64,000 bases of DNA from a virus. The notes beneath the pieces were generated by a model. That model was not told where the DNA came from and ran no database searches. It saw only the letters and a list, made by a program, of their open reading frames with translations. Of the stretch, positions 1-64,000 are shown piece after piece. Made by a program: the position numbers and the translations under genes. How positions within the stretch are numbered: position 1 is the first letter of the stretch; each line of letters opens with the position of its first letter. The DNA is taken from positions 1 to 64,000 of the IMG/VR virus record IMGVR_UViG_3300025437_000010. One strand, written 5' to 3'.

Positions 1-1
1 A

Positions 2-2242
2 AATATCACATCCCTTGGCAATTTGACTAGTCTGAATATGGCAGGCGTTGCTAATTTGGGTCCAACTAGTAACATTGTCATTACTGGTGGAACTGTAAAC
101 CAAGTGCTTGTTTCTAACGGATCAGGTGGAGTAAATTGGTTAAGCACTACCGCATTGACTATTGCACCGGGGTCAAATACTCAGGTTCTGTTCAATGATA
201 GTGGAAACTTTGCAGCACAGCCGGGATTAACCTTCAATAAGACAACAAATGCACTTAGTGTCACCGGTAATATCAGTGGGGGTAATGGTGTATTTACTAG
301 CGTATTTGGTAGCGGAACGGCATTAACAAATCTTCCAGCCGGAAATCTAACCGGAAATATTTCAAGTGCAACTCAGGCAAATATTACACAAACAGGAACA
401 CTATCTTCATTGATTGTTTCCGGCAACATCAATTCCGGAAATATATCTGCACCAAGTGGTAGTGTTATTGGTAGTTTGTTGACTGGAACACTAACAACAA
501 ATGCTCAACCAAATATTACTTCCGTTGGAACGTTATCCACTCTTACGGTAACGGGTAACATTACTGGCAACGGCGCAAATCTAAGTTCATTATCAGGACC
601 AAATGTAATTGGAACGGTAGCAAATGCAAATTATGCAGTATATGCACAGCAATTGGTAGGTGGATCAGGCGTATCTACGGCAAATACAGTAACAAATGCG
701 GCGCAGCCAAACATTACCTCTGTTGGAACATTAACATACTTAATTACATCCGGAAACATCAATGCTGGAAATATAATAGTTCCAAGTGGCACTATTACTG
801 GTAACCTAATCGGCACAGCATCCACCGCAAATACAGTAACAAATGCAGCGCAGCCAAACATTACCTCTGTTGGAACACTTTCAAACCTAACTGTTACTGG
901 AAATATTTCAACAGGAAATCTGATATCAGCAAGCAATGTGTCTGCAAATGGAGTCGTGATCACTAATCCAAACGCAACGACAAGTTTATATTATGATAGT
1001 CCAAACAATGCAATAGGCGCGTTTCAAGGTAACCTTGCAAATTATGTGCAGGTATATATTTGGAATTCAAACGTAAGTCAGAACACATCTGCCGACTTTG
1101 CAATTTATGATACTACTGGACCTTCAAGTAATAATTTCATTGATATTGGTATTCTAAGTAATACTTGGAGCAATGGATCATGGACCGTTACTGGACCATC
1201 AGATGGTTATGTATACACAGGTAATACAAATTTAGGCATCGGCACGGCAGGAAACGCTAATGTTATATTCTTTACGGGAGGACAGTTAGCAAGCAATGAA
1301 CGTATGCGTATTGCTTCAAATGGTTATGTAGGTATTAACCAGACTAGCCCAGCATATACCTTGGATGTCACAGGAAATTCAAGAATTACTTCATCAGTAT
1401 TCATAGGAAATGCTGCTGCCAATACAACTATTAACGGTAATGGCGCAATACGTATAATTCCAAATAATGTTTCAGCAGCAAGTTGGTATGGCACCAATGC
1501 GAACGGCGTGGGAATAACACAAAACAATGCCACTTATACTGATACAACCTCAAGCGGAACAGCATCTTCTAATGTAAATATTAATTACTTTGGTCAATCT
1601 CAATTAAACGCATCAAATCCTGTAACATTCACTAATTTATATGGAACATATTTCTCTAATCCAGTTAACGGAACGAATGTAACTACTACTAACAATTTTG
1701 CAGTAGGAGTAGATTCATTATCGGTGAGTAGATTATTTGTTACTTCTACTGCCAACACAACCACCGGCACTACGATTACGCCTACGGCAGGAACCACAAA
1801 TCAATACAATATAACAGCACTGGCTACATCAGCAACCATCGCCGCTCCATCCGGAAATCCAGTAGATGGCCAGAAATTGATGTTACGTTTCACGGATAAC
1901 TTAACTTCTCAAGCACTGACATGGGCAAGTATATACCGTCCTATTGGAATATCATTCCCTAGTAGCACCGTATCAGGAAAAGTTTTGTATATGGCGTGTA
2001 TTTATAATGCAACTGGTGCGTATTTTTTTGGAAGCATTTCTGGCACTGCATTAACGGTAAATACTGTTTATTCGGGAACCATCGCCATCGGTATGGTTCT
2101 TAGCGGATCAGGCATAACATCAGGCACTACAATAACTGCCGGAAGTGGCACATCGTGGACGGTTAGTATTTCTCAAGCTACAAGTGGTTTTGTAAGTATT
2201 TCGGCAGCTTGTTGGGATGTCATTGCAGTAGCGGAACAATAA
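2..2242 (+). CDS. Tail fibre-like repeat protein, 5' end missing
   Basis: The frame is open from base 2, and the codons before the first possible start (TTG at 23) continue the same repeat, so the true start lies outside the window. The N-terminal half is made of low-complexity beta-type repeats containing NITSVGTL and TVTGNI. The middle has a segment typical of fibre distal domains (WTVTGPSDGYVYTGN, SNERMRIASNGYVGI) that resembles the region before endosialidase-type chaperone domains. I see no chaperone domain at the C-terminus. It is likely a virion fibre or adhesin. The next gene starts 2 bases after its stop. The role is inferred from repeat style and neighbours; the exact fibre is unknown. 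Confidence 0.7.
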   Translation, partial: NITSLGNLTSLNMAGVANLGPTSNIVITGGTVNQVLVSNGSGGVNWLSTTALTIAPGSNTQVLFNDSGNFAAQPGLTFNKTTNALSVTGNISGGNGVFTSVFGSGTALTNLPAGNLTGNISSATQANITQTGTLSSLIVSGNINSGNISAPSGSVIGSLLTGTLTTNAQPNITSVGTLSTLTVTGNITGNGANLSSLSGPNVIGTVANANYAVYAQQLVGGSGVSTANTVTNAAQPNITSVGTLTYLITSGNINAGNIIVPSGTITGNLIGTASTANTVTNAAQPNITSVGTLSNLTVTGNISTGNLISASNVSANGVVITNPNATTSLYYDSPNNAIGAFQGNLANYVQVYIWNSNVSQNTSADFAIYDTTGPSSNNFIDIGILSNTWSNGSWTVTGPSDGYVYTGNTNLGIGTAGNANVIFFTGGQLASNERMRIASNGYVGINQTSPAYTLDVTGNSRITSSVFIGNAAANTTINGNGAIRIIPNNVSAASWYGTNANGVGITQNNATYTDTTSSGTASSNVNINYFGQSQLNASNPVTFTNLYGTYFSNPVNGTNVTTTNNFAVGVDSLSVSRLFVTSTANTTTGTTITPTAGTTNQYNITALATSATIAAPSGNPVDGQKLMLRFTDNLTSQALTWASIYRPIGISFPSSTVSGKVLYMACIYNATGAYFFGSISGTALTVNTVYSGTIAIGMVLSGSGITSGTTITAGSGTSWTVSISQATSGFVSISAACWDVIAVAEQ
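680..877 (+). repeat. Two near-identical 51-nt direct repeats in the fibre gene
   Basis: Copies lie at 680-730 and 827-877, offset by 147 nt (49 codons), with one mismatch that I can see. They encode the TVTNAAQPNITSVGTL unit. The near identity at DNA level suggests recent duplication or ongoing gene conversion inside the fibre gene. Confidence 0.85.
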
Positions 2243-2243
2243 A

Positions 2244-4118
2244 ATGACTACTATAAAAACGGTTTTAATTACTTCTGGAACTACTTGGACAATCCCAGTT
2301 GATTTTCTGTATAATTATCCATTTACCGTTACTTGTATTGGTGGTGGTGGCGGAGGAAGTGATGCGAATGCAAACCTTTTTGTGGCAGGCGGAGGCGGCG
2401 CGTGGTCACAAACCTCCTCTCTGACCATTTCATACCCGACCACCGTATACATATCGGTGGGAGCAGCAGGTAGTGGTGGAACCAACAGTTATGGCGGGAA
2501 TGGTGGTGATACTTGGCTTAATATAGCAACAAATGCAGCACCAACTTCAACTTCTCAGGGTGCTCTTGCCAAAGGAGGATTGGGCGGATCGACTGGCATT
2601 GGAGGACAAGCATCATCCGGTATAGGCAACATAACATATTCTGGAGGAAATGGCGCTACATCTTATTACGGCGGTGGCGGCTCAGCAGCTTCTTCGCTTG
2701 GTAATGGGTTTAACGGTGGCGGCGCCGCCTCATCCTCAGGTGGTGGTGGTGGTGGTGGAGGAACTGGCGGAGCCGGTACATATAATTCCACAAATAGTCC
2801 GGTGGCTGGAGGCGCAGCAGGGGCCAACGGCGGAGGGGGTGGTGGCAGTGGGGATGGCAATACCGGCAGCGGGGGCGGTGGTGTGGGCGTATCTGGTAGA
2901 GATATTTTGCTTAGTTCTGGATCATATGCTGGTGGTGGTGGAGGCGGCGGTGGCAGCGATGACTCCGGAGGCTTTGGCGGCCTTTATGGCGGCGGCGGTG
3001 GTGTGGGAAATAGTCAAGGTATATCGCCGGGGAATGGTGCGCAAGGCGCTATAATTATTCAATATACTGCGGCTACGACTAGCACTGTCCTTCTTACTAC
3101 CACAGGAAACAACATTTGGTATTATCCAGCCGGATTAGTTGTCACTTCTCCTATAAGCGTCGCTGTAATTGGTGCAGGAGGCAATGGAATTGTAAATCCA
3201 AACTCAGCAGGCTCTATCGGCGGCGGCGGTGGTGGATTTTCATTATCAAGTAACGTGTATTTAAGTGCAAATTCTACGTATGCATATTATTATATACCAT
3301 CTGGTGGTTCAACATCTAATGTATATTTTAACACATTAAGTTCTGGTCCCCCTAGTAACCCTACTAACGGTGCTTTAGCAAGAAGTGCTACTGGAAATGT
3401 CGGTGGTAATACTACGGGGGCTGTTGGGAATGTTCTCACCTATGGTGGAAATAGTTACACTAGTACGACTTCAGGTTTTAGTGGCGGTTCTGGCGGTGGT
3501 GGTGCAGGCGGACCATCAGGTAATGGTGGTTTTGGTGTAGGAGCAAACTCCAACACCGGAACCAATTCTGGCGGCGGCGGCGGCGGGGGTGGCCAGCTAA
3601 TCGTCGCTTTTTTTGCACAATATGGGCAGGGTACCAGTAATGCTGTCCCATACGCAGGAGGATGGGGACAAGGCAATCCCTCCAGTGGTGGAAACGTCGC
3701 AAATGGTGATGGACAAAACGGAACAATTAATCTTTATGGACCGGGTGGCGGCGGCGGGCGCGGCAATAGTTTAGGAACATATTTAGCCCCCGGTGGTGGC
3801 GGCTTGGGTGGAAATGGTGGTCATGCAAATATATATACTATCACTGCCGGAGCATATGTTGGTCAACTTGTAGGACCGGGCGGCGGCGGAGGAGGGGGCG
3901 GCGGCGCTAATGGAGTCGGTTCAGCCGGTTCTCCGAACTATGGGGGGTATGGTGGAAACGGCGGTCTATTTGGCGGCGGTGGCGGCGGCGCTGGTGGCAC
4001 AGGCGTATCACGTTCATATTTAACTACTGGAGGATTCGGCGCTCAAGGTGCGATTATTCTCACTTATTATAGTCAACCGGTCGTGCAAACCTCTAATATG
4101 CTTATGATGTTTTTTTAA
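2244..4118 (+). CDS. Glycine-rich adhesin with two Gly-rich domains
   Basis: A 624-residue protein dominated by glycine runs. It has two copies of a domain that starts with a beta-strand pattern (FTVTCIGGGG near residue 28; ISVAVIGAGG near 305) and ends with GAIII(Q/L)(Y/T)Y near 270 and 605. Gly-rich domains of this kind occur in T4-like receptor-binding proteins such as gp38 adhesins, where polyglycine II helices present loops to the receptor. It sits between a fibre protein and a third Gly-rich protein, so a distal adhesin role is inferred. Long proline-rich antisense frames here are composition artefacts. Confidence 0.7.
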   Translation: MTTIKTVLITSGTTWTIPVDFLYNYPFTVTCIGGGGGGSDANANLFVAGGGGAWSQTSSLTISYPTTVYISVGAAGSGGTNSYGGNGGDTWLNIATNAAPTSTSQGALAKGGLGGSTGIGGQASSGIGNITYSGGNGATSYYGGGGSAASSLGNGFNGGGAASSSGGGGGGGGTGGAGTYNSTNSPVAGGAAGANGGGGGGSGDGNTGSGGGGVGVSGRDILLSSGSYAGGGGGGGGSDDSGGFGGLYGGGGGVGNSQGISPGNGAQGAIIIQYTAATTSTVLLTTTGNNIWYYPAGLVVTSPISVAVIGAGGNGIVNPNSAGSIGGGGGGFSLSSNVYLSANSTYAYYYIPSGGSTSNVYFNTLSSGPPSNPTNGALARSATGNVGGNTTGAVGNVLTYGGNSYTSTTSGFSGGSGGGGAGGPSGNGGFGVGANSNTGTNSGGGGGGGGQLIVAFFAQYGQGTSNAVPYAGGWGQGNPSSGGNVANGDGQNGTINLYGPGGGGGRGNSLGTYLAPGGGGLGGNGGHANIYTITAGAYVGQLVGPGGGGGGGGGANGVGSAGSPNYGGYGGNGGLFGGGGGGAGGTGVSRSYLTTGGFGAQGAIILTYYSQPVVQTSNMLMMFF

Positions 4119-4135
4119 GAAATGGAACTTACATA

Positions 4136-4909
4136 ATGACGATAGTACCATCAGGAATAATCAGTTTGGGTGGAATTGTCCAATCATCCGGACTAAATGA
4201 ATCAATTGAATACGAATTATATCAAAACGGTAAAGGCTATAATGGATCGGGGAATGCTACTATTTCTCTAAATGATGCTGCCGTAAGAACCCTTGCTGGA
4301 ATTCCTTCTGGACCCATTTCATTTGCCGACCTATATGGAAAAACTGCATTCAGTCCAACCCTTCATATTCATACAACAACTGGCTCCGGAACAGAAACTA
4401 TACCAGTGGGTGCGGCGACAATGGTAATTGAAGTTTGGGGAGGCGGCGGTGGTGCTGGTATTGGTACGAAAACAGGTGCTTCTACTGGCGGCGGTGGTGC
4501 TGGTGGTTACTCTAGATCATCGTATAACGTGATAGGATATTCGGGACAAACCATAAATTATACTGTCGGGGCAGGCGGAACTGGAATAACTGATGGTCTA
4601 GCATCTAACGTATCATCCAATTCTTATACATTAACAACTATGCAAGGATATGGTGGTACACATTCTCCCAACAGCGCGACTTTGACTGGTGCTGGAGGAA
4701 ATGGTGGTTCAGCTACAGGTGGCAATCAAGCAAACTATAATGGTATGTCAGGCGATGCAGCAGACGGTGCTGGCGGCGTGGGGGGCGAAGGTACAACAGG
4801 AAGCGTTGCTGGAGATGGTTCTCCATATGGTAAAGGTGCAGATGGAAGCACATATCCAAGTCCAGCAACTTCTGGTTATAATGGTGCAGTCGTGTTTTAC
4901 TATACTTAA
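4136..4909 (+). CDS. Glycine-rich virion adhesin with short N-terminal attachment domain
   Basis: 257 residues. Residues 1-75 are not glycine-rich (GIISLGGIVQSSG, ISFADLYGKTA) and resemble the short N-terminal module that precedes Gly-rich domains in phage tail proteins. From about residue 80 there is a Gly-rich domain of the same type as in the preceding gene, ending GAVVFYYT. It is probably a second receptor-binding subunit. Start ATG at 4136, 17 nt after the previous stop. The ribosome binding site is weak. Confidence 0.6.
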   Translation: MTIVPSGIISLGGIVQSSGLNESIEYELYQNGKGYNGSGNATISLNDAAVRTLAGIPSGPISFADLYGKTAFSPTLHIHTTTGSGTETIPVGAATMVIEVWGGGGGAGIGTKTGASTGGGGAGGYSRSSYNVIGYSGQTINYTVGAGGTGITDGLASNVSSNSYTLTTMQGYGGTHSPNSATLTGAGGNGGSATGGNQANYNGMSGDAADGAGGVGGEGTTGSVAGDGSPYGKGADGSTYPSPATSGYNGAVVFYYT

Positions 4910-4912
4910 ATC

Positions 4913-4920
4913 GATAAATA
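4913..4920 (+). promoter_or_regulatory. Late promoter GATAAATA (endolysin)
   Basis: GATAAATA matches the T4-type late -10 element (TATAAATA; NATAAATA in marine relatives), 26 nt before the endolysin ATG. An AAGGA ribosome binding site lies in between. Confidence 0.65.
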
Positions 4921-4945
4921 GTTTTAATATATTGAAGGAATTTAA

Positions 4946-5569
4946 ATGATCACATTGGAGCTATTACAACACATGTGTCCACATACACCCACAGCAACTC
5001 TTGGGATGTTTGTTGATCCTCTTAATGATGTTGCTAAGCATTACGACATGTTGGAAAACCCGAAACGTGAAGCAGCGTTTGTGGCACAAGTTGCACATGA
5101 ATCGGGAGGGTTCACCGCAACCAAAGAAAATTTAAAATATAAAGCAGCATCATTGATGAAAACCTTTCACAAATACTTTCCTTCAATGGCTTTAGCAATG
5201 GAATATGAACGCCAGCCAGAAAAGATCGCCAATCGTGTCTATGCGAATCGCATGGGCAACGGGAATGAAGCATCAGGTGATGGATGGTTATTCCATGGAC
5301 GCGGATTGATTCAGTTAACTGGTCGCGACAATTACACACGTTTTGCAACTGCAATCGGTAAAACAGTTGAAGACGCTGCTGCATATATGGAAACTGCCGC
5401 TGGGGCAACCGCATCTGCTGGTTGGTTTTGGCATGCAAATAAATTAAATGCATATTGCGACACTGATAACTTTGTAATGTTGACGCGTAGAATTAATGGT
5501 GGAACTATTGGCATTGAAGATAGAAAAAGACTCTATCTTCTTGCTCTCGGTTCTATATCTCACGGTTAA
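4946..5569 (+). CDS. GH19 chitinase-like endolysin
   Basis: 207 residues matching glycoside hydrolase family 19 lysozymes across the whole length. It shows AFVAQVAHESGGF (catalytic Glu near residue 52), then ANRVYANRMGNG, the GRGLIQLTGRDNY block, and a C-terminal RRINGGTIGIEDR segment. These enzymes cut peptidoglycan glycan strands at lysis. No signal peptide or membrane segment is visible, so it would need a holin to reach the wall; a holin-like protein lies at 17884. It follows an AAGGA site and its own late promoter. Being inside an adhesin cluster, a virion-associated role is also possible. Confidence 0.88.
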   Translation: MITLELLQHMCPHTPTATLGMFVDPLNDVAKHYDMLENPKREAAFVAQVAHESGGFTATKENLKYKAASLMKTFHKYFPSMALAMEYERQPEKIANRVYANRMGNGNEASGDGWLFHGRGLIQLTGRDNYTRFATAIGKTVEDAAAYMETAAGATASAGWFWHANKLNAYCDTDNFVMLTRRINGGTIGIEDRKRLYLLALGSISHG

Positions 5570-5577
5570 GGATTATT

Positions 5578-8445
5578 ATGTCACAACCAGTTTGGAATAC
5601 ACCTAGTGGAACCATTGGAACCTATCCTTCCTTAGTATCATTAACATTTCAGTTATCAGCAAGTGCAATATTGCCTGCTGTTTCTGTTACATATGCAATA
5701 ATCAGCGGAAATTTACCAACTGGTCTGGGGTTAAGTACTTCTGGATTAATTTCAGGTATACCAACTTTAGTAACGGATAACACATCCTATTCTTTTGTCG
5801 TAAGAGCAACGGATAATCTTGGAAATATTAGAGATATAACATTATCTGTTACTATTTCGGGATCAGCAAATCCAAGATTTACGATTCCGGCAGGAAATTT
5901 ATTGACAACTACGGATAGTACTTGGATAGAATTTCCAGTAACATATAATAATCCTATTTCAACTAATGAAGTAATTGTTAATGTTGTTGAAGGAAGACTT
6001 CCACCCGGCATAGAGATAAATGAATATGGTTTAATACGCGGGTATGCACAGCCTCCTGTAATTCAAGTAAATCTGCAAGCAGAGACTACAAATATCGTAG
6101 CAATCAGTAATAATCAATTAATATGCCTGAGCACTGCTGGGTTTGAAATTAATAGACCTATAGTATTTTCCGGAACAACATTTGGTGGATTAGTTGCTGG
6201 TCAGACATATTATGTTTTATCAATCATTGATCAAAGCACTTTTACTATTTCCAACACTGTTAATGGAAGCCCACTGTCACTGACCAATGGGGTTGGTTAT
6301 ATGTCAGCATCACTTCCTTCAATTACTGTTGGTCAACCAATAGTGCAAACGTACTCTTTTATTCTTAAACTTAACAGTATATTGGGAACTGACATTGCTT
6401 CTTATAGCATAACGGTTATTAATCAAAATACTCCTTCAAGCCAAGGAGGACCGGGCAATCCACCAAACACGAGAATACCCACAATTTATAACACGCGACC
6501 AGAAACATATTTACTTGATTCTAATCAACAAGAATTTGGTTATTACGTTCTGCCAGCAAATTCTAATGGCGCTACCTATCTTCCATCTCAGAATGCATAT
6601 ATAAATGAATTTAATAGTGGAGATTTCCTTGCATTTAAAATTCTTGGGCATGATTTTGACAATAATACCTTGACTTATTTATATACAGGACTGCCTGCCG
6701 GATTGACTGGTGACCCAAACACCGGATGGATTACTGGAACTCCCATGATCACTGTAAATACTATCACTGAATATTACTTTACTGCACAAGTAGTAAAAAC
6801 TAATAATACTAGTATAGCATCTCCAGTATTTAATTTTTCTCTTAAGTTGACAAACCAAATTAGTGGTATAATAACTTGGGTGACAAACTCCAATCTTGGT
6901 CAAATCAATAATGGATCGGTTAGCACTCTGAGTGTGTCAGCCACATCAGATGTTCCATTGTTATATACTTTAGTATCAGGAACACTTCCACCCAACCTCA
7001 CATTATACAGTGATGGTGAAATAGCAGGGACTGTGGCATATCAACCGACCTCAGCTTTATTGCCTCAAGGGGCTTCTACCACTTTCACTTTTACTATACA
7101 GGCATATTCTCCAACATTTCCAACGGTAATCAATTCCAATCAGACGTTTACCTTGACAATTTATCAAGAATTTGAATATCCGACCGACACGTTATATATT
7201 CAGTGCACACCAAGCATGCAAGACAGAAGTTTGCTCACCACATTATTAACTAATGATACTCTTATTCCGCCAGACTTTATCTATAGACCAAATGACGTAA
7301 ACTTTGGTAAAGCAAAAGGTGTCATATATGAACATGCTTACGGTATCAATGCAAGTAACGTTGATCAATATATAGCAGCCGTTACTGAAAACCATTACTG
7401 GAGAAATATCACTCTTGGAAACATTGAGACTGCTGTTGCCAGAGATAATAATGGTAATATTGTATATGAAGTGGTATACAGCAGAGTCGTTGATAATCTT
7501 GTTAATCCACCTGCGGTAAATCAGAATTACAGTAATTATCAAACATATTCACAAACAAATTATGTTTCTCCTTATGGTATTAGCGTTGCTAAGCAAGTAA
7601 CATGGCCATTTCCCATTCCTTTAAATCTTGGACCATGGTATACTTCAGAAGAAGATATATATGCTAGTTATATCGGCGGCACTAATACAATGGATGGGAC
7701 AATAACCCAAACCGCATCATCAGGAAATGTGATCACATGTCAATCTACTCAAGGATTAAATGTCAATGATTATATCATTTTCATTGGAACTCCATTTGGT
7801 GGAGTAAACATTAATACTACCTATTACATTGTAAGCATTCTAAGCAGTACGCAAATAGTAATTTCAATGTCAGAAGATGGAACACCAGTTACTCTGACCG
7901 ATTCCATAGGAAGTATGTCATTTGTTGCATGGACTGATCCTAAGGATTTCTATACAAGCCTGACTCCGGGATTTGCAGAAACAGTATATCCAAACTCATT
8001 ACCTAACATGAGGCTGCAAGTTGAAGATGTGCTTGGTGATCAAAATGCAATTGGTATTCTTCCAGATTGGATGTCAAGTCAGCAAAAGAACGGATCAACT
8101 CTTGGATTTACTCCTGCTTGGGTCATTGCATATTGTTTACCCGGTTTAACCACATTACCAAATGGAACCACCGGAACCTATGCTCAGTATATTCAGTATC
8201 AAATTCAGAATAATTGGTTAAATCCAGTAGGTGAACTACAAACTCTTAATACTATAAATTTCAAGATTGATAGATTTACTGTGGATAAAAGTAATACGTA
8301 TGATTATAATACAACAGTTAATCCTCATGTATGGACTTCACTTCCCAGCGCCACTCCTGCCGCGAATCCAAAAAATGAATATGATTTCTATGTGCTGTTT
8401 CCACAAGAGACAATATTACCTACAACAACACAATTAGATTTGTGA
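5578..8445 (+). CDS. Large Ig-like repeat virion protein
   Basis: 955 residues. At least four putative-Ig (He_PIG-type) units carry the pattern LPxGLxL...G.I.G.P, near residues 42-60, 140-158, 367-385 and 467-487. A separate module (IVFSGTTFGGL...YYV) occurs near 180-225 and again near 720-765, and a third copy is in the next gene. The C-terminal third has a different, Trp/Tyr-rich composition. This architecture is common in tail or fibre-attachment proteins of marine and freshwater T4-like phages. The start follows a GGATT-like site 9 nt after the endolysin stop. It has no catalytic motif. Confidence 0.65.
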   Translation: MSQPVWNTPSGTIGTYPSLVSLTFQLSASAILPAVSVTYAIISGNLPTGLGLSTSGLISGIPTLVTDNTSYSFVVRATDNLGNIRDITLSVTISGSANPRFTIPAGNLLTTTDSTWIEFPVTYNNPISTNEVIVNVVEGRLPPGIEINEYGLIRGYAQPPVIQVNLQAETTNIVAISNNQLICLSTAGFEINRPIVFSGTTFGGLVAGQTYYVLSIIDQSTFTISNTVNGSPLSLTNGVGYMSASLPSITVGQPIVQTYSFILKLNSILGTDIASYSITVINQNTPSSQGGPGNPPNTRIPTIYNTRPETYLLDSNQQEFGYYVLPANSNGATYLPSQNAYINEFNSGDFLAFKILGHDFDNNTLTYLYTGLPAGLTGDPNTGWITGTPMITVNTITEYYFTAQVVKTNNTSIASPVFNFSLKLTNQISGIITWVTNSNLGQINNGSVSTLSVSATSDVPLLYTLVSGTLPPNLTLYSDGEIAGTVAYQPTSALLPQGASTTFTFTIQAYSPTFPTVINSNQTFTLTIYQEFEYPTDTLYIQCTPSMQDRSLLTTLLTNDTLIPPDFIYRPNDVNFGKAKGVIYEHAYGINASNVDQYIAAVTENHYWRNITLGNIETAVARDNNGNIVYEVVYSRVVDNLVNPPAVNQNYSNYQTYSQTNYVSPYGISVAKQVTWPFPIPLNLGPWYTSEEDIYASYIGGTNTMDGTITQTASSGNVITCQSTQGLNVNDYIIFIGTPFGGVNINTTYYIVSILSSTQIVISMSEDGTPVTLTDSIGSMSFVAWTDPKDFYTSLTPGFAETVYPNSLPNMRLQVEDVLGDQNAIGILPDWMSSQQKNGSTLGFTPAWVIAYCLPGLTTLPNGTTGTYAQYIQYQIQNNWLNPVGELQTLNTINFKIDRFTVDKSNTYDYNTTVNPHVWTSLPSATPAANPKNEYDFYVLFPQETILPTTTQLDL

Positions 8446-8469
8446 TTTTTGTAATGAATAATTAAAAGC

Positions 8470-8478
8470 AATAAATAC
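8470..8478 (+). promoter_or_regulatory. Late promoter AATAAATAC
   Basis: AATAAATA followed by C, 24-32 nt upstream of the GTG start at 8502, fits the NATAAATA late element seen elsewhere in the window. Confidence 0.55.
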
Positions 8479-8501
8479 AATATCAAATTAGGAATTTAAG
8501 T

Positions 8502-9527
8502 GTGAGTCAGATCAATACCAATGGAATTAATGTAAACTATCCTGTGCCGGGTAAAAATAATTCAACACAGGGATTCAGAGATAATTTTACGCAAATTTCT
8601 GCACAGTTGAATACTGCTGGAACAGAAATTACCGACTTGCAATCTAAAGTAGTTTTGAAGGCCGCGCTGAACAATACAGTTCTTAATAATGACATGGCTA
8701 ATACCTTGATTAGTAATGCATCCACAAGCGGTTTCAGAGCAACTACATATAATTTAGGTAATGCCATCGCCGGAACTGTGTTAGTTAACGTTAATCAGGC
8801 CGATGTTCAGTATGGTGCCATTACTGGAAATACTATTCTTCAGTTCGGAAACTGGTCACCCACGAATACAGAAAGCAATGTTGTGTTAAGATTGAGCATC
8901 TCTAATGCCAATGCTACAATTTCTTTGCCAAGTGCATGTGTCAATTCAAACAATAATTTTGGTGTTACCCTTTTGGAAAACTACTCAAATGTAGGTGGCG
9001 TCGCGACACTAAGTGCACCTGCAAATGTATCCATTTTGGAGTATAGATTCTCTACGGTTGATTGTGGAAATACCATTACAGTTGAACCCGTGAACCGCCC
9101 ATATCAATCTACTGAGATTCAACAACGCACACCTTCACCTTATGGTTCACTGGGAGATACCGCTGGAACAGTTGCTGTTGATGCTAACTATGTTTATGTA
9201 TGCACTGGAAGTTATAATTCAACATCAAATGTAGCAACACTTACAAACACATATGCAACTGGAAATCTAATCACATTGAGCAGCACGACAAATCTTACGG
9301 TTAATGCGCCAATCGTGTTTACAGGAAATGTGTTTGGTGGGCTGGTGGCAAACACCGTCTATTATGTTTCTTATCTGAGCACTCCAAATATTGCAGTAAG
9401 TGCCACCCGCACCAGTGGAACCCATGGTGCAAATTTTGCATTAAGTACTGCTACCGGAAATGCTGTCGCTTCGTATTATACCAGCGGAACAGAAATTTGG
9501 TCCCGCATACCGTTGCAAACGTGGTAA
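8502..9527 (+). CDS. Phage tail/fibre structural protein
   Basis: 341 residues with a GTG start preceded by TTAGGA. The N-terminus (INTNGINVNYPVPGKNNST, then GFRDNFTQI and LNNDMANTLISNA) is a pattern I recognise from structural proteins of T4-like marine phages. A C-terminal segment near residues 258-300 (IVFTGNVFGGLVANTVYYV) repeats the module found twice in the preceding Ig-like protein. A virion role is inferred; its precise location in the tail is unknown. Confidence 0.6.
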   Translation: MSQINTNGINVNYPVPGKNNSTQGFRDNFTQISAQLNTAGTEITDLQSKVVLKAALNNTVLNNDMANTLISNASTSGFRATTYNLGNAIAGTVLVNVNQADVQYGAITGNTILQFGNWSPTNTESNVVLRLSISNANATISLPSACVNSNNNFGVTLLENYSNVGGVATLSAPANVSILEYRFSTVDCGNTITVEPVNRPYQSTEIQQRTPSPYGSLGDTAGTVAVDANYVYVCTGSYNSTSNVATLTNTYATGNLITLSSTTNLTVNAPIVFTGNVFGGLVANTVYYVSYLSTPNIAVSATRTSGTHGANFALSTATGNAVASYYTSGTEIWSRIPLQTW

Positions 9528-9534
9528 ATTAAAC

Positions 9535-9780
9535 ATGGAACATCCATTTATTAAAGGACTGGAAGAAAAAACTCTTGAAGAACTTCAAGAAGTAATTTCT
9601 GGTCTGACTTCTAAATTAACTTTCGCCCACAGAACACAAAATGGTCCGCTCATACATCAGATTCAAATGGCTATGGAAAGTTATAAGAATCAACATCGTA
9701 AAAAGATGGATGCTTTGTTTGAAAAACAAAAACTAAACACTAAAATTAACATACAGTCTGAAAATGAACACAAGAATTGA
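9535..9780 (+). CDS. Small helical protein of unknown function
   Basis: 81 residues from ATG 9535. The longer in-frame extension to 9460 would overlap the preceding gene and has no ribosome site. The protein is charged and helical (LEEKTLEELQEVISGL, then KKMDALFEKQKLNTK), probably a short coiled coil. Its end overlaps the next start by 17 nt, which suggests translational coupling. Not recognised. Confidence 0.55.
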   Translation: MEHPFIKGLEEKTLEELQEVISGLTSKLTFAHRTQNGPLIHQIQMAMESYKNQHRKKMDALFEKQKLNTKINIQSENEHKN

Positions 9781-10321
9781 AAAAGACTTCTTCTTTCAGT
9801 GCGGAGTGCACTTTAAGAATGAATATTATATAAACAATTATGATATCGTGCTCAGTTTTTTAGTTGAGACGGACTCAATGCATGAACAAAACATTGCTAT
9901 GGAACGTGTCGTTCATTACGTTACTAACGTACTTCAAAATGCTGTTCTTGTCGAATCTACGCAAGAAGATACAATAAATCTATACAAAGCAGCAAAAATG
10001 AAAATCTGTGAACTTCCACAAGAACCATATGATCAAATTTTTGGTATGGTGCTTTTGCTGAAATTAAATTCCATCATGGAAGGGCGCATGAAGATCACCG
10101 ACATGATAATGGGATCAATGCTTAGTGACGGAGTGAGATATAGCATCGTTGCAGAAGTTGCCGAAAGCGCGCTTAGTGGTAAACACTGGTGGAATCGTTC
10201 AAATATATGTCTGAGTGACAATGATTTAAAATGTCCAAATGGTGATAATATTTTAAAATTATTCAGTGATAACAAATGGTCTGATTTAGACCTACAGTGG
10301 AAAGAAAAATTAAAAAAATAA
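9764..10321 (+). CDS. Conserved-looking phage protein, unknown
   Basis: 185 residues, soluble, starting at an ATG inside the end of the preceding gene. Visible segments include DIVLSFLVETDSMHEQNIAMER and a central hydrophobic helix (FGMVLLLKLNSIMEGR). There is no catalytic motif that I can assign. It is the last gene before the first early promoter at 10323, so it probably belongs to the upstream late unit. Confidence 0.5.
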   Translation: MNTRIEKDFFFQCGVHFKNEYYINNYDIVLSFLVETDSMHEQNIAMERVVHYVTNVLQNAVLVESTQEDTINLYKAAKMKICELPQEPYDQIFGMVLLLKLNSIMEGRMKITDMIMGSMLSDGVRYSIVAEVAESALSGKHWWNRSNICLSDNDLKCPNGDNILKLFSDNKWSDLDLQWKEKLKK

Positions 10322-10322
10322 A

Positions 10323-10350
10323 TTGACATGTTTTCTTTATTTGCTATAGT
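10323..10350 (+). promoter_or_regulatory. Sigma70-like early promoter
   Basis: TTGACA at 10323-10328, a 16-nt spacer, and TATAGT at 10345-10350. It lies immediately after the previous stop codon and about 22 nt before an AAGGAG site and ATG. Confidence 0.75.
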
Positions 10351-10372
10351 AGACGCAACAAGGAGACAAGTC

Positions 10373-10657
10373 ATGGAATTTGATAAAACAGATACCGATG
10401 GTCGGCGTTATAACGAAATTACGCTGCCCGGTGGAACATTTCGTGCATACGAAGATGATCCATATACTTGTCATCAAGTAAAACAATCGCCCGACGAACC
10501 GTGCTGGTTTGAGCCAGTGCTGGCTGCATGGGATCGTGGGGAATTTAAAGAAAAGACTGCCAAGGTAGTTCGTAATCCTAAGGACAAAGGCATCCTGCGC
10601 AAAGGTCCGGATGGGCTGTATGACGTTTTCTATGATATGCCTCTGGATGAAAAATAA
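10373..10657 (+). CDS. Small early protein, unknown
   Basis: 94 residues. The ATG at 10373 is preferred over the one at 10328, because the latter lies inside the promoter's -35 element and only 10373 follows an AAGGAG site. The protein is acidic and soluble, with short aromatic motifs (EPCWFEPVLAAW, GLYDVFYDMPL). It is the only gene between two early promoters, so it is probably made early as a monocistronic message. No family recognised. Confidence 0.6.
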   Translation: MEFDKTDTDGRRYNEITLPGGTFRAYEDDPYTCHQVKQSPDEPCWFEPVLAAWDRGEFKEKTAKVVRNPKDKGILRKGPDGLYDVFYDMPLDEK

Positions 10658-10670
10658 TTCAAATTAATTG

Positions 10671-10699
10671 TTGACATGGCTATTTTGCTGCATTATAAG
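10671..10699 (+). promoter_or_regulatory. Early promoter TTGACA-N17-TATAAG
   Basis: TTGACA at 10671-10676, a 17-nt spacer, TATAAG at 10694-10699. AAGGA and an ATG follow at 10729. Confidence 0.8.
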
Positions 10700-10728
10700 T
10701 GATGCATCGGAACACAAGGATACTTCAA

Positions 10729-11130
10729 ATGTTTACTCTTTCGGACATCAACTCGCTGACCAACTCGCACGATGGTGACATCTACTCTGATCTTTTCAAA
10801 GATGTTCACGGATTCCGTCCGCGTGGTACGAGTTTTGTGTCTCTTGAAGACTTTAACGAAGACTTCGAGAATCTGATCGTTCAACTGAATGCTCACAACC
10901 AAGAAGAAGCTGTTCGCCAAGAAAAAAATTGGAATAAGTTCCTCGCCCGCGTCTTTGAAGTTCGTGACATTGTGGTTCAGACCACCACCGAAGATGCCAT
11001 CTACATCATTGCTGATGCGGAAGGTATCACCACCGACGAACTCAAGTTCTATGGTTGGGAAATTCTTGAGCATGAACTGAACCTCAAATATGGTTCTATC
11101 AAGGCTTATCTTGCGGAAGGAGTAAATTAA
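10729..11130 (+). CDS. Conserved phage early protein (HGFRPRG motif)
   Basis: 133 residues from ATG 10729, preceded by AAGGA. An in-frame GTG at 10699 overlaps the -10 element and is not usable. The segment YSDLFKDVHGFRPRG is a pattern that recurs in hypothetical proteins of many tailed phages; no activity is known to me. The rest is acidic and helical. It overlaps the next gene by one base (TAATG), giving a coupled operon from the promoter at 10671. Confidence 0.6.
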   Translation: MFTLSDINSLTNSHDGDIYSDLFKDVHGFRPRGTSFVSLEDFNEDFENLIVQLNAHNQEEAVRQEKNWNKFLARVFEVRDIVVQTTTEDAIYIIADAEGITTDELKFYGWEILEHELNLKYGSIKAYLAEGVN

Positions 11131-11348
11131 TGGACACGCCTGGCCAATATGATTTTGAAAATTTCGCAAAATTGTTTAGTATTTTGAAATGTCGGTTCAA
11201 AGATCAGGATAATCCCGATCTTGCTGCGTTTGTCTATATTGCAGCCTTGGTGCCATCATATGTGCCATCTGACGTATTGAAGTTTCATGTTGAGTTTAAT
11301 CAAAAGGCTGTATTAGACGAGACCATCAAACAGCAAGCAAAATGGTAA
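11130..11348 (+). CDS. Small early protein, unknown
   Basis: 72 residues, translationally coupled to the preceding gene through an overlapping stop/start. It has a hydrophobic central stretch (LAAFVYIAALVPSYVPSDVL) that could be a buried helix or a short membrane helix. Not recognised. Confidence 0.5.
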   Translation: MDTPGQYDFENFAKLFSILKCRFKDQDNPDLAAFVYIAALVPSYVPSDVLKFHVEFNQKAVLDETIKQQAKW

Positions 11349-11355
11349 ATTTAAT

Positions 11356-11685
11356 ATGACCAACCCTAAAGTTACTATTAGACCAAATGGAACCAAGGAA
11401 TGGTGGGTAAAAGGTCAGCTTCATCGCGAAGATGGACCTGCTATTGAATTTATAGATGGACATAAACAATGGTGGGTAAAAGGTCAGCTTCATCGCGAAG
11501 ATGGACCTGCTATTGAATTTACAGATGGTCAGAAGGAATGGTATCTGAATGGCAAACTCCATCGCGAAGATGGACCCGCAGTTGAACGTGCAGATGGTTC
11601 CAAGTGGTGGTATCTAAATGGCAAGGAAGTAGATCAACTTGTTTTTTGGGTCACTACCAAGGAACGAATGAAGGTAAAATCATGA
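11356..11685 (+). CDS. LHREDGPA-repeat protein (MORN-variant type), copy 1
   Basis: 109 residues with three 23-residue repeats of the form LHREDGPAxE..DG.K.W(Y/W)xxG(K/Q), at about residues 22-90, and a conserved tail (DQLVFWVTTKER). The repeat resembles the MORN_2 type: short beta hairpins with a W-x-x-G turn. The same repeat and the same tail occur in the protein at 38371, so they are paralogues. The repeats are also close at DNA level. Function is unknown; a binding scaffold is plausible. It lies in an early operon. Confidence 0.65.
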   Translation: MTNPKVTIRPNGTKEWWVKGQLHREDGPAIEFIDGHKQWWVKGQLHREDGPAIEFTDGQKEWYLNGKLHREDGPAVERADGSKWWYLNGKEVDQLVFWVTTKERMKVKS

Positions 11686-11987
11686 ACATGGATGTAAATC
11701 AAAGACAGCTATTGATCAGTAAAAGCGATGATCTTTTTGATATTCTGCGTGATGAACAGGTTACCTTGTCCACTGCAGAATTGATTGAATTCAAAATAAA
11801 TTTAGATATCTCCCCTTTATATAAGCTTCCTTTATTGAATATGTTTAAATTCGAGAGTTGTTTATTTACTAAAAATGGCAGTGAAGTAATAGCGCGTTAT
11901 AACACATGGGAAAAGGCAGTTAAGGGACACCAGTTTCTTTCTGAAAAATATGGATTGACAATTCATGAAGAATATGTTATACCATAG
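11682..11987 (+). CDS. Small early protein, unknown
   Basis: 101 residues from ATG 11682, which overlaps the preceding stop (ATGA). The earlier in-frame start at 11604 would lie inside the repeat protein and has no ribosome site. The protein alternates charged and hydrophobic residues and ends with a KGHQFLSEKYGL segment. Not recognised. Confidence 0.5.
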   Translation: MNMDVNQRQLLISKSDDLFDILRDEQVTLSTAELIEFKINLDISPLYKLPLLNMFKFESCLFTKNGSEVIARYNTWEKAVKGHQFLSEKYGLTIHEEYVIP

Positions 11988-11989
11988 CT

Positions 11990-12502
11990 ATGATTGTGGA
12001 TAGTTTTGGACAACAGGTATATACTGAACAAGACCTTTGTGACTTATATTTAACTAACCCCGACATTGAACTCAAAAATGTTCTCGTTGCAGAGCAGATT
12101 AAGTTTGATGTCGCGCTTGATTTAGTTAAAGTCCCAACACTGAAACAGTATGATGTAAATGATCTTGATCTTACGATTGAAGAGTTTGATCGGCGCGCGC
12201 GCAACAAATGGTTCATTCCAAACGACTATCGCGATTTTGATATTGCAAAATTTGTATTAGATCAATGCGCAGATGAAACAGAATTGCAAAGAGCAGGAGA
12301 AGAACTTCTGCTATATCAAGAACGCGATATGTTCATGCTTTTAAGATATCTCAAATATCTTGTTGACACCATGCGTCAAAACAACATTGTATGGGGCGTT
12401 GGGCGCGGCTCCAGCGTAAGCAGTTTTGTTTTATATTTGATCGGAGTGCATCGCATTAATTCACTGTACTACGATCTTTCCGCAGATGAATTTTTCAAAT
12501 AG
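11990..12502 (+). CDS. Stand-alone DnaE-like (C-family polymerase) palm fragment
   Basis: 170 residues. The C-terminal third (residues about 105-170) aligns by eye with bacterial DNA polymerase III alpha: ERDMFMLLRYLKYLVDTM, then IVWGVGRGSSVSSFVLYLIG and YYDL..DEFF. These correspond to the DnaE segment around GPGRGSxAGSLVAY. The protein stops just before the point where DnaE carries its catalytic PDxDxD aspartates, so it cannot polymerise alone. The N-terminal part is acidic and not assigned. It is probably a nucleotide-, primer- or partner-binding derivative; the phage has its own family B polymerase. No frameshift is visible and the gene looks intact. Confidence 0.7.
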   Translation: MIVDSFGQQVYTEQDLCDLYLTNPDIELKNVLVAEQIKFDVALDLVKVPTLKQYDVNDLDLTIEEFDRRARNKWFIPNDYRDFDIAKFVLDQCADETELQRAGEELLLYQERDMFMLLRYLKYLVDTMRQNNIVWGVGRGSSVSSFVLYLIGVHRINSLYYDLSADEFFK

Positions 12503-12515
12503 CAGTGTTTCTGAA

Positions 12516-12523
12516 TATAAATA
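12516..12523 (+). promoter_or_regulatory. Late promoter TATAAATA
   Basis: An exact T4 late -10 element, 20 nt before the GAGGAGATTAAA ribosome site and ATG at 12543. Confidence 0.65.
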
Positions 12524-12542
12524 CAAGACAGAGGAGATTAAA

Positions 12543-12899
12543 ATGGCACAATATAGAACAGCACAGGGAAAGAGTTTAGATATGGCAGCACTCGCAGCCA
12601 GAAATGAGCGCGTTCGTGCAGTTGGGAATATGCCCGTAAATGCAAGAGGCGATACTATTGACTCACAGGGAAAAATCATCTTACCAGTGACACAGGCAAC
12701 TTCGGAAGCATATAAAAGAACAGTAGCAGACCGTGCAGTAAATAATGTATCAAAAAATACGACACCCAACTATCCAGCAACAGTTGATTCAATTGAAGAA
12801 TTTACTGCCGATGATCTTGGGTTTGATGATGCAGATTCAATTGAAATTGAAACGATTAAAGCACAAGAATTAAAAACCACAAGTAGAAAAACTAAGTAA
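12543..12899 (+). CDS. Small T4-like phage protein, unknown
   Basis: 118 residues from ATG 12543, which follows a strong GAGGAG site. The N-terminus (AQYRTAQGKSLDMAALAARN) is alanine-rich and helical, and the C-terminus is acidic then basic (ETIKAQELKTTSRKTK). It is the first gene of a short unit with the co-chaperonin 2 nt downstream. It may be a virion or assembly protein, given the late promoter and chaperonin partner; this is inference. Confidence 0.55.
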   Translation: MAQYRTAQGKSLDMAALAARNERVRAVGNMPVNARGDTIDSQGKIILPVTQATSEAYKRTVADRAVNNVSKNTTPNYPATVDSIEEFTADDLGFDDADSIEIETIKAQELKTTSRKTK

Positions 12900-12901
12900 G
12901 T

Positions 12902-13273
12902 ATGGCAAACGCAGTACACATTACTAAATCTAAAATTAATAGTAAAACATTTAAAGCAACAAAAGGAACCATCTTAGTTCATGGGATGGATTTCAATGAA
13001 AGAATCACTCATTCAGGAATTATTCTTCCTGATGATGATATGAAGAGTGCTGGAATTAGGCCGCGATGGGCGCAAGTCTATGCGGTAGGTTCCGACATTC
13101 AAGATGTAAATGTAGATGATTATATTATGATAGCACACGGTCGCTGGTCAAGAGGTCAAGCAATTGAAGATGAGACCGGCGAGAAAGTAATCCGTAAAGT
13201 AGACCCTAAAGATATATTATTAATAAGTGATACTAAAATAGACGATTACACATTAAGTGATAAAGCAATTTAA
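12902..13273 (+). CDS. GroES/gp31-like co-chaperonin
   Basis: 123 residues with the co-chaperonin fold signature: KGTILVHGMDFNERITHSGI, a mobile-loop-like segment (ILPDDDMKSAGIRPRW), then AQVYAVGSDIQDVNVDDYI. T4 gp31 replaces GroES on the host GroEL so that the large capsid protein can fold. The length is close to gp31 and longer than GroES, consistent with a phage co-chaperonin. It follows the small gene at 12543 by 2 nt and probably shares its late promoter. Confidence 0.82.
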   Translation: MANAVHITKSKINSKTFKATKGTILVHGMDFNERITHSGIILPDDDMKSAGIRPRWAQVYAVGSDIQDVNVDDYIMIAHGRWSRGQAIEDETGEKVIRKVDPKDILLISDTKIDDYTLSDKAI

Positions 13274-13355
13274 TAATCAATGAGGCATGAATAATGGATT
13301 CATGTGTGGACGAAAATATGTGAGACTAAGTAAGTTTCACCCATTACTCATTAAA

Positions 13356-13412
13356 TTTTAGGGAGTGGATAAACATCTTGGCAGAATTGAAAACTGACCC
13401 CACTCCCTAAAA
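13356..13412. repeat. Perfect 13-bp inverted repeat in the intergenic region
   Basis: Arms TTTTAGGGAGTGG (13356-13368) and its exact complement at 13400-13412 flank a 31-nt loop. No uridine tract follows at once, so it is not a standard terminator. It lies in the 198-nt gap between the co-chaperonin and gp44, just upstream of the gp44 promoter. Only a doubtful 24-codon frame (13287-13361) overlaps it. Confidence 0.7.
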
Positions 13413-13415
13413 AAC

Positions 13416-13444
13416 TTGATATTTTCCTTAACATAGTATATTAT
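13416..13444 (+). promoter_or_regulatory. Putative early promoter for clamp loader
   Basis: TTGATA at 13416-13421, a 17-nt spacer, TATTAT at 13439-13444, ahead of ATG 13472. Confidence 0.55.
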
Positions 13445-13471
13445 ATAAACTCAAATAAATGAAAGTAGACA

Positions 13472-14398
13472 ATGAAACAAAAACTTTGGGTTGAGGCTTA
13501 CAGACCTACGTCTGTAAATGATTACGTATTTGTTAATGAACAACAGCAGAAGCAGGTAGAACATTGGATCGCAGAAGGCATTATTCCACACCTGCTTCTT
13601 TCTGGTAATCCGGGCACTGGCAAAACTACGCTTGCTAAAGTTCTTATTAAGGAACTTGGTGTAGAGGAATATGATGTCCTTGAAATTAATGCGTCACGTG
13701 AAAATGGTATTGATTTCCTTCGTGATAAAATCAATGGTTTTGTGCAGACTATGCCATTCGGTAAATTCAAGGTCGTTTTACTAGACGAAGCCGACTATTT
13801 GACGCAGGCATCACAGGCTGCATTACGTAATGACATGGAAGCATATGCTGATACCGTGCGTTACATTTTAACTTGTAACTATGAACACAAGATCATTCCT
13901 GCATTACGTGAAAGCCGTTGCTACAAGTTTCATATTGCCAAGCCCGATATGACTGACTTTACCACCCGTGCTGCCACTGTGCTGCTCACCGAGGGCGTTG
14001 AATTTGATTTAGATGATTTGGACACTTATGTTCGTAGCTGCTATCCTGACCTACGAAAATGCCTCAATCAATTGCAGCAGAATTCTACGAGTGGGACGCT
14101 GAGCAAACCGCAGTCAACCGGTAGTGGAGAAGACGAACTTCTGATGGTAGCCACGGAACTTTTTAAGTCTGGAAACATTCTTGAAGGTCGTCAGCAGTTG
14201 TTGCAATACATTTCATTGTATCCTACACGTATTGAGGATTTGGTTCGCTGGGCATATGATAATCTTGATCTATGGGGAAAGACTAACGAACAAAAAGATG
14301 CAGCAATCATTACTATTCGGAACACACTAGCAAATTTGCCACTAGTGGGAATTCCTGAAATAAGCATTGCTGCTATGATGGTAGAACTCACTGCCTAA
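13472..14398 (+). CDS. 44: Clamp loader ATPase subunit (gp44-like)
   Basis: 308 residues, close to T4 gp44 (319). It loads the sliding clamp (here at 50764) at primer-template junctions. It has RFC box II (WVEAYRPTSVNDYV), Walker A GNPGTGKTT at 45-53, Walker B VVLLDEAD at 101-108, and the RFC SRC motif (RESRCYKF) near 147-154 that supplies the arginine finger. The AAA+ lid and collar helices follow. The partner subunit gp62, next to gp44 in T4, is not recognisable in the downstream genes. An early-type promoter precedes it. Confidence 0.92.
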   Translation: MKQKLWVEAYRPTSVNDYVFVNEQQQKQVEHWIAEGIIPHLLLSGNPGTGKTTLAKVLIKELGVEEYDVLEINASRENGIDFLRDKINGFVQTMPFGKFKVVLLDEADYLTQASQAALRNDMEAYADTVRYILTCNYEHKIIPALRESRCYKFHIAKPDMTDFTTRAATVLLTEGVEFDLDDLDTYVRSCYPDLRKCLNQLQQNSTSGTLSKPQSTGSGEDELLMVATELFKSGNILEGRQQLLQYISLYPTRIEDLVRWAYDNLDLWGKTNEQKDAAIITIRNTLANLPLVGIPEISIAAMMVELTA

Positions 14399-14412
14399 AT
14401 TTGGTTTCCAGT

Positions 14413-14721
14413 ATGATCTATCTAGGTGCAAGCATTCGTTGGCCATGGTTTAAAGGCTATAAAAGTATTTATGATGACTATTTGTATAAGTCATGGAGCG
14501 TGTCCAAGAACAAAACTCTTGAACTACAGGTTAGTAAAGGTGGCGATGACCTTATAGGGTTTATGTTTAGTTGGAGTATGCGACGGGATCATGCAGGACT
14601 AGACATTGAGGTTTCGCTGTTCCGCCGTTTTATCCTTATCTCATTCCATGACAACCGACACTGGAATGATAATACAAGCCGCTATATCAACTATGATGAT
14701 CCAGAAGAAGTTAAGGAGTAA
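14413..14721 (+). CDS. Conserved phage protein (DHAG..RHWN type), unknown
   Basis: 102 residues from ATG 14413, or 106 from TTG 14401. The pattern DHAGLDIEVSLFRRFILIS followed by FHDNRHWN is one I recognise from uncharacterised proteins of many T4-like and other tailed phages. The aromatic-rich N-terminus (RWPWFKGYKS) looks structured. It starts just after gp44 and is followed by another small gene with a strong ribosome site. Function unknown. Confidence 0.55.
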   Translation: MIYLGASIRWPWFKGYKSIYDDYLYKSWSVSKNKTLELQVSKGGDDLIGFMFSWSMRRDHAGLDIEVSLFRRFILISFHDNRHWNDNTSRYINYDDPEEVKE

Positions 14722-14726
14722 TATGA

Positions 14727-15011
14727 ATGAGATATCTTGTAGTAAATTTTTTAAGAAAAAATAACGGCAGAATTGATGAAATCGTTTCTGTTTCCAAAGA
14801 CGTAACACCACGCGTCAAAGAAAATTCTAATGTCATTGTTGATTTTGGAACTAAGACTATCGTTAAGTCGGTAATTGAAGGTAAGGAACATGACGCTGAT
14901 TTTGATAAACTTCGGGAATACTATTTGAAGATTTATCCTAATCTAATCGGTCAACTTGATAGGGAGGCTCCTATCACCATGGCTGAACAGAAAAGTGGTA
15001 AGAAGAAATGA
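14727..15011 (+). CDS. Small protein, unknown
   Basis: 94 residues. The AAGGAGTAAT site 5' of ATG 14727 supports the start. It is basic at the C-terminus (AEQKSGKKK). It begins with beta-type segments (RYLVVNFLRK, NVIVDFGTKTIVKSVI). It is the last + strand gene before the convergent - strand homing endonuclease. Not recognised. Confidence 0.5.
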   Translation: MRYLVVNFLRKNNGRIDEIVSVSKDVTPRVKENSNVIVDFGTKTIVKSVIEGKEHDADFDKLREYYLKIYPNLIGQLDREAPITMAEQKSGKKK

Positions 15012-15038
15012 TTGAAAAGAATTAATTAAATAATTAAG

Positions 15039-15064
15039 TAACAGAACTCCTGTTAATTTTATTT
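15039..15064. terminator. Putative bidirectional terminator between convergent genes
   Basis: TAACAG (15039-15044), a 5-nt loop and CTGTTA (15050-15055), followed on the + strand by a T-rich run. It sits between the ends of a + strand gene and the - strand endonuclease gene. The stem is short. Confidence 0.4.
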
Positions 15065-15718
15065 TGCCCAATTCCAATTATTACTATTTTTTCTTTGCTT
15101 TTTAGATTTTTGCTGTCTTCTAAGTCGTTCTAAAAGTGCTCTTGTGGAACAATTATTTAATTTGGCAGCTTCAATTACGGATTCATATAAAGTTCCATCT
15201 GGACCAATACATGAATTTTTTGCTAAATTGGTTTTTTTACCACCAAAAAATCTTTTGTCCCATGGTCCTCTACCGAGAACATAATCTGCAGGTTGTGTCC
15301 CTTCACTAACATAGATGCAATTTTGCCCATTGTTATACCAACGCAGATTTTGTTCGTTTATGGCAGATTTTCCAAACATCGGATTCAATGGACCCTTTAC
15401 TTTTTCTGCCATTTTCGGGTCTTTCATCGGGTTTAATTGTCCAGATGCAAAACCATCACCTTCTTCTGGTTTTAGGTTGGCCCATTCATCACTTTCAACG
15501 ACGTTCCACAATTCGCTATAATAAAGGCCCCAATGCTTTAATTCTTCAACTGTCAGACACTCTTTAAGAATTTCAGTAGTGACATCATATCCGTATTTTT
15601 TGATATGAGGAATCCAATCATTACCTGATCCCTTATATTTATATGGGTTTTGGACAGTTTTCCCAAGATACTTTAATCCGGTTTTGTTGTGGGTTTTTTT
15701 GTATAGATAAATAGTCAT
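15059..15718 (-). CDS. GIY-YIG family homing endonuclease
   Basis: 219 residues. The N-terminus (IYLYKKTHNKTGLKYLGKT) is the GIY-YIG motif pair in variant form, followed by YKGSGNDW and an HIKKYG segment as in T4 Seg-type enzymes. The C-terminus has a NUMOD1-like DNA-binding block (GPDGTLYESVIEAAKLNNCS) and a basic tail. Such enzymes cut intron- or gene-less alleles in related phages and spread by repair. It lies on the - strand directly downstream of phoH, apparently as an insertion. A late-promoter-like element at 15783-15790 points toward it. Confidence 0.78.
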   Translation of the reverse strand: MTIYLYKKTHNKTGLKYLGKTVQNPYKYKGSGNDWIPHIKKYGYDVTTEILKECLTVEELKHWGLYYSELWNVVESDEWANLKPEEGDGFASGQLNPMKDPKMAEKVKGPLNPMFGKSAINEQNLRWYNNGQNCIYVSEGTQPADYVLGRGPWDKRFFGGKKTNLAKNSCIGPDGTLYESVIEAAKLNNCSTRALLERLRRQQKSKKQRKNSNNWNWAK

Positions 15719-15782
15719 GCTGATTGCTTCTTAATAGCGTTAGATAGGGTGGGGACTGCACTCCCGCGACCCTTATATAATG

Positions 15783-15790
15783 TATTTATT
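15783..15790 (-). promoter_or_regulatory. Putative - strand late promoter AATAAATA
   Basis: The reverse complement reads AATAAATAC, overlapping the end of phoH and pointing to the homing endonuclease. The leader between it and the endonuclease start can fold with AGGGT (15746-15750) and ACCCT (15769-15773) as an outer stem. Confidence 0.45.
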
Positions 15791-16571
15791 CTTCTCCATA
15801 TAGTTTTAAAATATGTGTGATGATTTCATGTCTTCTAATATCTCTATTATCAAATGCGCAAAATGTCATTCCAGGAACAGTGTGTGATTGTGCGCGATAT
15901 ATAAGGTCCAACAATCCATTGTCTGGTGTTTTTCTATCTGCCTGCTTGGTATCGCCTGTAATGACTAACTTACTGCCCTCACCAATTCTAGTCATTATCA
16001 TTTTCATCAGGTGTGGCGAGCAATTCTGCATTTCGTCACATATGATCCACGCATTTTTAAATGTTCTCCCTCTACAAAATGCCAAGGGGGCAATCTCGAT
16101 TATTTGTTCCTTTATCATATATTCTAGTTCAGTGACACTATAATATTCACGCATAACATCAAACAACGGTCTTACCCAAGGTTCCATTTTTGCGTTTAAA
16201 TCTCCTGGTAAAAATCCATGTTGTTCTGCGTCCGCAGCTACTGCTGGTCTTGTAAGTAATATTTTATCACAGTCTCCTTGTCTCATTGCTTTGATTGCTG
16301 CTAACATAGCAAGGTATGTCTTTCCGGTTCCCGCTGGCCCACTAACCACTACGATGTCTGTTTCAGGGTCTGTCAATGCGATGATATATTTTTCCTGATT
16401 TATGCTCTGAGGCACTAACTCTACTGGTTTAGTTTGCTTTTTGGGTTGGGATTGAGTGAAGTCAATAGTCTTTGATTCTTTAGTGTAAAATACTTTACCT
16501 TCAGTTTCTTGATATCTTCTTCCTGATCGGGTGTCTTTTTGTCTAAGGGCGCTTGTTTTGCGTTTAGTCAC
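15786..16571 (-). CDS. phoH: PhoH-like ATPase
   Basis: 261 residues on the - strand with a GTG start at 16571 preceded by AGGAGAA. The basic N-terminus (about 60 residues) is followed by a PhoH P-loop domain: Walker A GPAGTGKTY near 78-86, the KILLTRPAV block, a Walker B-like IICDEMQN near 175-182, and SKLVITGDTKQ. PhoH proteins are RNA-associated ATPases, often found in marine phages; their role in infection is unsettled. It is divergently transcribed from the late operon at 16744. Confidence 0.9.
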   Translation of the reverse strand: MTKRKTSALRQKDTRSGRRYQETEGKVFYTKESKTIDFTQSQPKKQTKPVELVPQSINQEKYIIALTDPETDIVVVSGPAGTGKTYLAMLAAIKAMRQGDCDKILLTRPAVAADAEQHGFLPGDLNAKMEPWVRPLFDVMREYYSVTELEYMIKEQIIEIAPLAFCRGRTFKNAWIICDEMQNCSPHLMKMIMTRIGEGSKLVITGDTKQADRKTPDNGLLDLIYRAQSHTVPGMTFCAFDNRDIRRHEIITHILKLYGEE

Positions 16572-16678
16572 GTGGTTCTCCTAATTTGATACACCATTCT
16601 TGAAATACACTTGTATCTCAGACTTACTTAGAGCGGGAAAACGAGTAAACTATCGGCAAGTGTAATTTAGTTTGCTAA

Positions 16679-16716
16679 GATAAATACTAATCACATTTAC
16701 ACAAAGATGATAAATA
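16679..16716 (+). promoter_or_regulatory. Tandem late promoters (two GATAAATA elements)
   Basis: GATAAATA occurs at 16679-16686 and again at 16709-16716, both upstream of ATG 16744, in the 172-nt divergent region between phoH and the late operon. Two elements 30 nt apart suggest strong late expression of the operon. Confidence 0.65.
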
Positions 16717-16743
16717 GTCATAACAAAGTGGATTAATACTTAG

Positions 16744-17334
16744 ATGAGCAGTCTTCCAGCAGATAAATTTTTCAACGATGTCAACTTCGTAAGTATTGTT
16801 GATACCATCAAAAATGTGTATATGAGTGATGGTGCAATGTCCACATTACTTGATTTTGAGAGATGCTTGGACGAAGCAGACCTATATGCATACAAAAATT
16901 GGATTATTGGCGAATTGGTGGATGGTCCCAAAGTAGGAAGATATTCATGTAAATGTATTTTTATGTGGCCATATAAACTTATGCCAGACCCAAGAGGCGC
17001 GCTGAGATTAGAGTCCGTGGGGTGTAAAGTTACTTTTGGTAAATCAGAAGTTGAAGTTCCAATAGAAGTCAAAGATTATGATGACTTCGTTCCGGGCACA
17101 CGTTATCCAAAAATGCATAATAGAAAAGTTTGGTTTGTTGAAATTAGAATCCCAATTGAACTTATGAATGACATCAAGGAAGGATCAATTGACCTTGCTG
17201 ACCAATCAATTGACTTGTCAGACATTGAAGATGCATACAATGAAGATTTAGACAAAATGGATTCACCAGAAAGTGGTCCCGATACCATGCAGGATGAAAA
17301 TCAAAATGTAGGCGCGATGGGAATGCAGGTTTAA
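16744..17334 (+). CDS. Late operon protein 1, unknown
   Basis: 196 residues. The central segment is beta-rich (SCKCIFMWPYKLM, KVWFVEIRIPIEL) and the C-terminus is strongly acidic (LSDIEDAYNEDLDKMD) with a Met/Gly tail. Two late promoters lie upstream, and the next gene starts 2 nt after its stop, so it heads a late operon that ends with a holin-like protein. A virion or assembly role is inferred from timing only. Confidence 0.5.
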   Translation: MSSLPADKFFNDVNFVSIVDTIKNVYMSDGAMSTLLDFERCLDEADLYAYKNWIIGELVDGPKVGRYSCKCIFMWPYKLMPDPRGALRLESVGCKVTFGKSEVEVPIEVKDYDDFVPGTRYPKMHNRKVWFVEIRIPIELMNDIKEGSIDLADQSIDLSDIEDAYNEDLDKMDSPESGPDTMQDENQNVGAMGMQV

Positions 17335-17336
17335 TT

Positions 17337-17879
17337 ATGGCTATTATCACTGAAAATTTAGATTTCATGGATATGGAAGGGCAAATAGCCGACAGAATAT
17401 CAATTGATGAATACGCTGCAAAAATAGGCAGTGATGCTGATATTGTTACATTGGCTTTTATTGTTCATTCTGAATTGGCAGCAGATGATTTAGTAACATG
17501 GTTTGAACGCGGGTATGATTTTGTGCTTGATGCCAGCGTTAGCGATGGTGAAATTGAACCAGGCAAATATATGGTGTTTGTAGAAATGGATCGTAGAATG
17601 AAAGTTCCTGAGAGAATTTGTAATATTCTTTCTGATCTGGAAACCTTAACCGGATTTAAACTAAAAGATTGGACAGTTGATATACAAGGAGACGATTATG
17701 ATGCGGACCCTGAAATTATTGCTAAAAAAATGATTCTCAATCCCAATGAATATAAAACTGCTCGTGAAACAGACGAGAAGTTAAATGAAATTCGCGAACT
17801 GGCAGGTATTGAGCCAATTACTGCCGGTCATACCAATGATGAATACATCAAAAATTTAAAAGCAATGGCAGGAATGTAA
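17337..17879 (+). CDS. Late operon protein 2, unknown
   Basis: 180 acidic residues, with SIDEYAAKIGSDADIVTLAF near the N-terminus, YMVFVEMDRRMKVPERI in the middle and a helical C-terminal segment (DEKLNEIRELAGIEPITAG). It lies between a late gene and a holin-like gene with 2-4 nt spacings. Not recognised. The paired arrangement suggests it acts with the 16744 product. Confidence 0.5.
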   Translation: MAIITENLDFMDMEGQIADRISIDEYAAKIGSDADIVTLAFIVHSELAADDLVTWFERGYDFVLDASVSDGEIEPGKYMVFVEMDRRMKVPERICNILSDLETLTGFKLKDWTVDIQGDDYDADPEIIAKKMILNPNEYKTARETDEKLNEIRELAGIEPITAGHTNDEYIKNLKAMAGM

Positions 17880-17883
17880 TTAC

Positions 17884-18774
17884 ATGTCCGATAATCAAGA
17901 TTTGTCCCAAGGAAACCCAACTACAGATAATTCCTTACAGAACGGTGCTCTTTCACCAACTCCTTCATTAAATGATCAATCAAATGGAGATGATGATGGA
18001 AATCCGGATGATGATGAGGATGTTTCTCCTAAGCCATCATCAGAGCCTGCTGCTTTAGCCAATAAAAATCAAGATGAGCACATGCAGATTGTTGGAAAAA
18101 ACGATGAACATGTTGCATCAATGACTAGTGATCCGGATATGTTTCAACATATGCAACAAATGAATACCGCTTACAATCAAACATCTACCAGCATGGGCAG
18201 TGGCATGTCCGTTGGAATAGGCGTCACGCAATCAGGCATGGGCATGGGTGGTTCCATGGGTATGTCTGGTGGACTTGGTATGGGTGGTTCCATGGGTATG
18301 GGCGGCTCTATGGGCGGTGGACAGACAGGCATGGGGATGGGTGTAGTTGTTCAGGGCAACTTAACGGGCGCGGGCAATAATGCCGCACAAGGCGCTGACG
18401 TACTCGTTGCCAATACTAATGAAGACTGGATCAATAAAAAATGGCGTCCAGTAATGGGATGGATGTATATGGCAGTTTGCGTATTTGACTTTGTTATTGC
18501 GCCTATTTTGTGGTCAATAGTTCAGGCATACGCACATGGCGCTGTAAACGTACAGTGGCAACCACTTACCCTTCAAGGTGCTGGATTGTTTCATCTTTCT
18601 ATGGGTGCGGTTCTTGGTATCGCTGCATATGGGCGTACTCAAGAAAAGATTCAAGGCGTATCAAATGCATCAACAACCACCTCAGCCTTAACCGGAATCA
18701 CGCCTTCTGCTCCGCCAGCACCAACCGGTTTAACTAACCCAAGCATGCCAAACGGATTTGGTGGAATTCGTTAA
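17884..18774 (+). CDS. Holin-like membrane protein with Gly/Met-rich linker
   Basis: 296 residues. Residues 1-100 are acidic and disordered, 106-158 form a Gly/Met-rich repeat (GMGMGGSMGM), and about 184-262 carry the domain I recognise as the 3TM gene-transfer-agent holin type: KKWRPVMGWMYMAVCVFDFVIA, then a second hydrophobic segment and the closing GRTQEKIQG. A Pro/Ala tail follows. It may release the GH19 endolysin. The long soluble N-terminus is unusual for a holin, so a different membrane or virion role remains possible. Last gene of the late operon. Confidence 0.6.
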   Translation: MSDNQDLSQGNPTTDNSLQNGALSPTPSLNDQSNGDDDGNPDDDEDVSPKPSSEPAALANKNQDEHMQIVGKNDEHVASMTSDPDMFQHMQQMNTAYNQTSTSMGSGMSVGIGVTQSGMGMGGSMGMSGGLGMGGSMGMGGSMGGGQTGMGMGVVVQGNLTGAGNNAAQGADVLVANTNEDWINKKWRPVMGWMYMAVCVFDFVIAPILWSIVQAYAHGAVNVQWQPLTLQGAGLFHLSMGAVLGIAAYGRTQEKIQGVSNASTTTSALTGITPSAPPAPTGLTNPSMPNGFGGIR

Positions 18775-18784
18775 AACATAATTG

Positions 18785-18813
18785 TTGACACTCAGTGCCT
18801 GATATGTTAGTAT
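18785..18813 (+). promoter_or_regulatory. Early promoter of dnaJ, predicted leaderless
   Basis: TTGACA at 18785-18790, a 17-nt spacer and TAGTAT at 18808-18813. The dnaJ ATG is at 18820, about where transcription should begin. No ribosome binding site is visible before it. Confidence 0.6.
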
Positions 18814-18819
18814 CTGAAT

Positions 18820-19620
18820 ATGGATCATTATAACACATTAGGCATTTCTCGTGATGCCACTTCGGAAGAAATCAAAAAAGCGTACCGCAAATTAGCAGTT
18901 CAACATCACCCCGATAAGCCGGGTGGTAATCTTGAAAAGTTTCAAGAAATTAGCAATGCATATGAAACATTAAGTGATCCTGCTAAAAAAGCATCATATG
19001 ATAATCCCCAGCCTCAGTTTAATGGTGCACCGGGTGGATTTAATTTCCATACTAATGGCTTTAACGTTGATGATTTGTTCAGTCAGTTATTTGGTCACCA
19101 AATGCACCATGGTGCGGCGAGGCAACCACAGAAGCCAATGTATCGCACGAGAGTCACTGTGTCTCTCTTAGATGCATATAATGGTGCCGATCATTTCCTG
19201 CAGGCCGCAACACCTACTGGCACAAAACTCATCAATATAAAGGTTCCAAAAGGTGTTGACTCAGGACACCAAATGCGGTATGAGAATCTAATAGACGATG
19301 GAACTCTAATCGTTGAATTTATCGTGCAGCCAGATTTGCATTTTGATCGTAAAGGAAATGATCTTTATACAAATCTCTCGATATCAGTGCTTGATCTGAT
19401 TGTAGGAACCTCTGTAGAGGTGAATACGATTGGTGGGAAGAAACTTGAAGTTGCTATTAGTCCAAGGACTCAGCCATATCAACAGATTAGAATACCCGGA
19501 TATGGAATGCCTACACAAAATGGACAACATGGTGATCAAATTCTCTTGCTAAAACCGACAATTCCTGATATAATTGCCGATGATATTATTGAAAGTATCA
19601 AGCGCAACCAAACTAACTAA
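18820..19620 (+). CDS. dnaJ: DnaJ-like J-domain co-chaperone
   Basis: 266 residues. The J domain at 1-65 has YNTLGISRDA, the HPD tripeptide (HHPDKPGG) that activates DnaK, and the closing SDPAKKASYD. A Gly-rich linker (about 65-105) has no zinc-finger region, so it is a CbpA/type-B J protein. The C-terminal beta domain (about 107-250) contains the ISPRTQPYQQIRIPGYGMP block typical of DnaJ substrate-binding domains. It would act with host DnaK. Its start has no ribosome site and may be leaderless. clpA-like follows 11 nt downstream, so both chaperones are probably co-expressed early. Confidence 0.88.
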   Translation: MDHYNTLGISRDATSEEIKKAYRKLAVQHHPDKPGGNLEKFQEISNAYETLSDPAKKASYDNPQPQFNGAPGGFNFHTNGFNVDDLFSQLFGHQMHHGAARQPQKPMYRTRVTVSLLDAYNGADHFLQAATPTGTKLINIKVPKGVDSGHQMRYENLIDDGTLIVEFIVQPDLHFDRKGNDLYTNLSISVLDLIVGTSVEVNTIGGKKLEVAISPRTQPYQQIRIPGYGMPTQNGQHGDQILLLKPTIPDIIADDIIESIKRNQTN

Positions 19621-19631
19621 AGGATAACAAA

Positions 19632-21899
19632 TTGCAAACCTCTCCAGAAATTGAAAATATTATTGAACGTGCAATTGAAAGCGCAAAGACCAGACAGCAT
19701 CAATATTGCACCGTAGAACATTTGCTACTTGCGCTAATCACTCATCCTCCTTTCAAGAAGTGCTTGAACAGTTTCAACGTTGACACTGACCTCATGGTAG
19801 ATGAAGTTGAAACATACATCAATTCTCTTCATGCAATTGAAACAAAAGACCCCAACTTTAGTCCACGCAAGACTAATACTCTTGAGCGCGTAATGAACCG
19901 TTCGGTTACGCAGGTTCTATTCAATGGTCGTCGTCAAGTAACTACTCTTGATTTGTATCTTTCTATTGCATCTGAAAACAATTCCCATGCCCACTACTTC
20001 TTGCTCAAGTATGGTGTTACTAAGAATGAATTTTTCCGTCATTGGGAAAAAACATACAAGGGTGGCGCAGGAAACACGAAACTCACCGAAACACAAGCCG
20101 ACGAAATTCTTGAAGAATACACTACCAATCTTACTCAGCTTGCTCGTAATGAAAAGATTGAGCCGGTAATTGGTCGTGCTACTGAAATCAATGACATCAT
20201 CAATGTGCTTGCAAAGCGTTTCAAGTCAAACGTGCTGATGGTCGGTGATCCGGGCGTAGGTAAGACTGCAATCGCAGAAGGAATCGCTCAGGCAATCGTT
20301 GATAAAAATGTTCCAGATTTCTTGCTGGATCATGACCTGTATTCTTTGGAAATCGGTTCTCTACTTGCTGGTTCTCGCTATCGCGGTGATTTTGAAGAAA
20401 AGATCAAGAACATTCTTGACGCACTAAACGTCAAGAAGAAAGCGATTCTTTTCATTGACGAGGCTCACACAATGCAGGGTGCAGGAAATGCTGGCAACGG
20501 TGGACCAGACTTTGCAAATATGATTAAGCCTGCAATCACCAAGGGAACTCTCAAGGTTATTGCTTCTACGACTTGGGAAGAATTTTACGAATCCTTTGAA
20601 AAGGATCGTGCTTTGATGCGCCGATTCTATCGCGTTAGCATTGATGAACCTTCGCAGGATTCAACTATTCGCATTTTGAGCGGACTTGCAACTCGTCTAA
20701 ATGAATTTCACAATGTGGAAATCACTTCAGATGCAATTGAAGCCGCAGTTGATAGTTCTGCTCGTTATATCCATGATCGTAAGAACCCTGACAAGTCTAT
20801 TGATCTTATTGATGCTGCTTGCGCCAAGCAGAAGGTCCTTGGTAATGACGGTGCTGTTATTACTAAGCAAATGATCCATGAGCAAGTTGAAAAGTTTACT
20901 GGTGTTCCTGCTGATAAACTCAGTGGTGACAACTTTGATCGTATTCAGAATCTTGAATTGAATGTCAAGAACAAGCTCTATGGTCAGGACCAAACTGTCA
21001 ATGATGTTCTTGAGCGCGTGTATGTTTCTTTTGCTGGCATCGGCAATGAAAAGAAGCCAATTGCAAGTTTCTTGTTTTTGGGACCAACGGGTACCGGTAA
21101 GACTGAACTTGCAAAATTGCTTTCTTCCAATCTGGATATGCCACTTCATAAGTATGACATGTCCGAATATTCTGAGAAGCACAGTGTAAGCAGTTTGATT
21201 GGTCCTCCTCCGGGATATGTGGGTTTCAGTGACTCACAGGTTCAGGGTGGACGCCTGATTTCAGACTTGAGTAAGAATCCACATTCAATTCTGCTGTTTG
21301 ATGAAGTTGAAAAGGCGCATCCTGACATCTTTAATATTTTCTTGCAGATGCTTGATGAAGGTCGGATTACTGGATCAAACGGTAAGGAAGTATCATGTAA
21401 GAATACTATCATCATTCTTACTTCCAATCTGGGGTCGGCTGATAATGAGCGAAACAACATCGGTTTCGGTACTCTTGAGAAGTCCGGAGAAGACGACAAG
21501 GCGCTCAAGCAGTTCTTCAAGCCTGAATTCCGCAATCGTCTTGATATGGTTTGCAAGTTCAACAAACTTGATAATCTGTCAATCAAAAAGATCGTTGTAA
21601 AGTTCTTGGAAGATGTGAAGAAGCCTCTGTTGGAAAAGCACAACATTACTCTCAACCTAAGTGAGCCGGTCATTGACTATCTGGCTGCACAGGGTTATGA
21701 CAGTAAGATGGGTGCTCGCCCACTTAGTCGTAAAATTGACGAACTCATTCGCGTTCCGCTTTCAAAGAAGATTCTTTTTGAACGTATCAGCAATGCGAAT
21801 GTGATGGCGACTCTTGTAGATAATCAGATTGTTTTCTCCATGACTGAAAAGCAATCTGCCCATATTAATGAGGATGGAATAATTGAAGTTCAGTCTTGA
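19632..21899 (+). CDS. clpA: ClpA-like AAA+ unfoldase
   Basis: 755 residues, close to bacterial ClpA (758). The TTG start is supported by AAGGATAACAAA. It has a Clp N domain (about 5-140), a first AAA+ module with Walker A GDPGVGKTA near 205-213 and Walker B ILFIDEAH, and a second with Walker A GPTGTGKTE near 485-493 and LLFDEVEKAHPD. The C-terminal D2-small domain has YDSKMGARPLSRKI. There is no ClpB-type middle coiled coil. An IGF tripeptide near residue 610 matches the ClpP-docking loop, so it could redirect host ClpP. Neither ClpP nor an adaptor is in the window. Confidence 0.9.
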   Translation: MQTSPEIENIIERAIESAKTRQHQYCTVEHLLLALITHPPFKKCLNSFNVDTDLMVDEVETYINSLHAIETKDPNFSPRKTNTLERVMNRSVTQVLFNGRRQVTTLDLYLSIASENNSHAHYFLLKYGVTKNEFFRHWEKTYKGGAGNTKLTETQADEILEEYTTNLTQLARNEKIEPVIGRATEINDIINVLAKRFKSNVLMVGDPGVGKTAIAEGIAQAIVDKNVPDFLLDHDLYSLEIGSLLAGSRYRGDFEEKIKNILDALNVKKKAILFIDEAHTMQGAGNAGNGGPDFANMIKPAITKGTLKVIASTTWEEFYESFEKDRALMRRFYRVSIDEPSQDSTIRILSGLATRLNEFHNVEITSDAIEAAVDSSARYIHDRKNPDKSIDLIDAACAKQKVLGNDGAVITKQMIHEQVEKFTGVPADKLSGDNFDRIQNLELNVKNKLYGQDQTVNDVLERVYVSFAGIGNEKKPIASFLFLGPTGTGKTELAKLLSSNLDMPLHKYDMSEYSEKHSVSSLIGPPPGYVGFSDSQVQGGRLISDLSKNPHSILLFDEVEKAHPDIFNIFLQMLDEGRITGSNGKEVSCKNTIIILTSNLGSADNERNNIGFGTLEKSGEDDKALKQFFKPEFRNRLDMVCKFNKLDNLSIKKIVVKFLEDVKKPLLEKHNITLNLSEPVIDYLAAQGYDSKMGARPLSRKIDELIRVPLSKKILFERISNANVMATLVDNQIVFSMTEKQSAHINEDGIIEVQS

Positions 21900-22557
21900 A
21901 GAACGTGCTACCCTGTACTATAACAAACATAAGTACAGGGTAGCAATATCCGAAAAATGTTTGCGCCATGTGTATTATGCTAAGAGCTTAAGAGGATTTA
22001 AGAAGAGTTTAGCCGAGTATATTAAATATGTTGAGGAGAGTCCATTTGCTACTGATCGTGACTTTTCCCTCACTCAAAAGCAATACAGAAAAATAAGTAA
22101 AATTATTAAATTTAGAAACAATTTTGCAAAATTGGAAAACACTTCCATTCGTCATTATAATGACACAATGAGTTTCTATTGTGATGATCCTACTTTTTTT
22201 GATCCAATAAAAGAGTTCAGTCCGGATGCAACAATTACTGAAGTTAAGTTACTTCCATCAGGTATTAAATATTTCTCAAAAGAACCAAAAAATAAGTATA
22301 GGCTGTTCTTTAAGAATAAGCAAGTTGACGCTATAACTATTTCTGATCTGATAGAGTATTTTAATAAAAATAAGGATATAACTCCATCCAAATCTTTGAG
22401 CGGATGGTTGTTCTATCAAAGCCAAACATATTATTACAAGTATATCAGAGATTGTTTTTTTATTGATTATAATGATGAATCTACGTTAACAATCATGCAT
22501 CTGTTATTTACTGGAATAATAGGCAAATCATTCAAATTGGAAAAGCGACCATCGTAA
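21883..22557 (+). CDS. Unknown protein overlapping the clpA end
   Basis: 224 residues, very basic and aromatic (Tyr/Lys/Phe-rich), with no motif that I can assign. The ATG is 17 nt inside clpA, which implies translational coupling. A 14-bp perfect inverted repeat lies 8-21 codons after the start (21906-21945). A late promoter for the next gene begins at its stop codon. Confidence 0.5.
   Translation: MKFSLEERATLYYNKHKYRVAISEKCLRHVYYAKSLRGFKKSLAEYIKYVEESPFATDRDFSLTQKQYRKISKIIKFRNNFAKLENTSIRHYNDTMSFYCDDPTFFDPIKEFSPDATITEVKLLPSGIKYFSKEPKNKYRLFFKNKQVDAITISDLIEYFNKNKDITPSKSLSGWLFYQSQTYYYKYIRDCFFIDYNDESTLTIMHLLFTGIIGKSFKLEKRPS
21906..21945. repeat. Perfect 14-bp inverted repeat inside a coding start region
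   Basis: TGCTACCCTGTACT at 21906-21919 and its exact complement at 21932-21945, with a 12-nt loop, form a strong hairpin within the first 21 codons of the gene at 21883. No uridine run follows, so a classic intrinsic terminator is unlikely. Confidence 0.85.
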
Positions 22558-22586
22558 GATAAATACTCCATATATTTGGAGTATTT
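22558..22586 (+). promoter_or_regulatory. Late promoter overlapping an RBS-hiding hairpin
   Basis: GATAAATA at 22558-22565 overlaps the left arm (AAATACTCCA, 22561-22570) of a perfect 10-bp inverted repeat. The right arm (TGGAGTATTT, 22577-22586) contains the GGAG ribosome site of the ATG at 22588. Early read-through RNA would hide the site; a late transcript starting near 22572 would lack the left arm and free it. Confidence 0.7.
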
Positions 22587-22587
22587 C

Positions 22588-22752
22588 ATGGCAAAGATGG
22601 TTGAAAATGTTCTCGTAATCAAACTTAGTAAGCTGATCAGAGACAATGAAGATGCATCAGACATCTTAAATAACGAAGTTCTGACAGCACTTGAACAAGT
22701 AACACAAGAACTGGTCGGTGCTGGTGTTCTGGTGGAAGTGGAAACGGCGTAA
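22588..22752 (+). CDS. Small late protein, 54 aa
   Basis: An intact 54-codon frame that starts at ATG 22588 and ends TAA, overlapping the next ATG by one base (TAATG). The peptide is acidic and helical, containing VIKLSKLIRDNEDASDIL and a valine/glutamate C-terminus. The start is supported by GGAG and by the late promoter/hairpin directly upstream. It resembles small chaperone-like or head/tail accessory proteins only in size. Not recognised. Confidence 0.6.
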   Translation: MAKMVENVLVIKLSKLIRDNEDASDILNNEVLTALEQVTQELVGAGVLVEVETA

Positions 22753-23138
22753 TGGCACAGTCAACCACTCTCATACTGCTTCCACAGACTCCTTATGATA
22801 ATCCGGGCAACGGTGCCCCTTATACTGTTACCGGTGAATATGTTCCAGCAGCATCATATTATCTTGGTAACCAAGATTTACAAACCGTCAATATTAGTTT
22901 GACAGACTGCACCGGTAATATTGTCATTGAGGCAACACTTGCCACTACCCCACAAGAAATTGATTGGTTCAGTGTATATGAACTTGACGCAAATGCGAAT
23001 GCAGCATCAAACTCTGCACCACAAATCGCATCTAATGCTTCAATATACACTAATATACAAGGAAACTTTGTGTTCATGAGAGCCGCAGTTTACGATTTCC
23101 AAGGCGGCGGCGTGAACTATATCAAGCTGTCATATTGA
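22752..23138 (+). CDS. Small late virion protein candidate
   Basis: 128 residues, beta-rich and rich in Asn/Ala/Ser, with no charged clusters: TTLILLPQTPYDNPGNG, then LQTVNISLTDCTGNIVIEATL and ending GGGVNYIKLSY. This composition is typical of phage structural proteins, and it lies in a late operon. It is coupled to the upstream 54-residue gene. Which virion part it belongs to is not evident. Confidence 0.5.
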   Translation: MAQSTTLILLPQTPYDNPGNGAPYTVTGEYVPAASYYLGNQDLQTVNISLTDCTGNIVIEATLATTPQEIDWFSVYELDANANAASNSAPQIASNASIYTNIQGNFVFMRAAVYDFQGGGVNYIKLSY

Positions 23139-23152
23139 ACGGAATTAATTAA

Positions 23153-24133
23153 ATGAAAATAGTAGCAGTCATGCCTGGCAGATATCATCCCTTTCATAAA
23201 GGTCATGCAGCAAGCTTCAAACAACTTGCTGAGAAATTTGGATTGCCCAATACACTTTTAGCAATTTCGGCTAAGCAAGAGCAGCCAAATAGCCCATTTA
23301 TGCCACAAGACAGAGCCAAGATGGCGCAGCATCTTGGAATCCCATCAGAAAATATTATTATCGTCCGCAATCCATATAGTGCTACAGAGTATGCAGATCA
23401 TCTTGCAAGCAAAGGAATAGACCCAACAAAGACTGCATTGGTATTTGGAGTAAGTGCTAAGGACATGGAGGATGATCCGCGTTTTTCATTTAAACCTACT
23501 AAGAGCGGCAAGCCAAGTTATTTTCAGCCGTATTCTAAAGAAGCATTGGAAAATATGCAACCAATGACGAAAGGTGAACCGGGAACTGGTCATGCATACG
23601 TGATGACTACCAATGTTCAAGAGTTTCCTATTGCTGGAAAAACTATGCGCGATGCAAGTGCCATTCGTAAAGCATATGCGGGAGCTAAGCAACAGAAGAA
23701 AATGCGTATCCTTCGTGATCTATATGGCGATTCAGCGGAACAAATGAAGCAAACTTTTGACAACAATTTACAAATCACAGAGAGTATTGCCGCACTTGTC
23801 AATAAGATAAAACCATTGATTAGTGAAGCCACCCTTGAACAAAAAGAAAAGTTTGTGCAGTTACTCAGTGAAGCAAAGAAGGCTATTATAGCTACAGCCG
23901 ATGATACTGTAGATGAAGCGGCAAATGCTGCTCAACAGGCTGCTATTGCCATTAATATGAAGAAGCATCATAAGAAGCCAAAAAAGACCAGCGAATCCAA
24001 AATGATGGAATCTCTTGGCGATGGCTTCTATTTAATTGATGAGTCAGAAGTTGTATTCCTTTCAAAAGCAGATGAAGTCGTTAATGCGAAAAAAAATATT
24101 GATGAAACTGCAGATTATTTGACAGAAAAATAA
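23153..24133 (+). CDS. Cytidylyltransferase-like nucleotidyltransferase with cargo-type tail
   Basis: 326 residues. The N-terminal 190 residues form a HIGH-superfamily nucleotidyltransferase: GRYHPFHKGH (HxGH), then LLAISAKQEQPN and NIIIVRNPYS, with a late MRDASAIRKAY block in the place of the ISSTxIR motif. Such enzymes attach a nucleotide to a phosphorylated substrate, as in NMN adenylyltransferase or CDP-sugar synthesis; the substrate is not clear. Residues 205-326 are helical and acidic with repeated (I/L)xE sites (PLISEA, LLSEAK, LIDESE) like those in the cargo proteins downstream. The next gene is a glycosyltransferase. Confidence 0.72.
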   Translation: MKIVAVMPGRYHPFHKGHAASFKQLAEKFGLPNTLLAISAKQEQPNSPFMPQDRAKMAQHLGIPSENIIIVRNPYSATEYADHLASKGIDPTKTALVFGVSAKDMEDDPRFSFKPTKSGKPSYFQPYSKEALENMQPMTKGEPGTGHAYVMTTNVQEFPIAGKTMRDASAIRKAYAGAKQQKKMRILRDLYGDSAEQMKQTFDNNLQITESIAALVNKIKPLISEATLEQKEKFVQLLSEAKKAIIATADDTVDEAANAAQQAAIAINMKKHHKKPKKTSESKMMESLGDGFYLIDESEVVFLSKADEVVNAKKNIDETADYLTEK

Positions 24134-24192
24134 TTTCACCCCCTCTTCGCGGTGTAAATATCATTATAGTTTACAACAAAGAAGAGGACTAC

Positions 24193-25149
24193 ATGGCACG
24201 TAAACCAACAAATAAAACTAAAAATATCGCACCTAATGGTGAAGAACGCACTGTTCCCGTTGAACAGGTTCATGCAATTGCTGAACAGGCTGCACAAGAA
24301 CAACAGCAGCCACAAGAAGGGCAGATTCAAGTAAACGTTGACTACCTTCGCACTACCAAGGTTCACATTGCAATGCCATGTTATGGCGGCATGTTAACTG
24401 AATCAACTTTCATGTCGTTTATCAAGTGGGCAAATACTGCTCGCCAGTTAGGTATTGACTGGACACTTGAAACGATGGTAAACGAATCACTTATCAGCAG
24501 AGCAAGAAACACTCTCACTGCTAAGTTCCTTGACATGCCTGACGCAACACACTTGTTCTTCGTTGATGCGGATATTGGATGGGAGCCATGGCACCTATTA
24601 GTTCTTATTAATCGTGACGTTGATGTTATCGGCGGATTGTATCCAATGAAGACTATGCCTATCAAGTGGGTAGTAAATGGATTTGAAGGCGCAGAAGAAG
24701 GTCCAGATGGACTACAGGAAGTTTCTAAGGCTGGAACCGGGTTCCTTCTTATGAAGAAGCATGTATTTGAAAAACTCAATTCACATCCTGCAGTCAAGCA
24801 GTATAAGAATGATATCGGTCTTGACCCAAAGTATGACCAGTATTTGAAGACTTATTTTGATACTGCTGTTCGTCAGAATCGCTACTATTCGGAAGACTGG
24901 ACATTCTGTGAAAATTGGCGCGACATTGGTGGAAAGATTTATGTTGACAAGCGTGTGCTTCTTCGTCACTCCGGTTCATATGTATTCTGCATGGAAAATC
25001 AGGAACATCTGCTCAATACGGTTGGTCCAATGTATGTTGAATCATTAAAGGCAAAGGCAGCAATTGAGGCACAGGTGGCAACCATTTCATCACCTGAAGA
25101 TGTCGCAGCCGCTGCAATGTCAGCCGCAGGAATTAATCCTTCTGCATAA
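24193..25149 (+). CDS. GT-A type glycosyltransferase
   Basis: 318 residues. After a Gln-rich linker (1-50) comes a GT-A fold: VHIAMPCYGGMLTEST, then NESLISRARNTL, and the metal-binding DxD region HLFFVDADIGWEP near 118-130. Next are the GLYPMKTMPIKW block and GTGFLLMKKHVFE. This resembles GT families that modify phage DNA, surface sugars or virion proteins. A GAGGACTAC site precedes the ATG. The gene ends before a strong terminator. With the upstream nucleotidyltransferase it may form an activated-sugar pathway; that link is inferred. Confidence 0.75.
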   Translation: MARKPTNKTKNIAPNGEERTVPVEQVHAIAEQAAQEQQQPQEGQIQVNVDYLRTTKVHIAMPCYGGMLTESTFMSFIKWANTARQLGIDWTLETMVNESLISRARNTLTAKFLDMPDATHLFFVDADIGWEPWHLLVLINRDVDVIGGLYPMKTMPIKWVVNGFEGAEEGPDGLQEVSKAGTGFLLMKKHVFEKLNSHPAVKQYKNDIGLDPKYDQYLKTYFDTAVRQNRYYSEDWTFCENWRDIGGKIYVDKRVLLRHSGSYVFCMENQEHLLNTVGPMYVESLKAKAAIEAQVATISSPEDVAAAAMSAAGINPSA

Positions 25150-25177
25150 TACTTATTTTTTGAATAGTGTAAAAATT

Positions 25178-25206
25178 GAGACCTCAGAAATGGGGTCTCT
25201 TTTTTT
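25178..25206 (+). terminator. Rho-independent terminator
   Basis: Stem GAGACCTC / GGGGTCTC (25178-25185 and 25192-25199, one G-U pair), 6-nt loop, then seven T at 25200-25206. It closes the unit ending with the glycosyltransferase. Confidence 0.88.
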
Positions 25207-25212
25207 GTATGG

Positions 25213-25220
25213 GATAAATA
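25213..25220 (+). promoter_or_regulatory. Late promoter GATAAATA (cargo cluster)
   Basis: GATAAATA just after the terminator and 24 nt before ATG 25244. The intervening TTAAG-GGT-CTTAA is a small palindrome around the ribosome site. Confidence 0.65.
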
Positions 25221-25243
25221 CTCTATAATTAAGGGTCTTAATA

Positions 25244-26422
25244 ATGAAAATCAAAGATATTTGTGAATCAACATGCGCAGGTGGAATTGCTCCAGTAGCG
25301 ATGCCAATGACTACACAAAAACGCACAAAAGAATCGGTAGACGTTAATGGCTTACAGCCTGCCGAAAAGGTGATGAAGGGCAAAGCTAAGAAAAAAGGTC
25401 CTTATATGAACTCAATTAGTGAATCAAAAAAGGTTTCTGAGGCACACCTTGATGAGGAAGATGTAATCATGATTCCAGGCCAAGGTCGCTCAATGAAAAC
25501 TGGATTTGTTGCACATGATCCTGATCGTGCAGAGCATGAAGGTGAAACTCTTAAGAATAGCCTACGCACAATTGTTCGTTTGTCTTCTGAATTGGAAAAG
25601 CGTTTATCTGATAAAGATCAATTCCCTGAATGGGTATCAGAAAAGGTCGGCGGAATCAAGGCGATGATGACAAGTGTGATGCAATATCTTGCAAGTCAAC
25701 AGGATGCCGGTAAACCTTTTGAAACGAAGAAGATTCCGAATGGCGGGACTATTGCTGGTGGTATTGCCGCAGAGAATAAGAACAATCTACGTAAACGTAA
25801 CGACAGTAAGAAAAATACACTCGGTCTTCAATGGGGTGACATTCCAACCGAAATCGCTAATATGGACAAAAAAATTAATTTTTATGAGTCATATGTAGTA
25901 AACGATGGAAAACTATTTGAAACTAACGAAACATCTAACTTAGATGCATTCGATAAACTAAATGACCTTGCGGAGGCTAACCCAACTGTTGGTAACAAAT
26001 ATTTAATCATCGGTCTTTACCTATTGAATGATCAATTGGAAATATCACAATATCCAGAAATGTGTGAATTGCTATCAAAAACTTCCAACTCATTTAAAGT
26101 TAAACTTGGAAATGATAATAGAGTAGTAGAATTCCCATCAAAAACAATGTCAAAAGTAATGCCAGTAGTAACACTTCTATTTAAAAATGTTGGCGACTAT
26201 GATAAAATGAGATCATATGTCAGTATTAAATTTGACGGTGACTCACTGCCAGCGTTCACTAATGATGTTGTAGAAGGCGCAAAAGTTGATCGCATGGCAA
26301 AGCATATTGCTAAGTCGGAACGCGAAGCAGGTAAATCTAAGGACAAGGCAGAAAATATTGCTTGGGCAACATTAAATAAGCGTGGAATGTTAAACAACAA
26401 AAACCACAAAAAAGGCAAATAA
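25244..26422 (+). CDS. Leader-tagged virion protein A
   Basis: 392 residues. It starts MKIKDICEST: a short leader ending I-C-E before Ser, matching the (I/L)xE rule of the T4 prohead protease. Further sites of the same type are at 58-60 (ISE/S) and 69-71 (LDE). Residues 210-345 form a domain that recurs in the next gene (KINFYESY, then DNRVVEFP and DYDKMRSYV). The C-terminus has VDRMAKHIAKSEREAGKSKD, a motif I have seen in phage virion proteins. Likely an internal head protein; no enzyme motif is visible. It heads the late cargo cluster. Confidence 0.55.
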   Translation: MKIKDICESTCAGGIAPVAMPMTTQKRTKESVDVNGLQPAEKVMKGKAKKKGPYMNSISESKKVSEAHLDEEDVIMIPGQGRSMKTGFVAHDPDRAEHEGETLKNSLRTIVRLSSELEKRLSDKDQFPEWVSEKVGGIKAMMTSVMQYLASQQDAGKPFETKKIPNGGTIAGGIAAENKNNLRKRNDSKKNTLGLQWGDIPTEIANMDKKINFYESYVVNDGKLFETNETSNLDAFDKLNDLAEANPTVGNKYLIIGLYLLNDQLEISQYPEMCELLSKTSNSFKVKLGNDNRVVEFPSKTMSKVMPVVTLLFKNVGDYDKMRSYVSIKFDGDSLPAFTNDVVEGAKVDRMAKHIAKSEREAGKSKDKAENIAWATLNKRGMLNNKNHKKGK

Positions 26423-26425
26423 TCC

Positions 26426-27919
26426 ATGAGTTCTGTAATGAAGGGCATCATTGATGAAGAAGACATTGATGAAGTCAATCTTAATAGTTATAAGAAAAAA
26501 GAACGATTTGATTCTTATGTATTAGGAAAACGCCCACCAAAAGAAGCAAAATTAATAGGGGAAATAGGAAATAATTTTCCTGTCTATAGATATGCGGATG
26601 AATATGGTGAAAATGAATTCTTCGTTACCTCACCTAAATCAGGTAAAACTGTAATATTTCTTAGTACTGAAGTGCCATCCAGTGCCAAAAACGTGCATAA
26701 AATTAATATAGTAGTGGCAAGTGATAAATCTCCCGGCGTAGATAAGCTATATCGTTTTCTGGTATTAAAAAAAGATTTGGTGCTGGTAGGTGATGATCAA
26801 TCTGAGGGTGCCAGAAAAGTATGGAAAAAAGCCACCAGACATCCCGGAATTAATGTGCATGGATTTAATCCAAAAACAGGCAATGCATTCCATCTTCGTG
26901 CATCCGACGAAGAAGGCTATTCAAATGCCACAGAAAGAGATAAATGGCGCGCAGATAAAAAGAACGCTTATGGTTCTGGACTTGAACCGGACAAACTACT
27001 GAAATATGACTCAGAAATTGATAATTTAATAGATGTGGGGAATTCCCAAATTGTTATGCACAAGCGTGACAAGAACATGACCAAAGAAAGTATTGAATCA
27101 TTGTTGCGTCCTTTGTGTGAGCACAAAATACGTCGCAGAAGTTCAATTCTTAAGGGAATTGTCGGAGAAGATTCAGACATGCAGTTTGCCGCTGAAAAGA
27201 CGCCAGCAGTTAATCCTTATGGTGGAAAAAAAGATAGGCAATTTAGAGGTGCCATCAGCGAAATGCCAGATACTTCTGGTCCAGTAGGAACACAAGATGG
27301 TGGATGGCGTCAAGTTAAATTAAAGCCTGCTGGTCAACTTGATGAATCTGATGTTCCTAAATGGTTAGAACTTGATCATCTGGGTTCTATGGAAAATAAA
27401 TTACAGTATTACGAAGCATATGCTAAAAATAAAGGTAATGTTCTTGAATCAAACGAGGATGATTACATTGATTCATTCGTGAGTCTGGCTAATATGGGAG
27501 ATTCCCCGGACATTAACTCTGAATGCATCATGATATCATTTTTACTTCTAAACAATAAACTCAGTTTGATGCATCGTCCAGAATTAGTAAAGCTATTAAA
27601 AGTTGATTCAGGAAAATACACTGTAAAATTAATGGACCAAGACAATAGAGTTGTAGAATTTCCAATTAATAGCAATTCCGCAATAGCGCCTATCATAACA
27701 CTTCTGTGCTCATCTACTGATACGTATGATAAAATACGAACATACGTAGAATTACGTTTTGACCTATCGTTACCGGACTATATCAATGAGGACACTTCAT
27801 ATGGTGGTGGCGGTGGACAAGGTGGTTATGCTGGACAGTCCTATCGTAAGTTCAGACCAAAAATGGCCGGGACTCATATGAAAAAAGAAAGTGCGATTCT
27901 GAAAGGAATTCAGATGTGA
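26426..27919 (+). CDS. Virion-associated protein B, paralogous C-terminal domain
   Basis: 497 residues. It begins with two (I/L)xE sites (IIDEED, DIDEVN) within 16 residues. Residues 45-190 form a distinct domain with LYRFLVLKKDLVLVGDD and RHPGINVHGF, a combination I recall from uncharacterised T4-like phage proteins. Residues about 330-465 are homologous to residues 210-345 of the preceding protein (DNRVVEFP, YDKIRTYVELRFD). A recurring S-I-L-K-G-I motif appears near 243 and at the C-terminus, and resembles VMKGI at the start. No catalytic motif. The gene overlaps the next one by 4 nt. Confidence 0.5.
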   Translation: MSSVMKGIIDEEDIDEVNLNSYKKKERFDSYVLGKRPPKEAKLIGEIGNNFPVYRYADEYGENEFFVTSPKSGKTVIFLSTEVPSSAKNVHKINIVVASDKSPGVDKLYRFLVLKKDLVLVGDDQSEGARKVWKKATRHPGINVHGFNPKTGNAFHLRASDEEGYSNATERDKWRADKKNAYGSGLEPDKLLKYDSEIDNLIDVGNSQIVMHKRDKNMTKESIESLLRPLCEHKIRRRSSILKGIVGEDSDMQFAAEKTPAVNPYGGKKDRQFRGAISEMPDTSGPVGTQDGGWRQVKLKPAGQLDESDVPKWLELDHLGSMENKLQYYEAYAKNKGNVLESNEDDYIDSFVSLANMGDSPDINSECIMISFLLLNNKLSLMHRPELVKLLKVDSGKYTVKLMDQDNRVVEFPINSNSAIAPIITLLCSSTDTYDKIRTYVELRFDLSLPDYINEDTSYGGGGGQGGYAGQSYRKFRPKMAGTHMKKESAILKGIQM

Positions 27920-28437
27920 GAGCATTTGAGTTTCTGACAGAAGATCAGACAACCACTATTCAATATCATATTGGCAATGCCAATAGTATTAACAGAGACG
28001 TCATGACTCAACTGTCACGCCTGATATCAGAAGGCGCAGAAGTTGATATGGGAGTTGTAAATCGCAACCTCGCATCAGCACCGTCTATAGGTTATGCGAT
28101 GGATGGTAATCAGGCAGTCGGCGTTATCGTATTAAAAAATCCGGTGAGTTCATATCGCCAAAAATGCTTTGTCGCAGCAGGAGTTCCGGAATTAGAAAGC
28201 CGATATAATTTAGAAATCGGTTATGCGTTCGTCAAAGAAGAATATCGTGCAAGAGGCGTAGGAATTTATCTTTGTCGCAAAATGGTTCGTTCTATCAGTG
28301 CACCGATTTATGCAACTACTCGTGAGGCCAATACTACGATTAATAAATTATTGCAGTTTGGCGGATTTCATAAAGCAGGAAATTCTTGGAAAAGTGATCG
28401 CGGAAACTATAATCTTTTCTTGTGGATTAAAGGTTAA
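27916..28437 (+). CDS. GNAT acetyltransferase with capsid-targeting-like leader
   Basis: 173 residues with a GTG start overlapping the previous stop. It begins MRAFEFLTED, close to the T4 internal-protein leader, with cleavage predicted after L-T-E. The GNAT core follows: NLEIGYAFVKEEYRARGVGIYLCRKM contains the acetyl-CoA pyrophosphate loop (R-A-R-G-V-G), then IYATTREANTTINKLLQFGGF. Substrate unknown. Because the leader suggests packaging, the enzyme may be injected with the DNA to modify a host protein; that is inference. Confidence 0.75.
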   Translation: MRAFEFLTEDQTTTIQYHIGNANSINRDVMTQLSRLISEGAEVDMGVVNRNLASAPSIGYAMDGNQAVGVIVLKNPVSSYRQKCFVAAGVPELESRYNLEIGYAFVKEEYRARGVGIYLCRKMVRSISAPIYATTREANTTINKLLQFGGFHKAGNSWKSDRGNYNLFLWIKG

Positions 28438-28444
28438 ATAAAAA

Positions 28445-29980
28445 ATGAAAACCAATGACATTGAAACCATTAATTATTTCGCATATGCACACAACGCCAA
28501 TACTCATATCATGAAGAAACGCTGTCCTTCAGCAAAATTAATTGGCACTGGCGTTCTTAAAAATTTCAAGTTAGTTTTCCGCCATTATGCTGATATAGAA
28601 AATGAAGATAATACTGAATGCTATGGTGTTCTATGGAATATCAATATCAAAGAGTTAAAGACGCTTGATTATGACGAAGGCATTCACAAATCTTACAACA
28701 GAATTCCAGTATCCGTAGATACTGAAAATGGTCCAGTAAAAGCAATGGCATATATAATGGACCCCGCTAACAGTGTTAAAAAACTTACACCTGAATGGTA
28801 TATCAAAAGCGTTGAAGAGGGATATAAAGAACATGGTCTTCCCGTTGAAGCCGTAGAAAATGCTCCTAAGAATGAAGGCTTTGACCAACCACTAAGCGAA
28901 GCAGGAGGGGTGCCTACGTATTATTTCTCTTACGGAATGCTATGTGATCCTAATAATATGCATAATGCTAAATTAGTGGGCGTCGGTGAACTTCGCAATT
29001 TTGAGTTTAAATTGTATCGTTTTGCAAATGTTGAACCAAGCACGGGAAGCAAGGTGTATGGTTGCCTGTGGGAAGTTGATCGCAGAATGTTAAGTGAGTT
29101 GGATTACTTAGAGGGATATCCTCAGATGTATGACCGTCGCACATACCCTATATACTGTGATGGTCAAAAATATCCAGCAGAAGTCTATCTGATGACCCCA
29201 GATACTATTAATCGCCTGCAAGGCACTATCCCAGCCAACTCATATATTATGTCAATTAAGTATGGCTATTCGCATGCGGGTGTTCCTTTATACCAACTGT
29301 ATGATGCGCTTGATACATTAGACGATCACAAATATCATGGATACACTGATACTAAAAATGATTACTCCACGTGGAATAATAGTAGCTATCTAGACGTTAA
29401 AGATGACAACGAGGATAATGGTGATTGGGACCCTTCTTATAGAGGACACCGAAACATTCAATATGAAACTGTCAGCACGGGAATGGGAGGCGGATCAGCA
29501 GGTAATAGCGGCGGCGCAATGGTAGGTGGTCCAACTACCTATGAACAAGAACATGCTTTAACTAAACACAAAGGGCGTGGGCAGAGAAGAACATTAGCCA
29601 GCACTTATGAGAGTGTAGGTAACCAGACAATAACTCTATCAGACATTTATGATGGTGCTTATCCTGATCATGATGAAATGGTTTGGAACTTTGTTGGCGA
29701 TAACGACTTTGATATACCATTTGCTGTTCATACTATTCAACCATTTGTATTGGAACAATTGCTATCGAATCAACATGGTGTTGATGATTTAGAAGATTTG
29801 TTTGATAAAATGCAACCTGCTCAGGAAGCAATAGTATCTGATTATCAAAATAATCCTAATCTTTCTCAGGAAATAATAGTGCTTGCGGGTGACAGAATTA
29901 TTGACGGGCATCACAGGGCATTGGCAGCAGCATTATCTAATCGACCAATCAAGTATATTGATGTGACTGAGGAAGCATAA
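28445..29980 (+). CDS. Double gamma-glutamylcyclotransferase / ParB-like fusion
   Basis: 511 residues in three domains. GGCT 1 (about 10-135) has NYFAYAHNAN and LDYDEG with the catalytic Glu near 78. GGCT 2 (about 156-285) has YYFSYGML and LDYLEG, Glu near 223. A ParB/sulfiredoxin-like domain (395-511) has DRIIDGHHRALAAAL. Between the two GGCT domains lies L150-S-E152 before Ala, a prohead-protease-type site. GGCTs release 5-oxoproline from gamma-glutamyl amides. The neighbours encode amidoligases that make such bonds. The N-terminus lacks the MRA leader. Confidence 0.72.
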   Translation: MKTNDIETINYFAYAHNANTHIMKKRCPSAKLIGTGVLKNFKLVFRHYADIENEDNTECYGVLWNINIKELKTLDYDEGIHKSYNRIPVSVDTENGPVKAMAYIMDPANSVKKLTPEWYIKSVEEGYKEHGLPVEAVENAPKNEGFDQPLSEAGGVPTYYFSYGMLCDPNNMHNAKLVGVGELRNFEFKLYRFANVEPSTGSKVYGCLWEVDRRMLSELDYLEGYPQMYDRRTYPIYCDGQKYPAEVYLMTPDTINRLQGTIPANSYIMSIKYGYSHAGVPLYQLYDALDTLDDHKYHGYTDTKNDYSTWNNSSYLDVKDDNEDNGDWDPSYRGHRNIQYETVSTGMGGGSAGNSGGAMVGGPTTYEQEHALTKHKGRGQRRTLASTYESVGNQTITLSDIYDGAYPDHDEMVWNFVGDNDFDIPFAVHTIQPFVLEQLLSNQHGVDDLEDLFDKMQPAQEAIVSDYQNNPNLSQEIIVLAGDRIIDGHHRALAAALSNRPIKYIDVTEEA

Positions 29981-30000
29981 ATACTCCAATAAGGACTATT
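29976..30000 (+). promoter_or_regulatory. Late promoter with RBS-hiding hairpin (Dps gene)
   Basis: CATAAATA at 29976-29983 overlaps the arm AATACTCC (29980-29987), which pairs with GGACTATT (29993-30000) with one mismatch. The right arm carries the AAGGA ribosome site of ATG 30005. Confidence 0.6.
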
Positions 30001-30004
30001 AATA

Positions 30005-30445
30005 ATGCTGGCTGATAATTTAAAAACATTGCTCGGAAGCACTCACGTATTATATACTAAAATACACGGATTTCACTGGAACGTTCAAGGAAAGGATTTC
30101 CCTCAATATCACAAATTCTTGAATAAATTCTATGATGAAGTTTATGAAACGATTGATACAATTGCTGAATATATCAGAACATTAGATTCATTTGCTCCGG
30201 GAAGTCTCGCGAGATTTATGGAACTTACCATAATTGAAGAACAATTATTGGTTCCAAGAGCAGAACTAATGATGGCAGAATTGCTTGAAGATTCAGAAAA
30301 AATGATAGAGTTAGTAAAAGACATATTTGACGTTGCTACTGAAGCCAGAGAGCAGGCGATTGCAAATTTTATGGCAGACCTACAAGAACTTTATGCTAAA
30401 AAAGCATGGATGTTGCGTTCAATTCTTAAAACTTCACGAGCATAA
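30005..30445 (+). CDS. dps: Dps-like ferritin
   Basis: 146 residues that match Dps along the full length: THVLYTKIHGFHWNVQG (first ferroxidase His), then YDEVYETIDTIAEYIRTLD (acidic ferroxidase ligands) and APGSLARFMEL. Dps forms 12-subunit shells that oxidise and store iron and may coat DNA. It has its own late promoter inside the cargo cluster but no capsid-targeting leader. It may protect incoming or packaged DNA from oxidative damage; whether it is packaged cannot be told from sequence. Confidence 0.85.
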   Translation: MLADNLKTLLGSTHVLYTKIHGFHWNVQGKDFPQYHKFLNKFYDEVYETIDTIAEYIRTLDSFAPGSLARFMELTIIEEQLLVPRAELMMAELLEDSEKMIELVKDIFDVATEAREQAIANFMADLQELYAKKAWMLRSILKTSRA

Positions 30446-30448
30446 TAT

Positions 30449-33046
30449 ATGAGAGCAAAACAATTTCTTGAACTGTATGAGGCACAACAGCAACTATTTG
30501 AAGTGGAAATGTCCCCTTCAAGTTTAAGAAAACTTGCCAGTAATATTCCGGGTGCTTTAGCCGGTCTTGAGTATGAAATGTTTGTTCCGGATGTTGATTT
30601 AGGAGGCGATGACGATGAGCCAGAAGAAGACATGGATATGGACGAATCCGCAATTGACATTGACGATATTGTTCGTTTCTTTGACGACAGCGAACATAAT
30701 ACTTCAAGAACAATCCGCGAACTGAGACGAGAATTAGAAGAAAAATATTCCGAGTATGTTGACCGTGAAATTGAAGATGCCTGGCAGGGTTCCGAAGGTA
30801 AACAGCATCTTTACGACTGGATTAAAAATAATGTTGATAATGATGATCTTGCTGAATATTTAGACAAGACACCCGAAGAAGATGAAGAGGGCGATAAAGA
30901 AGAATTTAGTCCAACCGAGGAAGATTATGAAGAGGCAGCAGAAAAATCTTGGCAAGACGAAGATTCTTATTGTGATGATGCTAAAGAAGATTTCATTAAT
31001 GACTATGATAGAAGCAATTTCAGTGAGAGAGATTTCTTAAGAGATATCGGAATTTATCACATGTCAGACGTAAACGGTAGTGTTTATGTTGACCTCACAT
31101 GGCCGCACTGGATTCGCGGGTCATCGGGTGAAAGGGGAATTACTGAAGTTGCCGAAGACATATCAGAATTTTTAGGAATTCCGGTATATACGGGAGAATA
31201 TCATTCTGGCGCAAGATCACCAAATGGCTATACATTAGAGACTGATGGTAGTTTACAAAAAGACGGTTATGCGGGTCTGGAATTGATAAGCCCGACCCCG
31301 CCGCCCCCAGTTGCCAAAACTCTTGAGGACATGGATAAAATTATTGAATGGGCACATGATAATGATTGCATAACTAATAAATCATGCGGGCTTCACATGA
31401 ATATTAGTATTCCAAATTATAACAGAGATAATTTGGATTATGTAAAACTTGCAATACTTACAGGTGATAAATATGTTCTTGATCAATTTGGAAGAGCAGC
31501 TAATACATATTGTAAATCCGCTATTGATATTATTAAAAGTAAAGCAGCTAATACAGAGCAAGCTGAACAACTTATTGATAAGTTACGTAATAATGTAGAA
31601 GAAATTGCCAGTAAAATATTACATGGCGGTCGCACTGACAAATACACCAGTATTAATGTTAAAGAAAATCGTATAGAATTTCGTTCACCCGGAAATGATT
31701 GGCTAAATGCCGGGACTGAAAAATTGACAAACACGTTACTGCGTTTTGTAGTGGCATTGGATGCGGCTTGCGATCCAAACAAATACAAAAAAGAATATTA
31801 TAGGGCACTGTATAAATTACTTAAGCCAAAAGACCCCAAATCTGACATGAGTTATTTTGCTCGTTATATGTCAGGTGAAATGACTAAAGAAGCATTAGCC
31901 GGTGATCTTTTACGCGCAAGAAAAACTCGTCTTGGTAAAAGCGGTATTGAGGAACTAAGTGAGTCTGAGGTCGATGATGGCGACTGGATTGTAACTGTAG
32001 GTGGTCGCGACAATAATACTAATACTATATATCTCAGATATACCAAACAAGTAAGTAATGGGACAGAAGCATTATCTGCCGCTCAAAAATTATATCCAAA
32101 AATATTTAATAAAAATAATGTTCAAAATACCACAGTTCAGAGATATAAAATTGATATTGATCCAGATTTAAAACTTTATAGAGTATATTATGGTTACTTG
32201 AACACTGACGTTGTTGCCAAGTCTGAACAGGAAGCAGAAAAGTTAGTTAAGATCATTGATGCTAGGCAAATTTCTCAATTTGGTGGTGACCCACGACTTA
32301 AGGCTGAAGAACTTGTGTCAGCTACTAAAAGAGCCATGAAAAATATGCTAATCATACAAAATAATAAGTTTGAAGAAGGTAAACATTGGCTTGAAAGTGA
32401 CAAAATTTATATTATTAGAGGCAATTTAGAATATGACATACCCATCAAATATATTGCCGCTAAAACAGAGCAAGAAGCCGAAGTGATCGCCAAACTAATG
32501 TATCCTCAATTTGATGATGATGCTAATAATTGGTATATTGTTCGTGGTTCGGGCAATATTCTCTATCCAGAAGAATCTGCAACATATAGAAAAGCACAAG
32601 AAGAATTAATTAAAAATAATCAAACCAATCGTCAGTCAACAGATGACACGCATGCCACAGATATGTCAGATATTAAAATGTATCGCGTTCATAATATAAT
32701 TGGATATGATTATGTAATGGCTAAATCGGAGGAAGAGGCGGAGGCGCTGGCCACTAAGATTAATTATGTAAAATTCCCCGCTGGTTCAGTGACTGCAGTT
32801 AGGGCAGAATTAGACCCAAGCAATACCGAGGAATTCGTTAGAAGACAAAATCTTAGATTAGCAAATGCACCTAAACCTTATCATATTATTGACACAAGAA
32901 CTAATCAGCCTGTGCCTGATTCTACATTCCCGGTGATTAATGATCATGATGCAGTTTTGAGATTGCGTGATTATGCAAGTTTTGGAAGACATGGTTTATC
33001 ATCAGCCCGAGCGCGCGAAGTGTTTGCGGTTCGTCCAGTGTCTTGA
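30449..33046 (+). CDS. Amidoligase-like cargo protein 1
   Basis: 865 residues. It starts MRAKQFLELYEAQQQ: a leader with L-Y-E before Ala at 9-12. The amidoligase (glutamine-synthetase fold) domain spans about 30-470: AGLEYEMFVP (metal-binding Glu), an acidic insertion to about 200, DGSLQ..GLELISP near 268-285, SCGLHMNIS near 313-321 and IEFRSPGNDWL near 410-420. L503-S-E505 before Ser marks the end of this domain. The C-terminal 350 residues hold repeats of the type K(S/T)E(Q/E)EAExxA. Such enzymes form amide bonds to peptides or amines using ATP. Substrate unknown. Confidence 0.7.
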   Translation: MRAKQFLELYEAQQQLFEVEMSPSSLRKLASNIPGALAGLEYEMFVPDVDLGGDDDEPEEDMDMDESAIDIDDIVRFFDDSEHNTSRTIRELRRELEEKYSEYVDREIEDAWQGSEGKQHLYDWIKNNVDNDDLAEYLDKTPEEDEEGDKEEFSPTEEDYEEAAEKSWQDEDSYCDDAKEDFINDYDRSNFSERDFLRDIGIYHMSDVNGSVYVDLTWPHWIRGSSGERGITEVAEDISEFLGIPVYTGEYHSGARSPNGYTLETDGSLQKDGYAGLELISPTPPPPVAKTLEDMDKIIEWAHDNDCITNKSCGLHMNISIPNYNRDNLDYVKLAILTGDKYVLDQFGRAANTYCKSAIDIIKSKAANTEQAEQLIDKLRNNVEEIASKILHGGRTDKYTSINVKENRIEFRSPGNDWLNAGTEKLTNTLLRFVVALDAACDPNKYKKEYYRALYKLLKPKDPKSDMSYFARYMSGEMTKEALAGDLLRARKTRLGKSGIEELSESEVDDGDWIVTVGGRDNNTNTIYLRYTKQVSNGTEALSAAQKLYPKIFNKNNVQNTTVQRYKIDIDPDLKLYRVYYGYLNTDVVAKSEQEAEKLVKIIDARQISQFGGDPRLKAEELVSATKRAMKNMLIIQNNKFEEGKHWLESDKIYIIRGNLEYDIPIKYIAAKTEQEAEVIAKLMYPQFDDDANNWYIVRGSGNILYPEESATYRKAQEELIKNNQTNRQSTDDTHATDMSDIKMYRVHNIIGYDYVMAKSEEEAEALATKINYVKFPAGSVTAVRAELDPSNTEEFVRRQNLRLANAPKPYHIIDTRTNQPVPDSTFPVINDHDAVLRLRDYASFGRHGLSSARAREVFAVRPVS

Positions 33047-33052
33047 TAAATA
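33045..33052 (+). promoter_or_regulatory. Late promoter GATAAATA (second amidoligase)
   Basis: GATAAATA at the end of the first amidoligase gene, 21 nt before ATG 33073. An upstream ATGAGAGC at 33062 duplicates the real start sequence and stops after three codons. Confidence 0.6.
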
Positions 33053-33072
33053 CTAATTAATATGAGAGCAGT

Positions 33073-35718
33073 ATGAGAGCAAAACAATTTCTTGAACTTT
33101 ACGAAGCACAGCAGCAATTATTTGAAGTGGAAATGTCTCCTTCAAATTTAAGAAAACTTGCCAAAGGCATTGAAGGTGCCAAAGTTGGTATTGAATTTGA
33201 AATGGTTGTTCCAAACGTAAGTATAGAAAACAATGACGATGATGATGATGAAGTGAATTTTCCGGAACCAGAAATGAATAACCTATATGAACCTGCAAGA
33301 AGCATAGATGACATTGTTGAGTTCTTTGATAACCCTGGTTACAATGACTCACGCACAATCACCAGACTTAGAAACATATTAGAGACTAAATACCGAGAAT
33401 GGGCTAAGCAGTTCGTTGATAAACAATGGGACAAGAATGGAAAAGAATATCTTCTAAATTGGATTAGAAAAAATGTTAGCCCAAACAAAATTGCTGATTA
33501 TTTAGATTTACCCGAAGATTTGTTAGGTGATCGCATTCCTTCTAAGGAAGATTATGAAGAAGTAGCGTATGAAGAATGGATGCGCCCCGGCAATGCGGCT
33601 GGACATAATTATTATGATGCGGCATATGAATCATTTCGCGACGGTGATGTATTGCCTAATTATTATTATGATGAAGATGATGAAGACTCTGATCCGGACG
33701 AAAATAAAGAATATATATTTGGTTTTGACAGCGATGATGCCGATGATGCTGATGAAGAAACATTCTTAGAAAGTCTCGGAATCAATGATATGGAAGATGT
33801 GTATCATAACTCATTGAATAGCAATCATGTATTATCATGGCCAAGCTGGACTGATCCACAACCTGAATATAACAGTAGTAGTAGTTCTTCTTCTGGCGGA
33901 TCAGAATCAATACAAGATACCGCATTAGGGTTCATGAAGGCTCTCGGCTATGATTCAATTGCATATTCTACTTCATATCACGGAACATATTATAAATGGG
34001 ACGGTAACGATTGGGAATATTATGGTAATAAAAAACCAAATGATTGTTATGCGGTTGAGCCGGATACCAGCATAACAAAAAAGTCCGATGAGGCAGGTTT
34101 GGAGTTTGTGAGTCCACCACTTCCTCCAGAACAAATTATGGCAGATATTAAAAATATAAAAACATGGGCTAATCGCATTGGAGCCTATACTAATAAATCT
34201 ACTGCCATTCATACTAATGTTAGCGTTCCTAATTATGATATAGGAAAAGTTGACTATGTTAAACTTGCTCTATTATCTGGCGACAAATATGTCTTAGATC
34301 AGTTTGGTCGGACATTTAATGATTATACCAGTTCTTCACTAGATATTATCAAAAATAGATCATCTCGGTTATCTAATGAACAAGTAGAAAAGTTGTTGGA
34401 TAAACTAAAAAACAACGTGGAAGAAATAGCCAGCAATGAAATTCATGGACCATATTCAATGAAAAAAATGGTATCTGTTAATACCGGCGATCCGGCTGGT
34501 TACAATAAGAAAAGCGGTTATGTAGAGTTTCGTGCTCCGGGTGGCGATTGGCTTGGGACTAACTATGAAAAAATTGAGAATACGATTCTAAGATATATCG
34601 TCGCTCTTGATGCTGCCGGTAATCCTGAAAAATACAAACGTGAATATACTAAAGCGTTGTATAAAATACTAAAACCCAAGACTGCCACAGATAACATGAG
34701 TCTATTTGCTCAATATATGGCTGGTAATATTACCAAAGAAGCATTAGTAAGTAAACTTAAGGTTAAGAAAAAACCTTCACAAACAAACGATAAAATTGCT
34801 TCCACACAGTCAGGTGAAGATGAAACTATGTATAGATTCAGCACTCGTGATGGTTCAGTTGCGCCTGCTTATGCATCTGGTTCTGATCCAATGGAAGCAT
34901 TTGATAGATTAACTGCACGTAATGCTGTATGGAGAACTATGCCTATTAGTAATGTTCTTACTCATGTTGCTGAACCCAGTCGAAGACAAACTCCTCCTGA
35001 TGTTCAACAATTATCATCACCTGAACCTGATTCAATACCTGAATTAACCCGTGAATATCAACAGTGGTGTGAGCAACAAGGTCTTCCATATGTGGCAACA
35101 GAATATCAGGACTTTGATGAACTAACCGATGCGCAACGTGATTGGATAATGCGCTTTAATGTTCGCTGGTCGGCTGCAGAAGAAGCGCGTGATGCGCCCC
35201 AACAACAATCATCTTCCGAAAGAAGATTGTATTCAGTAAGAAATACAGACACAGGTGACGTAATGCAAGTTTTTGCAGATAGCCCCCTTAACGCAATGAT
35301 CGGTGCAAGAAGTGAAAATCCCGACTTCCGTAATGCTTCTCTTCATGCAGCAATAACTGCACCTGAACCAGATCAAACTCCCCGCCACACAGAAGGCGAA
35401 TCATTATATCGGGTGACCAATAATAACACTGGTGAGCAAATAACTATTGCCGCAGGTTCATTACAAACTGCATATGGCAGAGCGCAAAGAAACAATCCAT
35501 CATGGCAAGGCTCCATACTGACTGCCCGTCAGATTGGCTCTGATGAAATTAGTCCAGAATCTCCGACATATGATGTGCGTGATACAGCAGGAACAATACA
35601 TACATTACAAATACAAGCCAACAACGCCGATGAAGCCAGAAGAATAGCAAGATTACGTTATCCCGAACTTGACAGTCTTCCGGACACCAGACTTCTTGCA
35701 ACAAGAAGATCATCATAA
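33073..35718 (+). CDS. Amidoligase-like cargo protein 2 (tandem paralogue)
   Basis: 881 residues, paralogous to the preceding gene. The first 30 codons are nearly identical in DNA, including the MRAKQFLELYEA leader. The amidoligase motifs are VGIEFEMVVP, GLEFVSPPLPP, AIHTNVSVPN and VEFRAPGGDWL. The CGLHMN block of copy 1 is altered to TAIHTN here, keeping the His. It also has an acidic insertion. The C-terminal part (about 585-881) contains four units that start Y(R/S/D)(F/V)xxx and carry a downstream alanine-rich helix, unlike those of copy 1 in sequence but alike in layout. It overlaps the next gene by one base. Confidence 0.68.
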   Translation: MRAKQFLELYEAQQQLFEVEMSPSNLRKLAKGIEGAKVGIEFEMVVPNVSIENNDDDDDEVNFPEPEMNNLYEPARSIDDIVEFFDNPGYNDSRTITRLRNILETKYREWAKQFVDKQWDKNGKEYLLNWIRKNVSPNKIADYLDLPEDLLGDRIPSKEDYEEVAYEEWMRPGNAAGHNYYDAAYESFRDGDVLPNYYYDEDDEDSDPDENKEYIFGFDSDDADDADEETFLESLGINDMEDVYHNSLNSNHVLSWPSWTDPQPEYNSSSSSSSGGSESIQDTALGFMKALGYDSIAYSTSYHGTYYKWDGNDWEYYGNKKPNDCYAVEPDTSITKKSDEAGLEFVSPPLPPEQIMADIKNIKTWANRIGAYTNKSTAIHTNVSVPNYDIGKVDYVKLALLSGDKYVLDQFGRTFNDYTSSSLDIIKNRSSRLSNEQVEKLLDKLKNNVEEIASNEIHGPYSMKKMVSVNTGDPAGYNKKSGYVEFRAPGGDWLGTNYEKIENTILRYIVALDAAGNPEKYKREYTKALYKILKPKTATDNMSLFAQYMAGNITKEALVSKLKVKKKPSQTNDKIASTQSGEDETMYRFSTRDGSVAPAYASGSDPMEAFDRLTARNAVWRTMPISNVLTHVAEPSRRQTPPDVQQLSSPEPDSIPELTREYQQWCEQQGLPYVATEYQDFDELTDAQRDWIMRFNVRWSAAEEARDAPQQQSSSERRLYSVRNTDTGDVMQVFADSPLNAMIGARSENPDFRNASLHAAITAPEPDQTPRHTEGESLYRVTNNNTGEQITIAAGSLQTAYGRAQRNNPSWQGSILTARQIGSDEISPESPTYDVRDTAGTIHTLQIQANNADEARRIARLRYPELDSLPDTRLLATRRSS

Positions 35719-37919
35719 TGAGAGCAAATGAATTCATAACAGAGTCATCGGGAGTAAGACTCAAAGATTTAGCCACTGTGAAAACTAATTTTCCGGATGC
35801 CGATTTCTGGCTTCAGCGCAAAGGTAGCGAGAAGTCTGTAGGCACACCAACCAAAGAGTTTTCACCAGAAAATATCGGCATCAAGGTAACGGCTACTGAT
35901 GTTCTTGATGCAAGATATCTGTATTACATGATGCAGCATATTCACAACATTGGATATTGGAAACAGTTTGCGAGTGGTGCATTGAGACTAGTCAATCTTC
36001 CATTACAACATGTTGCCAATCTTCCTCTTGGTATGAATGAATCTTTAAATGAAGATGAAAATGTTCAAATAAAAACTGACCTAACTTATACCGATAGCTA
36101 TCAGGGACAGGCAGACGGATTCATACTTGCATCTGCTAACGGTAAATCACCATGGGCGGATGAAGGAAATGGCTATTGTCCTAATGCAGTTGGTGGATTG
36201 GATTTTAGTATCTACGAAGGCAAGGCATTAATCAAAATGGTGCAGGTTAAGCCCGAATATCAACGCATGGGAATCGGATTGGCTTTAGTAAAAAGACTTG
36301 AACAAGAAGTTGGTAAGGGAAACATTGACTGGGGGATGATGACCGACACCGGAAAAGTATTACATGATAAGTATCAGAATTTAGATGAGGCGTTGCCAAC
36401 TTGGGCTAAAAAAGGTGAGTTTATAATTGAGTCAATCGGACCTGATACGATCTTTAATCAGGTGAAAAAAATTCACCATACCTTCCGAGATATAGAAGAA
36501 GGTGATTTACCTGACCGTATCTATTGGTTTAGTGAGTACAAGAAAAGTGAACTCCCGCTATCACTGCTTTATTTACATGAATTTTTTGTTGATGAGCAAT
36601 TGGTAGATGATTATGTAAAACTAATCCAATCTTCACCCAATACAATGCCGCCTATTGTATATGATCCTATCGCTGGTTCAATCATTGACGGTAATCATAG
36701 AGCCAATGCTTATGCTAAATTAGGCTATGACACTATACCCGCATACGTTGGGTTAACAAAATCTGACAGTTACGGTGAGCGTGAAAACGAAATTGACGAA
36801 GCATTTCCTTCTTGGGCTAAAAAAGGTGCATTGGCAGCAGGCGGCGCGGCTGCATTGGCGGCTGGTGGTGTAGCACTAAGGCATGCACAAGACGATAAGC
36901 CTCAAGTCAGATTTGAACTCCCAAATGCTAAATCAGCAGAGAACGCACTCCGCCAAGATGCAAAAATTCTCGCTCATACTATGTGGGGAGAAGCAAGAGA
37001 CCAAGGCATTGATGGTATGATTGCCATCGGCAACGTCATAAATAATCGTGCCAAGGATACGAAACATGCAAGAATGTTTGGACAAGGCATCAAAAATATT
37101 GCAACCAAACACAAGCAATTTAGTTGCTGGAATCCCAATGATCCAAACTTTAAGTATGCTAAAGAAATGGAAAAAATTGATCACATCGTCAACACAAAGC
37201 GCGCGCCGAACAACGAAGACTTCAATAAATGGTTATCAGAGTTTAAAAATACCGGAGAGTTTCTAGATTATAAAAAATGGCGTAAGAGTTTAGAACTGGC
37301 AACTAAAATTCTGTCTGGTCAACTTCCTGATCCAACTCATGGAGCAGTGTATTATCACACTAAAAACGTTCATCCTGAATGGGCAAAGAGTATGAAAAAA
37401 ATAGGCTCACTTGGTCAGCACGTTTTTTATTCTTTACCTACGGCTATAAAAGAAACTCATGAATTAGACGAATACAAAGTGGACAATGAAAATGGTTTGG
37501 GTCAAGTTCCATACAATGCTAATGTGGATTATATGGGATTACGAGTTTTAATGAAACCGAGTATATTTTTGAAACTTGCTCACAAATTAGAAAATCCCAG
37601 AAGCGTTGATCATATCGTGAATCACATTAAACAAGGTGGCGCATTGGGTTCTCCATTTTTGTCCATAGACATTCCCCGTGAATGGGAAGAGGGCGATTTC
37701 AAACATGATGCCAGAGTAAGCGGACACGAAGGACGCAATCGCATGATGGCTATTCAGCAAGTTGAAGGCGATGATCCAGTTGAAGTTCACCTATTTCCGC
37801 GTGGAGGAATGAGAGCCAGACATCTTACGTCAGAAATTATCAAGCATTTACAAGATAGTATGTTTGGACAAGACGGAAACTATGTGTGTGGAAATTTATT
37901 CCAATTAATGCAAAAATAA
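35718..37919 (+). CDS. Multi-enzyme cargo polyprotein: GNAT, ParB-like, SleB-like hydrolase
   Basis: 733 residues. Leader MRANEFITES is cut after E9 if the T4 rule applies. Region 10-112: unknown. Region 113-224: GNAT (VQVKPEYQRMGIGLALV). Region 239-361: ParB-like (SIIDGNHRANAYAKLG). Region 362-585: an Ala-rich segment, then a SleB-like cell-wall hydrolase (LAHTMWGEARDQG, HGAVYYHTKNVHPEWAK). Region 586-733: an unknown domain with SGHEGRNRMMA. (I/L)xE sites fall at every boundary: LNE112, LDE224, IIE238, IDE361, LDE585. Two are followed by the linker A(L/F)P(T/S)WAKKG. The enzymes could be released in the prohead. Confidence 0.72.
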   Translation: MRANEFITESSGVRLKDLATVKTNFPDADFWLQRKGSEKSVGTPTKEFSPENIGIKVTATDVLDARYLYYMMQHIHNIGYWKQFASGALRLVNLPLQHVANLPLGMNESLNEDENVQIKTDLTYTDSYQGQADGFILASANGKSPWADEGNGYCPNAVGGLDFSIYEGKALIKMVQVKPEYQRMGIGLALVKRLEQEVGKGNIDWGMMTDTGKVLHDKYQNLDEALPTWAKKGEFIIESIGPDTIFNQVKKIHHTFRDIEEGDLPDRIYWFSEYKKSELPLSLLYLHEFFVDEQLVDDYVKLIQSSPNTMPPIVYDPIAGSIIDGNHRANAYAKLGYDTIPAYVGLTKSDSYGERENEIDEAFPSWAKKGALAAGGAAALAAGGVALRHAQDDKPQVRFELPNAKSAENALRQDAKILAHTMWGEARDQGIDGMIAIGNVINNRAKDTKHARMFGQGIKNIATKHKQFSCWNPNDPNFKYAKEMEKIDHIVNTKRAPNNEDFNKWLSEFKNTGEFLDYKKWRKSLELATKILSGQLPDPTHGAVYYHTKNVHPEWAKSMKKIGSLGQHVFYSLPTAIKETHELDEYKVDNENGLGQVPYNANVDYMGLRVLMKPSIFLKLAHKLENPRSVDHIVNHIKQGGALGSPFLSIDIPREWEEGDFKHDARVSGHEGRNRMMAIQQVEGDDPVEVHLFPRGGMRARHLTSEIIKHLQDSMFGQDGNYVCGNLFQLMQK

Positions 37920-37922
37920 CTG

Positions 37923-37951
37923 TTGACACGTTTATTCTCCCATCTTATAAG
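37923..37951 (+). promoter_or_regulatory. Early promoter TTGACA-N17-TATAAG
   Basis: TTGACA at 37923-37928, a 17-nt spacer, TATAAG at 37946-37951. It begins 3 nt after the polyprotein stop and marks the switch back to early genes. Confidence 0.8.
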
Positions 37952-37983
37952 TCATCCATCATAAACAAAGAGCGAGATGTAAC

Positions 37984-38334
37984 GTGACTTTCAAACTTAG
38001 TAATTCCGGTGTGGTTGCAGTTGTTACCATGGACCGTCTCGAATCTATTCGCGTGTCCAATATTATTCGTAGGGCAGGTATTCCGCGCGAAACTTATTTC
38101 ACTGGCAACATCAAAAAGCAGATGAAGAAGTCTTCTGATTTGGAAGCAGTGATCCTTGTTCAGGATGGTGCTATCTTCATTAAGGACATGCTTACTGGCA
38201 TTCAGCGTGAGGTCACCGGTGATCTCGTGAAATCTGTGGAATATGTTCTTTATTATGGCTATCATGAAGATGACGTTTGTGTCCGAGACAATGCTTACGA
38301 TTTTGGTGATTTTTCGTTGTATGGCATCGTTTAA
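37984..38334 (+). CDS. Small early protein, unknown
   Basis: 116 residues with a GTG start, since no in-frame ATG lies in the leader; the ribosome site is weak. The protein has alternating beta-type segments (VVAVVTMDRLESIRV, LEAVILVQDGAIFI) and a Tyr/Asp-rich C-terminus. First gene under the promoter at 37923. Not recognised. Confidence 0.5.
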   Translation: MTFKLSNSGVVAVVTMDRLESIRVSNIIRRAGIPRETYFTGNIKKQMKKSSDLEAVILVQDGAIFIKDMLTGIQREVTGDLVKSVEYVLYYGYHEDDVCVRDNAYDFGDFSLYGIV

Positions 38335-38370
38335 AATTAAACACTACATGAAACATGAGGAAATTCCATA

Positions 38371-38844
38371 ATGTCTAATAAACCCACTATGACCATTGAC
38401 CAAGATGGACATAAAGAATGGCGTCTGGATGGCAAACTCCATCGCGAAGATGGACCTGCTTTTGAATATGCAGATGGTACTAAGAAATGGTATCTGAATG
38501 GCAAACTCCATCGTGAAGATGGGCCTGCTGTTGAATATACAAATGGCGAGAAGCAATGGTATCTAAATGGAAAACTCCATCGCGAAAATGGACCCGCTAT
38601 TGAATATGCAAATGGCACCAAGATATGGTACCTGAATGGCAAACGCCATCGCGAAGATGGACCTGCTGTTGAATATGCAGATGGTTCCAAGCGTTGGTAT
38701 TTAAATGACAAACGCCATCGCGAAGATGGACCTGCTGTTGAATATGCAGATGGTTCCAAGTGGTGGTATCTAAATGGAGAAAAAATAGATCAATTGGTTT
38801 TCTGGGTTACCACTAAAGAGCGCGAGCAACAGAAAACTTCTTGA
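38371..38844 (+). CDS. LHREDGPA-repeat protein, copy 2
   Basis: 157 residues with five 23-residue repeats ((L/R)HRE(D/N)GPAxEYxxGxKxWYLN) and the tail DQLVFWVTTKERE shared with the protein at 11356. A GAGGAAATT site precedes the ATG. The two genes are 27 kb apart, both in early units with TTGACA promoters nearby, and differ in repeat number (five versus three), suggesting repeat gain or loss. Function unknown. The next early promoter begins within its last codons. Confidence 0.65.
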   Translation: MSNKPTMTIDQDGHKEWRLDGKLHREDGPAFEYADGTKKWYLNGKLHREDGPAVEYTNGEKQWYLNGKLHRENGPAIEYANGTKIWYLNGKRHREDGPAVEYADGSKRWYLNDKRHREDGPAVEYADGSKWWYLNGEKIDQLVFWVTTKEREQQKTS

Positions 38845-38869
38845 CATACGATATCGCACGTATTATAAG
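38841..38869 (+). promoter_or_regulatory. Early promoter TTGACA-N17-TATAAG
   Basis: TTGACA at 38841-38846, overlapping the end of the repeat-protein gene, a 17-nt spacer and TATAAG at 38864-38869. AAAAGGATA and an ATG at 38901 follow. Confidence 0.8.
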
Positions 38870-38900
38870 CTTTTACACAATTACAAAAGGATATTTCAAA

Positions 38901-39203
38901 ATGGCCAAGACCCTCCAAGAAAACGATGTTGTCAATGATGCTGATAATGATCGCATTCCCGTTCTTCCGATGCAACTTCGCAAAAGCATTGATGTTGGTG
39001 GTAATCGCGAAATCATTTTCCAAGACGGTGACAGGGTAAAGATTCCCCTTCGCACCATTGACGCGTTTTTTGACATTTATAATCGTCTTAAGCCCATTGA
39101 TCGTGAAGCTATGCAAAATAAGGCGAGCAAGAGTGCGATGGACTTTGTTGATGCACTGATTGACTTTGCCCAAAAAGAGAAGATGCCGCGCAGTATCTAC
39201 TGA
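38901..39203 (+). CDS. Small early protein, unknown
   Basis: 100 residues from ATG 38901. The extension to 38841 lies in the promoter. It contains RKSIDVGGNREIIFQDGDRVKIPLR, a strand-rich region, then a helical C-terminus (SAMDFVDALIDFAQKEK). Monocistronic early gene, possibly ended by the hairpin at 39237. Not recognised. Confidence 0.55.
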   Translation: MAKTLQENDVVNDADNDRIPVLPMQLRKSIDVGGNREIIFQDGDRVKIPLRTIDAFFDIYNRLKPIDREAMQNKASKSAMDFVDALIDFAQKEKMPRSIY

Positions 39204-39236
39204 TATTAAAAATTTCCCATAATAGCTAAATAATAG

Positions 39237-39269
39237 TGCCTTGGTGTAAGAAAAACTTACACTTGGGCA
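39237..39269 (+). terminator. Two-part hairpin, possible terminator
   Basis: Upper stem GTGTAAG/CTTACAC (39244-39250, 39256-39262) with loop AAAAA, a symmetric TTG/TTG internal loop, and lower stem TGCC/GGCA. TTGTTGTTT follows. It lies in the 88-nt gap before the curli-like cassette. Confidence 0.4.
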
Positions 39270-39291
39270 TTGTTGTTTAAGGTGAGGATTT

Positions 39292-39573
39292 ATGGGAGAT
39301 ATCTTTAAAGTTATTGGTGACGTAGGATTTCCCATTGCCGCTGCATTTGGTGCCGGATATTTTGTATTCCTAACTCTCAAATTTATTCTTGCAGGAGTTA
39401 CCAGTAGCGTTAAGAACATGGCTGGTATTATTACTGCACTTGATAACCGCGTAAAAACTATGAATCATGATGTCATTCGTATTGACACGGTTGTTTCAAA
39501 CGCGCTTGGGCTAAGTCCTGACGTTGAGCGTATTGGTCGTTCTGACGGAAAAAATGATGCCAGGAGAGATTGA
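39292..39573 (+). CDS. Small membrane protein, first of a pair
   Basis: 93 residues with one N-terminal membrane segment (FPIAAAFGAGYFVFLTLKFI, about 13-33) and a charged helical C-terminal half. The pattern GFPIxAAxGxGYFVF is shared with the next gene, so they are paralogues. The topology resembles small holin-like or YvrJ-type proteins. A GTGAGGATTT site precedes the ATG. It lies immediately upstream of the curli-like genes and could belong to that cassette. Confidence 0.55.
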   Translation: MGDIFKVIGDVGFPIAAAFGAGYFVFLTLKFILAGVTSSVKNMAGIITALDNRVKTMNHDVIRIDTVVSNALGLSPDVERIGRSDGKNDARRD

Positions 39574-39660
39574 TAAAAATACACTTAGCAATTAAATAAC
39601 GATCCACTTTACAGTCCATACTCGCAATAAAAAAGATGTATTAAATAAGAAGAAAAATAA

Positions 39661-39999
39661 ATGAGCATAGAAATAGCAGAATTGGTCAACAAGTATGGGT
39701 TTCCTATCATTGCCGCTGGTGGAATGGGCTATTTTGTATTTCATGTATGGGAATGGGCAACTAAAGAAGTTAAACCAGTTCTCAGTGAGACAAATACTGT
39801 CCTGATTGCGTTAATTGATCGTATACGTATGTTGGATAACGATCTAATACGTCTCAATCAAAAAGTCAATACCGTATTGCATTTGCGCGGAAAAACGATT
39901 GAGCATGAACGTGTTGAGGCTGAAAAAATTATTAATCAGCCACGAGTTCGCCATAAAGACACGGAAGAATCTCAAGAAGCAGCATCAGGCAATAGTTAG
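39661..39999 (+). CDS. Small membrane protein, second of a pair
   Basis: 112 residues, a paralogue of the preceding protein: KYGFPIIAAGGMGYFVFHVW membrane segment near 11-30, then a coiled helix (LIALIDRIRMLDNDLIRLNQK) and a charged tail. It is 8 nt upstream of the csgF-like gene. Possibly a holin, pinholin or spanin-like accessory, or an inner-membrane partner of the secretion system; the sequence does not decide. Confidence 0.5.
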   Translation: MSIEIAELVNKYGFPIIAAGGMGYFVFHVWEWATKEVKPVLSETNTVLIALIDRIRMLDNDLIRLNQKVNTVLHLRGKTIEHERVEAEKIINQPRVRHKDTEESQEAASGNS

Positions 40000-40007
40000 G
40001 TAAAATA

Positions 40008-40463
40008 ATGAAAACCATAACAACACTAATGCTTTTTGGTATGCTGTTTATGAGTGAAACTGCGCATGCTGATCAAATAGTTCAGCAATTCAAAGACCCA
40101 TCATTCAATGGTATTAACTGGTCTAACCATGTTTTATCAATTGAATCAATAGAGGCGTCCAATAAATCAGCAAATACGAATGCACTTGCATCTGCACAGG
40201 CGGCTGCGGCAAATGCGGCTGCTAACACACCTCTTGCAAAATTTGTGTCTCTATTTGAATCTCAGGTATATTCACAATTGGCAACGCAATTATCAAATAA
40301 TCTGTTTTCAACAAGTGGACCATCATCAAATGCTGGAACATTTAACTTGGCTGGAAATAGTATTAGTTACGTAAAAACAAACAATGATGTTACATTGACT
40401 GTAGTAGATACTTCCGGAAACAAAACTATAGTTACAGTTCCGATAGCAACATTTGCATTTTGA
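40008..40463 (+). CDS. csgF: CsgF-like curli assembly factor
   Basis: 151 residues. The signal peptide ends near residue 21 (ETAHA before Asp). The mature N-terminus (IVQQFKDPSFNGINWSNHVL) fits CsgF QFxNPxFGG, the segment that inserts into the CsgG pore. Then come a linker rich in Ala and Asn, LAKFVSLFESQVYSQLATQL (CsgF helix FxxxIQSQIL), and a C-terminal beta domain (VTLTVVDTSGNKTIVTV). CsgF couples the CsgG channel to fibre nucleation outside the cell. The next gene is csgG-like, 11 nt downstream, which strongly supports the call. Confidence 0.85.
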   Translation: MKTITTLMLFGMLFMSETAHADQIVQQFKDPSFNGINWSNHVLSIESIEASNKSANTNALASAQAAAANAAANTPLAKFVSLFESQVYSQLATQLSNNLFSTSGPSSNAGTFNLAGNSISYVKTNNDVTLTVVDTSGNKTIVTVPIATFAF

Positions 40464-40474
40464 AGGAATAGAGT

Positions 40475-41320
40475 GTGAATAAACAGATTGCTTTACCATT
40501 ATTAATTCTATCAGCTTTATCCCTTTCTGGATGTATTGGTGCTATTAGTCCACGACTAAACAAAGACGTTGAAATCATGCGTGAGAAGGCAAGAATAGAA
40601 GGTTTCGCAAATCCAAAAATATTTGTTAATTTACCTGAATTGGATGGTCCTGCTATTCCTATTGCAGTATATAGTTTTACAGATAAAACTGGCCAACGTA
40701 AAAATTCATCCAGTGTTAGTAGTTTTAGCACGGCAGTTACTCAAGGTGCAGATGCATACTTAGTAAAAACTCTCTCAGATGTAGGAAACGGAAAATGGTT
40801 TAAGCCTGTTGAGCGCGTGGGCATTGAAAGCCTTATAAAAGAGCGTCAGCTTATACGTCAAATGCGTGAATTGGAATTCGGTGATAAGGCACCTCCATTG
40901 CCACCTCTTATGGTGTCAGGTCTTATTATTGAAGGTGGAATTATTGATTATAATAGTGACACCAAAACTGGAGGGAACGGGGTTCGCTACCTTGGTATAG
41001 GTCCGAATACTCAATATAGCCAAGATATGGTTGTCATAAATATGCGTCTCGTGTCTACGCAAACTGGGGAAGTCTTAGATAGCGTAACCGTAACAAAAAC
41101 TATTATCTCAACATCAGAAGGTTTAACTGCATTTAAATTTTTTGATTTAGGAACGCATGCTTTTGAACTTGACGCTCAACAGACAGCGAATGAACCGGGA
41201 AGTTATGCTATTCGTTCAGCAATTGAAGTTGGTGTAGTAGAACTAATCAAACATGGTGAAAAGAAAAAATTATGGCACTATAAAACTAATACGTTACCAA
41301 CCAATAAGGAATTAAAATAA
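40475..41320 (+). CDS. csgG: CsgG-like outer-membrane curli secretion channel
   Basis: 281 residues, near the CsgG length (277). GTG start with an AAGGAATAG site. A lipoprotein signal with lipobox LSGC (Cys20) anchors it to the outer membrane. CsgG features: PAIPIAVYSFTDKTGQRK, SFSTAVTQGADAYLVKTL, WFKPVERVGIESLIKERQLIR and PLMVSGLIIEGGIIDY. CsgG forms a nonameric pore for unfolded curlin. The operon order is csgF, csgG, curlin. No CsgE or CsgC is visible. A phage-encoded CsgG must be exported by the host Sec/Lol system. Confidence 0.92.
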   Translation: MNKQIALPLLILSALSLSGCIGAISPRLNKDVEIMREKARIEGFANPKIFVNLPELDGPAIPIAVYSFTDKTGQRKNSSSVSSFSTAVTQGADAYLVKTLSDVGNGKWFKPVERVGIESLIKERQLIRQMRELEFGDKAPPLPPLMVSGLIIEGGIIDYNSDTKTGGNGVRYLGIGPNTQYSQDMVVINMRLVSTQTGEVLDSVTVTKTIISTSEGLTAFKFFDLGTHAFELDAQQTANEPGSYAIRSAIEVGVVELIKHGEKKKLWHYKTNTLPTNKELK

Positions 41321-42141
41321 TGAAAGCAATAAAAATAATAAAATACGCATTAATTCTTAGTTCGCTATTTGTATCCGATGCTACATTTGCTCAGTCACTT
41401 ACGGCGGAATCTAATCCAACAAGTGTCCCATCTGCCGTTTTACCAACTCTACCAAATCCTCCTGCAATTATCGCCTCATCTCCTAATGAGCAGGCAGCAT
41501 CTACGTTGGACACAACTAACCAAGTATATATCAACCAGTCAGGATTTAATGTCAATGTTAATATCCAACAAACTGGTGTATCAGACTTGATTGGAAGCCT
41601 ATCATATCCAACTTTTCTACGTGGAGACAATCAAGTATTAACCGTGATTCAGACTGGAAACACAAACAATCTACAGTTAGGAATTATTGGTAACATTGGC
41701 GCAGGTGCCGGAACTACAGCAACTATTCAACAACTCGGCAATGGCAACTATGCTAATATTCAATGCGGAACTGGCAAAAACGATCCAAATTGTAATGGAT
41801 TAAATTTGAATGATAAATTTAATGGTAATTTCAATACTCTTAACTTTCATGGATCAGCCGCAAATATCACTCAAACAGTTGATATTGAAGGTAACAACAA
41901 CTACACTAATATCTTTTCCAACTCTCCAAATTCTTCACAGACATTATTGTTCAATGGTGAAAACAACACAATTAACGTAAATCAGACTGATGCAGGTGGA
42001 AACTATGGTCACAGTTTATTTGCAAATGTCATCGGAAGCAATAATACGCTTACTGTTCAACAATATGGTGCTTCAGAAACCGTAATCAATATTCAAAGCA
42101 CTGGCTCAAATGGCATCTTTAATATTAAAACCGGTCATTAA
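41320..42141 (+). CDS. Curlin-repeat (CsgA/B-like) secreted protein
   Basis: 273 residues. Signal peptide to about 24 (ATFA before Gln). A linker rich in Pro/Ser (25-65) is followed by curlin-type units with alternating N/Q-rich strands: VYINQSGFNVNVNIQQTG, VLTVIQTGNTNNLQL, ATIQQLGNGNYANI, TINVNQTDAGGNYG, LTVQQYGASETVINI. Two cysteines sit in a mid-loop (CGTGKNDPNC). Spacing is less regular than in CsgA and long insertions are present. It is the likely substrate of the adjacent CsgG/F channel. Coupled to csgG by a one-base overlap and overlapping the next gene by 32 nt. Confidence 0.78.
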   Translation: MKAIKIIKYALILSSLFVSDATFAQSLTAESNPTSVPSAVLPTLPNPPAIIASSPNEQAASTLDTTNQVYINQSGFNVNVNIQQTGVSDLIGSLSYPTFLRGDNQVLTVIQTGNTNNLQLGIIGNIGAGAGTTATIQQLGNGNYANIQCGTGKNDPNCNGLNLNDKFNGNFNTLNFHGSAANITQTVDIEGNNNYTNIFSNSPNSSQTLLFNGENNTINVNQTDAGGNYGHSLFANVIGSNNTLTVQQYGASETVINIQSTGSNGIFNIKTGH

Positions 42142-43279
42142 TTTAATTGGATTACTATGCTTGCTAATTGCCACCCCGGCGTTAGCAAGCATAGGGTCTA
42201 TTACCAATTTCAAAGGTGCTGGACAAATTAAACGTGGTTCCGCATCCATTCCTGCTAATCAAAATTCTGGCATTGAGAAAATGGACATTGTATCTACTAA
42301 CTCGCAAGGTAAGATAAAAATAACATTCATTGATGCAACTACTGTCAACATTACTGAAAACAGTAGACTCGTGATTGATGATTTTGTGTTTGATAGTAAA
42401 AATTCATCAAAGGGTAAATTGGGTCTTAAAGTGGCGTTAGGAACTATAAGATATACATCCGGCGCGCTGGCTCATGGAAATCCATCAGGCATTAACATAC
42501 GCACTCCTACGGCAACTATAGCGGTTCGTGGAACAGATTTTGTGATGTCCGTTGACGAAACTGGAGAATCTACGGTTATTCTTGTTCCAAATTGCTACGA
42601 TGATAAAGACATAACAAAAACTGAGTTTGATTGCTCATCCGGTGTTATTGAAGTCATAACTGCGGCTGGAATAGTAACTTTGAACAAGCCATTTCAGGCT
42701 ACTGTAGTCCAGAATTCATTTATACCACCATCACCTCCTATAAAAATTACTACTGCACTAAAAGTAATGAATAATAATATACAGATTTCTCCGCTTGCAA
42801 CTGATGATGGAAAAAGTTTAATTAAATTTGCAAAGAATGCAGCCACAAAATATGCCAACCCATCTAAGGCAATAGCAGATTCAAATAAAGACCCCACAAC
42901 AAATTCAAATGATAGCGCCGAAGAAGCAGAACTCGCCGTGCAACAAAAATCTTCAAGTCAAATCAATGATCAAAAAGATACACTTATACCCAAAATTACT
43001 GTTTCTGGTAGAGTGATATATACGAATGTATCACCTACCTATGTCAAACAGGTTCAGGAGGGGTGGGCATATGCGCGTATGTCAAGTGATAAAAATCAAG
43101 TCGTTGCAATATGGGTTGATCTTAAAACCGATACACAAATTATTTCGTCACAAGAAGGATTAATTGACTTCTACGATTTTGTGAATGCTAAGTATCCAAC
43201 TTCGGGATCAGGTAAAGCAACTGGTAACATAAATATAATACAAAATGGAGCAGTTCCACCAACTAATAGCGGAAAATAA
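42110..43279 (+). CDS. Exported FecR-domain protein
   Basis: 389 residues. The signal peptide is about 26 residues (ATPALA before Ser). A FecR domain (about 35-165) has the features KMDIVSTNSQGKIKITFIDATTVNI and INIRTPTATIAVRGTDFVM. An Asn/Ser-rich linker leads to a C-terminal region with GRVIYTNVSPTYVKQVQEG. Free-standing FecR-domain proteins bind surface or periplasmic partners; here there is no sigma factor or TonB receptor nearby. It lies between curlin and a CHASE2 cyclase and could be the periplasmic ligand or sensor for the CHASE2 domain. Confidence 0.78.
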   Translation: MASLILKPVINLIGLLCLLIATPALASIGSITNFKGAGQIKRGSASIPANQNSGIEKMDIVSTNSQGKIKITFIDATTVNITENSRLVIDDFVFDSKNSSKGKLGLKVALGTIRYTSGALAHGNPSGINIRTPTATIAVRGTDFVMSVDETGESTVILVPNCYDDKDITKTEFDCSSGVIEVITAAGIVTLNKPFQATVVQNSFIPPSPPIKITTALKVMNNNIQISPLATDDGKSLIKFAKNAATKYANPSKAIADSNKDPTTNSNDSAEEAELAVQQKSSSQINDQKDTLIPKITVSGRVIYTNVSPTYVKQVQEGWAYARMSSDKNQVVAIWVDLKTDTQIISSQEGLIDFYDFVNAKYPTSGSGKATGNINIIQNGAVPPTNSGK

Positions 43280-43293
43280 TAAAGGATAGAGTC

Positions 43294-45351
43294 ATGAAAA
43301 AATTAAAAAAAATACTAATAAATCCGTGGTTGGCTCTCCTGACATTTGCAATATTGCTTATAGTTAAACTATCAAATCCATATTTAATAGATGCAATGAA
43401 ACTTAAATTTTATGACTATCTAATGTTAAGTAAACCAATTCACAGTGATCAGATTGTAATTGCAAATATTGGTGAAAGGGCATTAGAGAAATACGGACAA
43501 TATCCATTTCCCAGAGATACATATGCAAAAATCGTCAACAATCTATATGATAATCATCATGCTGGTTTAGTTGGCAGCACCATAATGTTTCCAGAAAAGG
43601 ATAGGTTTGGCGGAGATGATGTGTTTGCTAAGTCGCTTACAGAGCATCCAGTGGTTCTAAGTCAAACTGTTTCTGCCGATTGCACACGCAACAATAGTTC
43701 AACCCGTAAAACTGGCGTTGCAATAGTAGGTGATGGCAAGCCAACAGAATTTTTACCAAATTATCCATGTGTTCTTGATAATATTTCAGTGTTGCAAGAG
43801 TCTGCTGTAGGTGTTGGTATAACATCAACGCTTCCTGAAACCGATGGTGTTGTTCGTCGCGTTCCTATGCTGGCAACATCAAAAGGAGATTATTATCCTT
43901 CGTTTGCATTAGAAATGCTACGTGCTGCTACAGGTGATCCAAGTTATCAGGCAAAAATAAATGAGACCGGCATTGAGGCAGTTCGTATTCCACAGTTTGG
44001 TAAAATTTCCACTGACGAATATGGTCGCGTGTTTGTTAATCCGAATTATGTATTCTCATCGTTTGAAGTAGGCGGGAATATTCCGCATCTCGGTGGTAAG
44101 ATCGTTCTACTCGGTGTGACTGCGAACGGTGTTGCAAACCCTGTAGCAACGCCGTCTGGTGCCCGAATGCCCCATCAGGTTCAGGCCAGCATTCTTCAGA
44201 CTCTGATAAATCAGGATTCTGTATCAATTCCGAATTGGGTTGAATTGGTTGATCTTCTGGCATTTTTTATTCTTTCAGTTGCTGTTATTGGAATGTCAAA
44301 CTTACGTTATTCTATTATATGGATCGCAATATTATTAACTGGATATATTTATGCTCCCTTCTATATGTATATACATAATAAAATATTATTTGATGTGTCA
44401 TTCAATGTACTGGCAGTTCTGATCATTTATATACATGTTTATTCAGTAAAGTTCATCAGTGAATTTCTACAGAAACAACAAATCAAGAAACAGTTCGGCA
44501 CATATCTAAGTCCTGATCTGGTTGCCCAATTGCAACGTCAGCCTGAATTGCTGCAATTGGGTGGCACTGAACAAGAACTTTCAATCATGTTTACGGATGT
44601 TCGTGGATTCACGACGATTTCAGAACATTATGGTAAGAACGTGCAGGGCTTGACAAAAATTATGAATCGGTATATGACTGCTATGACCAAAGCAATTTTA
44701 GAAAATAAAGGCACTTTGGACAAATACATCGGAGACGCTCAGATGGCGTTTTGGAATGCGCCGGTCAGCAATGAACAACATGCTCTGGATGCCGTGCGTA
44801 CTGCCTTTCAGATGTTAAAATCTCTTGAGGAATTTAATTATGAAGTCACCAAAGAAGGAGTCCCTGCTTTTGGAATGGGTCTGGGAATCAATACTGATAC
44901 CGTTGTTGTTGGTAATATGGGAAGTGATCAGCGTTTTGACTATACTTGCTTGGGAGACGGTGTTAATCTTGCGTCACGGTTGGAAGGGCAGTCAAAGCCT
45001 TATGGAGTCAGAATCATCATTGGTCCAAAGACCGCACAATATGTCAAAGACCGATACCAAATCGTAGAACTTGATCTTATTGCCGTTAAAGGTAAAACTG
45101 AGCCAGTAAGAATATATACGGTTTTGGAACAATTTAAAAAGATTGATGAAAATGCACATAATATGATTTTAAGTGCTTATAGGCTCGGTGCATGGAAAAG
45201 AGCACTGGTCATGATACAAACGCGTGGAAACATGTGGAATGGGCAACTGGATAATTATTACAAGATGCTTGAAGAGCGGATTTTAGAAATTCAAAAAAAT
45301 CCGCCCGCTCCCAAAGATTGGGACGGGGTATATCGCGCTACATCAAAATAA
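43294..45351 (+). CDS. CHASE2-domain class III adenylate cyclase
   Basis: 685 residues. TM1 near 11-29, CHASE2 sensor in the periplasm (about 30-310), then three membrane segments (about 317-335, 338-356, 364-386) and a cytoplasmic class III cyclase domain (about 427-610). Catalytic residues are all present: metal Asp435 (IMFTDVRGF) and Asp481 (KYIGDAQM), adenine-selecting Lys477 and Thr551, and transition-state Asn558 and Arg562 (GVNLASRLEG). It should make cAMP. AAAGGATAGAG precedes the ATG. A full-length receptor cyclase is very unusual in a phage. Confidence 0.9.
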   Translation: MKKLKKILINPWLALLTFAILLIVKLSNPYLIDAMKLKFYDYLMLSKPIHSDQIVIANIGERALEKYGQYPFPRDTYAKIVNNLYDNHHAGLVGSTIMFPEKDRFGGDDVFAKSLTEHPVVLSQTVSADCTRNNSSTRKTGVAIVGDGKPTEFLPNYPCVLDNISVLQESAVGVGITSTLPETDGVVRRVPMLATSKGDYYPSFALEMLRAATGDPSYQAKINETGIEAVRIPQFGKISTDEYGRVFVNPNYVFSSFEVGGNIPHLGGKIVLLGVTANGVANPVATPSGARMPHQVQASILQTLINQDSVSIPNWVELVDLLAFFILSVAVIGMSNLRYSIIWIAILLTGYIYAPFYMYIHNKILFDVSFNVLAVLIIYIHVYSVKFISEFLQKQQIKKQFGTYLSPDLVAQLQRQPELLQLGGTEQELSIMFTDVRGFTTISEHYGKNVQGLTKIMNRYMTAMTKAILENKGTLDKYIGDAQMAFWNAPVSNEQHALDAVRTAFQMLKSLEEFNYEVTKEGVPAFGMGLGINTDTVVVGNMGSDQRFDYTCLGDGVNLASRLEGQSKPYGVRIIIGPKTAQYVKDRYQIVELDLIAVKGKTEPVRIYTVLEQFKKIDENAHNMILSAYRLGAWKRALVMIQTRGNMWNGQLDNYYKMLEERILEIQKNPPAPKDWDGVYRATSK

Positions 45352-45352
45352 A

Positions 45353-45360
45353 GATAAATA
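45353..45360 (+). promoter_or_regulatory. Late promoter GATAAATA, near-leaderless
   Basis: GATAAATA ends only 5 nt before ATG 45366, so a transcript from it would begin at or next to the start codon. No ribosome site is visible. Read-through from the curli cassette may supply the leader. Confidence 0.5.
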
Positions 45361-45365
45361 TATTC

Positions 45366-45953
45366 ATGATAACAACCGAAATCATCCATGAATCTGCCGC
45401 TGATGTGCTGGCGAAGAAATTGCCTTCATTTGAAAAGCATGACTATGATACTATTGACAAATTAGTTCGTAATGTTGCTGATAAACATAGCATTACCAGT
45501 GATGCATTGCATGATATATTTGTCAAAAAATATCATAAAACTCCCAAGGCTTGGATTGAAGACCTCAAAGATTTGGATGAAACCAGCGGTAATCCTTCTG
45601 ATGATATTGGTGAAGAGGTAAAGAAATTTGCTGAATGGACCGGTCGCCGCCTCAACCTCAACCATCTTCCCAAAATTGAACTTAGTCATGACAGCGATGA
45701 TGCACAAAATAACCATCATACTGGTGGACACATGCCCGGTTCAGGATCGGTATGGGTTTATGCAAAAAATAGAAATCTTGTAGACATACTGAGAACCGTA
45801 GCACACGAACTTACCCATGTACGACAAGAAGAACTCGGAATGATCAAACCAGGATCAAGCTATCCCGGAAGTCCAATAGAATTACTAGCCGATATGGTAG
45901 CTGGAAAACTGATTAAGATTTATGGCGAAAAGAATCATCACATCTTTCAATAA
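45366..45953 (+). CDS. Zinc metallopeptidase-like protein with cargo-type leader
   Basis: 195 residues from ATG 45366; the 45318 extension overlaps the cyclase gene. It begins MITTEIIHES, with I-H-E before Ser, like the leaders at 25-36 kb. The HExxH zinc motif is in VAHELTHVRQEE near residue 143-148, and a downstream SPIELLADMVAGKL segment could supply the third ligand. A His-rich stretch (QNNHHTGGHMPG) precedes it. It has its own late promoter. It may be a packaged protease; substrate unknown. Confidence 0.62.
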   Translation: MITTEIIHESAADVLAKKLPSFEKHDYDTIDKLVRNVADKHSITSDALHDIFVKKYHKTPKAWIEDLKDLDETSGNPSDDIGEEVKKFAEWTGRRLNLNHLPKIELSHDSDDAQNNHHTGGHMPGSGSVWVYAKNRNLVDILRTVAHELTHVRQEELGMIKPGSSYPGSPIELLADMVAGKLIKIYGEKNHHIFQ

Positions 45954-45967
45954 ATTGGACAAAAACA

Positions 45968-45995
45968 TTGACTTATCTGCGTAGTGTGTTATAAT
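45968..45995 (+). promoter_or_regulatory. Early promoter TTGACT-N16-TATAAT
   Basis: TTGACT at 45968-45973 and TATAAT at 45990-45995, upstream of AAGGAGATAAT and ATG 46019. It serves the DsbA-like gene and polymerase. Confidence 0.7.
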
Positions 45996-46018
45996 AACTA
46001 GACTAATAAGGAGATAAT

Positions 46019-46279
46019 ATGTCTAACAGAACTTTTAACGCAGAAGCCACTCTTAAATTGAAGCAGTTGATCAACGAAGGACTAAATGTCCTACAGGAAG
46101 TTGAAACTCTCAACGAAGGTCTAAATGACACCGTTAAGTCTATTGCTGAGGAATTGGAAATCAAATCGTCAATTCTCAAGAAGGCGATCAAAGTTGCCCA
46201 CAAGCAGCGCCTTGAACAAACTAATGAAGAAAATGAAGCACTCAACCATATTCTACAGGTAGTCGGGAAAGCCAACTAA
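46019..46279 (+). CDS. dsbA: T4 DsbA-like small DNA-binding protein
   Basis: 86 residues, close to T4 DsbA (89), all helical. The segment LNDTVKSIAEELEIKSSILKKAIKVAHKQ aligns by eye with the central helices of T4 DsbA, a double-strand DNA-binding protein that helps late transcription. A very good AAGGAGAT site precedes the ATG. The polymerase starts at the base after its stop, so the two are co-transcribed from the early promoter at 45968. Similarity is moderate and the family is small, so the call is tentative. Confidence 0.55.
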   Translation: MSNRTFNAEATLKLKQLINEGLNVLQEVETLNEGLNDTVKSIAEELEIKSSILKKAIKVAHKQRLEQTNEENEALNHILQVVGKAN

Positions 46280-47971
46280 GTGTCATATGTTGATGCCATC
46301 CTTTCAATAAAGGATGATAAAATACATGTGGTAGAGCGAAGCCCTGAAGGCAATCGGATATACAAAGAATATCCAACAAATTATGTTTTTTATTACCCTG
46401 ACCCAAAGGGAAAGCATCGTTCTATTTTTGGTAATCCACTTAGTAGATTTTCAACTCGCAAGAGAAATGAGTTTGAAAAGGAAAAGCGGATTCATGGTAA
46501 CAAAAAACTATTTGAAAGTGATGTTAATGCGGTATTTAGATGCTTGGCAGACAACTATCTCAATGTAGAACCTCCCAAGTTACATACTTGCTTTTTTGAT
46601 ATTGAGACGGACTTTGATCCTGAAAAGGGTTTCAGTCCGACAGACGATCCATTTAATCCAGTCACGGCGATTTCTTTGTATTTGGATTGGAAAGATCAGT
46701 TAATCACTCTTGCTATTCCACCAAAACACATGACCGATGAAACGGCGCAAGAGTTAGTGCGTGACTTTCCTAACACGTTTCTGTTTCGTTCTGAAATTGA
46801 AATGTTTGAGACATTCTTCCAACTGATTGAAGATGCCGATATTCTCACTGGGTGGAACTCAGAGGGATACGATATTCCTTATTGTGTAAATCGGGTAACC
46901 CGAATTATGTCTAAGGATGATACACGTAAGTTCTGCCTTCTTGGTCAACTTCCGAAGATTCGCACATATGAACGATTTGGTAAAGAAGAAACTACCTACG
47001 ATTTAGTCGGGCGAGTTCATATGGACTATTTGCAGTTATATAAAAAGTATAACTACGAATCGCGCCATAGTTATTCTCTTGATGCAATTGGTGAAATGGA
47101 AGTAGGTGAACGTAAGACTCAATATGAGGGTTCACTTGACCAGTTATACAATCAAGATTTCAAAACCTTTATTGAATATAACCGACAGGATACTATGCTT
47201 ATGGTGAAGATTCATCGTAAGACTAAGTTTCTTGAATTAGCAAACGCACTGGCACATGAAAACACAGTGTTGTTACCAACGGCTATGGGTTCGGTGGCGA
47301 TGATCGAAATGGCGGTCATCAATGACGCACATTCTCGTGGATTTGTCGTTCCCGATAAGAATAGGAAAGATGGACCAAGCGATGACCAACAGGCGGCTGG
47401 TGCATATGTTGCCACACCACAGGTTGGAATGCACGAATGGGTGGGAGCAGTGGATATTAACTCACTGTATCCTTCTGACATTCGTGCATTGAACATGTCA
47501 CCAGAAACCATCGTTGCTCAGGTTCGTCAGACTCTTACCGAACAGTATATGGCTGACAAAACCAAAAAAATCAAGCAAAGCAAAAAACAGAGCAAAAGAA
47601 AGGATAGCACTACTGACAAAGAAATAACTGCTGCTTTGTTATGGGAAAATCTTTTTGGATCGCTTGAATATACTGCGATCATGAATCAGGAACGTGGCAC
47701 TATATTGATCGTTGACTATGAAGACGGAAGATCAGTAGAAATGTCTGCTGCTGAAATCTGGAAGATGATATTTGACAGCAATAATCCATATATTCTCTCT
47801 GCGAATGGCACGATCTTTACCTATGAAAGGGAAGGAGTCATCCCCGGTTTGCTATCAAGATGGTATTCAGAACGTAAGGCTACACAAAAGCAAGCCAAGA
47901 CGGTCAGAACTTTAAACTCTGGTATTGAAATCAATTCAAAATTAGCCGAAAAACTTAAAAAAATACTTTAA
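46280..47971 (+). CDS. 43A: DNA polymerase family B, N-terminal part (gp43A)
   Basis: 563 residues from GTG 46280. It carries the 3'-5' exonuclease motifs (FDIET with Asp107/Glu109; GWNSEGYDIP with Asp198; YNRQD with Asp304) and polymerase motif A (GAVDINSLYPSD, Asp392). It continues to the fingers (GVIPGLLSRWYSERKATQKQ) and ends LAEKLKKIL. Motifs B and C are missing and lie in the second piece at 49164. Together the parts give about 981 residues, against 898 in T4 gp43. A homing endonuclease gene separates the parts, as in the split gp43 of some Aeromonas T4-like phages. Confidence 0.92.
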   Translation: MSYVDAILSIKDDKIHVVERSPEGNRIYKEYPTNYVFYYPDPKGKHRSIFGNPLSRFSTRKRNEFEKEKRIHGNKKLFESDVNAVFRCLADNYLNVEPPKLHTCFFDIETDFDPEKGFSPTDDPFNPVTAISLYLDWKDQLITLAIPPKHMTDETAQELVRDFPNTFLFRSEIEMFETFFQLIEDADILTGWNSEGYDIPYCVNRVTRIMSKDDTRKFCLLGQLPKIRTYERFGKEETTYDLVGRVHMDYLQLYKKYNYESRHSYSLDAIGEMEVGERKTQYEGSLDQLYNQDFKTFIEYNRQDTMLMVKIHRKTKFLELANALAHENTVLLPTAMGSVAMIEMAVINDAHSRGFVVPDKNRKDGPSDDQQAAGAYVATPQVGMHEWVGAVDINSLYPSDIRALNMSPETIVAQVRQTLTEQYMADKTKKIKQSKKQSKRKDSTTDKEITAALLWENLFGSLEYTAIMNQERGTILIVDYEDGRSVEMSAAEIWKMIFDSNNPYILSANGTIFTYEREGVIPGLLSRWYSERKATQKQAKTVRTLNSGIEINSKLAEKLKKIL

Positions 47972-47973
47972 GT

Positions 47974-47998
47974 GATAAATACCCTATACGGAGGTATT
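47974..47998 (+). promoter_or_regulatory. Late promoter with RBS-hiding hairpin (HNH endonuclease)
   Basis: GATAAATA at 47974-47981 overlaps AATACC (47978-47983), which pairs with GGTATT (47993-47998) over a 9-nt loop. The GGAGG ribosome site (47990-47994) runs into the right arm. The ATG is at 47999. The layout matches the T4 I-TevI early-off/late-on control. Confidence 0.65.
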
Positions 47999-49177
47999 AT
48001 GAACTTAATTGATATAGAAACCATTATGAGAGACATGTGCAGTATAAAACATGAACACTCATTTAAACGATACCTAAAATTGATTGAAATTTACAGAAAA
48101 TTAAATTTATCCAAGAAAAGTTTTGGAAAAGGTGAGATTGAAGCGCATCACATTCTTCCAAGTAAAATATGGCAAGAATATAAAAAAGAAAAATGGAATA
48201 TAGTGAACCTACCCGTCCGTGCTCATGTTATCGCGCATTATCTACTTTATAAATTTTTACCAAAATCGGAGTGTGTGTTTGCGTTTAATCAGATGCACAG
48301 AGTTTCCGTAAAAACAGGAAAGTTAAACGCCAGATTATATGCCAAAGCGAGAATTGAATTGGCGCAGTTGGTAAGCAAAGTCAATTCCGGCAGAAAATGG
48401 TCAGATGAACAGCACAAATTGCATAGAAAAATTCATTGTGGTAAAAACACATATCGCAATATCACATCTGGAGAGTGTAAAAAGTTTATAGTAGGAGATG
48501 AACCGGCAGGATGGGAGCCGTTCCAGACTGGTCGGACAAAGAGTATTGCAGCAAAAGAAAAAATGGGAGAGTCAATGTCTGGAAGAATATGGCAATATCA
48601 TTCGGAATCTAAAGAGGTTAAATTTGCAAACTTTTTAATAGATGGGTTTACGAAGGGAATACCGCCATGGTTTGTCTATGATCATGCAGAAATTACGAAA
48701 ACCTACAAATGGGCATATAATCCGGATACAAACGAAGTTATTCGGTGCGCAGAAATTGATATTCCCGTTGGGTTTGAATTGGGGCGGGACCCGTCTTATG
48801 TTAACAAAGGATTTGAAAAAATAAATCAGTCCGGTTTATGTAGGATGCTGGACATTGAAGACAAATGTTATACGCTAGTATCAGAAGATATTTTACCTAA
48901 CCCACGATATGTTAAACATGGTGCTTGTGTTGACGATATTTATGTGATATTATACAAAGACAGTATTTATTATTCTTGGGTTGATGTAGAACGAGAACAC
49001 CCAGAATTGCCGAAAATGAACAAAAAGAGAGATATCTCTCTACTTGACTACGTTGTGCCTAAAAAGCATTTTAACCAAACACCAGATAGGCAACGTTTTT
49101 GTGAAATGCATCATGGTAAAACATTTGGAGAAATTGGAATATCTATGCGAAAACTAAAGGAAAATGACAATGATTGA
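47999..49177 (+). CDS. HNH homing endonuclease inside the split polymerase gene
   Basis: 392 residues from ATG 47999 after GGAGG; the in-frame GTG at 47972 lies in the promoter. The HNH core is EAHHILPSKIW with NIVNLPVRAHVIAHYLLYK near 48-95. The C-terminal part is long, with repeated W/Y-containing modules (AKEKMGESMSGRIWQYH; TYKWAYNPDTNEVIRCA) that look like NUMOD-type DNA-recognition units. It overlaps the start of gp43B by 14 nt. It probably cuts intact or intronless gp43 in competing phages. It is free-standing, not within the group I intron. Confidence 0.78.
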   Translation: MNLIDIETIMRDMCSIKHEHSFKRYLKLIEIYRKLNLSKKSFGKGEIEAHHILPSKIWQEYKKEKWNIVNLPVRAHVIAHYLLYKFLPKSECVFAFNQMHRVSVKTGKLNARLYAKARIELAQLVSKVNSGRKWSDEQHKLHRKIHCGKNTYRNITSGECKKFIVGDEPAGWEPFQTGRTKSIAAKEKMGESMSGRIWQYHSESKEVKFANFLIDGFTKGIPPWFVYDHAEITKTYKWAYNPDTNEVIRCAEIDIPVGFELGRDPSYVNKGFEKINQSGLCRMLDIEDKCYTLVSEDILPNPRYVKHGACVDDIYVILYKDSIYYSWVDVEREHPELPKMNKKRDISLLDYVVPKKHFNQTPDRQRFCEMHHGKTFGEIGISMRKLKENDND

Positions 49178-50700
49178 TACAGAATATATCAACACCCTAA
49201 TAAAGACAGAAGACGTTGATGGTCTTGCCGCGTATATGAAAAAATATAAATTGCGATTATCCGCAGACAACAAAATTATTGGTGATGCGGATGTTGTTGC
49301 TGAATCTTATGCTTACTGGGATAAAAGACAACTCGTGCGAAAAATTCTCCTAAACTCTGCGTTAATTCCTAGCGCCCTTGTGTAGTGATACACACTGAAT
49401 AACCCGTCTAATTGCTGGAAACTCTCATTGCGTAATGGCAGAGACAATCAGCAGCCAAGTAGAAATAGATTATTTCTAAAGGTTCAACGACTAGCCCATA
49501 GTGGCGTAAGCAATAAGCCAATGATTGCTGAAACGGCGGGGGTCTATACTTAATAGATCGTGATATAGTCTGTTCTAATATGAAAATATTAGCAGCATTT
49601 TAAATGCGGATGTGAAATTGCTAATCACATTGAACACTAAAGATGGTGCACTTCTAAACGAACACTGCCGATTCTATGATAAACGAATCGGTCAGTCAGT
49701 AACTCTTTCTGGTCGTCAAATTGTTCGCCACATGATGAGCAAGATCAATGAGATTATTGAAGGGACTTATTCTCACGAAGGAAGTTCAATCGTATATGGA
49801 GATACTGACTCCTGCTATTTCTCTGCATATCCAATTCTTAAGAGTCAAATTGATTCTGGTGAAGTTGAATGGGACAAAGACACCTGCGTTGCATTGTATG
49901 ATAACATAGCAGAACAGACCAATGAAAGTTTTCCTGCATTCATGGAGAAAGCATTTCATTGTCCACGCAAGAATGGTGCAGTCATTAAGGCTGGTCGCGA
50001 ATTGATTGGTGATCGTGCTATCTTTATTGCCAAGAAGATTTATGCCATCAATATTTTTGATCTTGAAGGCGATAGACTTGATCTGATTATTGACGAGAAT
50101 GATGCTATCAAAAAAGGCGTAAATATCGGTTACGGTAAGGTAAAGGCTATGGGTGTCGCATTGAAGCGGTCGGATACGCCAAAATACATTCAAGAGTTTT
50201 TAATGGATGTATTGTGTATGGTAATTCAACAAGGCAAACAGCGCGAGGAAGTTATTCAAAAAATAAAAACGTTTAAAACCTATCTTTCTGGTCAAGATAG
50301 TTGGACCAAAGGTAATCCCAAGTCTGTAAATAAACTAACGTATCATACTGCAAAATTTGAAAAAACTGGACAGTGTGGAGTTGGTCATGCCAAGGCAGCA
50401 ATCAATTACAATTATCTGCGTAGAATGCACGGTGATAACTACAGCCAAAAAATTGTTGATGGCATGAAGGTAATTGTATGTTCACTTAAACCCAATCCTC
50501 TCGGATTTACATCTATTGCATACCCAACCGATGAATTAAGATTGCCTCAATGGTTTTTGGATTTGCCATTTGATGACAAGGACATGGAACGCAAATTGAT
50601 AGATGAAAAAATTGAGAACTTGCTCGGCGTCCTAAAATGGGACTTACGAATTGATACTGATACAAACAGCACCTTCGCAGATTTGTTCAATTTTGGTTAA
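49164..50700 (+). CDS. 43B: DNA polymerase family B, C-terminal part (gp43B), intron-split
   Basis: Coding sequence is 49164-49362 joined to 49643-50700, giving 418 residues. Exon 1 encodes the fingers up to motif B (RQLVRKILLNSA); splicing restores Y67-G68 and ALLNEHCRFYDKRIGQS. Motif C is IVYGDTDSCYF (Asp120, Asp122), followed by KKIYAIN and the thumb. Without splicing the frame stops at 49385. ATG 49164 follows AAAGGAA inside the end of the endonuclease gene. The catalytic aspartates are divided between 43A (motif A) and 43B (motif C), so both polypeptides must associate to be active. Confidence 0.9.
49363..49642 (+). ncRNA. Group I intron (280 nt, no ORF)
   Basis: The intron interrupts the Tyr codon of polymerase motif B (T at 49362, AT at 49643-49644). 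The 5' exon ends in U and the intron ends in G, as group I requires. GCGU at the exon end can pair with GCGC at 49372-49375, giving the U-G splice pair. The conserved core is recognisable: AATCAGCAGCCAAG, then GGTTCAACGACTAG and GATATAGTCT, the P7 strands of IA-type introns as in T4 td. It contains no endonuclease. Removing exactly this segment restores the polymerase frame. Confidence 0.9.
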
Positions 50701-50708
50701 CAGGCTTG

Positions 50709-50737
50709 TTGACTTATATCACAAATTCATGTAATAT
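50709..50737 (+). promoter_or_regulatory. Early promoter for sliding clamp
   Basis: TTGACT at 50709-50714, a 17-nt spacer, TAATAT at 50732-50737. AAAGGAAATACA and ATG 50764 follow. Confidence 0.65.
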
Positions 50738-50763
50738 AGACATTATATAACAAAGGAAATACA

Positions 50764-51495
50764 ATGAAAGATTATCTTCTTGATATCATTCAACACACCC
50801 ATGGTTTAGGTGGAGTTGATTTAGTTAAGGTTGTCGGAACGGATGCCGATACTCAAGTTACTGCCTCTTCGGAAGACCGAACGGTTATCGTATATGGAAA
50901 CTTTAAGGCTCCATTAGCAGATTTCATCGGCACGTTTGGAATGCCAAATTTGTCTAAGTTAAAGACTATCGTAAGTTTTGATGACTACGATGACGATTCC
51001 ATTATCAATGTTACCCGAGGAACACACTCTGATGCGACTGCACCATCAGCCATTCACTTTGAAACTAAGTCGGGTGACTTCATCAATGACTATCGTTTAA
51101 TGGCTAAGACAATCGTTGAGGATAAAGTTAAGAATGTTACATTCAAAGGAACTACTTGGGATGTGGAATTTGAACCTTCAATGAACAGCATTCAGCGATT
51201 GAAGAATCAGGCACAGGCCAACAGTGAAGAACTTTATTTCAAGACCAAGACTGACAACGGCGACTTGAAGATTTATTTTGGGGATGCGTCAACGCACTCC
51301 GGTAATTTCGTGTTCCAATCAAATATTACTGGAAACTTAAGCAAGCCGTGGAATTGGCCAGTCAAGGTTTTCCTTGCAATCATGGGGCTTCCGGGCGACA
51401 AGACAGTCCGCATCGCGGATGCAGGTGTCACTGAAATTACAGTTGACAGTGGTCTTGCCATATGGCGTTATCTACTCCCAGCACAGGCTAAGTAA
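50764..51495 (+). CDS. 45: Sliding clamp (gp45-like)
   Basis: 243 residues, near T4 gp45 (228). The beta-alpha-beta clamp architecture appears as two similar halves: ASSEDRTVIVYGNFKAPLADF and GMPNLSKLKTIV in the first, FKTKTDNGDLKIYFGDA and ending AIWRYLLPAQAK in the second. In T4 it forms a trimer loaded by gp44/62 that tethers the polymerase and activates late transcription. It lies directly after the polymerase with its own early promoter and a good ribosome site. Confidence 0.88.
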   Translation: MKDYLLDIIQHTHGLGGVDLVKVVGTDADTQVTASSEDRTVIVYGNFKAPLADFIGTFGMPNLSKLKTIVSFDDYDDDSIINVTRGTHSDATAPSAIHFETKSGDFINDYRLMAKTIVEDKVKNVTFKGTTWDVEFEPSMNSIQRLKNQAQANSEELYFKTKTDNGDLKIYFGDASTHSGNFVFQSNITGNLSKPWNWPVKVFLAIMGLPGDKTVRIADAGVTEITVDSGLAIWRYLLPAQAK

Positions 51496-51496
51496 T

Positions 51497-51874
51497 ATGA
51501 TCAATGGAATTAGTTCAAGCAGTAAACATATAGTGACATATGGCACGACTTCAAACAAGCCATATATAAATTCTTCGTATAACACATTGCTGGGCATTGG
51601 TAATCTTCGCTATAATCCATCTACAGTCATGTTTGAAGTATACGATGGAAATTCATGGCTTCCTTTTCCCGAGTCAATCACCAGTATTGGTATTACTACA
51701 CAGGCGGAATCAGCACTTGATTGGGTAATACAAAAAATGAATGAAGAGAAGCAGATTGAAGAACTCGCAAAAACAAGCCCTGTCATTCAAGATTTGATTA
51801 ATCAAATCAATGAAAAGAAAGAGCAGATCAAGGTAGTTCAAACTCTGCTCAAGGAAGAGTCTAAAATTGCATGA
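51497..51874 (+). CDS. Small protein with coiled-coil tail, unknown
   Basis: 125 residues from ATG 51497, one base after the clamp stop. The N-terminal half is Ser/Tyr/Asn-rich with structural-protein flavour (GNLRYNPSTVMFEVYDG, WLPFPE). The C-terminal half is a coiled coil (INEKKEQIKVVQTLLKEE). It could be a tail-fibre-related or clamp-operon protein. Not recognised. Confidence 0.5.
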   Translation: MINGISSSSKHIVTYGTTSNKPYINSSYNTLLGIGNLRYNPSTVMFEVYDGNSWLPFPESITSIGITTQAESALDWVIQKMNEEKQIEELAKTSPVIQDLINQINEKKEQIKVVQTLLKEESKIA

Positions 51875-51875
51875 C

Positions 51876-52211
51876 ATGCAGCGGCAGATGATTCTGTCTG
51901 ACAATAGAAATATGATTAAAGATAGGGCGGCGCGTATTTTATGGGTTTCTCTATCTTTACCACTCCATAAAATTAATGCTGGCATTCGGGTGCATGGCAG
52001 CGATAATGAATTTAATTTTGAAGAGTTCAAGAGTTTTGTAAAAAACTTTATTAATAGTGAAGCTCTTGAATTTACCCAAAAATCTTGCATTTTGATTAGT
52101 GATGAGGTATATGAGTATATAGCAACTCGCTATCCTAATCGCATGATTGAAATTACCGTTTCAACTAATGACGACAATGACGGTTCAACCATTTACTATC
52201 ACACCCTTTAG
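51876..52211 (+). CDS. Small protein, unknown
   Basis: 111 residues from ATG 51876; a TTG at 51867 that overlaps the preceding gene is an alternative. It begins with a basic helical stretch (NMIKDRAARILWVSLSLPLHK) followed by acidic strands. It lies in the RegA position relative to replication genes in some T4-like phages, but I see no RegA similarity. Not recognised. Confidence 0.45.
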   Translation: MQRQMILSDNRNMIKDRAARILWVSLSLPLHKINAGIRVHGSDNEFNFEEFKSFVKNFINSEALEFTQKSCILISDEVYEYIATRYPNRMIEITVSTNDDNDGSTIYYHTL

Positions 52212-52227
52212 ACACAAGGAATATAAA

Positions 52228-52464
52228 ATGACTAAGAATATCAAATCCAATCCCAAGGTTCAACAGATTTTTGACGATCTGGAAAAGTATCGTGAATTTT
52301 GCAGTAGCCATGGTTATATTTTTGATGAGGCAGAACTCTACAATAGCAAGAGTTTTTCGTATCGCCAGTTCCAAAGACATGTCACAGGCAAGCCCGCCAA
52401 GGATCAGTGGGAAGCCGACTACATTAGATTCAAAGAACAAGATTCTACAAATCTGTATATGTGA
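52228..52464 (+). CDS. Conserved T4-like small protein, unknown
   Basis: 78 residues from ATG 52228, preceded by CAAGGAATATAA. The pattern [20 protein letters not shown] with [18 protein letters not shown] resembles an uncharacterised small protein I recall from cyanophage and other T4-like genomes. It is aromatic-rich and probably folded. The next gene (GMP reductase) begins at its stop codon. Confidence 0.55.
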
Positions 52465-52469
52465 TAATC

Positions 52470-53492
52470 ATGAGAATTGAAAACGAAATTTTGCTTGACT
52501 TCAATGACGTATTGATTCGTCCAAAACGGTCTACTCTTAATAGCCGTAAGGATGTCAACTTAGGGCGTTCATACACGTTTAAGCATAGCAAATATATTTG
52601 GTATGGCATTCCGATTATGGCTGCAAATATGGATTTTGTTGGCACTACTGAAATGGCAAAAGTATTGTCAACATTCAGTATGTTCACTTGCTTGACAAAA
52701 GATACTGCTCCACTTGGTATCTCAGATTTGAAGGGTGTCAGTACTAATTCCTACGCCATCAGTGCAGGAACAAGTGATATTGATTTCATGAGAATCAAAG
52801 AAACACTGAATGTTTTTCCAGATATCCAATTTATTTGTATTGATGTTGCTAATGGATATAGTGAGCATTTTGGTAATTTTGTTGCAAAAGTTCGCGAACT
52901 GTATCCAGATAAAACTATCATTGCCGGAAATGTCGTTACAGCAGATATGACACAGGAGTTAATTTTACGTGGTGCTGATATTATTAAGGTGGGCATTGGA
53001 CCTGGGTCTGTTTGTACTACTCGTATACAGACCGGTGTTGGTTATCCTCAACTCTCGGCCATCATTGAATGTGCTGATGCTGCTCATGGGCTGGGTGCTC
53101 ATATCATTGCTGACGGTGGTTGCACTTGTCCTGGCGACGTAGCTAAGGCATTTGGTGCAGGTGCTGACTTTGTAATGCTTGGTGGAATGTTTGCTGGACA
53201 TAAAGAAGGTGGCGGAGAAGTTGATGCAATTAACAATACCGTTACTTTTTATGGAATGAGCAGTGACACTGCCATGAAAAAACATCATGGTGGCGTTGCT
53301 GATTATCGGTCAAGTGAGGGGAGGACCGTAGAGATTCCATACAAAGGCAATGTAGCATTTACTATCCAAGACCTCCTTGGCGGGCTGCGTAGCACTTGCA
53401 CATATGTTGGTGCCTCTGAATTGAAACATTTGAGCAAATGCACAACATTTGTTCGGGTAAATAACCAATTCAATCGCGTATTCAGTAAGTAA
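52470..53492 (+). CDS. guaC: GMP reductase
   Basis: 340 residues from ATG 52470, which gives the same MRIEN/MRIEE start as bacterial GuaC; a GTG at 52461 is possible. It aligns over its whole length with GuaC (347 in E. coli): [55 protein letters not shown] with the catalytic Cys, and [11 protein letters not shown]. It converts GMP to IMP with NADPH, feeding purine interconversion. The close similarity to bacterial enzymes suggests host acquisition. No CBS domain, so not IMP dehydrogenase. Confidence 0.92.
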
Positions 53493-53498
53493 TCAATT

Positions 53499-53852
53499 AT
53501 GACTCAGAACGAAAATATTTCCAACACTGATTATGAATTGTATACGCATTTTAATCATGGTGGTAATCAAGAGGGCATCATTCATATGGGTGGCATTGGT
53601 TACCATCATGATTTACAGGAGCGATGGCAAAAGACGATTAACTATAAATTTAATATTTTTCACATAAACGGCCCGACAATTGATTCTGATGGGCACTGTT
53701 TGTATGTGCATACGCCATACAACTATCCAAAAAGTGCCAGAGATTTATATCCTAATGCTGTTAGAATAGAGAGTTATAACGGCAACTCTGGTATTTTATA
53801 TCGCGTGTTTGAATCAGACGAAGATTTGCTTTGGAACATATTAAAAAACTAA
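53499..53852 (+). CDS. Small protein, unknown
   Basis: 117 residues, rich in His, Tyr and Asn (HFNHGGNQEGIIHMGGIGYHH; CLYVHTPYNYPKSA). Start ATG 53499, 6 nt after guaC, without a clear ribosome site. The several His residues near 18-42 could bind metal, but no known motif matches. Not recognised. Confidence 0.45.
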   Translation: MTQNENISNTDYELYTHFNHGGNQEGIIHMGGIGYHHDLQERWQKTINYKFNIFHINGPTIDSDGHCLYVHTPYNYPKSARDLYPNAVRIESYNGNSGILYRVFESDEDLLWNILKN

Positions 53853-53882
53853 AATGACATGGTTTTTGATGAGGTGGGCATA

Positions 53883-54155
53883 ATGAATATACCCGATTTT
53901 ATTAATGGTAGTTTTGAAGCGTTTGGTGCGGTGGCAGCAACTATCAACATATTCACTCTTCGCAATCATAAAACTGTAAGGGGCACTTTCTGGCCCTCTA
54001 GTTTTTTTTGGGCTATTTGGGGATTTTGGAACGTGTATTTCTATTGGCATCTGCATCAATGGTTTTCATTGTTTGCGGGTGCCACTCTTGCTGTGATGAC
54101 AAGCATTTGGTTGGTGATGGCTATCTACTATGTGAGAAAAGACAATGACACTTGA
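53883..54155 (+). CDS. Small multi-pass membrane protein
   Basis: 90 residues from ATG 53883 with GAGGTGGG upstream. Three hydrophobic segments lie near 9-24, 37-55 and 60-81 (SSFFWAIWGFWNVYFYW; LFAGATLAVMTSIWLVM). The layout (an Asn-containing first helix, TLRNHKTVRGTFW, then W/Y-rich helices) recalls small PQ-loop/SemiSWEET-like phage membrane proteins, at low certainty. It overlaps the next gene by 11 nt. Confidence 0.5.
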   Translation: MNIPDFINGSFEAFGAVAATINIFTLRNHKTVRGTFWPSSFFWAIWGFWNVYFYWHLHQWFSLFAGATLAVMTSIWLVMAIYYVRKDNDT

Positions 54156-54354
54156 CCTTCATGGCGTAAGGCACCAAGATGTTGATATGTTAGTGGAAAA
54201 CTTTGTTTTGATGAACCAGAACAGTTTTCCATTGACAATTGTTTGCGGAAATAGTATAAGAATGATTAATATTGCCGAAAATGTGCTAAAGCGCATCGGC
54301 TGTGAAACTACCTCTTTAAGATATGGGGTATTAACAATAAGAAAGTTTAAATAA
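54145..54354 (+). CDS. Smr-domain-like protein
   Basis: 69 residues. It begins LDLHGVRHQDVDMLVENFV, the Smr signature LDLHG, followed by PLTIVCGNSIRMINIAENVLKRIG in place of the usual IITGKGxHS block. Smr domains are nicking or RNA-cleaving modules of MutS2 and ribosome-rescue factors. The domain here is shorter than the usual ~80-90 residues and lacks the GxG/HS nuclease-associated segment in standard form, so it may only bind nucleic acid. Overlaps its upstream neighbour. Confidence 0.6.
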   Translation: MTLDLHGVRHQDVDMLVENFVLMNQNSFPLTIVCGNSIRMINIAENVLKRIGCETTSLRYGVLTIRKFK

Positions 54355-54801
54355 ATGTTTTATCTCGCATACGGAATGAATTCCAATACCAATCAGATGT
54401 CTAATCGTTGTCCAAAGGCAATGAGTTTTGGTAGATACGATTTGAAAGATCATCGCATTGTGTTTCGCGGAGTTGCCGATATTGAAGTCAGTGAAGGAAG
54501 TGTCGCACAATGCGTTTTGTGGGATATCACTCCGGAATGCGAGGTAGAACTGGATATTCTTGAGGGATATCCATTCTTTTATGATAAGAAATATATTACC
54601 GTTTCTGTTAATGGCAGAGAATATGAGGCCATGTTTTACCAGATGACAGAAGGTCATGTAAATTACTATCCTCCAAATACATATTATCAGCAGATGCTGG
54701 AAGAAGGTTATTCCGAACATGGTTTGGAATTGGATCAGATATATACAGCAGAAGGGTTTACTTACGATGACTTGTGGATGGAAGAATATGCGAATGGATA
54801 A
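54355..54801 (+). CDS. Gamma-glutamylcyclotransferase-like protein (stand-alone)
   Basis: 148 residues, single GGCT domain: FYLAYGMNSNTNQM (substrate loop YGxN), GRYDLKDHRIVFRGVADI, LDILEGYPFFYDK (catalytic Glu near 65) and YEAMFYQM. It is a third GGCT in the window beside the double domain at 28445. GGCTs release 5-oxoproline from gamma-glutamyl peptides or amines. It starts directly at the stop of the Smr-like gene. It has no leader, so it probably acts in the infected cell. Confidence 0.8.
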   Translation: MFYLAYGMNSNTNQMSNRCPKAMSFGRYDLKDHRIVFRGVADIEVSEGSVAQCVLWDITPECEVELDILEGYPFFYDKKYITVSVNGREYEAMFYQMTEGHVNYYPPNTYYQQMLEEGYSEHGLELDQIYTAEGFTYDDLWMEEYANG

Positions 54802-54949
54802 GAAAATCAACAAAAAGGCACTATATCCGATGGTTATTGGCATGAGTATTCTTTTGCCATTAGGTTCACTGATTCCTTTGTCAATAATGGCATGGAATTA
54901 TTATCGGTCAAGAAAAGCCGATGATGTGGATTATTCTTCTGATGTTTGA
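54794..54949 (+). CDS. Small membrane protein
   Basis: 51 residues from ATG 54794, overlapping the GGCT stop; GGAAG lies 7-9 nt upstream. An in-frame ATG at 54788 is an alternative. One or two membrane segments lie near 10-37 (ALYPMVIGMSILLPLGSLIP), flanked by Lys/Arg, and the C-terminus is acidic. Not recognised. Confidence 0.5.
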   Translation: MDKKINKKALYPMVIGMSILLPLGSLIPLSIMAWNYYRSRKADDVDYSSDV

Positions 54950-55157
54950 TTTACCAACGCAAGTTGAGCTTAACTTTATTAGGCGCGCGCAAGTCGTTAT
55001 GTTTTTTTGTTTCTGGCCGCGCCGATCTAGTATCTCAAATAAATGGATATGGTTGACGAGGGGATATCGCGCTAGATCATGGTATAACCATGAGCAGTGT
55101 CCTTGTGATCATTGGTATAGTGAACAGGAATATATTATACTAAAATTAAAAGGATGA
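54942..55157 (+). CDS. Small Trp/Cys-containing protein, unknown
   Basis: 71 residues from ATG 54942, overlapping the preceding stop; an upstream ATG at 54921 is possible. It is Trp/Arg-rich with an RARSWYNHEQCPCDHW segment that could bind metal. AAAGGA at its end serves the next, frame-broken endonuclease gene. Not recognised. Confidence 0.4.
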   Translation: MFDLPTQVELNFIRRAQVVMFFCFWPRRSSISNKWIWLTRGYRARSWYNHEQCPCDHWYSEQEYIILKLKG

Positions 55158-55160
55158 ATT

Positions 55161-55696
55161 GTGAATAATCAAGAAATAAAAAATTAAAGGGACGAAAATG
55201 TCCGAGAACGGCTGAACACCAGACTAAGATTATTGATTCCAAAAGAAAAAACGGAACACTAAATCACACGCAATCCGCTAAAGATAATATCAGAAAAGGC
55301 GTTAACAAAGTTTACCAATCGGACAATCCTCCTTGTACTATTTCATCTGGATCACCTAAGGGATATATTACGGGTAATATTAATGGAATTTTTTATCGTT
55401 CAAGTTACGAATTGAAATTCTTGGAATATTGCCATGCTAATAATATTCCTGTAGAAACAGCAAGTACCAAAGAATTTAGAGTACGTTATATAGCGGATGA
55501 CGGGAAGCAACATTATTATTATCCGGATTTCTATCTACCAGATTATGACTGTATTATTGAAATAAAACCACTTGACAGGATAACTGATTTGGTGCATACT
55601 AAAAATCACGCAGGCGCAATGGAATATAATTTCTTGTTAGTAACTGAAGAAGAACTAAACAATCTGTCTGAATTTTTCAAATATCTTAAGGAGTAA
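55161..55696 (+). pseudogene. PD-(D/E)xK homing endonuclease-like gene with -1 frame break
   Basis: AAAGGA six bases before GTG 55161 gives a frame (NNQEIKN) that stops at 55185. The -1 frame continues openly to 55696 with a NUMOD3-like KLKGRKCPRTAEHQTK block and a nuclease core: YRSSYELKFLEYC, then FRVRYIADDGKQ and YYPDFYLPDYDCIIEIKP (D...ExK). The shift point is A-AAA-AAT at 55178-55184, a known slippery heptamer type, so it is either programmed -1 frameshifting, an inactivating indel, or a sequence error in the A6 run. The first in-frame start of the downstream frame is TTG 55412. Confidence 0.65.
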
Positions 55697-55699
55697 TCC

Positions 55700-56305
55700 A
55701 TGAATATCTTTGTGATTGAGCAATGTCCCATAATATCAGCAATGGGTCTGGTAGATAAGCATGTAACTAAAATGTGCGTTGAATCGGCACAATTGCTTTC
55801 AACTGCTCATCGCGTTCTTGATGGCGTAGAAGTGACTAACATATCTCCTACTGGACGTAAGAAAAAAGAGTGGAAATTCAATGATGTTCGTGATGAGTTA
55901 CTTTACGCTAATACTCACATCAATCATCCTAGTGCTATTTGGGCGCGAGCAACTAGTGAAAACTATTTGTGGTTGTATAATCATTTTGTGGCTCTTGGTG
56001 CAGAGTATACTCATCGCTACGGGAAACAACATCTGTCCTGCATTAAACTTGAATCTATCCTCAAATCACCACCATCTAATATACCCTTTGCACCTATAAC
56101 TTTGATGCCATCTTGCATGGATGATAAGTATAAGGTCGGAGACGATCCGATAGAGAATTATCGCAACTATTACGCTGTAGGCAAGGCAAGTCTGCATCAG
56201 TGGTCTAATCGTCTCCCTCCACTGTGGATGCAGGGTGAAGTCGTTATTGTTCCTCGTGATGACGATACTGAAAGCAGCAGGATAGTGTACACAATTAAAA
56301 GGTAA
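55700..56305 (+). CDS. Conserved phage protein, possible Pyr_excise-type glycosylase relative
   Basis: 201 residues with AAGGAGTAATCC before the ATG. It has the pattern LVDKHVTKMCVESAQLLSTAHRVL, then HPSAIWARATSENYLWLYNH and ENYRNYYAVGKASLHQW. I recognise this set from conserved T4-like phage proteins sometimes labelled pyrimidine dimer glycosylase-like (DKHxxKE layout). The T4 DenV sequence itself is not closely matched, so enzyme function is unproven. Confidence 0.5.
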   Translation: MNIFVIEQCPIISAMGLVDKHVTKMCVESAQLLSTAHRVLDGVEVTNISPTGRKKKEWKFNDVRDELLYANTHINHPSAIWARATSENYLWLYNHFVALGAEYTHRYGKQHLSCIKLESILKSPPSNIPFAPITLMPSCMDDKYKVGDDPIENYRNYYAVGKASLHQWSNRLPPLWMQGEVVIVPRDDDTESSRIVYTIKR

Positions 56306-56308
56306 AAT

Positions 56309-56761
56309 ATGCTAAAGAAATTTATAAAATGGTTAACGATGGAAGATGTTCTGTCAGGGAAAGTAGTACCTGAAACCCAACTTGAATCCCCAATGCCTCC
56401 GGTAAAGGCTCCACGTAAGCCTAAAGCGGCTCCCCTAGAGTTAACACCCAAGGAGCTTGCAACATCAAAGGGTGAGCCTTATATTGCCATCCTTAGTGTA
56501 GACCTTGATCCTTCCGATATTAATAATGGGTCGTTTGATCTTGATTGGAATGACAAGTTCATAATCAATCTGATCAAACAGGGATACAAATACAGCAAGA
56601 ACGATACAGATCAAATGATCGTTGATCGTTGGTTTCAAACCGTATGTCGTAATATCGCTCTTGAAGTATATGAACAAGAAATTGCCGATCCAGACAAGCG
56701 CGATGATGTTCGCATTATTCAGCAGCGTGATTTGGGCGGTGGGTTCACCGAAGTAAGTTAA
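56309..56761 (+). CDS. Conserved T4-like protein, unknown
   Basis: 150 residues. The N-terminal third is a Pro/Lys-rich linker. The rest carries EPYIAILSVDLDPSDINNG, SFDLDWNDKFI and DQMIVDRWFQTVCRNI, a combination I recall from cyanophage-type T4-like hypothetical proteins. AAAAGGTAAAAT precedes the ATG. No catalytic motif assigned. Confidence 0.55.
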   Translation: MLKKFIKWLTMEDVLSGKVVPETQLESPMPPVKAPRKPKAAPLELTPKELATSKGEPYIAILSVDLDPSDINNGSFDLDWNDKFIINLIKQGYKYSKNDTDQMIVDRWFQTVCRNIALEVYEQEIADPDKRDDVRIIQQRDLGGGFTEVS

Positions 56762-56784
56762 ATCAATAAAGGAAAAAATATTTA

Positions 56785-57336
56785 ATGATTAAAAATGCAC
56801 TTTCTCGTCCTGAAGCACAAATGATTTTAAAGAAAGCTACGGTTGATCCATTTAAAGGAACCGTATTAGAAGGCTACAAAGCGATAGGACCAAAACAAAA
56901 GGGCGGATATGGAGAATACGTCATTTCTGATATGCTCAAAACGGATTATGGTTTTACTGTAGAAAAACCACAAAATGCAAGCCATGACCGGATTGTTCAA
57001 GGCCATAAAACTGAAATGAAGTTTTCTGTTGCGCTTACGGACCATGGAACTGGCGGATGTAAGGAAGACAGTTTCATATTTAATCATATTGCTATCTCTA
57101 AGGATTGGGATAGGATTATATTTTGCGGAATCAATTTGGAATTAGACAACTCGCATGTTGTTTGGATGTCCAAAGAAGATTTTATTGGCGCTCGTGATTC
57201 AGGAGAACTTCAAAAATATTTTACTCCCCAGCAAGGTGGTAAAAATGGCGGAAATGATGATTATATGCTCAATGGAGTTGAAACCTTTAAGCAGTTTTTA
57301 AATTCTGGATTGGCCAGAGATATCTCAACATGGTAA
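56785..57336 (+). CDS. Putative PD-(D/E)xK restriction-type endonuclease
   Basis: 183 residues. YGEYVISDMLKTDYGF is followed by ASHDRIVQGHKTEMKFS, matching D-x8-E-x-K of PD-(D/E)xK nucleases, then FNHIAISKDWDRIIFCGI as a core strand. The fold assignment is from motif spacing only. It overlaps the DNA methyltransferase gene by 7 nt, the arrangement expected of a restriction-modification pair. AAAGGAAAAAA precedes the ATG. Confidence 0.6.
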   Translation: MIKNALSRPEAQMILKKATVDPFKGTVLEGYKAIGPKQKGGYGEYVISDMLKTDYGFTVEKPQNASHDRIVQGHKTEMKFSVALTDHGTGGCKEDSFIFNHIAISKDWDRIIFCGINLELDNSHVVWMSKEDFIGARDSGELQKYFTPQQGGKNGGNDDYMLNGVETFKQFLNSGLARDISTW

Positions 57337-58085
57337 ACTTTGATCTAAGACAAGGCGATTGCTTAGATATTCTAAAGACTTTAGACGAAGATTCGGTTGA
57401 TTTGCTCCTTGTTGATCTTCCGTATGGAACTACTGCCTGTAAGTGGGATAGCGTATTGCCTCTTGATGAATTGTGGAAAGAATACTACCGAGTCTGTAAA
57501 AAGTCTGCAGCGATGGTATTCACCGCTGCACAGCCATTTACCACTACACTGATAGCTTCCAATCTCAAGCACTTCAAGTATGAGTGGATTTGGGAGAAGC
57601 CGCAGGGAACAAATCCTATGTGTGCTAAGTCTATGCCTCTTAAATCACATGAAAACATTGTTGTGTTTTGTAGGCAGAAAACGATATACAATCCACAAAT
57701 GACACAGGGAACACCATACAAAGGATTTTCCAGCGATAGCTCTAAGATTGGTGAGGTATACGGCAGCGCCAATTCTGTGCATAGAGATAACCCTGATGGA
57801 ACACGTTACCCCAAAACGGTCTTGCGTTTTAAACAGGAAAAGGGATTTCATCCCACTCAAAAGCCAGTTGCTCTTATGGAATACCTAATCAACACCTACA
57901 GCAATCCGAACGATGTTGTTTTGGACAATACTATGGGTTCCGGAACAACCGGAGTTGCTTGTAAAAATCTTGGAAGAAGCTTCATCGGGATAGAGAAGGA
58001 AGAAAAGTATTTTGAGATTGCAAAATCTCGTATTTTTCCGCCGCCCGTCCTCAACTCTGAATTGTTTGATGAAAGTTCAACGTAA
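57330..58085 (+). CDS. DNA methyltransferase (beta-class, N6-adenine or N4-cytosine)
   Basis: 251 residues. Motif IV VDLPYG (DLPY, near 27-31) comes before the S-adenosylmethionine motif I (LDNTMGSGTTG near 208), the order of beta-class methyltransferases. EWIWEKPQGTNPMCAKSMP, FHPTQKPVALMEYLI and GIEKEEKYFEIAKSRI are also typical. The C-terminus lacks an obvious specificity extension. It probably protects phage DNA from the adjacent nuclease or from host restriction. The target site cannot be read from sequence. Confidence 0.85.
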   Translation: MVNFDLRQGDCLDILKTLDEDSVDLLLVDLPYGTTACKWDSVLPLDELWKEYYRVCKKSAAMVFTAAQPFTTTLIASNLKHFKYEWIWEKPQGTNPMCAKSMPLKSHENIVVFCRQKTIYNPQMTQGTPYKGFSSDSSKIGEVYGSANSVHRDNPDGTRYPKTVLRFKQEKGFHPTQKPVALMEYLINTYSNPNDVVLDNTMGSGTTGVACKNLGRSFIGIEKEEKYFEIAKSRIFPPPVLNSELFDESST

Positions 58086-58088
58086 ATC

Positions 58089-58117
58089 TTGACATATAAG
58101 CATATTATGTGTATAAT
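58089..58117 (+). promoter_or_regulatory. Consensus early promoter TTGACA-N17-TATAAT
   Basis: TTGACA at 58089-58094, a 17-nt spacer, TATAAT at 58112-58117. A perfect sigma70 match, upstream of GAAGGAATC and ATG 58143. Confidence 0.88.
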
Positions 58118-58142
58118 GTTTGTATATTAATGAAGGAATCAT

Positions 58143-59144
58143 ATGAACTACGCCCTGATCGATACTGCCAATACTTTTTTCCGTGCGCGACATGTCGCTT
58201 CTAAAAGTCATGACACGTGGGAAAAAATTGGCATGGCAATGCACCTTACGTTATCTTCGGTAAATCAGATGGTGCGTAAATTTGGTATTGATCATGTGAT
58301 TTTTTGTCTTGAAGGACGTTCTTGGCGTAAGGAATTCTACAAGCCATATAAGGCTAACCGCTCGGTTGATCCTAAAACGCTGACTCAAGCCCAAATTGAA
58401 GAAGACAAAATGTTCTGGGAAACCTACGAACATTTTGTAACTTTTCTTCGTGAAAAGACTAATGCATCTGTTCTTCGTTGCTCAACCGCCGAAGCAGATG
58501 ATTTGATTGCAAGATTCATTCATTTACATCCTCATGACCAGCATTTTATTATCTCTTCTGACACTGATTTTGTTCAATTGATCAGTGAAAACGTCCATCA
58601 ATATAATGGTGTTGCTGGGCAGTTGATCAAACTTGATGGGTATTACGATGATCGTGATCGTCCGGTAAAGGACAAAAAAACCAAGGAACATAAGTTGCTT
58701 GAGGACCCTGAGTATCTTCTGTTTAAGAAGTGTATCAGGGGAGATGCTACTGACAATGTGTTCAGTGCTTATCCCGGCGTTCGCGAGAAAGGAACTAAAA
58801 ATTCTGTTGGTATCAAAGAGGCGTTTGATGATCGGACCAAACAGGGGTTCAACTGGAATAACTTGATGCTGCAAAAGTGGGTAGATCACAATGATGTTGA
58901 ACACCGAGTCAAAGATGATTATGAACGCAATCGCACTCTGATTGACCTGACTGCGCAACCACAAGAAATTAAAGATGCAGTTGATGATATCATTCGTTCA
59001 GAAATCAGGACCACAATAACTCCTCAAGTTGGAATTCACTTGATGAAATTTTGTGGAAAGTATGAACTTAATAAAATTTCAGAATCCGCAGACATTTATG
59101 CAAAATGGCTGAATTCTCCGTATAAGGGGGTGCTTCATGGGTGA
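58143..59144 (+). CDS. rnh: T4 RNase H-like 5'-3' flap exonuclease
   Basis: 333 residues, near T4 rnh (305). It removes RNA primers and flaps on the lagging strand. FEN/PIN-type acidic residues: NYALIDTANTFFRAR (Asp7), CLEGRSWRKEFYKPYKANR, STAEADDLIARFI, FIISSDTDFVQLI and KCIRGDATDNVF. These give the expected two metal sites. It has a consensus early promoter and a good ribosome site. It overlaps the next ATG by 8 nt. Confidence 0.9.
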   Translation: MNYALIDTANTFFRARHVASKSHDTWEKIGMAMHLTLSSVNQMVRKFGIDHVIFCLEGRSWRKEFYKPYKANRSVDPKTLTQAQIEEDKMFWETYEHFVTFLREKTNASVLRCSTAEADDLIARFIHLHPHDQHFIISSDTDFVQLISENVHQYNGVAGQLIKLDGYYDDRDRPVKDKKTKEHKLLEDPEYLLFKKCIRGDATDNVFSAYPGVREKGTKNSVGIKEAFDDRTKQGFNWNNLMLQKWVDHNDVEHRVKDDYERNRTLIDLTAQPQEIKDAVDDIIRSEIRTTITPQVGIHLMKFCGKYELNKISESADIYAKWLNSPYKGVLHG

Positions 59145-59343
59145 TTATGAACTCAATAAATGTGTTTGCGGTAAAACTCCCATTTTGTGCGAGCCTAACT
59201 ATGCAGATGACAGTGATACTATGGTAGTGTGCGAGTATTGTGACCGGCACACAGATGGTTTCATTTTCGGAGAGTATAGAGAGGGGTCTGAACTGGCAGT
59301 TGAAGCATGGAATCGCGGGGAGATTAATCAATATCATGACTAA
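59137..59343 (+). CDS. Lar-type restriction alleviation zinc protein
   Basis: 68 residues. The pattern KCVCGKTPILCE, VVCEYCDRHTDG and AVEAWNRGE matches the Lar family (CxCG...CxxC...A..WN) found in many phages, some of which modulate host type I restriction. The four Cys could bind one zinc. It overlaps the preceding gene by 8 nt. The link to restriction is a family property, not shown here. Confidence 0.75.
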   Translation: MGDYELNKCVCGKTPILCEPNYADDSDTMVVCEYCDRHTDGFIFGEYREGSELAVEAWNRGEINQYHD

Positions 59344-59752
59344 TTGGGTTAAAATGTCTGACTGGTTGAACGATTTCCAAAGTGGAAACAGAGGTTTTCG
59401 TCCGGGAATGGAAGTTAAACTTGTTACTAGTGTCCGACAACAAGGCAAGTCTGTAATTATGGACATACAATCCGACACGTTTACTGATTGGGAGCATGTT
59501 TTACGTCCACATTACGTAGAAATGTATAATGAATCTGATCAACTACAGTGGTACAGATATCCTAAGAAGCCAAATATGAGCGTCATATATGAAGCTACCA
59601 CAGTTGTTCGTCAGAATTCTGATGGCTCATTTGAGTACACCAAGAATCGCGCTGGCACTGGTATAAGAGTCCTTAATGAAGAGGAAGAAAAGGAATTTCT
59701 GTTTATCATTCTGAAAGCAAAACCTATGCATCTTGGGGCAAAATTTACATGA
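59336..59752 (+). CDS. Protein of unknown function
   Basis: 138 residues from ATG 59336, overlapping the Lar-like gene; the frame extends to 59240 but that part lies within the previous gene. It is beta-rich with Trp (SDWLNDFQSGNRGFRPG; LQWYRYPKKPNMSVIYEA). Not recognised. Part of a chain of overlapping genes from the promoter at 58089. Confidence 0.45.
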   Translation: MTNWVKMSDWLNDFQSGNRGFRPGMEVKLVTSVRQQGKSVIMDIQSDTFTDWEHVLRPHYVEMYNESDQLQWYRYPKKPNMSVIYEATTVVRQNSDGSFEYTKNRAGTGIRVLNEEEEKEFLFIILKAKPMHLGAKFT

Positions 59753-60207
59753 CCGGATTAGTAGCAAAACCAATCATCAAGAACCAATTCTGGATTGTCA
59801 CGGACGGAGAAAAGAAAGTTGGCAACATTGAAGCCAATAATGCTGGTTACGGTGTACAGCTTAATGGTAACTTCCTTCAGTTTGATAATGCAAACGAATT
59901 GAAGAAGACGACTCAAATTCGGTTTGAGCCACTTAAGTCAAATAATACCAAAGTGGCAATGCCATATCCACAGTATCCGACGCCACCAAAGATTTATAAT
60001 TCTATCTTTGATGTTCAGCGTGGGCTTCATTTATTTACTACTTCTAAAAAGAGCAAATGTCTGCATGCCGCAGGATGGTTTGCGATAAATCAAAATGATG
60101 TTAAACAAGTAGTTTTTTGTCCAAAATATATATTCATTCAACGCTATTCTTATGATGGTCCATACAAAACCCAAGAAGAAGCACAGAGCATGATAAATAC
60201 TCAATGA
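59749..60207 (+). CDS. Conserved T4-like protein, unknown
   Basis: 152 residues, overlapping the previous gene by 4 nt (ATGA). KNQFWIVTDGEKKVGNIEA, YNSIFDVQRGLHLFTTSKKSK and FCPKYIFIQRYSYDGPYKTQEE match a conserved hypothetical that I recall from cyanophage-like T4 relatives. Beta-rich; no enzyme motif. Confidence 0.55.
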   Translation: MTGLVAKPIIKNQFWIVTDGEKKVGNIEANNAGYGVQLNGNFLQFDNANELKKTTQIRFEPLKSNNTKVAMPYPQYPTPPKIYNSIFDVQRGLHLFTTSKKSKCLHAAGWFAINQNDVKQVVFCPKYIFIQRYSYDGPYKTQEEAQSMINTQ

Positions 60208-60419
60208 ACCATATTCACATCAAAAAATTTATAGATAAATTAGCAGTCATGGAGACAAAACAATCACGAGATGTTGTTTTATCTGCTGCTGATGCTCGTG
60301 GATTACGCGATGAGATTTCAAAATTATTGTCAGATTTGTATGAGTTGAGTAATGCAAGGACGAACGAAAAATTAAATGAAGTGATACAGGTAGAAATTAA
60401 AGGCGGTTCGTTTAAATGA
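60204..60419 (+). CDS. Small helical protein, unknown
   Basis: 71 residues, overlapping both neighbours by 4 nt. Mostly helical (AADARGLRDEISKLLSDLYE). Similar short proteins occur in T4-like genomes but no function is known to me. Confidence 0.5.
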   Translation: MNHIHIKKFIDKLAVMETKQSRDVVLSAADARGLRDEISKLLSDLYELSNARTNEKLNEVIQVEIKGGSFK

Positions 60420-60715
60420 GCAGAACACAACCAAAAATTTTATTGGAACATGTAGATAAAAAAACATATAAAAATGATCAGATCGTAGAAGCTGCCGGAA
60501 TATGGGCTGTATTTTATGATGATCAGCCCATCAATCTCAAATCGTCACATTATCTTGCAAACGATGCTGCTCCGAAATACAAGAAAACCAGTTTTTCTAA
60601 TCCCGGACATGCTCGTAATTTATGTCGCAAATTAAATGCACAGTTTCATACTGATAAGTTTACTGTTGTTTTCCTAAATTCTGGTCGCACCGTATATCCA
60701 GATGACTTATCATAA
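60416..60715 (+). CDS. Small protein, unknown
   Basis: 99 residues, overlapping the preceding stop by 4 nt. Basic. It contains GIWAVFYDDQPINLKSSHYL and FSNPGHARNLCRKLN. Not recognised. It overlaps the next start by 14 nt. Confidence 0.5.
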   Translation: MSRTQPKILLEHVDKKTYKNDQIVEAAGIWAVFYDDQPINLKSSHYLANDAAPKYKKTSFSNPGHARNLCRKLNAQFHTDKFTVVFLNSGRTVYPDDLS

Positions 60716-61103
60716 AACTAAGAAAGAGATAACAGAAAAAATCCTTTCAGAATTTTCTGATGTTGAAGAAAATATCTGGGGTGAGTTACCAATTGATAAG
60801 CTCATATTTCGTTGGTGGACTACGGGTAGAGGTGGAAGTGGTCTCAGGCTGTCAGAAGAAGGTATGAGAGCCTTTGAAATTGCTAAAATAGCCCACTATG
60901 AATTTCCTTTGGGCGACCTTGATAGAAAAATATGGGATTCTTTTATAAAAGATTTAACAAAAAAGCTTGACTGTCCCTACTATCTTGGTGTATACAGAGA
61001 AGGTGATAGTAAGGGTCCCTATATCAGAATATATGACCATAAGATCGCAATGATGTTGACACTCTACGGAAATCTGAAAGAATATTTAGAATCTCGTAAG
61101 TAA
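60702..61103 (+). CDS. Small protein, unknown
   Basis: 133 residues from ATG 60702. Helical N-terminus; IFRWWTTGRGGSGLRLSEEGM suggests a small folded domain, and the C-terminus has YIRIYDHKIAMMLTLYGNL. Not recognised. Last of the overlapping chain from 58143. Confidence 0.5.
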   Translation: MTYHKTKKEITEKILSEFSDVEENIWGELPIDKLIFRWWTTGRGGSGLRLSEEGMRAFEIAKIAHYEFPLGDLDRKIWDSFIKDLTKKLDCPYYLGVYREGDSKGPYIRIYDHKIAMMLTLYGNLKEYLESRK

Positions 61104-61128
61104 CTTGTGTTTTTGTGTAGCATCATAA

Positions 61129-61136
61129 TATAAATA
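61129..61136 (+). promoter_or_regulatory. Possible late promoter TATAAATA
   Basis: An exact TATAAATA, 41 nt upstream of ATG 61177, in the 73-nt gap after the preceding gene. Confidence 0.55.
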
Positions 61137-61176
61137 TGACCGTGGGTTTTCCACTACAACCAAAAGGGAAAGTAAA

Positions 61177-61302
61177 ATGAGTAATTACTCAAATGCATCA
61201 TATTTGACCAAAACTCCTATGGTAATCAAGGTTTCCAGAGTAGCAGGTCTAATTATTGTAAGTTTGTGCTTGGCAACACTGTACAACGTTTTAGGTCTAT
61301 AA
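61177..61302 (+). CDS. Small membrane protein, 41 aa
   Basis: An intact 41-codon frame after AAAGGGAAAGTAAA. It has one membrane helix (VAGLIIVSLCLATLYNVLGL) at the C-terminus with a polar N-terminus. Type and position suggest a small inner-membrane phage protein. Not recognised. Confidence 0.55.
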   Translation: MSNYSNASYLTKTPMVIKVSRVAGLIIVSLCLATLYNVLGL

Positions 61303-61313
61303 GGAAGTTAGAT

Positions 61314-61376
61314 ATGTTTCCATATACAGAAGAAGAATGGGAATATATTTCTAAAGTCAAAATCATGAGTTTGTAA
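61314..61376 (+). CDS. Possible 20-aa peptide
   Basis: A 20-codon frame (starts MFPYTEEEWEYI) after GGAAG with a 6-nt spacing, between a small gene and the terminator at 61419. The ribosome site is good but the length makes it uncertain. Confidence 0.3.
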   Translation: MFPYTEEEWEYISKVKIMSL

Positions 61377-61418
61377 CAATCTAACTGGGACAAAATTTTT
61401 AATATTCCAGCAACGATT

Positions 61419-61443
61419 GCCCGAAGGAAACTTCGGGCATTTT
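61419..61443 (+). terminator. Rho-independent terminator with GAAA loop
   Basis: Perfect stem GCCCGAAG/CTTCGGGC (61419-61426, 61431-61438) closed by a GAAA tetraloop, followed by ATTTTG. The T-run is short. It lies directly upstream of the early promoter at 61448. Confidence 0.75.
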
Positions 61444-61447
61444 GTTG

Positions 61448-61476
61448 TTGACAGGATATATAAATGTGGGTATAAG
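61448..61476 (+). promoter_or_regulatory. Early promoter TTGACA-N17-TATAAG
   Basis: TTGACA at 61448-61453, a 17-nt spacer, TATAAG at 61471-61476. GGAGAAGTGTC and ATG 61501 follow. Confidence 0.8.
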
Positions 61477-61500
61477 TAAAGCATTCAACGGAGAAGTGTC

Positions 61501-61650
61501 ATGAAGAAGGAAGTAATTCAATTTCAGGCGGGTCGTCCCAAAACTCGTGCACACCATGTGTTGTACGGTGATACTCCGTTTAAGCCTAAAATCGTTGAAA
61601 ACAAGACGCGCTACAAGCGTAAGCCTAAACATCCGAAAGGGGATTGGTAA
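61501..61650 (+). CDS. Small basic early protein, 49 aa
   Basis: An intact 49-codon frame with GGAGAAG upstream and an early promoter. Strongly basic (PKTRAHHVLYGDTPF; YKRKPKHPKG), suggesting RNA, DNA or ribosome binding. First gene of an early unit, so abundant early expression is likely. Not recognised. Confidence 0.6.
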   Translation: MKKEVIQFQAGRPKTRAHHVLYGDTPFKPKIVENKTRYKRKPKHPKGDW

Positions 61651-61651
61651 C

Positions 61652-62056
61652 ATGAAAGATAAAATCATCAAATTTAAAATTTTGATCCTCGGGGCAGCAC
61701 TTATTGCCGCAATTATTTCGTGTTACGTTATATACAAATATGTCATATACAAACCGTTGATTAATGATCATATTCCAAAACAAATTGATAAGTGCAGTGA
61801 TCAAACAGTAGTTGCCGTGGTTTATTCTCTTCGCACAGACCCGCAATCATGGACATCTGATTCATATAATTTGAGTTATGGAAATGCCGTTAAGATATGG
61901 GTGGCAAACGAAGATTATGGGCTTAATATCGGTCTTGGCAGTGATATATCCAATGGTGCGAAATATGATATGTCTGATGAATGCCGCGCTTTGTTGTATT
62001 CTGCAACGCAGGATTGGCGCACAAATTACGTCACCACAAAATTGAAGGAAGAGTAA
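61652..62056 (+). CDS. Single-span membrane protein
   Basis: 134 residues from ATG 61652, 1 nt after the previous stop; the upstream in-frame extension overlaps the 49-residue gene. N-terminal membrane anchor (ILILGAALIAAIISCYVIYKYV, about 9-30), then a soluble, probably periplasmic domain with two Cys. Not recognised. Confidence 0.5.
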   Translation: MKDKIIKFKILILGAALIAAIISCYVIYKYVIYKPLINDHIPKQIDKCSDQTVVAVVYSLRTDPQSWTSDSYNLSYGNAVKIWVANEDYGLNIGLGSDISNGAKYDMSDECRALLYSATQDWRTNYVTTKLKEE

Positions 62057-62057
62057 C

Positions 62058-62360
62058 ATGCCCTACGGCATTGAAGACGCTATTCAAGATGAAATTGTGC
62101 TGCTTGATGATCTGATTATATGGGCAACCAAAAATGATAAGATTTTTTTGGAAAAAATTTACACCGTCAAGCGCCAAAGTCTAAATCATATTATTGAACG
62201 AATGAAAGGATATGATTTTAAGCTGTCTGTTAATAATGACGGAAAGGTGTTTGTTGGAGGATCACAATCTAACCGCAAAACTCTTGAAGAAGAATATCCT
62301 GCTTTGAAAAAAGTAGCAGAAGAATATGATATTATAAAAAATCTCGTAAAAAGCAGTTGA
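62058..62360 (+). CDS. Small protein, unknown
   Basis: 100 residues, starting 1 nt after the preceding stop. Helical and charged (VLLDDLIIWATKNDKIFLEK; YPALKKVAEEYDIIKNL). Ends within the -35 box of the next early promoter. Not recognised. Confidence 0.5.
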   Translation: MPYGIEDAIQDEIVLLDDLIIWATKNDKIFLEKIYTVKRQSLNHIIERMKGYDFKLSVNNDGKVFVGGSQSNRKTLEEEYPALKKVAEEYDIIKNLVKSS

Positions 62361-62385
62361 CAGCCGGGTCATACAAAGCTATGCA
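62357..62385 (+). promoter_or_regulatory. Early promoter TTGACA-N17-TATGCA
   Basis: TTGACA at 62357-62362, a 17-nt spacer and TATGCA at 62380-62385, overlapping the preceding stop. AAAGGATTTC and ATG 62417 follow. Confidence 0.55.
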
Positions 62386-62416
62386 TTGCTCATAGGTTCT
62401 AATAAAGGATTTCAAA

Positions 62417-63082
62417 ATGGGTTCTTATCGCAATAACTATGCTCGCAAGGTCGCTGATACTGCTCGCTTCAACACTCGCGAAGCGTTTGCTGCTGCATGT
62501 GCTGCTCAGCGCGTTAACGGTGACTATCTCAAGCTTTCCGAAACCGATCATCAAGGTGATCGGGTGCGTATCGCCAATAAGCATCTTACTCGCGATTTTA
62601 TTGACAGTAAGTTTGACATTCGCGAAGAAGACCGTGCGCAAGCCGAAAACGTGATTCTCCATTTTCAGGGGCTGACTTTCAAAATTCTTCAAGGCAAGGT
62701 CCTCAGTGATTTTGAGACTAAGGCCATGGAATGCGCAACTTGCGAAGAAGTTGGTGTTTTTGAACTCGCTGTGATTTCTTCACTTCCTTCTTGTTACATT
62801 CGCGCCAAGGCTCGTCAAGACACTGATTCTCGTCTTCGTGACACTGACGGTTATATCGGTAACGTTGGTGATAAGGTTGATATTTACGATTTTGAAATTG
62901 TGCGCTGCCGCTATTCTGAAAATTGGAACACCTACTTTGTTACGGGTATCACACCCGATAATAAGGCGGTGTTCTTTTCCTACCGCAACAATATTGATGT
63001 TGGGGCCATCGTCAACCTGTCTGGTAAGGTCAAGGCACACAAAGAAAATCAGACACAACTTAATTATGTAAAGGGCATTTGA
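62417..63082 (+). CDS. Conserved-looking early protein, possible OB-fold C-terminus
   Basis: 221 residues after AAAGGATTTCAAA. The N-terminal half is helical (REAFAAACAAQRVNGDYLK) and the middle has two Cys (MECATCEEVG). The C-terminal 75 residues read as a barrel-like domain: NVGDKVDIYDFEIVRC, NTYFVTGITPDNKAVFF and IVNLSGKVKAH. That resembles an OB fold, so nucleic acid binding is possible. Not recognised by family. Confidence 0.5.
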   Translation: MGSYRNNYARKVADTARFNTREAFAAACAAQRVNGDYLKLSETDHQGDRVRIANKHLTRDFIDSKFDIREEDRAQAENVILHFQGLTFKILQGKVLSDFETKAMECATCEEVGVFELAVISSLPSCYIRAKARQDTDSRLRDTDGYIGNVGDKVDIYDFEIVRCRYSENWNTYFVTGITPDNKAVFFSYRNNIDVGAIVNLSGKVKAHKENQTQLNYVKGI

Positions 63083-63083
63083 T

Positions 63084-63332
63084 GTGACCTTCGGAGCACG
63101 TAATGCCTTCATTAAAGAGATATGCAATGCTGGCATTGGTGACTCCGAGAAGACATATATGAAATGGGAGCCAATAATTGCTTGGCTCCCTATTAAAATT
63201 AAAAATAGATACGTTTGGCTTAAAAAAATCTACCGTAGAACAATTTATTATAGGTTTAATGAGGAAGGCGTTCTGGAATATGAATATGGTGATTTGTTTA
63301 CTATATTAGAGAAGGGAACAGAAAATGAATGA
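63084..63332 (+). CDS. Small protein, unknown
   Basis: 82 residues with a GTG start 1 nt after the previous stop. Aromatic and basic in the centre (EPIIAWLPIKIKNRYVWLKK), acidic at the end. It overlaps the next start by 8 nt. Not recognised. Confidence 0.45.
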   Translation: MTFGARNAFIKEICNAGIGDSEKTYMKWEPIIAWLPIKIKNRYVWLKKIYRRTIYYRFNEEGVLEYEYGDLFTILEKGTENE

Positions 63333-63729
63333 TACACGAAGGGTTTATGCATGGGCAGTTGTAGTCGCGGACGCTATTTTTATGCTTATGTCGGGCGGCT
63401 GTATCGCATATGATTATATTCATTCTGTTCGCTGGGATACTGTGCTACTGAATATCATTATGTTCGGTTTGTGGACATACTGGCTCATTCAAGATACCAA
63501 AAAGCTGCGGCAGAGACACCTTATGTATATGTCAGATCAGGCATTTGACAATCTGAAGGATTGGTTGCTTGATAATAAATGTGATTGGAAGAAAGTTGGT
63601 ATCAGTAACACGTATATCAACAACTTCCTCGTGCCTGCTGCCGGTCTGTATCTTGTAGATTGGACAAGTCGTCAGTTTGCAATCGTTGATAAGAAACGAT
63701 ATGTAGAATTTTCGTTGAGGTATCTATGA
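63325..63729 (+). CDS. Two-span membrane protein, unknown
   Basis: 134 residues with GAAGGGAACAGAAA before the ATG. Two membrane segments near 7-29 (YAWAVVVADAIFMLMSGGCIA) and 38-54 (TVLLNIIMFGLWTYWLI), then a soluble C-terminal domain (NNFLVPAAGLYLVDWTS). Overlaps the next gene by 4 nt. Not recognised. Confidence 0.5.
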   Translation: MNDTRRVYAWAVVVADAIFMLMSGGCIAYDYIHSVRWDTVLLNIIMFGLWTYWLIQDTKKLRQRHLMYMSDQAFDNLKDWLLDNKCDWKKVGISNTYINNFLVPAAGLYLVDWTSRQFAIVDKKRYVEFSLRYL

Positions 63730-63947
63730 CTTGTGTTTGGACACTGAAAAAACAGGGGGTTCGCTTCACCTACCAACCTTCAGTTAAAACCTTTTTTTGG
63801 GTTGACGAAAAGTTTTACACTGCTAATAAAGAAGAGATTCTTGAATGGGCTGAGCGATATAACTGTGAGGTTCCTTCAAAAACTTATGGTTGGGTAACTT
63901 GTCCCGATGACGATGTTGCATTGCTTTTTAGGATGATGTGGTCGTGA
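63726..63947 (+). CDS. Small protein, unknown
   Basis: 73 residues, overlapping the preceding stop by 4 nt. Trp-rich (KTFFWVDEKFYTANKEEILEW). Not recognised. Confidence 0.45.
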   Translation: MTCVWTLKKQGVRFTYQPSVKTFFWVDEKFYTANKEEILEWAERYNCEVPSKTYGWVTCPDDDVALLFRMMWS

Positions 63948-64000
63948 CTGCTGAATATCTCGTTAGATTCAGTGCCAATCGACTTGTGGTGCGGGAATGG
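63944..64000 (+). CDS. Start of a gene cut by the window end
   Basis: A GTG at 63944 overlaps the preceding stop (GTGA), and the frame is open to the last base (19 codons, starting TAEYLVRFSANRL). The 4-nt overlap matches its neighbours' style. Too short to identify. Confidence 0.4.
   Translation, partial: MTAEYLVRFSANRLVVREW

Follow-up and report, generated by a model that had tools for sequence, protein, structure and literature searches.

The DNA analysed here was found to carry a phage cassette for type VIII (curli) secretion. Within the window, i.e. the whole 64,000-nucleotide stretch under study, which belongs to a 110,198-base IMG/VR record, the unit TM1-TM2-CsgF-CsgG-CUR1-FecR-cyclase occupies positions 39292 to 45351 on the plus strand. 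This unit is larger than the three genes noted at first. The original prediction had assigned genes for CsgF, CsgG, and a curlin-repeat protein to the interval 39292-42141, and all three genes are located inside it; however, position 39292 is the start of TM1 and not of CsgF, and the cassette extends to position 45351. The seven cassette genes and two genes outside the cassette are as follows.

35718-37919, plus strand: large fusion protein with an endolysin-type domain (residues 403-574), outside the cassette (phrog_938, 9.5e-19).
39292-39573, plus strand: TM1, small inner-membrane protein (phrog_18771, 4.5e-33; hydropathy).
39661-39999, plus strand: TM2, paralogue of TM1 with 26-27% identity to it (phrog_18771, 1.4e-31).
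40008-40463, plus strand: CsgF, secreted coupling factor (PF10614, 8.3e-15; phrog_35372, 1.7e-31; alignment of relatives).
40475-41320, plus strand: CsgG, outer-membrane lipoprotein pore (PF03783, 5.7e-49; E. coli CsgG, 5.6e-44; lipobox LSGC).
41320-42141, plus strand: CUR1, secreted curlin-repeat protein, the presumed fibre subunit (five weak PF07012 matches; beta-solenoid model; viral curlin structures).
42110-43279, plus strand: FecR-domain protein with a signal sequence, presumed to be periplasmic (PF04773, 6.7e-12; phrog_37870, 3.9e-66).
43294-45351, plus strand: CHASE2 sensor fused to an adenylate/guanylate cyclase (PF05226, 4.6e-36; PF00211, 1.3e-20; catalytic motifs).
46280-47971, plus strand: N-terminal part of the DNA polymerase, outside the cassette and used to place the phage (phrog_262, 2.3e-113).

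Profile searches confirmed the families proposed for CsgF and CsgG, each of which scored above the curated Pfam cut-off; for CsgF, 55.5 bits were obtained against a cut-off of 25.8 bits. Alignment of relatives revealed that the mature N-terminus of CsgF retains a QFKDPSFNG stretch, and a comparison of CsgF with PDB sequences returned no match. Residues 10-271 of CsgG aligned to the E. coli CsgG of solved structures, and the lipidated-type cysteine of its lipobox is located at position C20. The tight packing described for csgF, csgG, and the curlin gene, an 11-nt gap followed by a one-base overlap, was found as predicted; furthermore, the start of the FecR gene overlaps the end of CUR1 by 32 nt. 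The cyclase motifs FTDVRGFT (433), YIGDAQMAF (478), and GDGVNLASRLE (554) are intact.

The curlin assignment of CUR1 was only partly borne out by profile searches. A six-frame examination of the entire 110,198-base record yielded five weak matches to PF07012, all within the CUR1 ORF, but no Pfam match exceeded the cut-off for the curlin repeat. The protein following the signal sequence consists of 18% Asn, 7% Gln, and 11% Gly, with Lys and Arg together below 2%. In an AlphaFold model built with 23 relatives, CUR1 forms a beta-solenoid; the mean pLDDT is 81, most repeats exceed 90, and pTM is 0.72. Among viral structures, those most similar to the model carry the name 'Curlin associated' (E = 1.1e-10), and comparison with PDB folds gave no solved structure below 0.001. 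Of 80 loci taken from bacterial genome records, 72 had ORFs next to csgG that matched a phage-curlin profile, and CUR1 was found in nearly all relatives.

The genes encoding CsgF, CsgG, and the secreted curlin-type protein proved to be intact and real, and they are under purifying selection. Values of dN/dS determined against four relatives were about 0.02-0.23 where computable, and about 0.09-0.15 for CUR1, with dS near saturation. Identity to a 361-kb contig reached 92% for TM1 and 91% for TM2, the most conserved cassette genes, as compared to 76% for CsgG and 68% for CUR1.

The phage itself was placed by the N-terminal part of its DNA polymerase, which showed 87% identity to a 360,683-base contig, 80% to a 258,859-base contig, and 64% to contigs of 344-364 kb. 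The nearest polymerases of cultured phages, namely Phosso, PA5oct-like phages, and Atu_ph07 (phages of Sinorhizobium, Pseudomonas, and Agrobacterium), were just 45-47% identical. Judged by this gene, the carrier belongs to a T4-like jumbo-phage lineage, and the 110-kb record is presumably a fragment of a larger genome. The polymerase gene (46280-50700) is interrupted by a group I intron (Rfam RF00028 at 49353-49592, 86.8 bits), and a homing-endonuclease ORF is present at 47972-49177. On the other side of the cassette, the fusion protein encoded at 35718-37919 begins with MRANEFITES, which resembles the capsid-targeting leaders of T4 internal proteins; few other ORFs in the record fit this leader-like pattern. 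The ORF at 38371-38844 encodes a tandem-repeat protein with units like HREDGPAVEYADGSKxWYLNGK and DUF6745/MORN-like matches.

Since the cassette sits between the endolysin-type fusion gene and the DNA polymerase gene, its earlier assignment to a late region is not established. When the T4 rule for late genes was applied, TATAAATA did not occur in exact form near the cassette, nor was it overrepresented in the window; a scan for promoters and terminators returned only chance numbers.

The csgG gene itself is common in bacteria, and host curli genes might have been mis-joined to phage sequence; otherwise, no support for such an artefact was found. Identical junctions were present in the independent contigs L004-L010, where the arrangement between the endolysin-type gene and the DNA polymerase gene is repeated, and a mis-joined host contig is therefore rejected. 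The cassette is also found in the cultured phages HTVC008M and Melnitz. Furthermore, a CsgG tree of 98 rows united all phage sequences, together with L092, L096, L120, L163, and L093, on one branch with a support of 100/99, apart from 61 cellular sequences. We thus assign a negligible probability to the artefact.

The sequences L092, L096, L120, and L163 are filed under metagenome-assembled genomes of Bacteroidota or Planctomycetota, with their CsgG inside the phage branch. Three of them carry the TM pair, and hence they seem to be phage contigs that were assigned to bacterial bins. L093, a long branch of uncertain placement, derives from a 706-kb Hyphomonas contig, also from a metagenome-assembled genome, which encodes CsgF-CsgG-curlin-FecR-cyclase without the TM pair (L093:9327-15350). 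Possibly, this Hyphomonas either supplied the phage module or acquired it.

Curli genes of phages have been described before. CsgF and CsgG were reported from pelagimyophages, with CsgE described as non-essential (PMC7029224); the same two proteins were reported from Melnitz along with a proposal of a lysis pore (PMC9004378). CsgF, CsgG, CsgA/B, FecR, cyclase, and a 'histidine kinase' were reported from podoviral and myoviral pelagiphages (PMC9599517), and a contig of a T4-like Bacteroidetes virus contains curli genes (PMC7198788). With the cassette annotated in HTVC008M and Melnitz and phage curli described in these four papers, the earlier claim that no phage curli system was known fails. 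A search of 50,697 phage records for CsgG returned matches in seven, i.e. two HTVC008M records, four Melnitz strains, and one unannotated 1.5-kb 'Salmonella phage'. The last of these (OR851715.1, 292-951) encodes a CsgG relative with 40% identity and is possibly host DNA. A report on curli in jumbo phages was not found in the literature searched, with many journals and bioRxiv outside its coverage.

The order CsgF-CsgG-curlin-FecR-cyclase of the pelagiphage-type T8SS module is present here in a phage genome and matches that of HTVC008M and Melnitz. HTVC008M with its relatives and Melnitz also share the two TM genes, so that gene set and order are alike. In contrast, CsgG of the window is only 50% identical to that of HTVC008M and 47% to that of Melnitz over the matched parts, the DNA polymerase of the window is nearest to jumbo phages, and the second curlin gene of the pelagiphages and Melnitz has no counterpart here. 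For Melnitz, PMC9004378 denies csgA and csgB, whereas the Melnitz record annotates two curlin-associated repeat proteins. The E. coli csgBAC/csgDEFG-type operon shares the CsgG, CsgF, and curlin families with the window; unlike this bacterial operon, the window lacks CsgE and adds FecR, the cyclase, and the TM pair. The absence of CsgE noted previously was confirmed, as no PF10627 match up to an E-value of 10 was obtained in the 110-kb record, which is perhaps a fragment.

The second curlin gene, which is frequent elsewhere in the interval between FecR and cyclase, was not found in the record; it is also missing in 25 of 69 non-redundant full-context loci, defined as those with CsgF, CsgG, FecR, and cyclase plus enough flank. 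In many relatives (L006, L012, L023, L045, and others), such a second protein with curlin repeats is encoded, and its N-terminus varies: it comprises a PA14 module in L012 and HTVC008M and other shared modules in most others. These proteins resemble a fibre subunit with shuffled adhesin heads. The N-terminal half of the L023 protein was poorly resolved in a structural model (mean pLDDT 62.5).

The TM pair distinguishes phage loci from loci in bacterial genome records. TM1 has one hydrophobic stretch, spanning about residues 4-40, and its conserved tail is of cytoplasmic type. Loci were fetched from IMG/VR with three seeds, namely CsgG of the window, CsgG of HTVC008M, and the TM proteins, and both TM1 and TM2 were present in all 69 full-context phage curli loci. 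The result was the same for loci seeded with CsgG only and hence free of TM bias, where two TM genes were found in 30 of 30 (21 and 9). Likewise, all 74 HTVC008M-seeded loci in which csgF is preceded by 700 nt or more, counted with redundancy kept, contained both. The position of the pair varies: it may precede csgF, follow the cyclase in convergent orientation, lie between FecR and a cyclase gene that is reversed, or be split around csgF. By comparison, just three of the 80 loci from bacterial genome records carried the pair (L096, L120, and L163), each with a CsgG that falls within the phage branch, and 190 alphaproteobacterial genomes yielded one marginal, partial match (6.4e-4). Among the 50,697 phage records, TM1 and TM2 were restricted to six records of HTVC008M and Melnitz, and full-length relatives of the cyclase were found in only the same six. 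The pair is a candidate, open to experimental test, for the component that is specific to phage curli systems.

Kinases were considered as an identity of TM1 and TM2 and rejected, with no kinase-domain match in 20 members of about 80-135 amino acids each. By these tests, the myoviral genes at the position of the 'histidine kinase' of PMC9599517 are therefore not kinases, which suggests that this label is wrong, at least for myoviruses.

Some contigs carry TM genes without curli genes. The 155 TM-seeded loci included csgF or csgG in 100 cases, other cassette genes only in 41, and none in 14, most of which end near the TM genes. In L203:3717-5316, which carries the TM pair, and L260:50-2761, which carries TM2, the next gene is the one that follows the cassette in the window, then the DNA polymerase gene, with no curli genes between them. 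The leader of the post-cassette gene is conserved in both; hence, the boundaries of the cassette are sharp. L203 and L260 are contigs of 7.9 and 4.6 kb from different metagenomes, and curli genes may sit elsewhere in these genomes.

The conserved combination of a pore, a coupling factor, and a substrate favours the view that infected cells export a curlin fibre. We consider it fairly probable that the cassette encodes a functional type VIII secretion system belonging to the phage. During infection, CsgG would form a pore in the host outer membrane, CsgF would sit at the outer opening of this pore, and CUR1 would be exported through it and assemble on the surface of the infected cell into a fibre resembling curli. 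FecR, in the periplasm, and the CHASE2 cyclase may act as a sensor reporting the state of the envelope or of export as cAMP. TM1 and TM2 might be, and here we are guessing, a phage-specific inner-membrane pair required by the system. The benefit would most likely be an altered surface of the infected cell, which may stick to neighbours or particles or block other phages. Superinfection exclusion, aggregation, and lysis as uses of phage curli were already proposed in print. PA14 or other modules on the second curlins of relatives are expected of an adhesive fibre, and an adhesive role would fit the PA14-bearing second subunits. Several observations stand against export: CsgE, the usual periplasmic gate, is missing; CUR1 remains below the curlin cut-off and resembles no solved structure; the second curlin is absent; and no clumping was seen with Melnitz-infected cells (PMC9004378).

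As proposed for Melnitz (PMC9004378), CsgG and CsgF could instead form a gated outer-membrane pore which times or completes lysis, with TM1 and TM2 as a holin/antiholin-like pair. Weak matches to the PHROG holin phrog_4898 were obtained for 11 of the 20 TM members at E-values up to 0.1 (best 1.1e-4), but holin profiles are readily matched by short membrane proteins, and a Pfam holin match was not found among the 20 members. Endolysin-type genes are located a few genes upstream in the window, and, by reading of the sequence, such a gene is also present in L203, where the TM pair persists without curli. However, rearranged loci keep the TM pair with curli and, by inspection only, no lysis gene was evident alongside; furthermore, the substrate CUR1 is under purifying selection. 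Control of lysis is regarded as unlikely.

The missing CsgE gate would also agree with an open CsgG channel that admits larger nutrients or cofactors, as already suggested in print (PMC7029224, PMC9599517). Such an uptake pore leaves CsgF, the conserved CUR1, and the second curlins unexplained, and the data argue against a pore without substrate. Among export, lysis, and uptake, the latter explains least, and we judge it to be quite improbable.

Coming back to fibre export, phage curli might even constitute a distinct kind of secretion system, in which TM1 and TM2 form an inner-membrane component of their own that bacterial curli lack and, together with the CHASE2 cyclase, control the outer-membrane pore, thereby coupling fibre export to the infection cycle and possibly to lysis. 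We put this forward tentatively and with more doubt than belief.

Three points appear to be new: the jumbo-phage lineage as carrier, the TM pair in all full-context phage loci but in so few 'bacterial' ones, and the cassette-free site in two relatives. Relatives that possess TM genes and are free of the cassette at that site provide natural controls. Phage curli are thus not confined to phages of marine SAR11 and OM43 but also occur in a T4-like jumbo-phage lineage.
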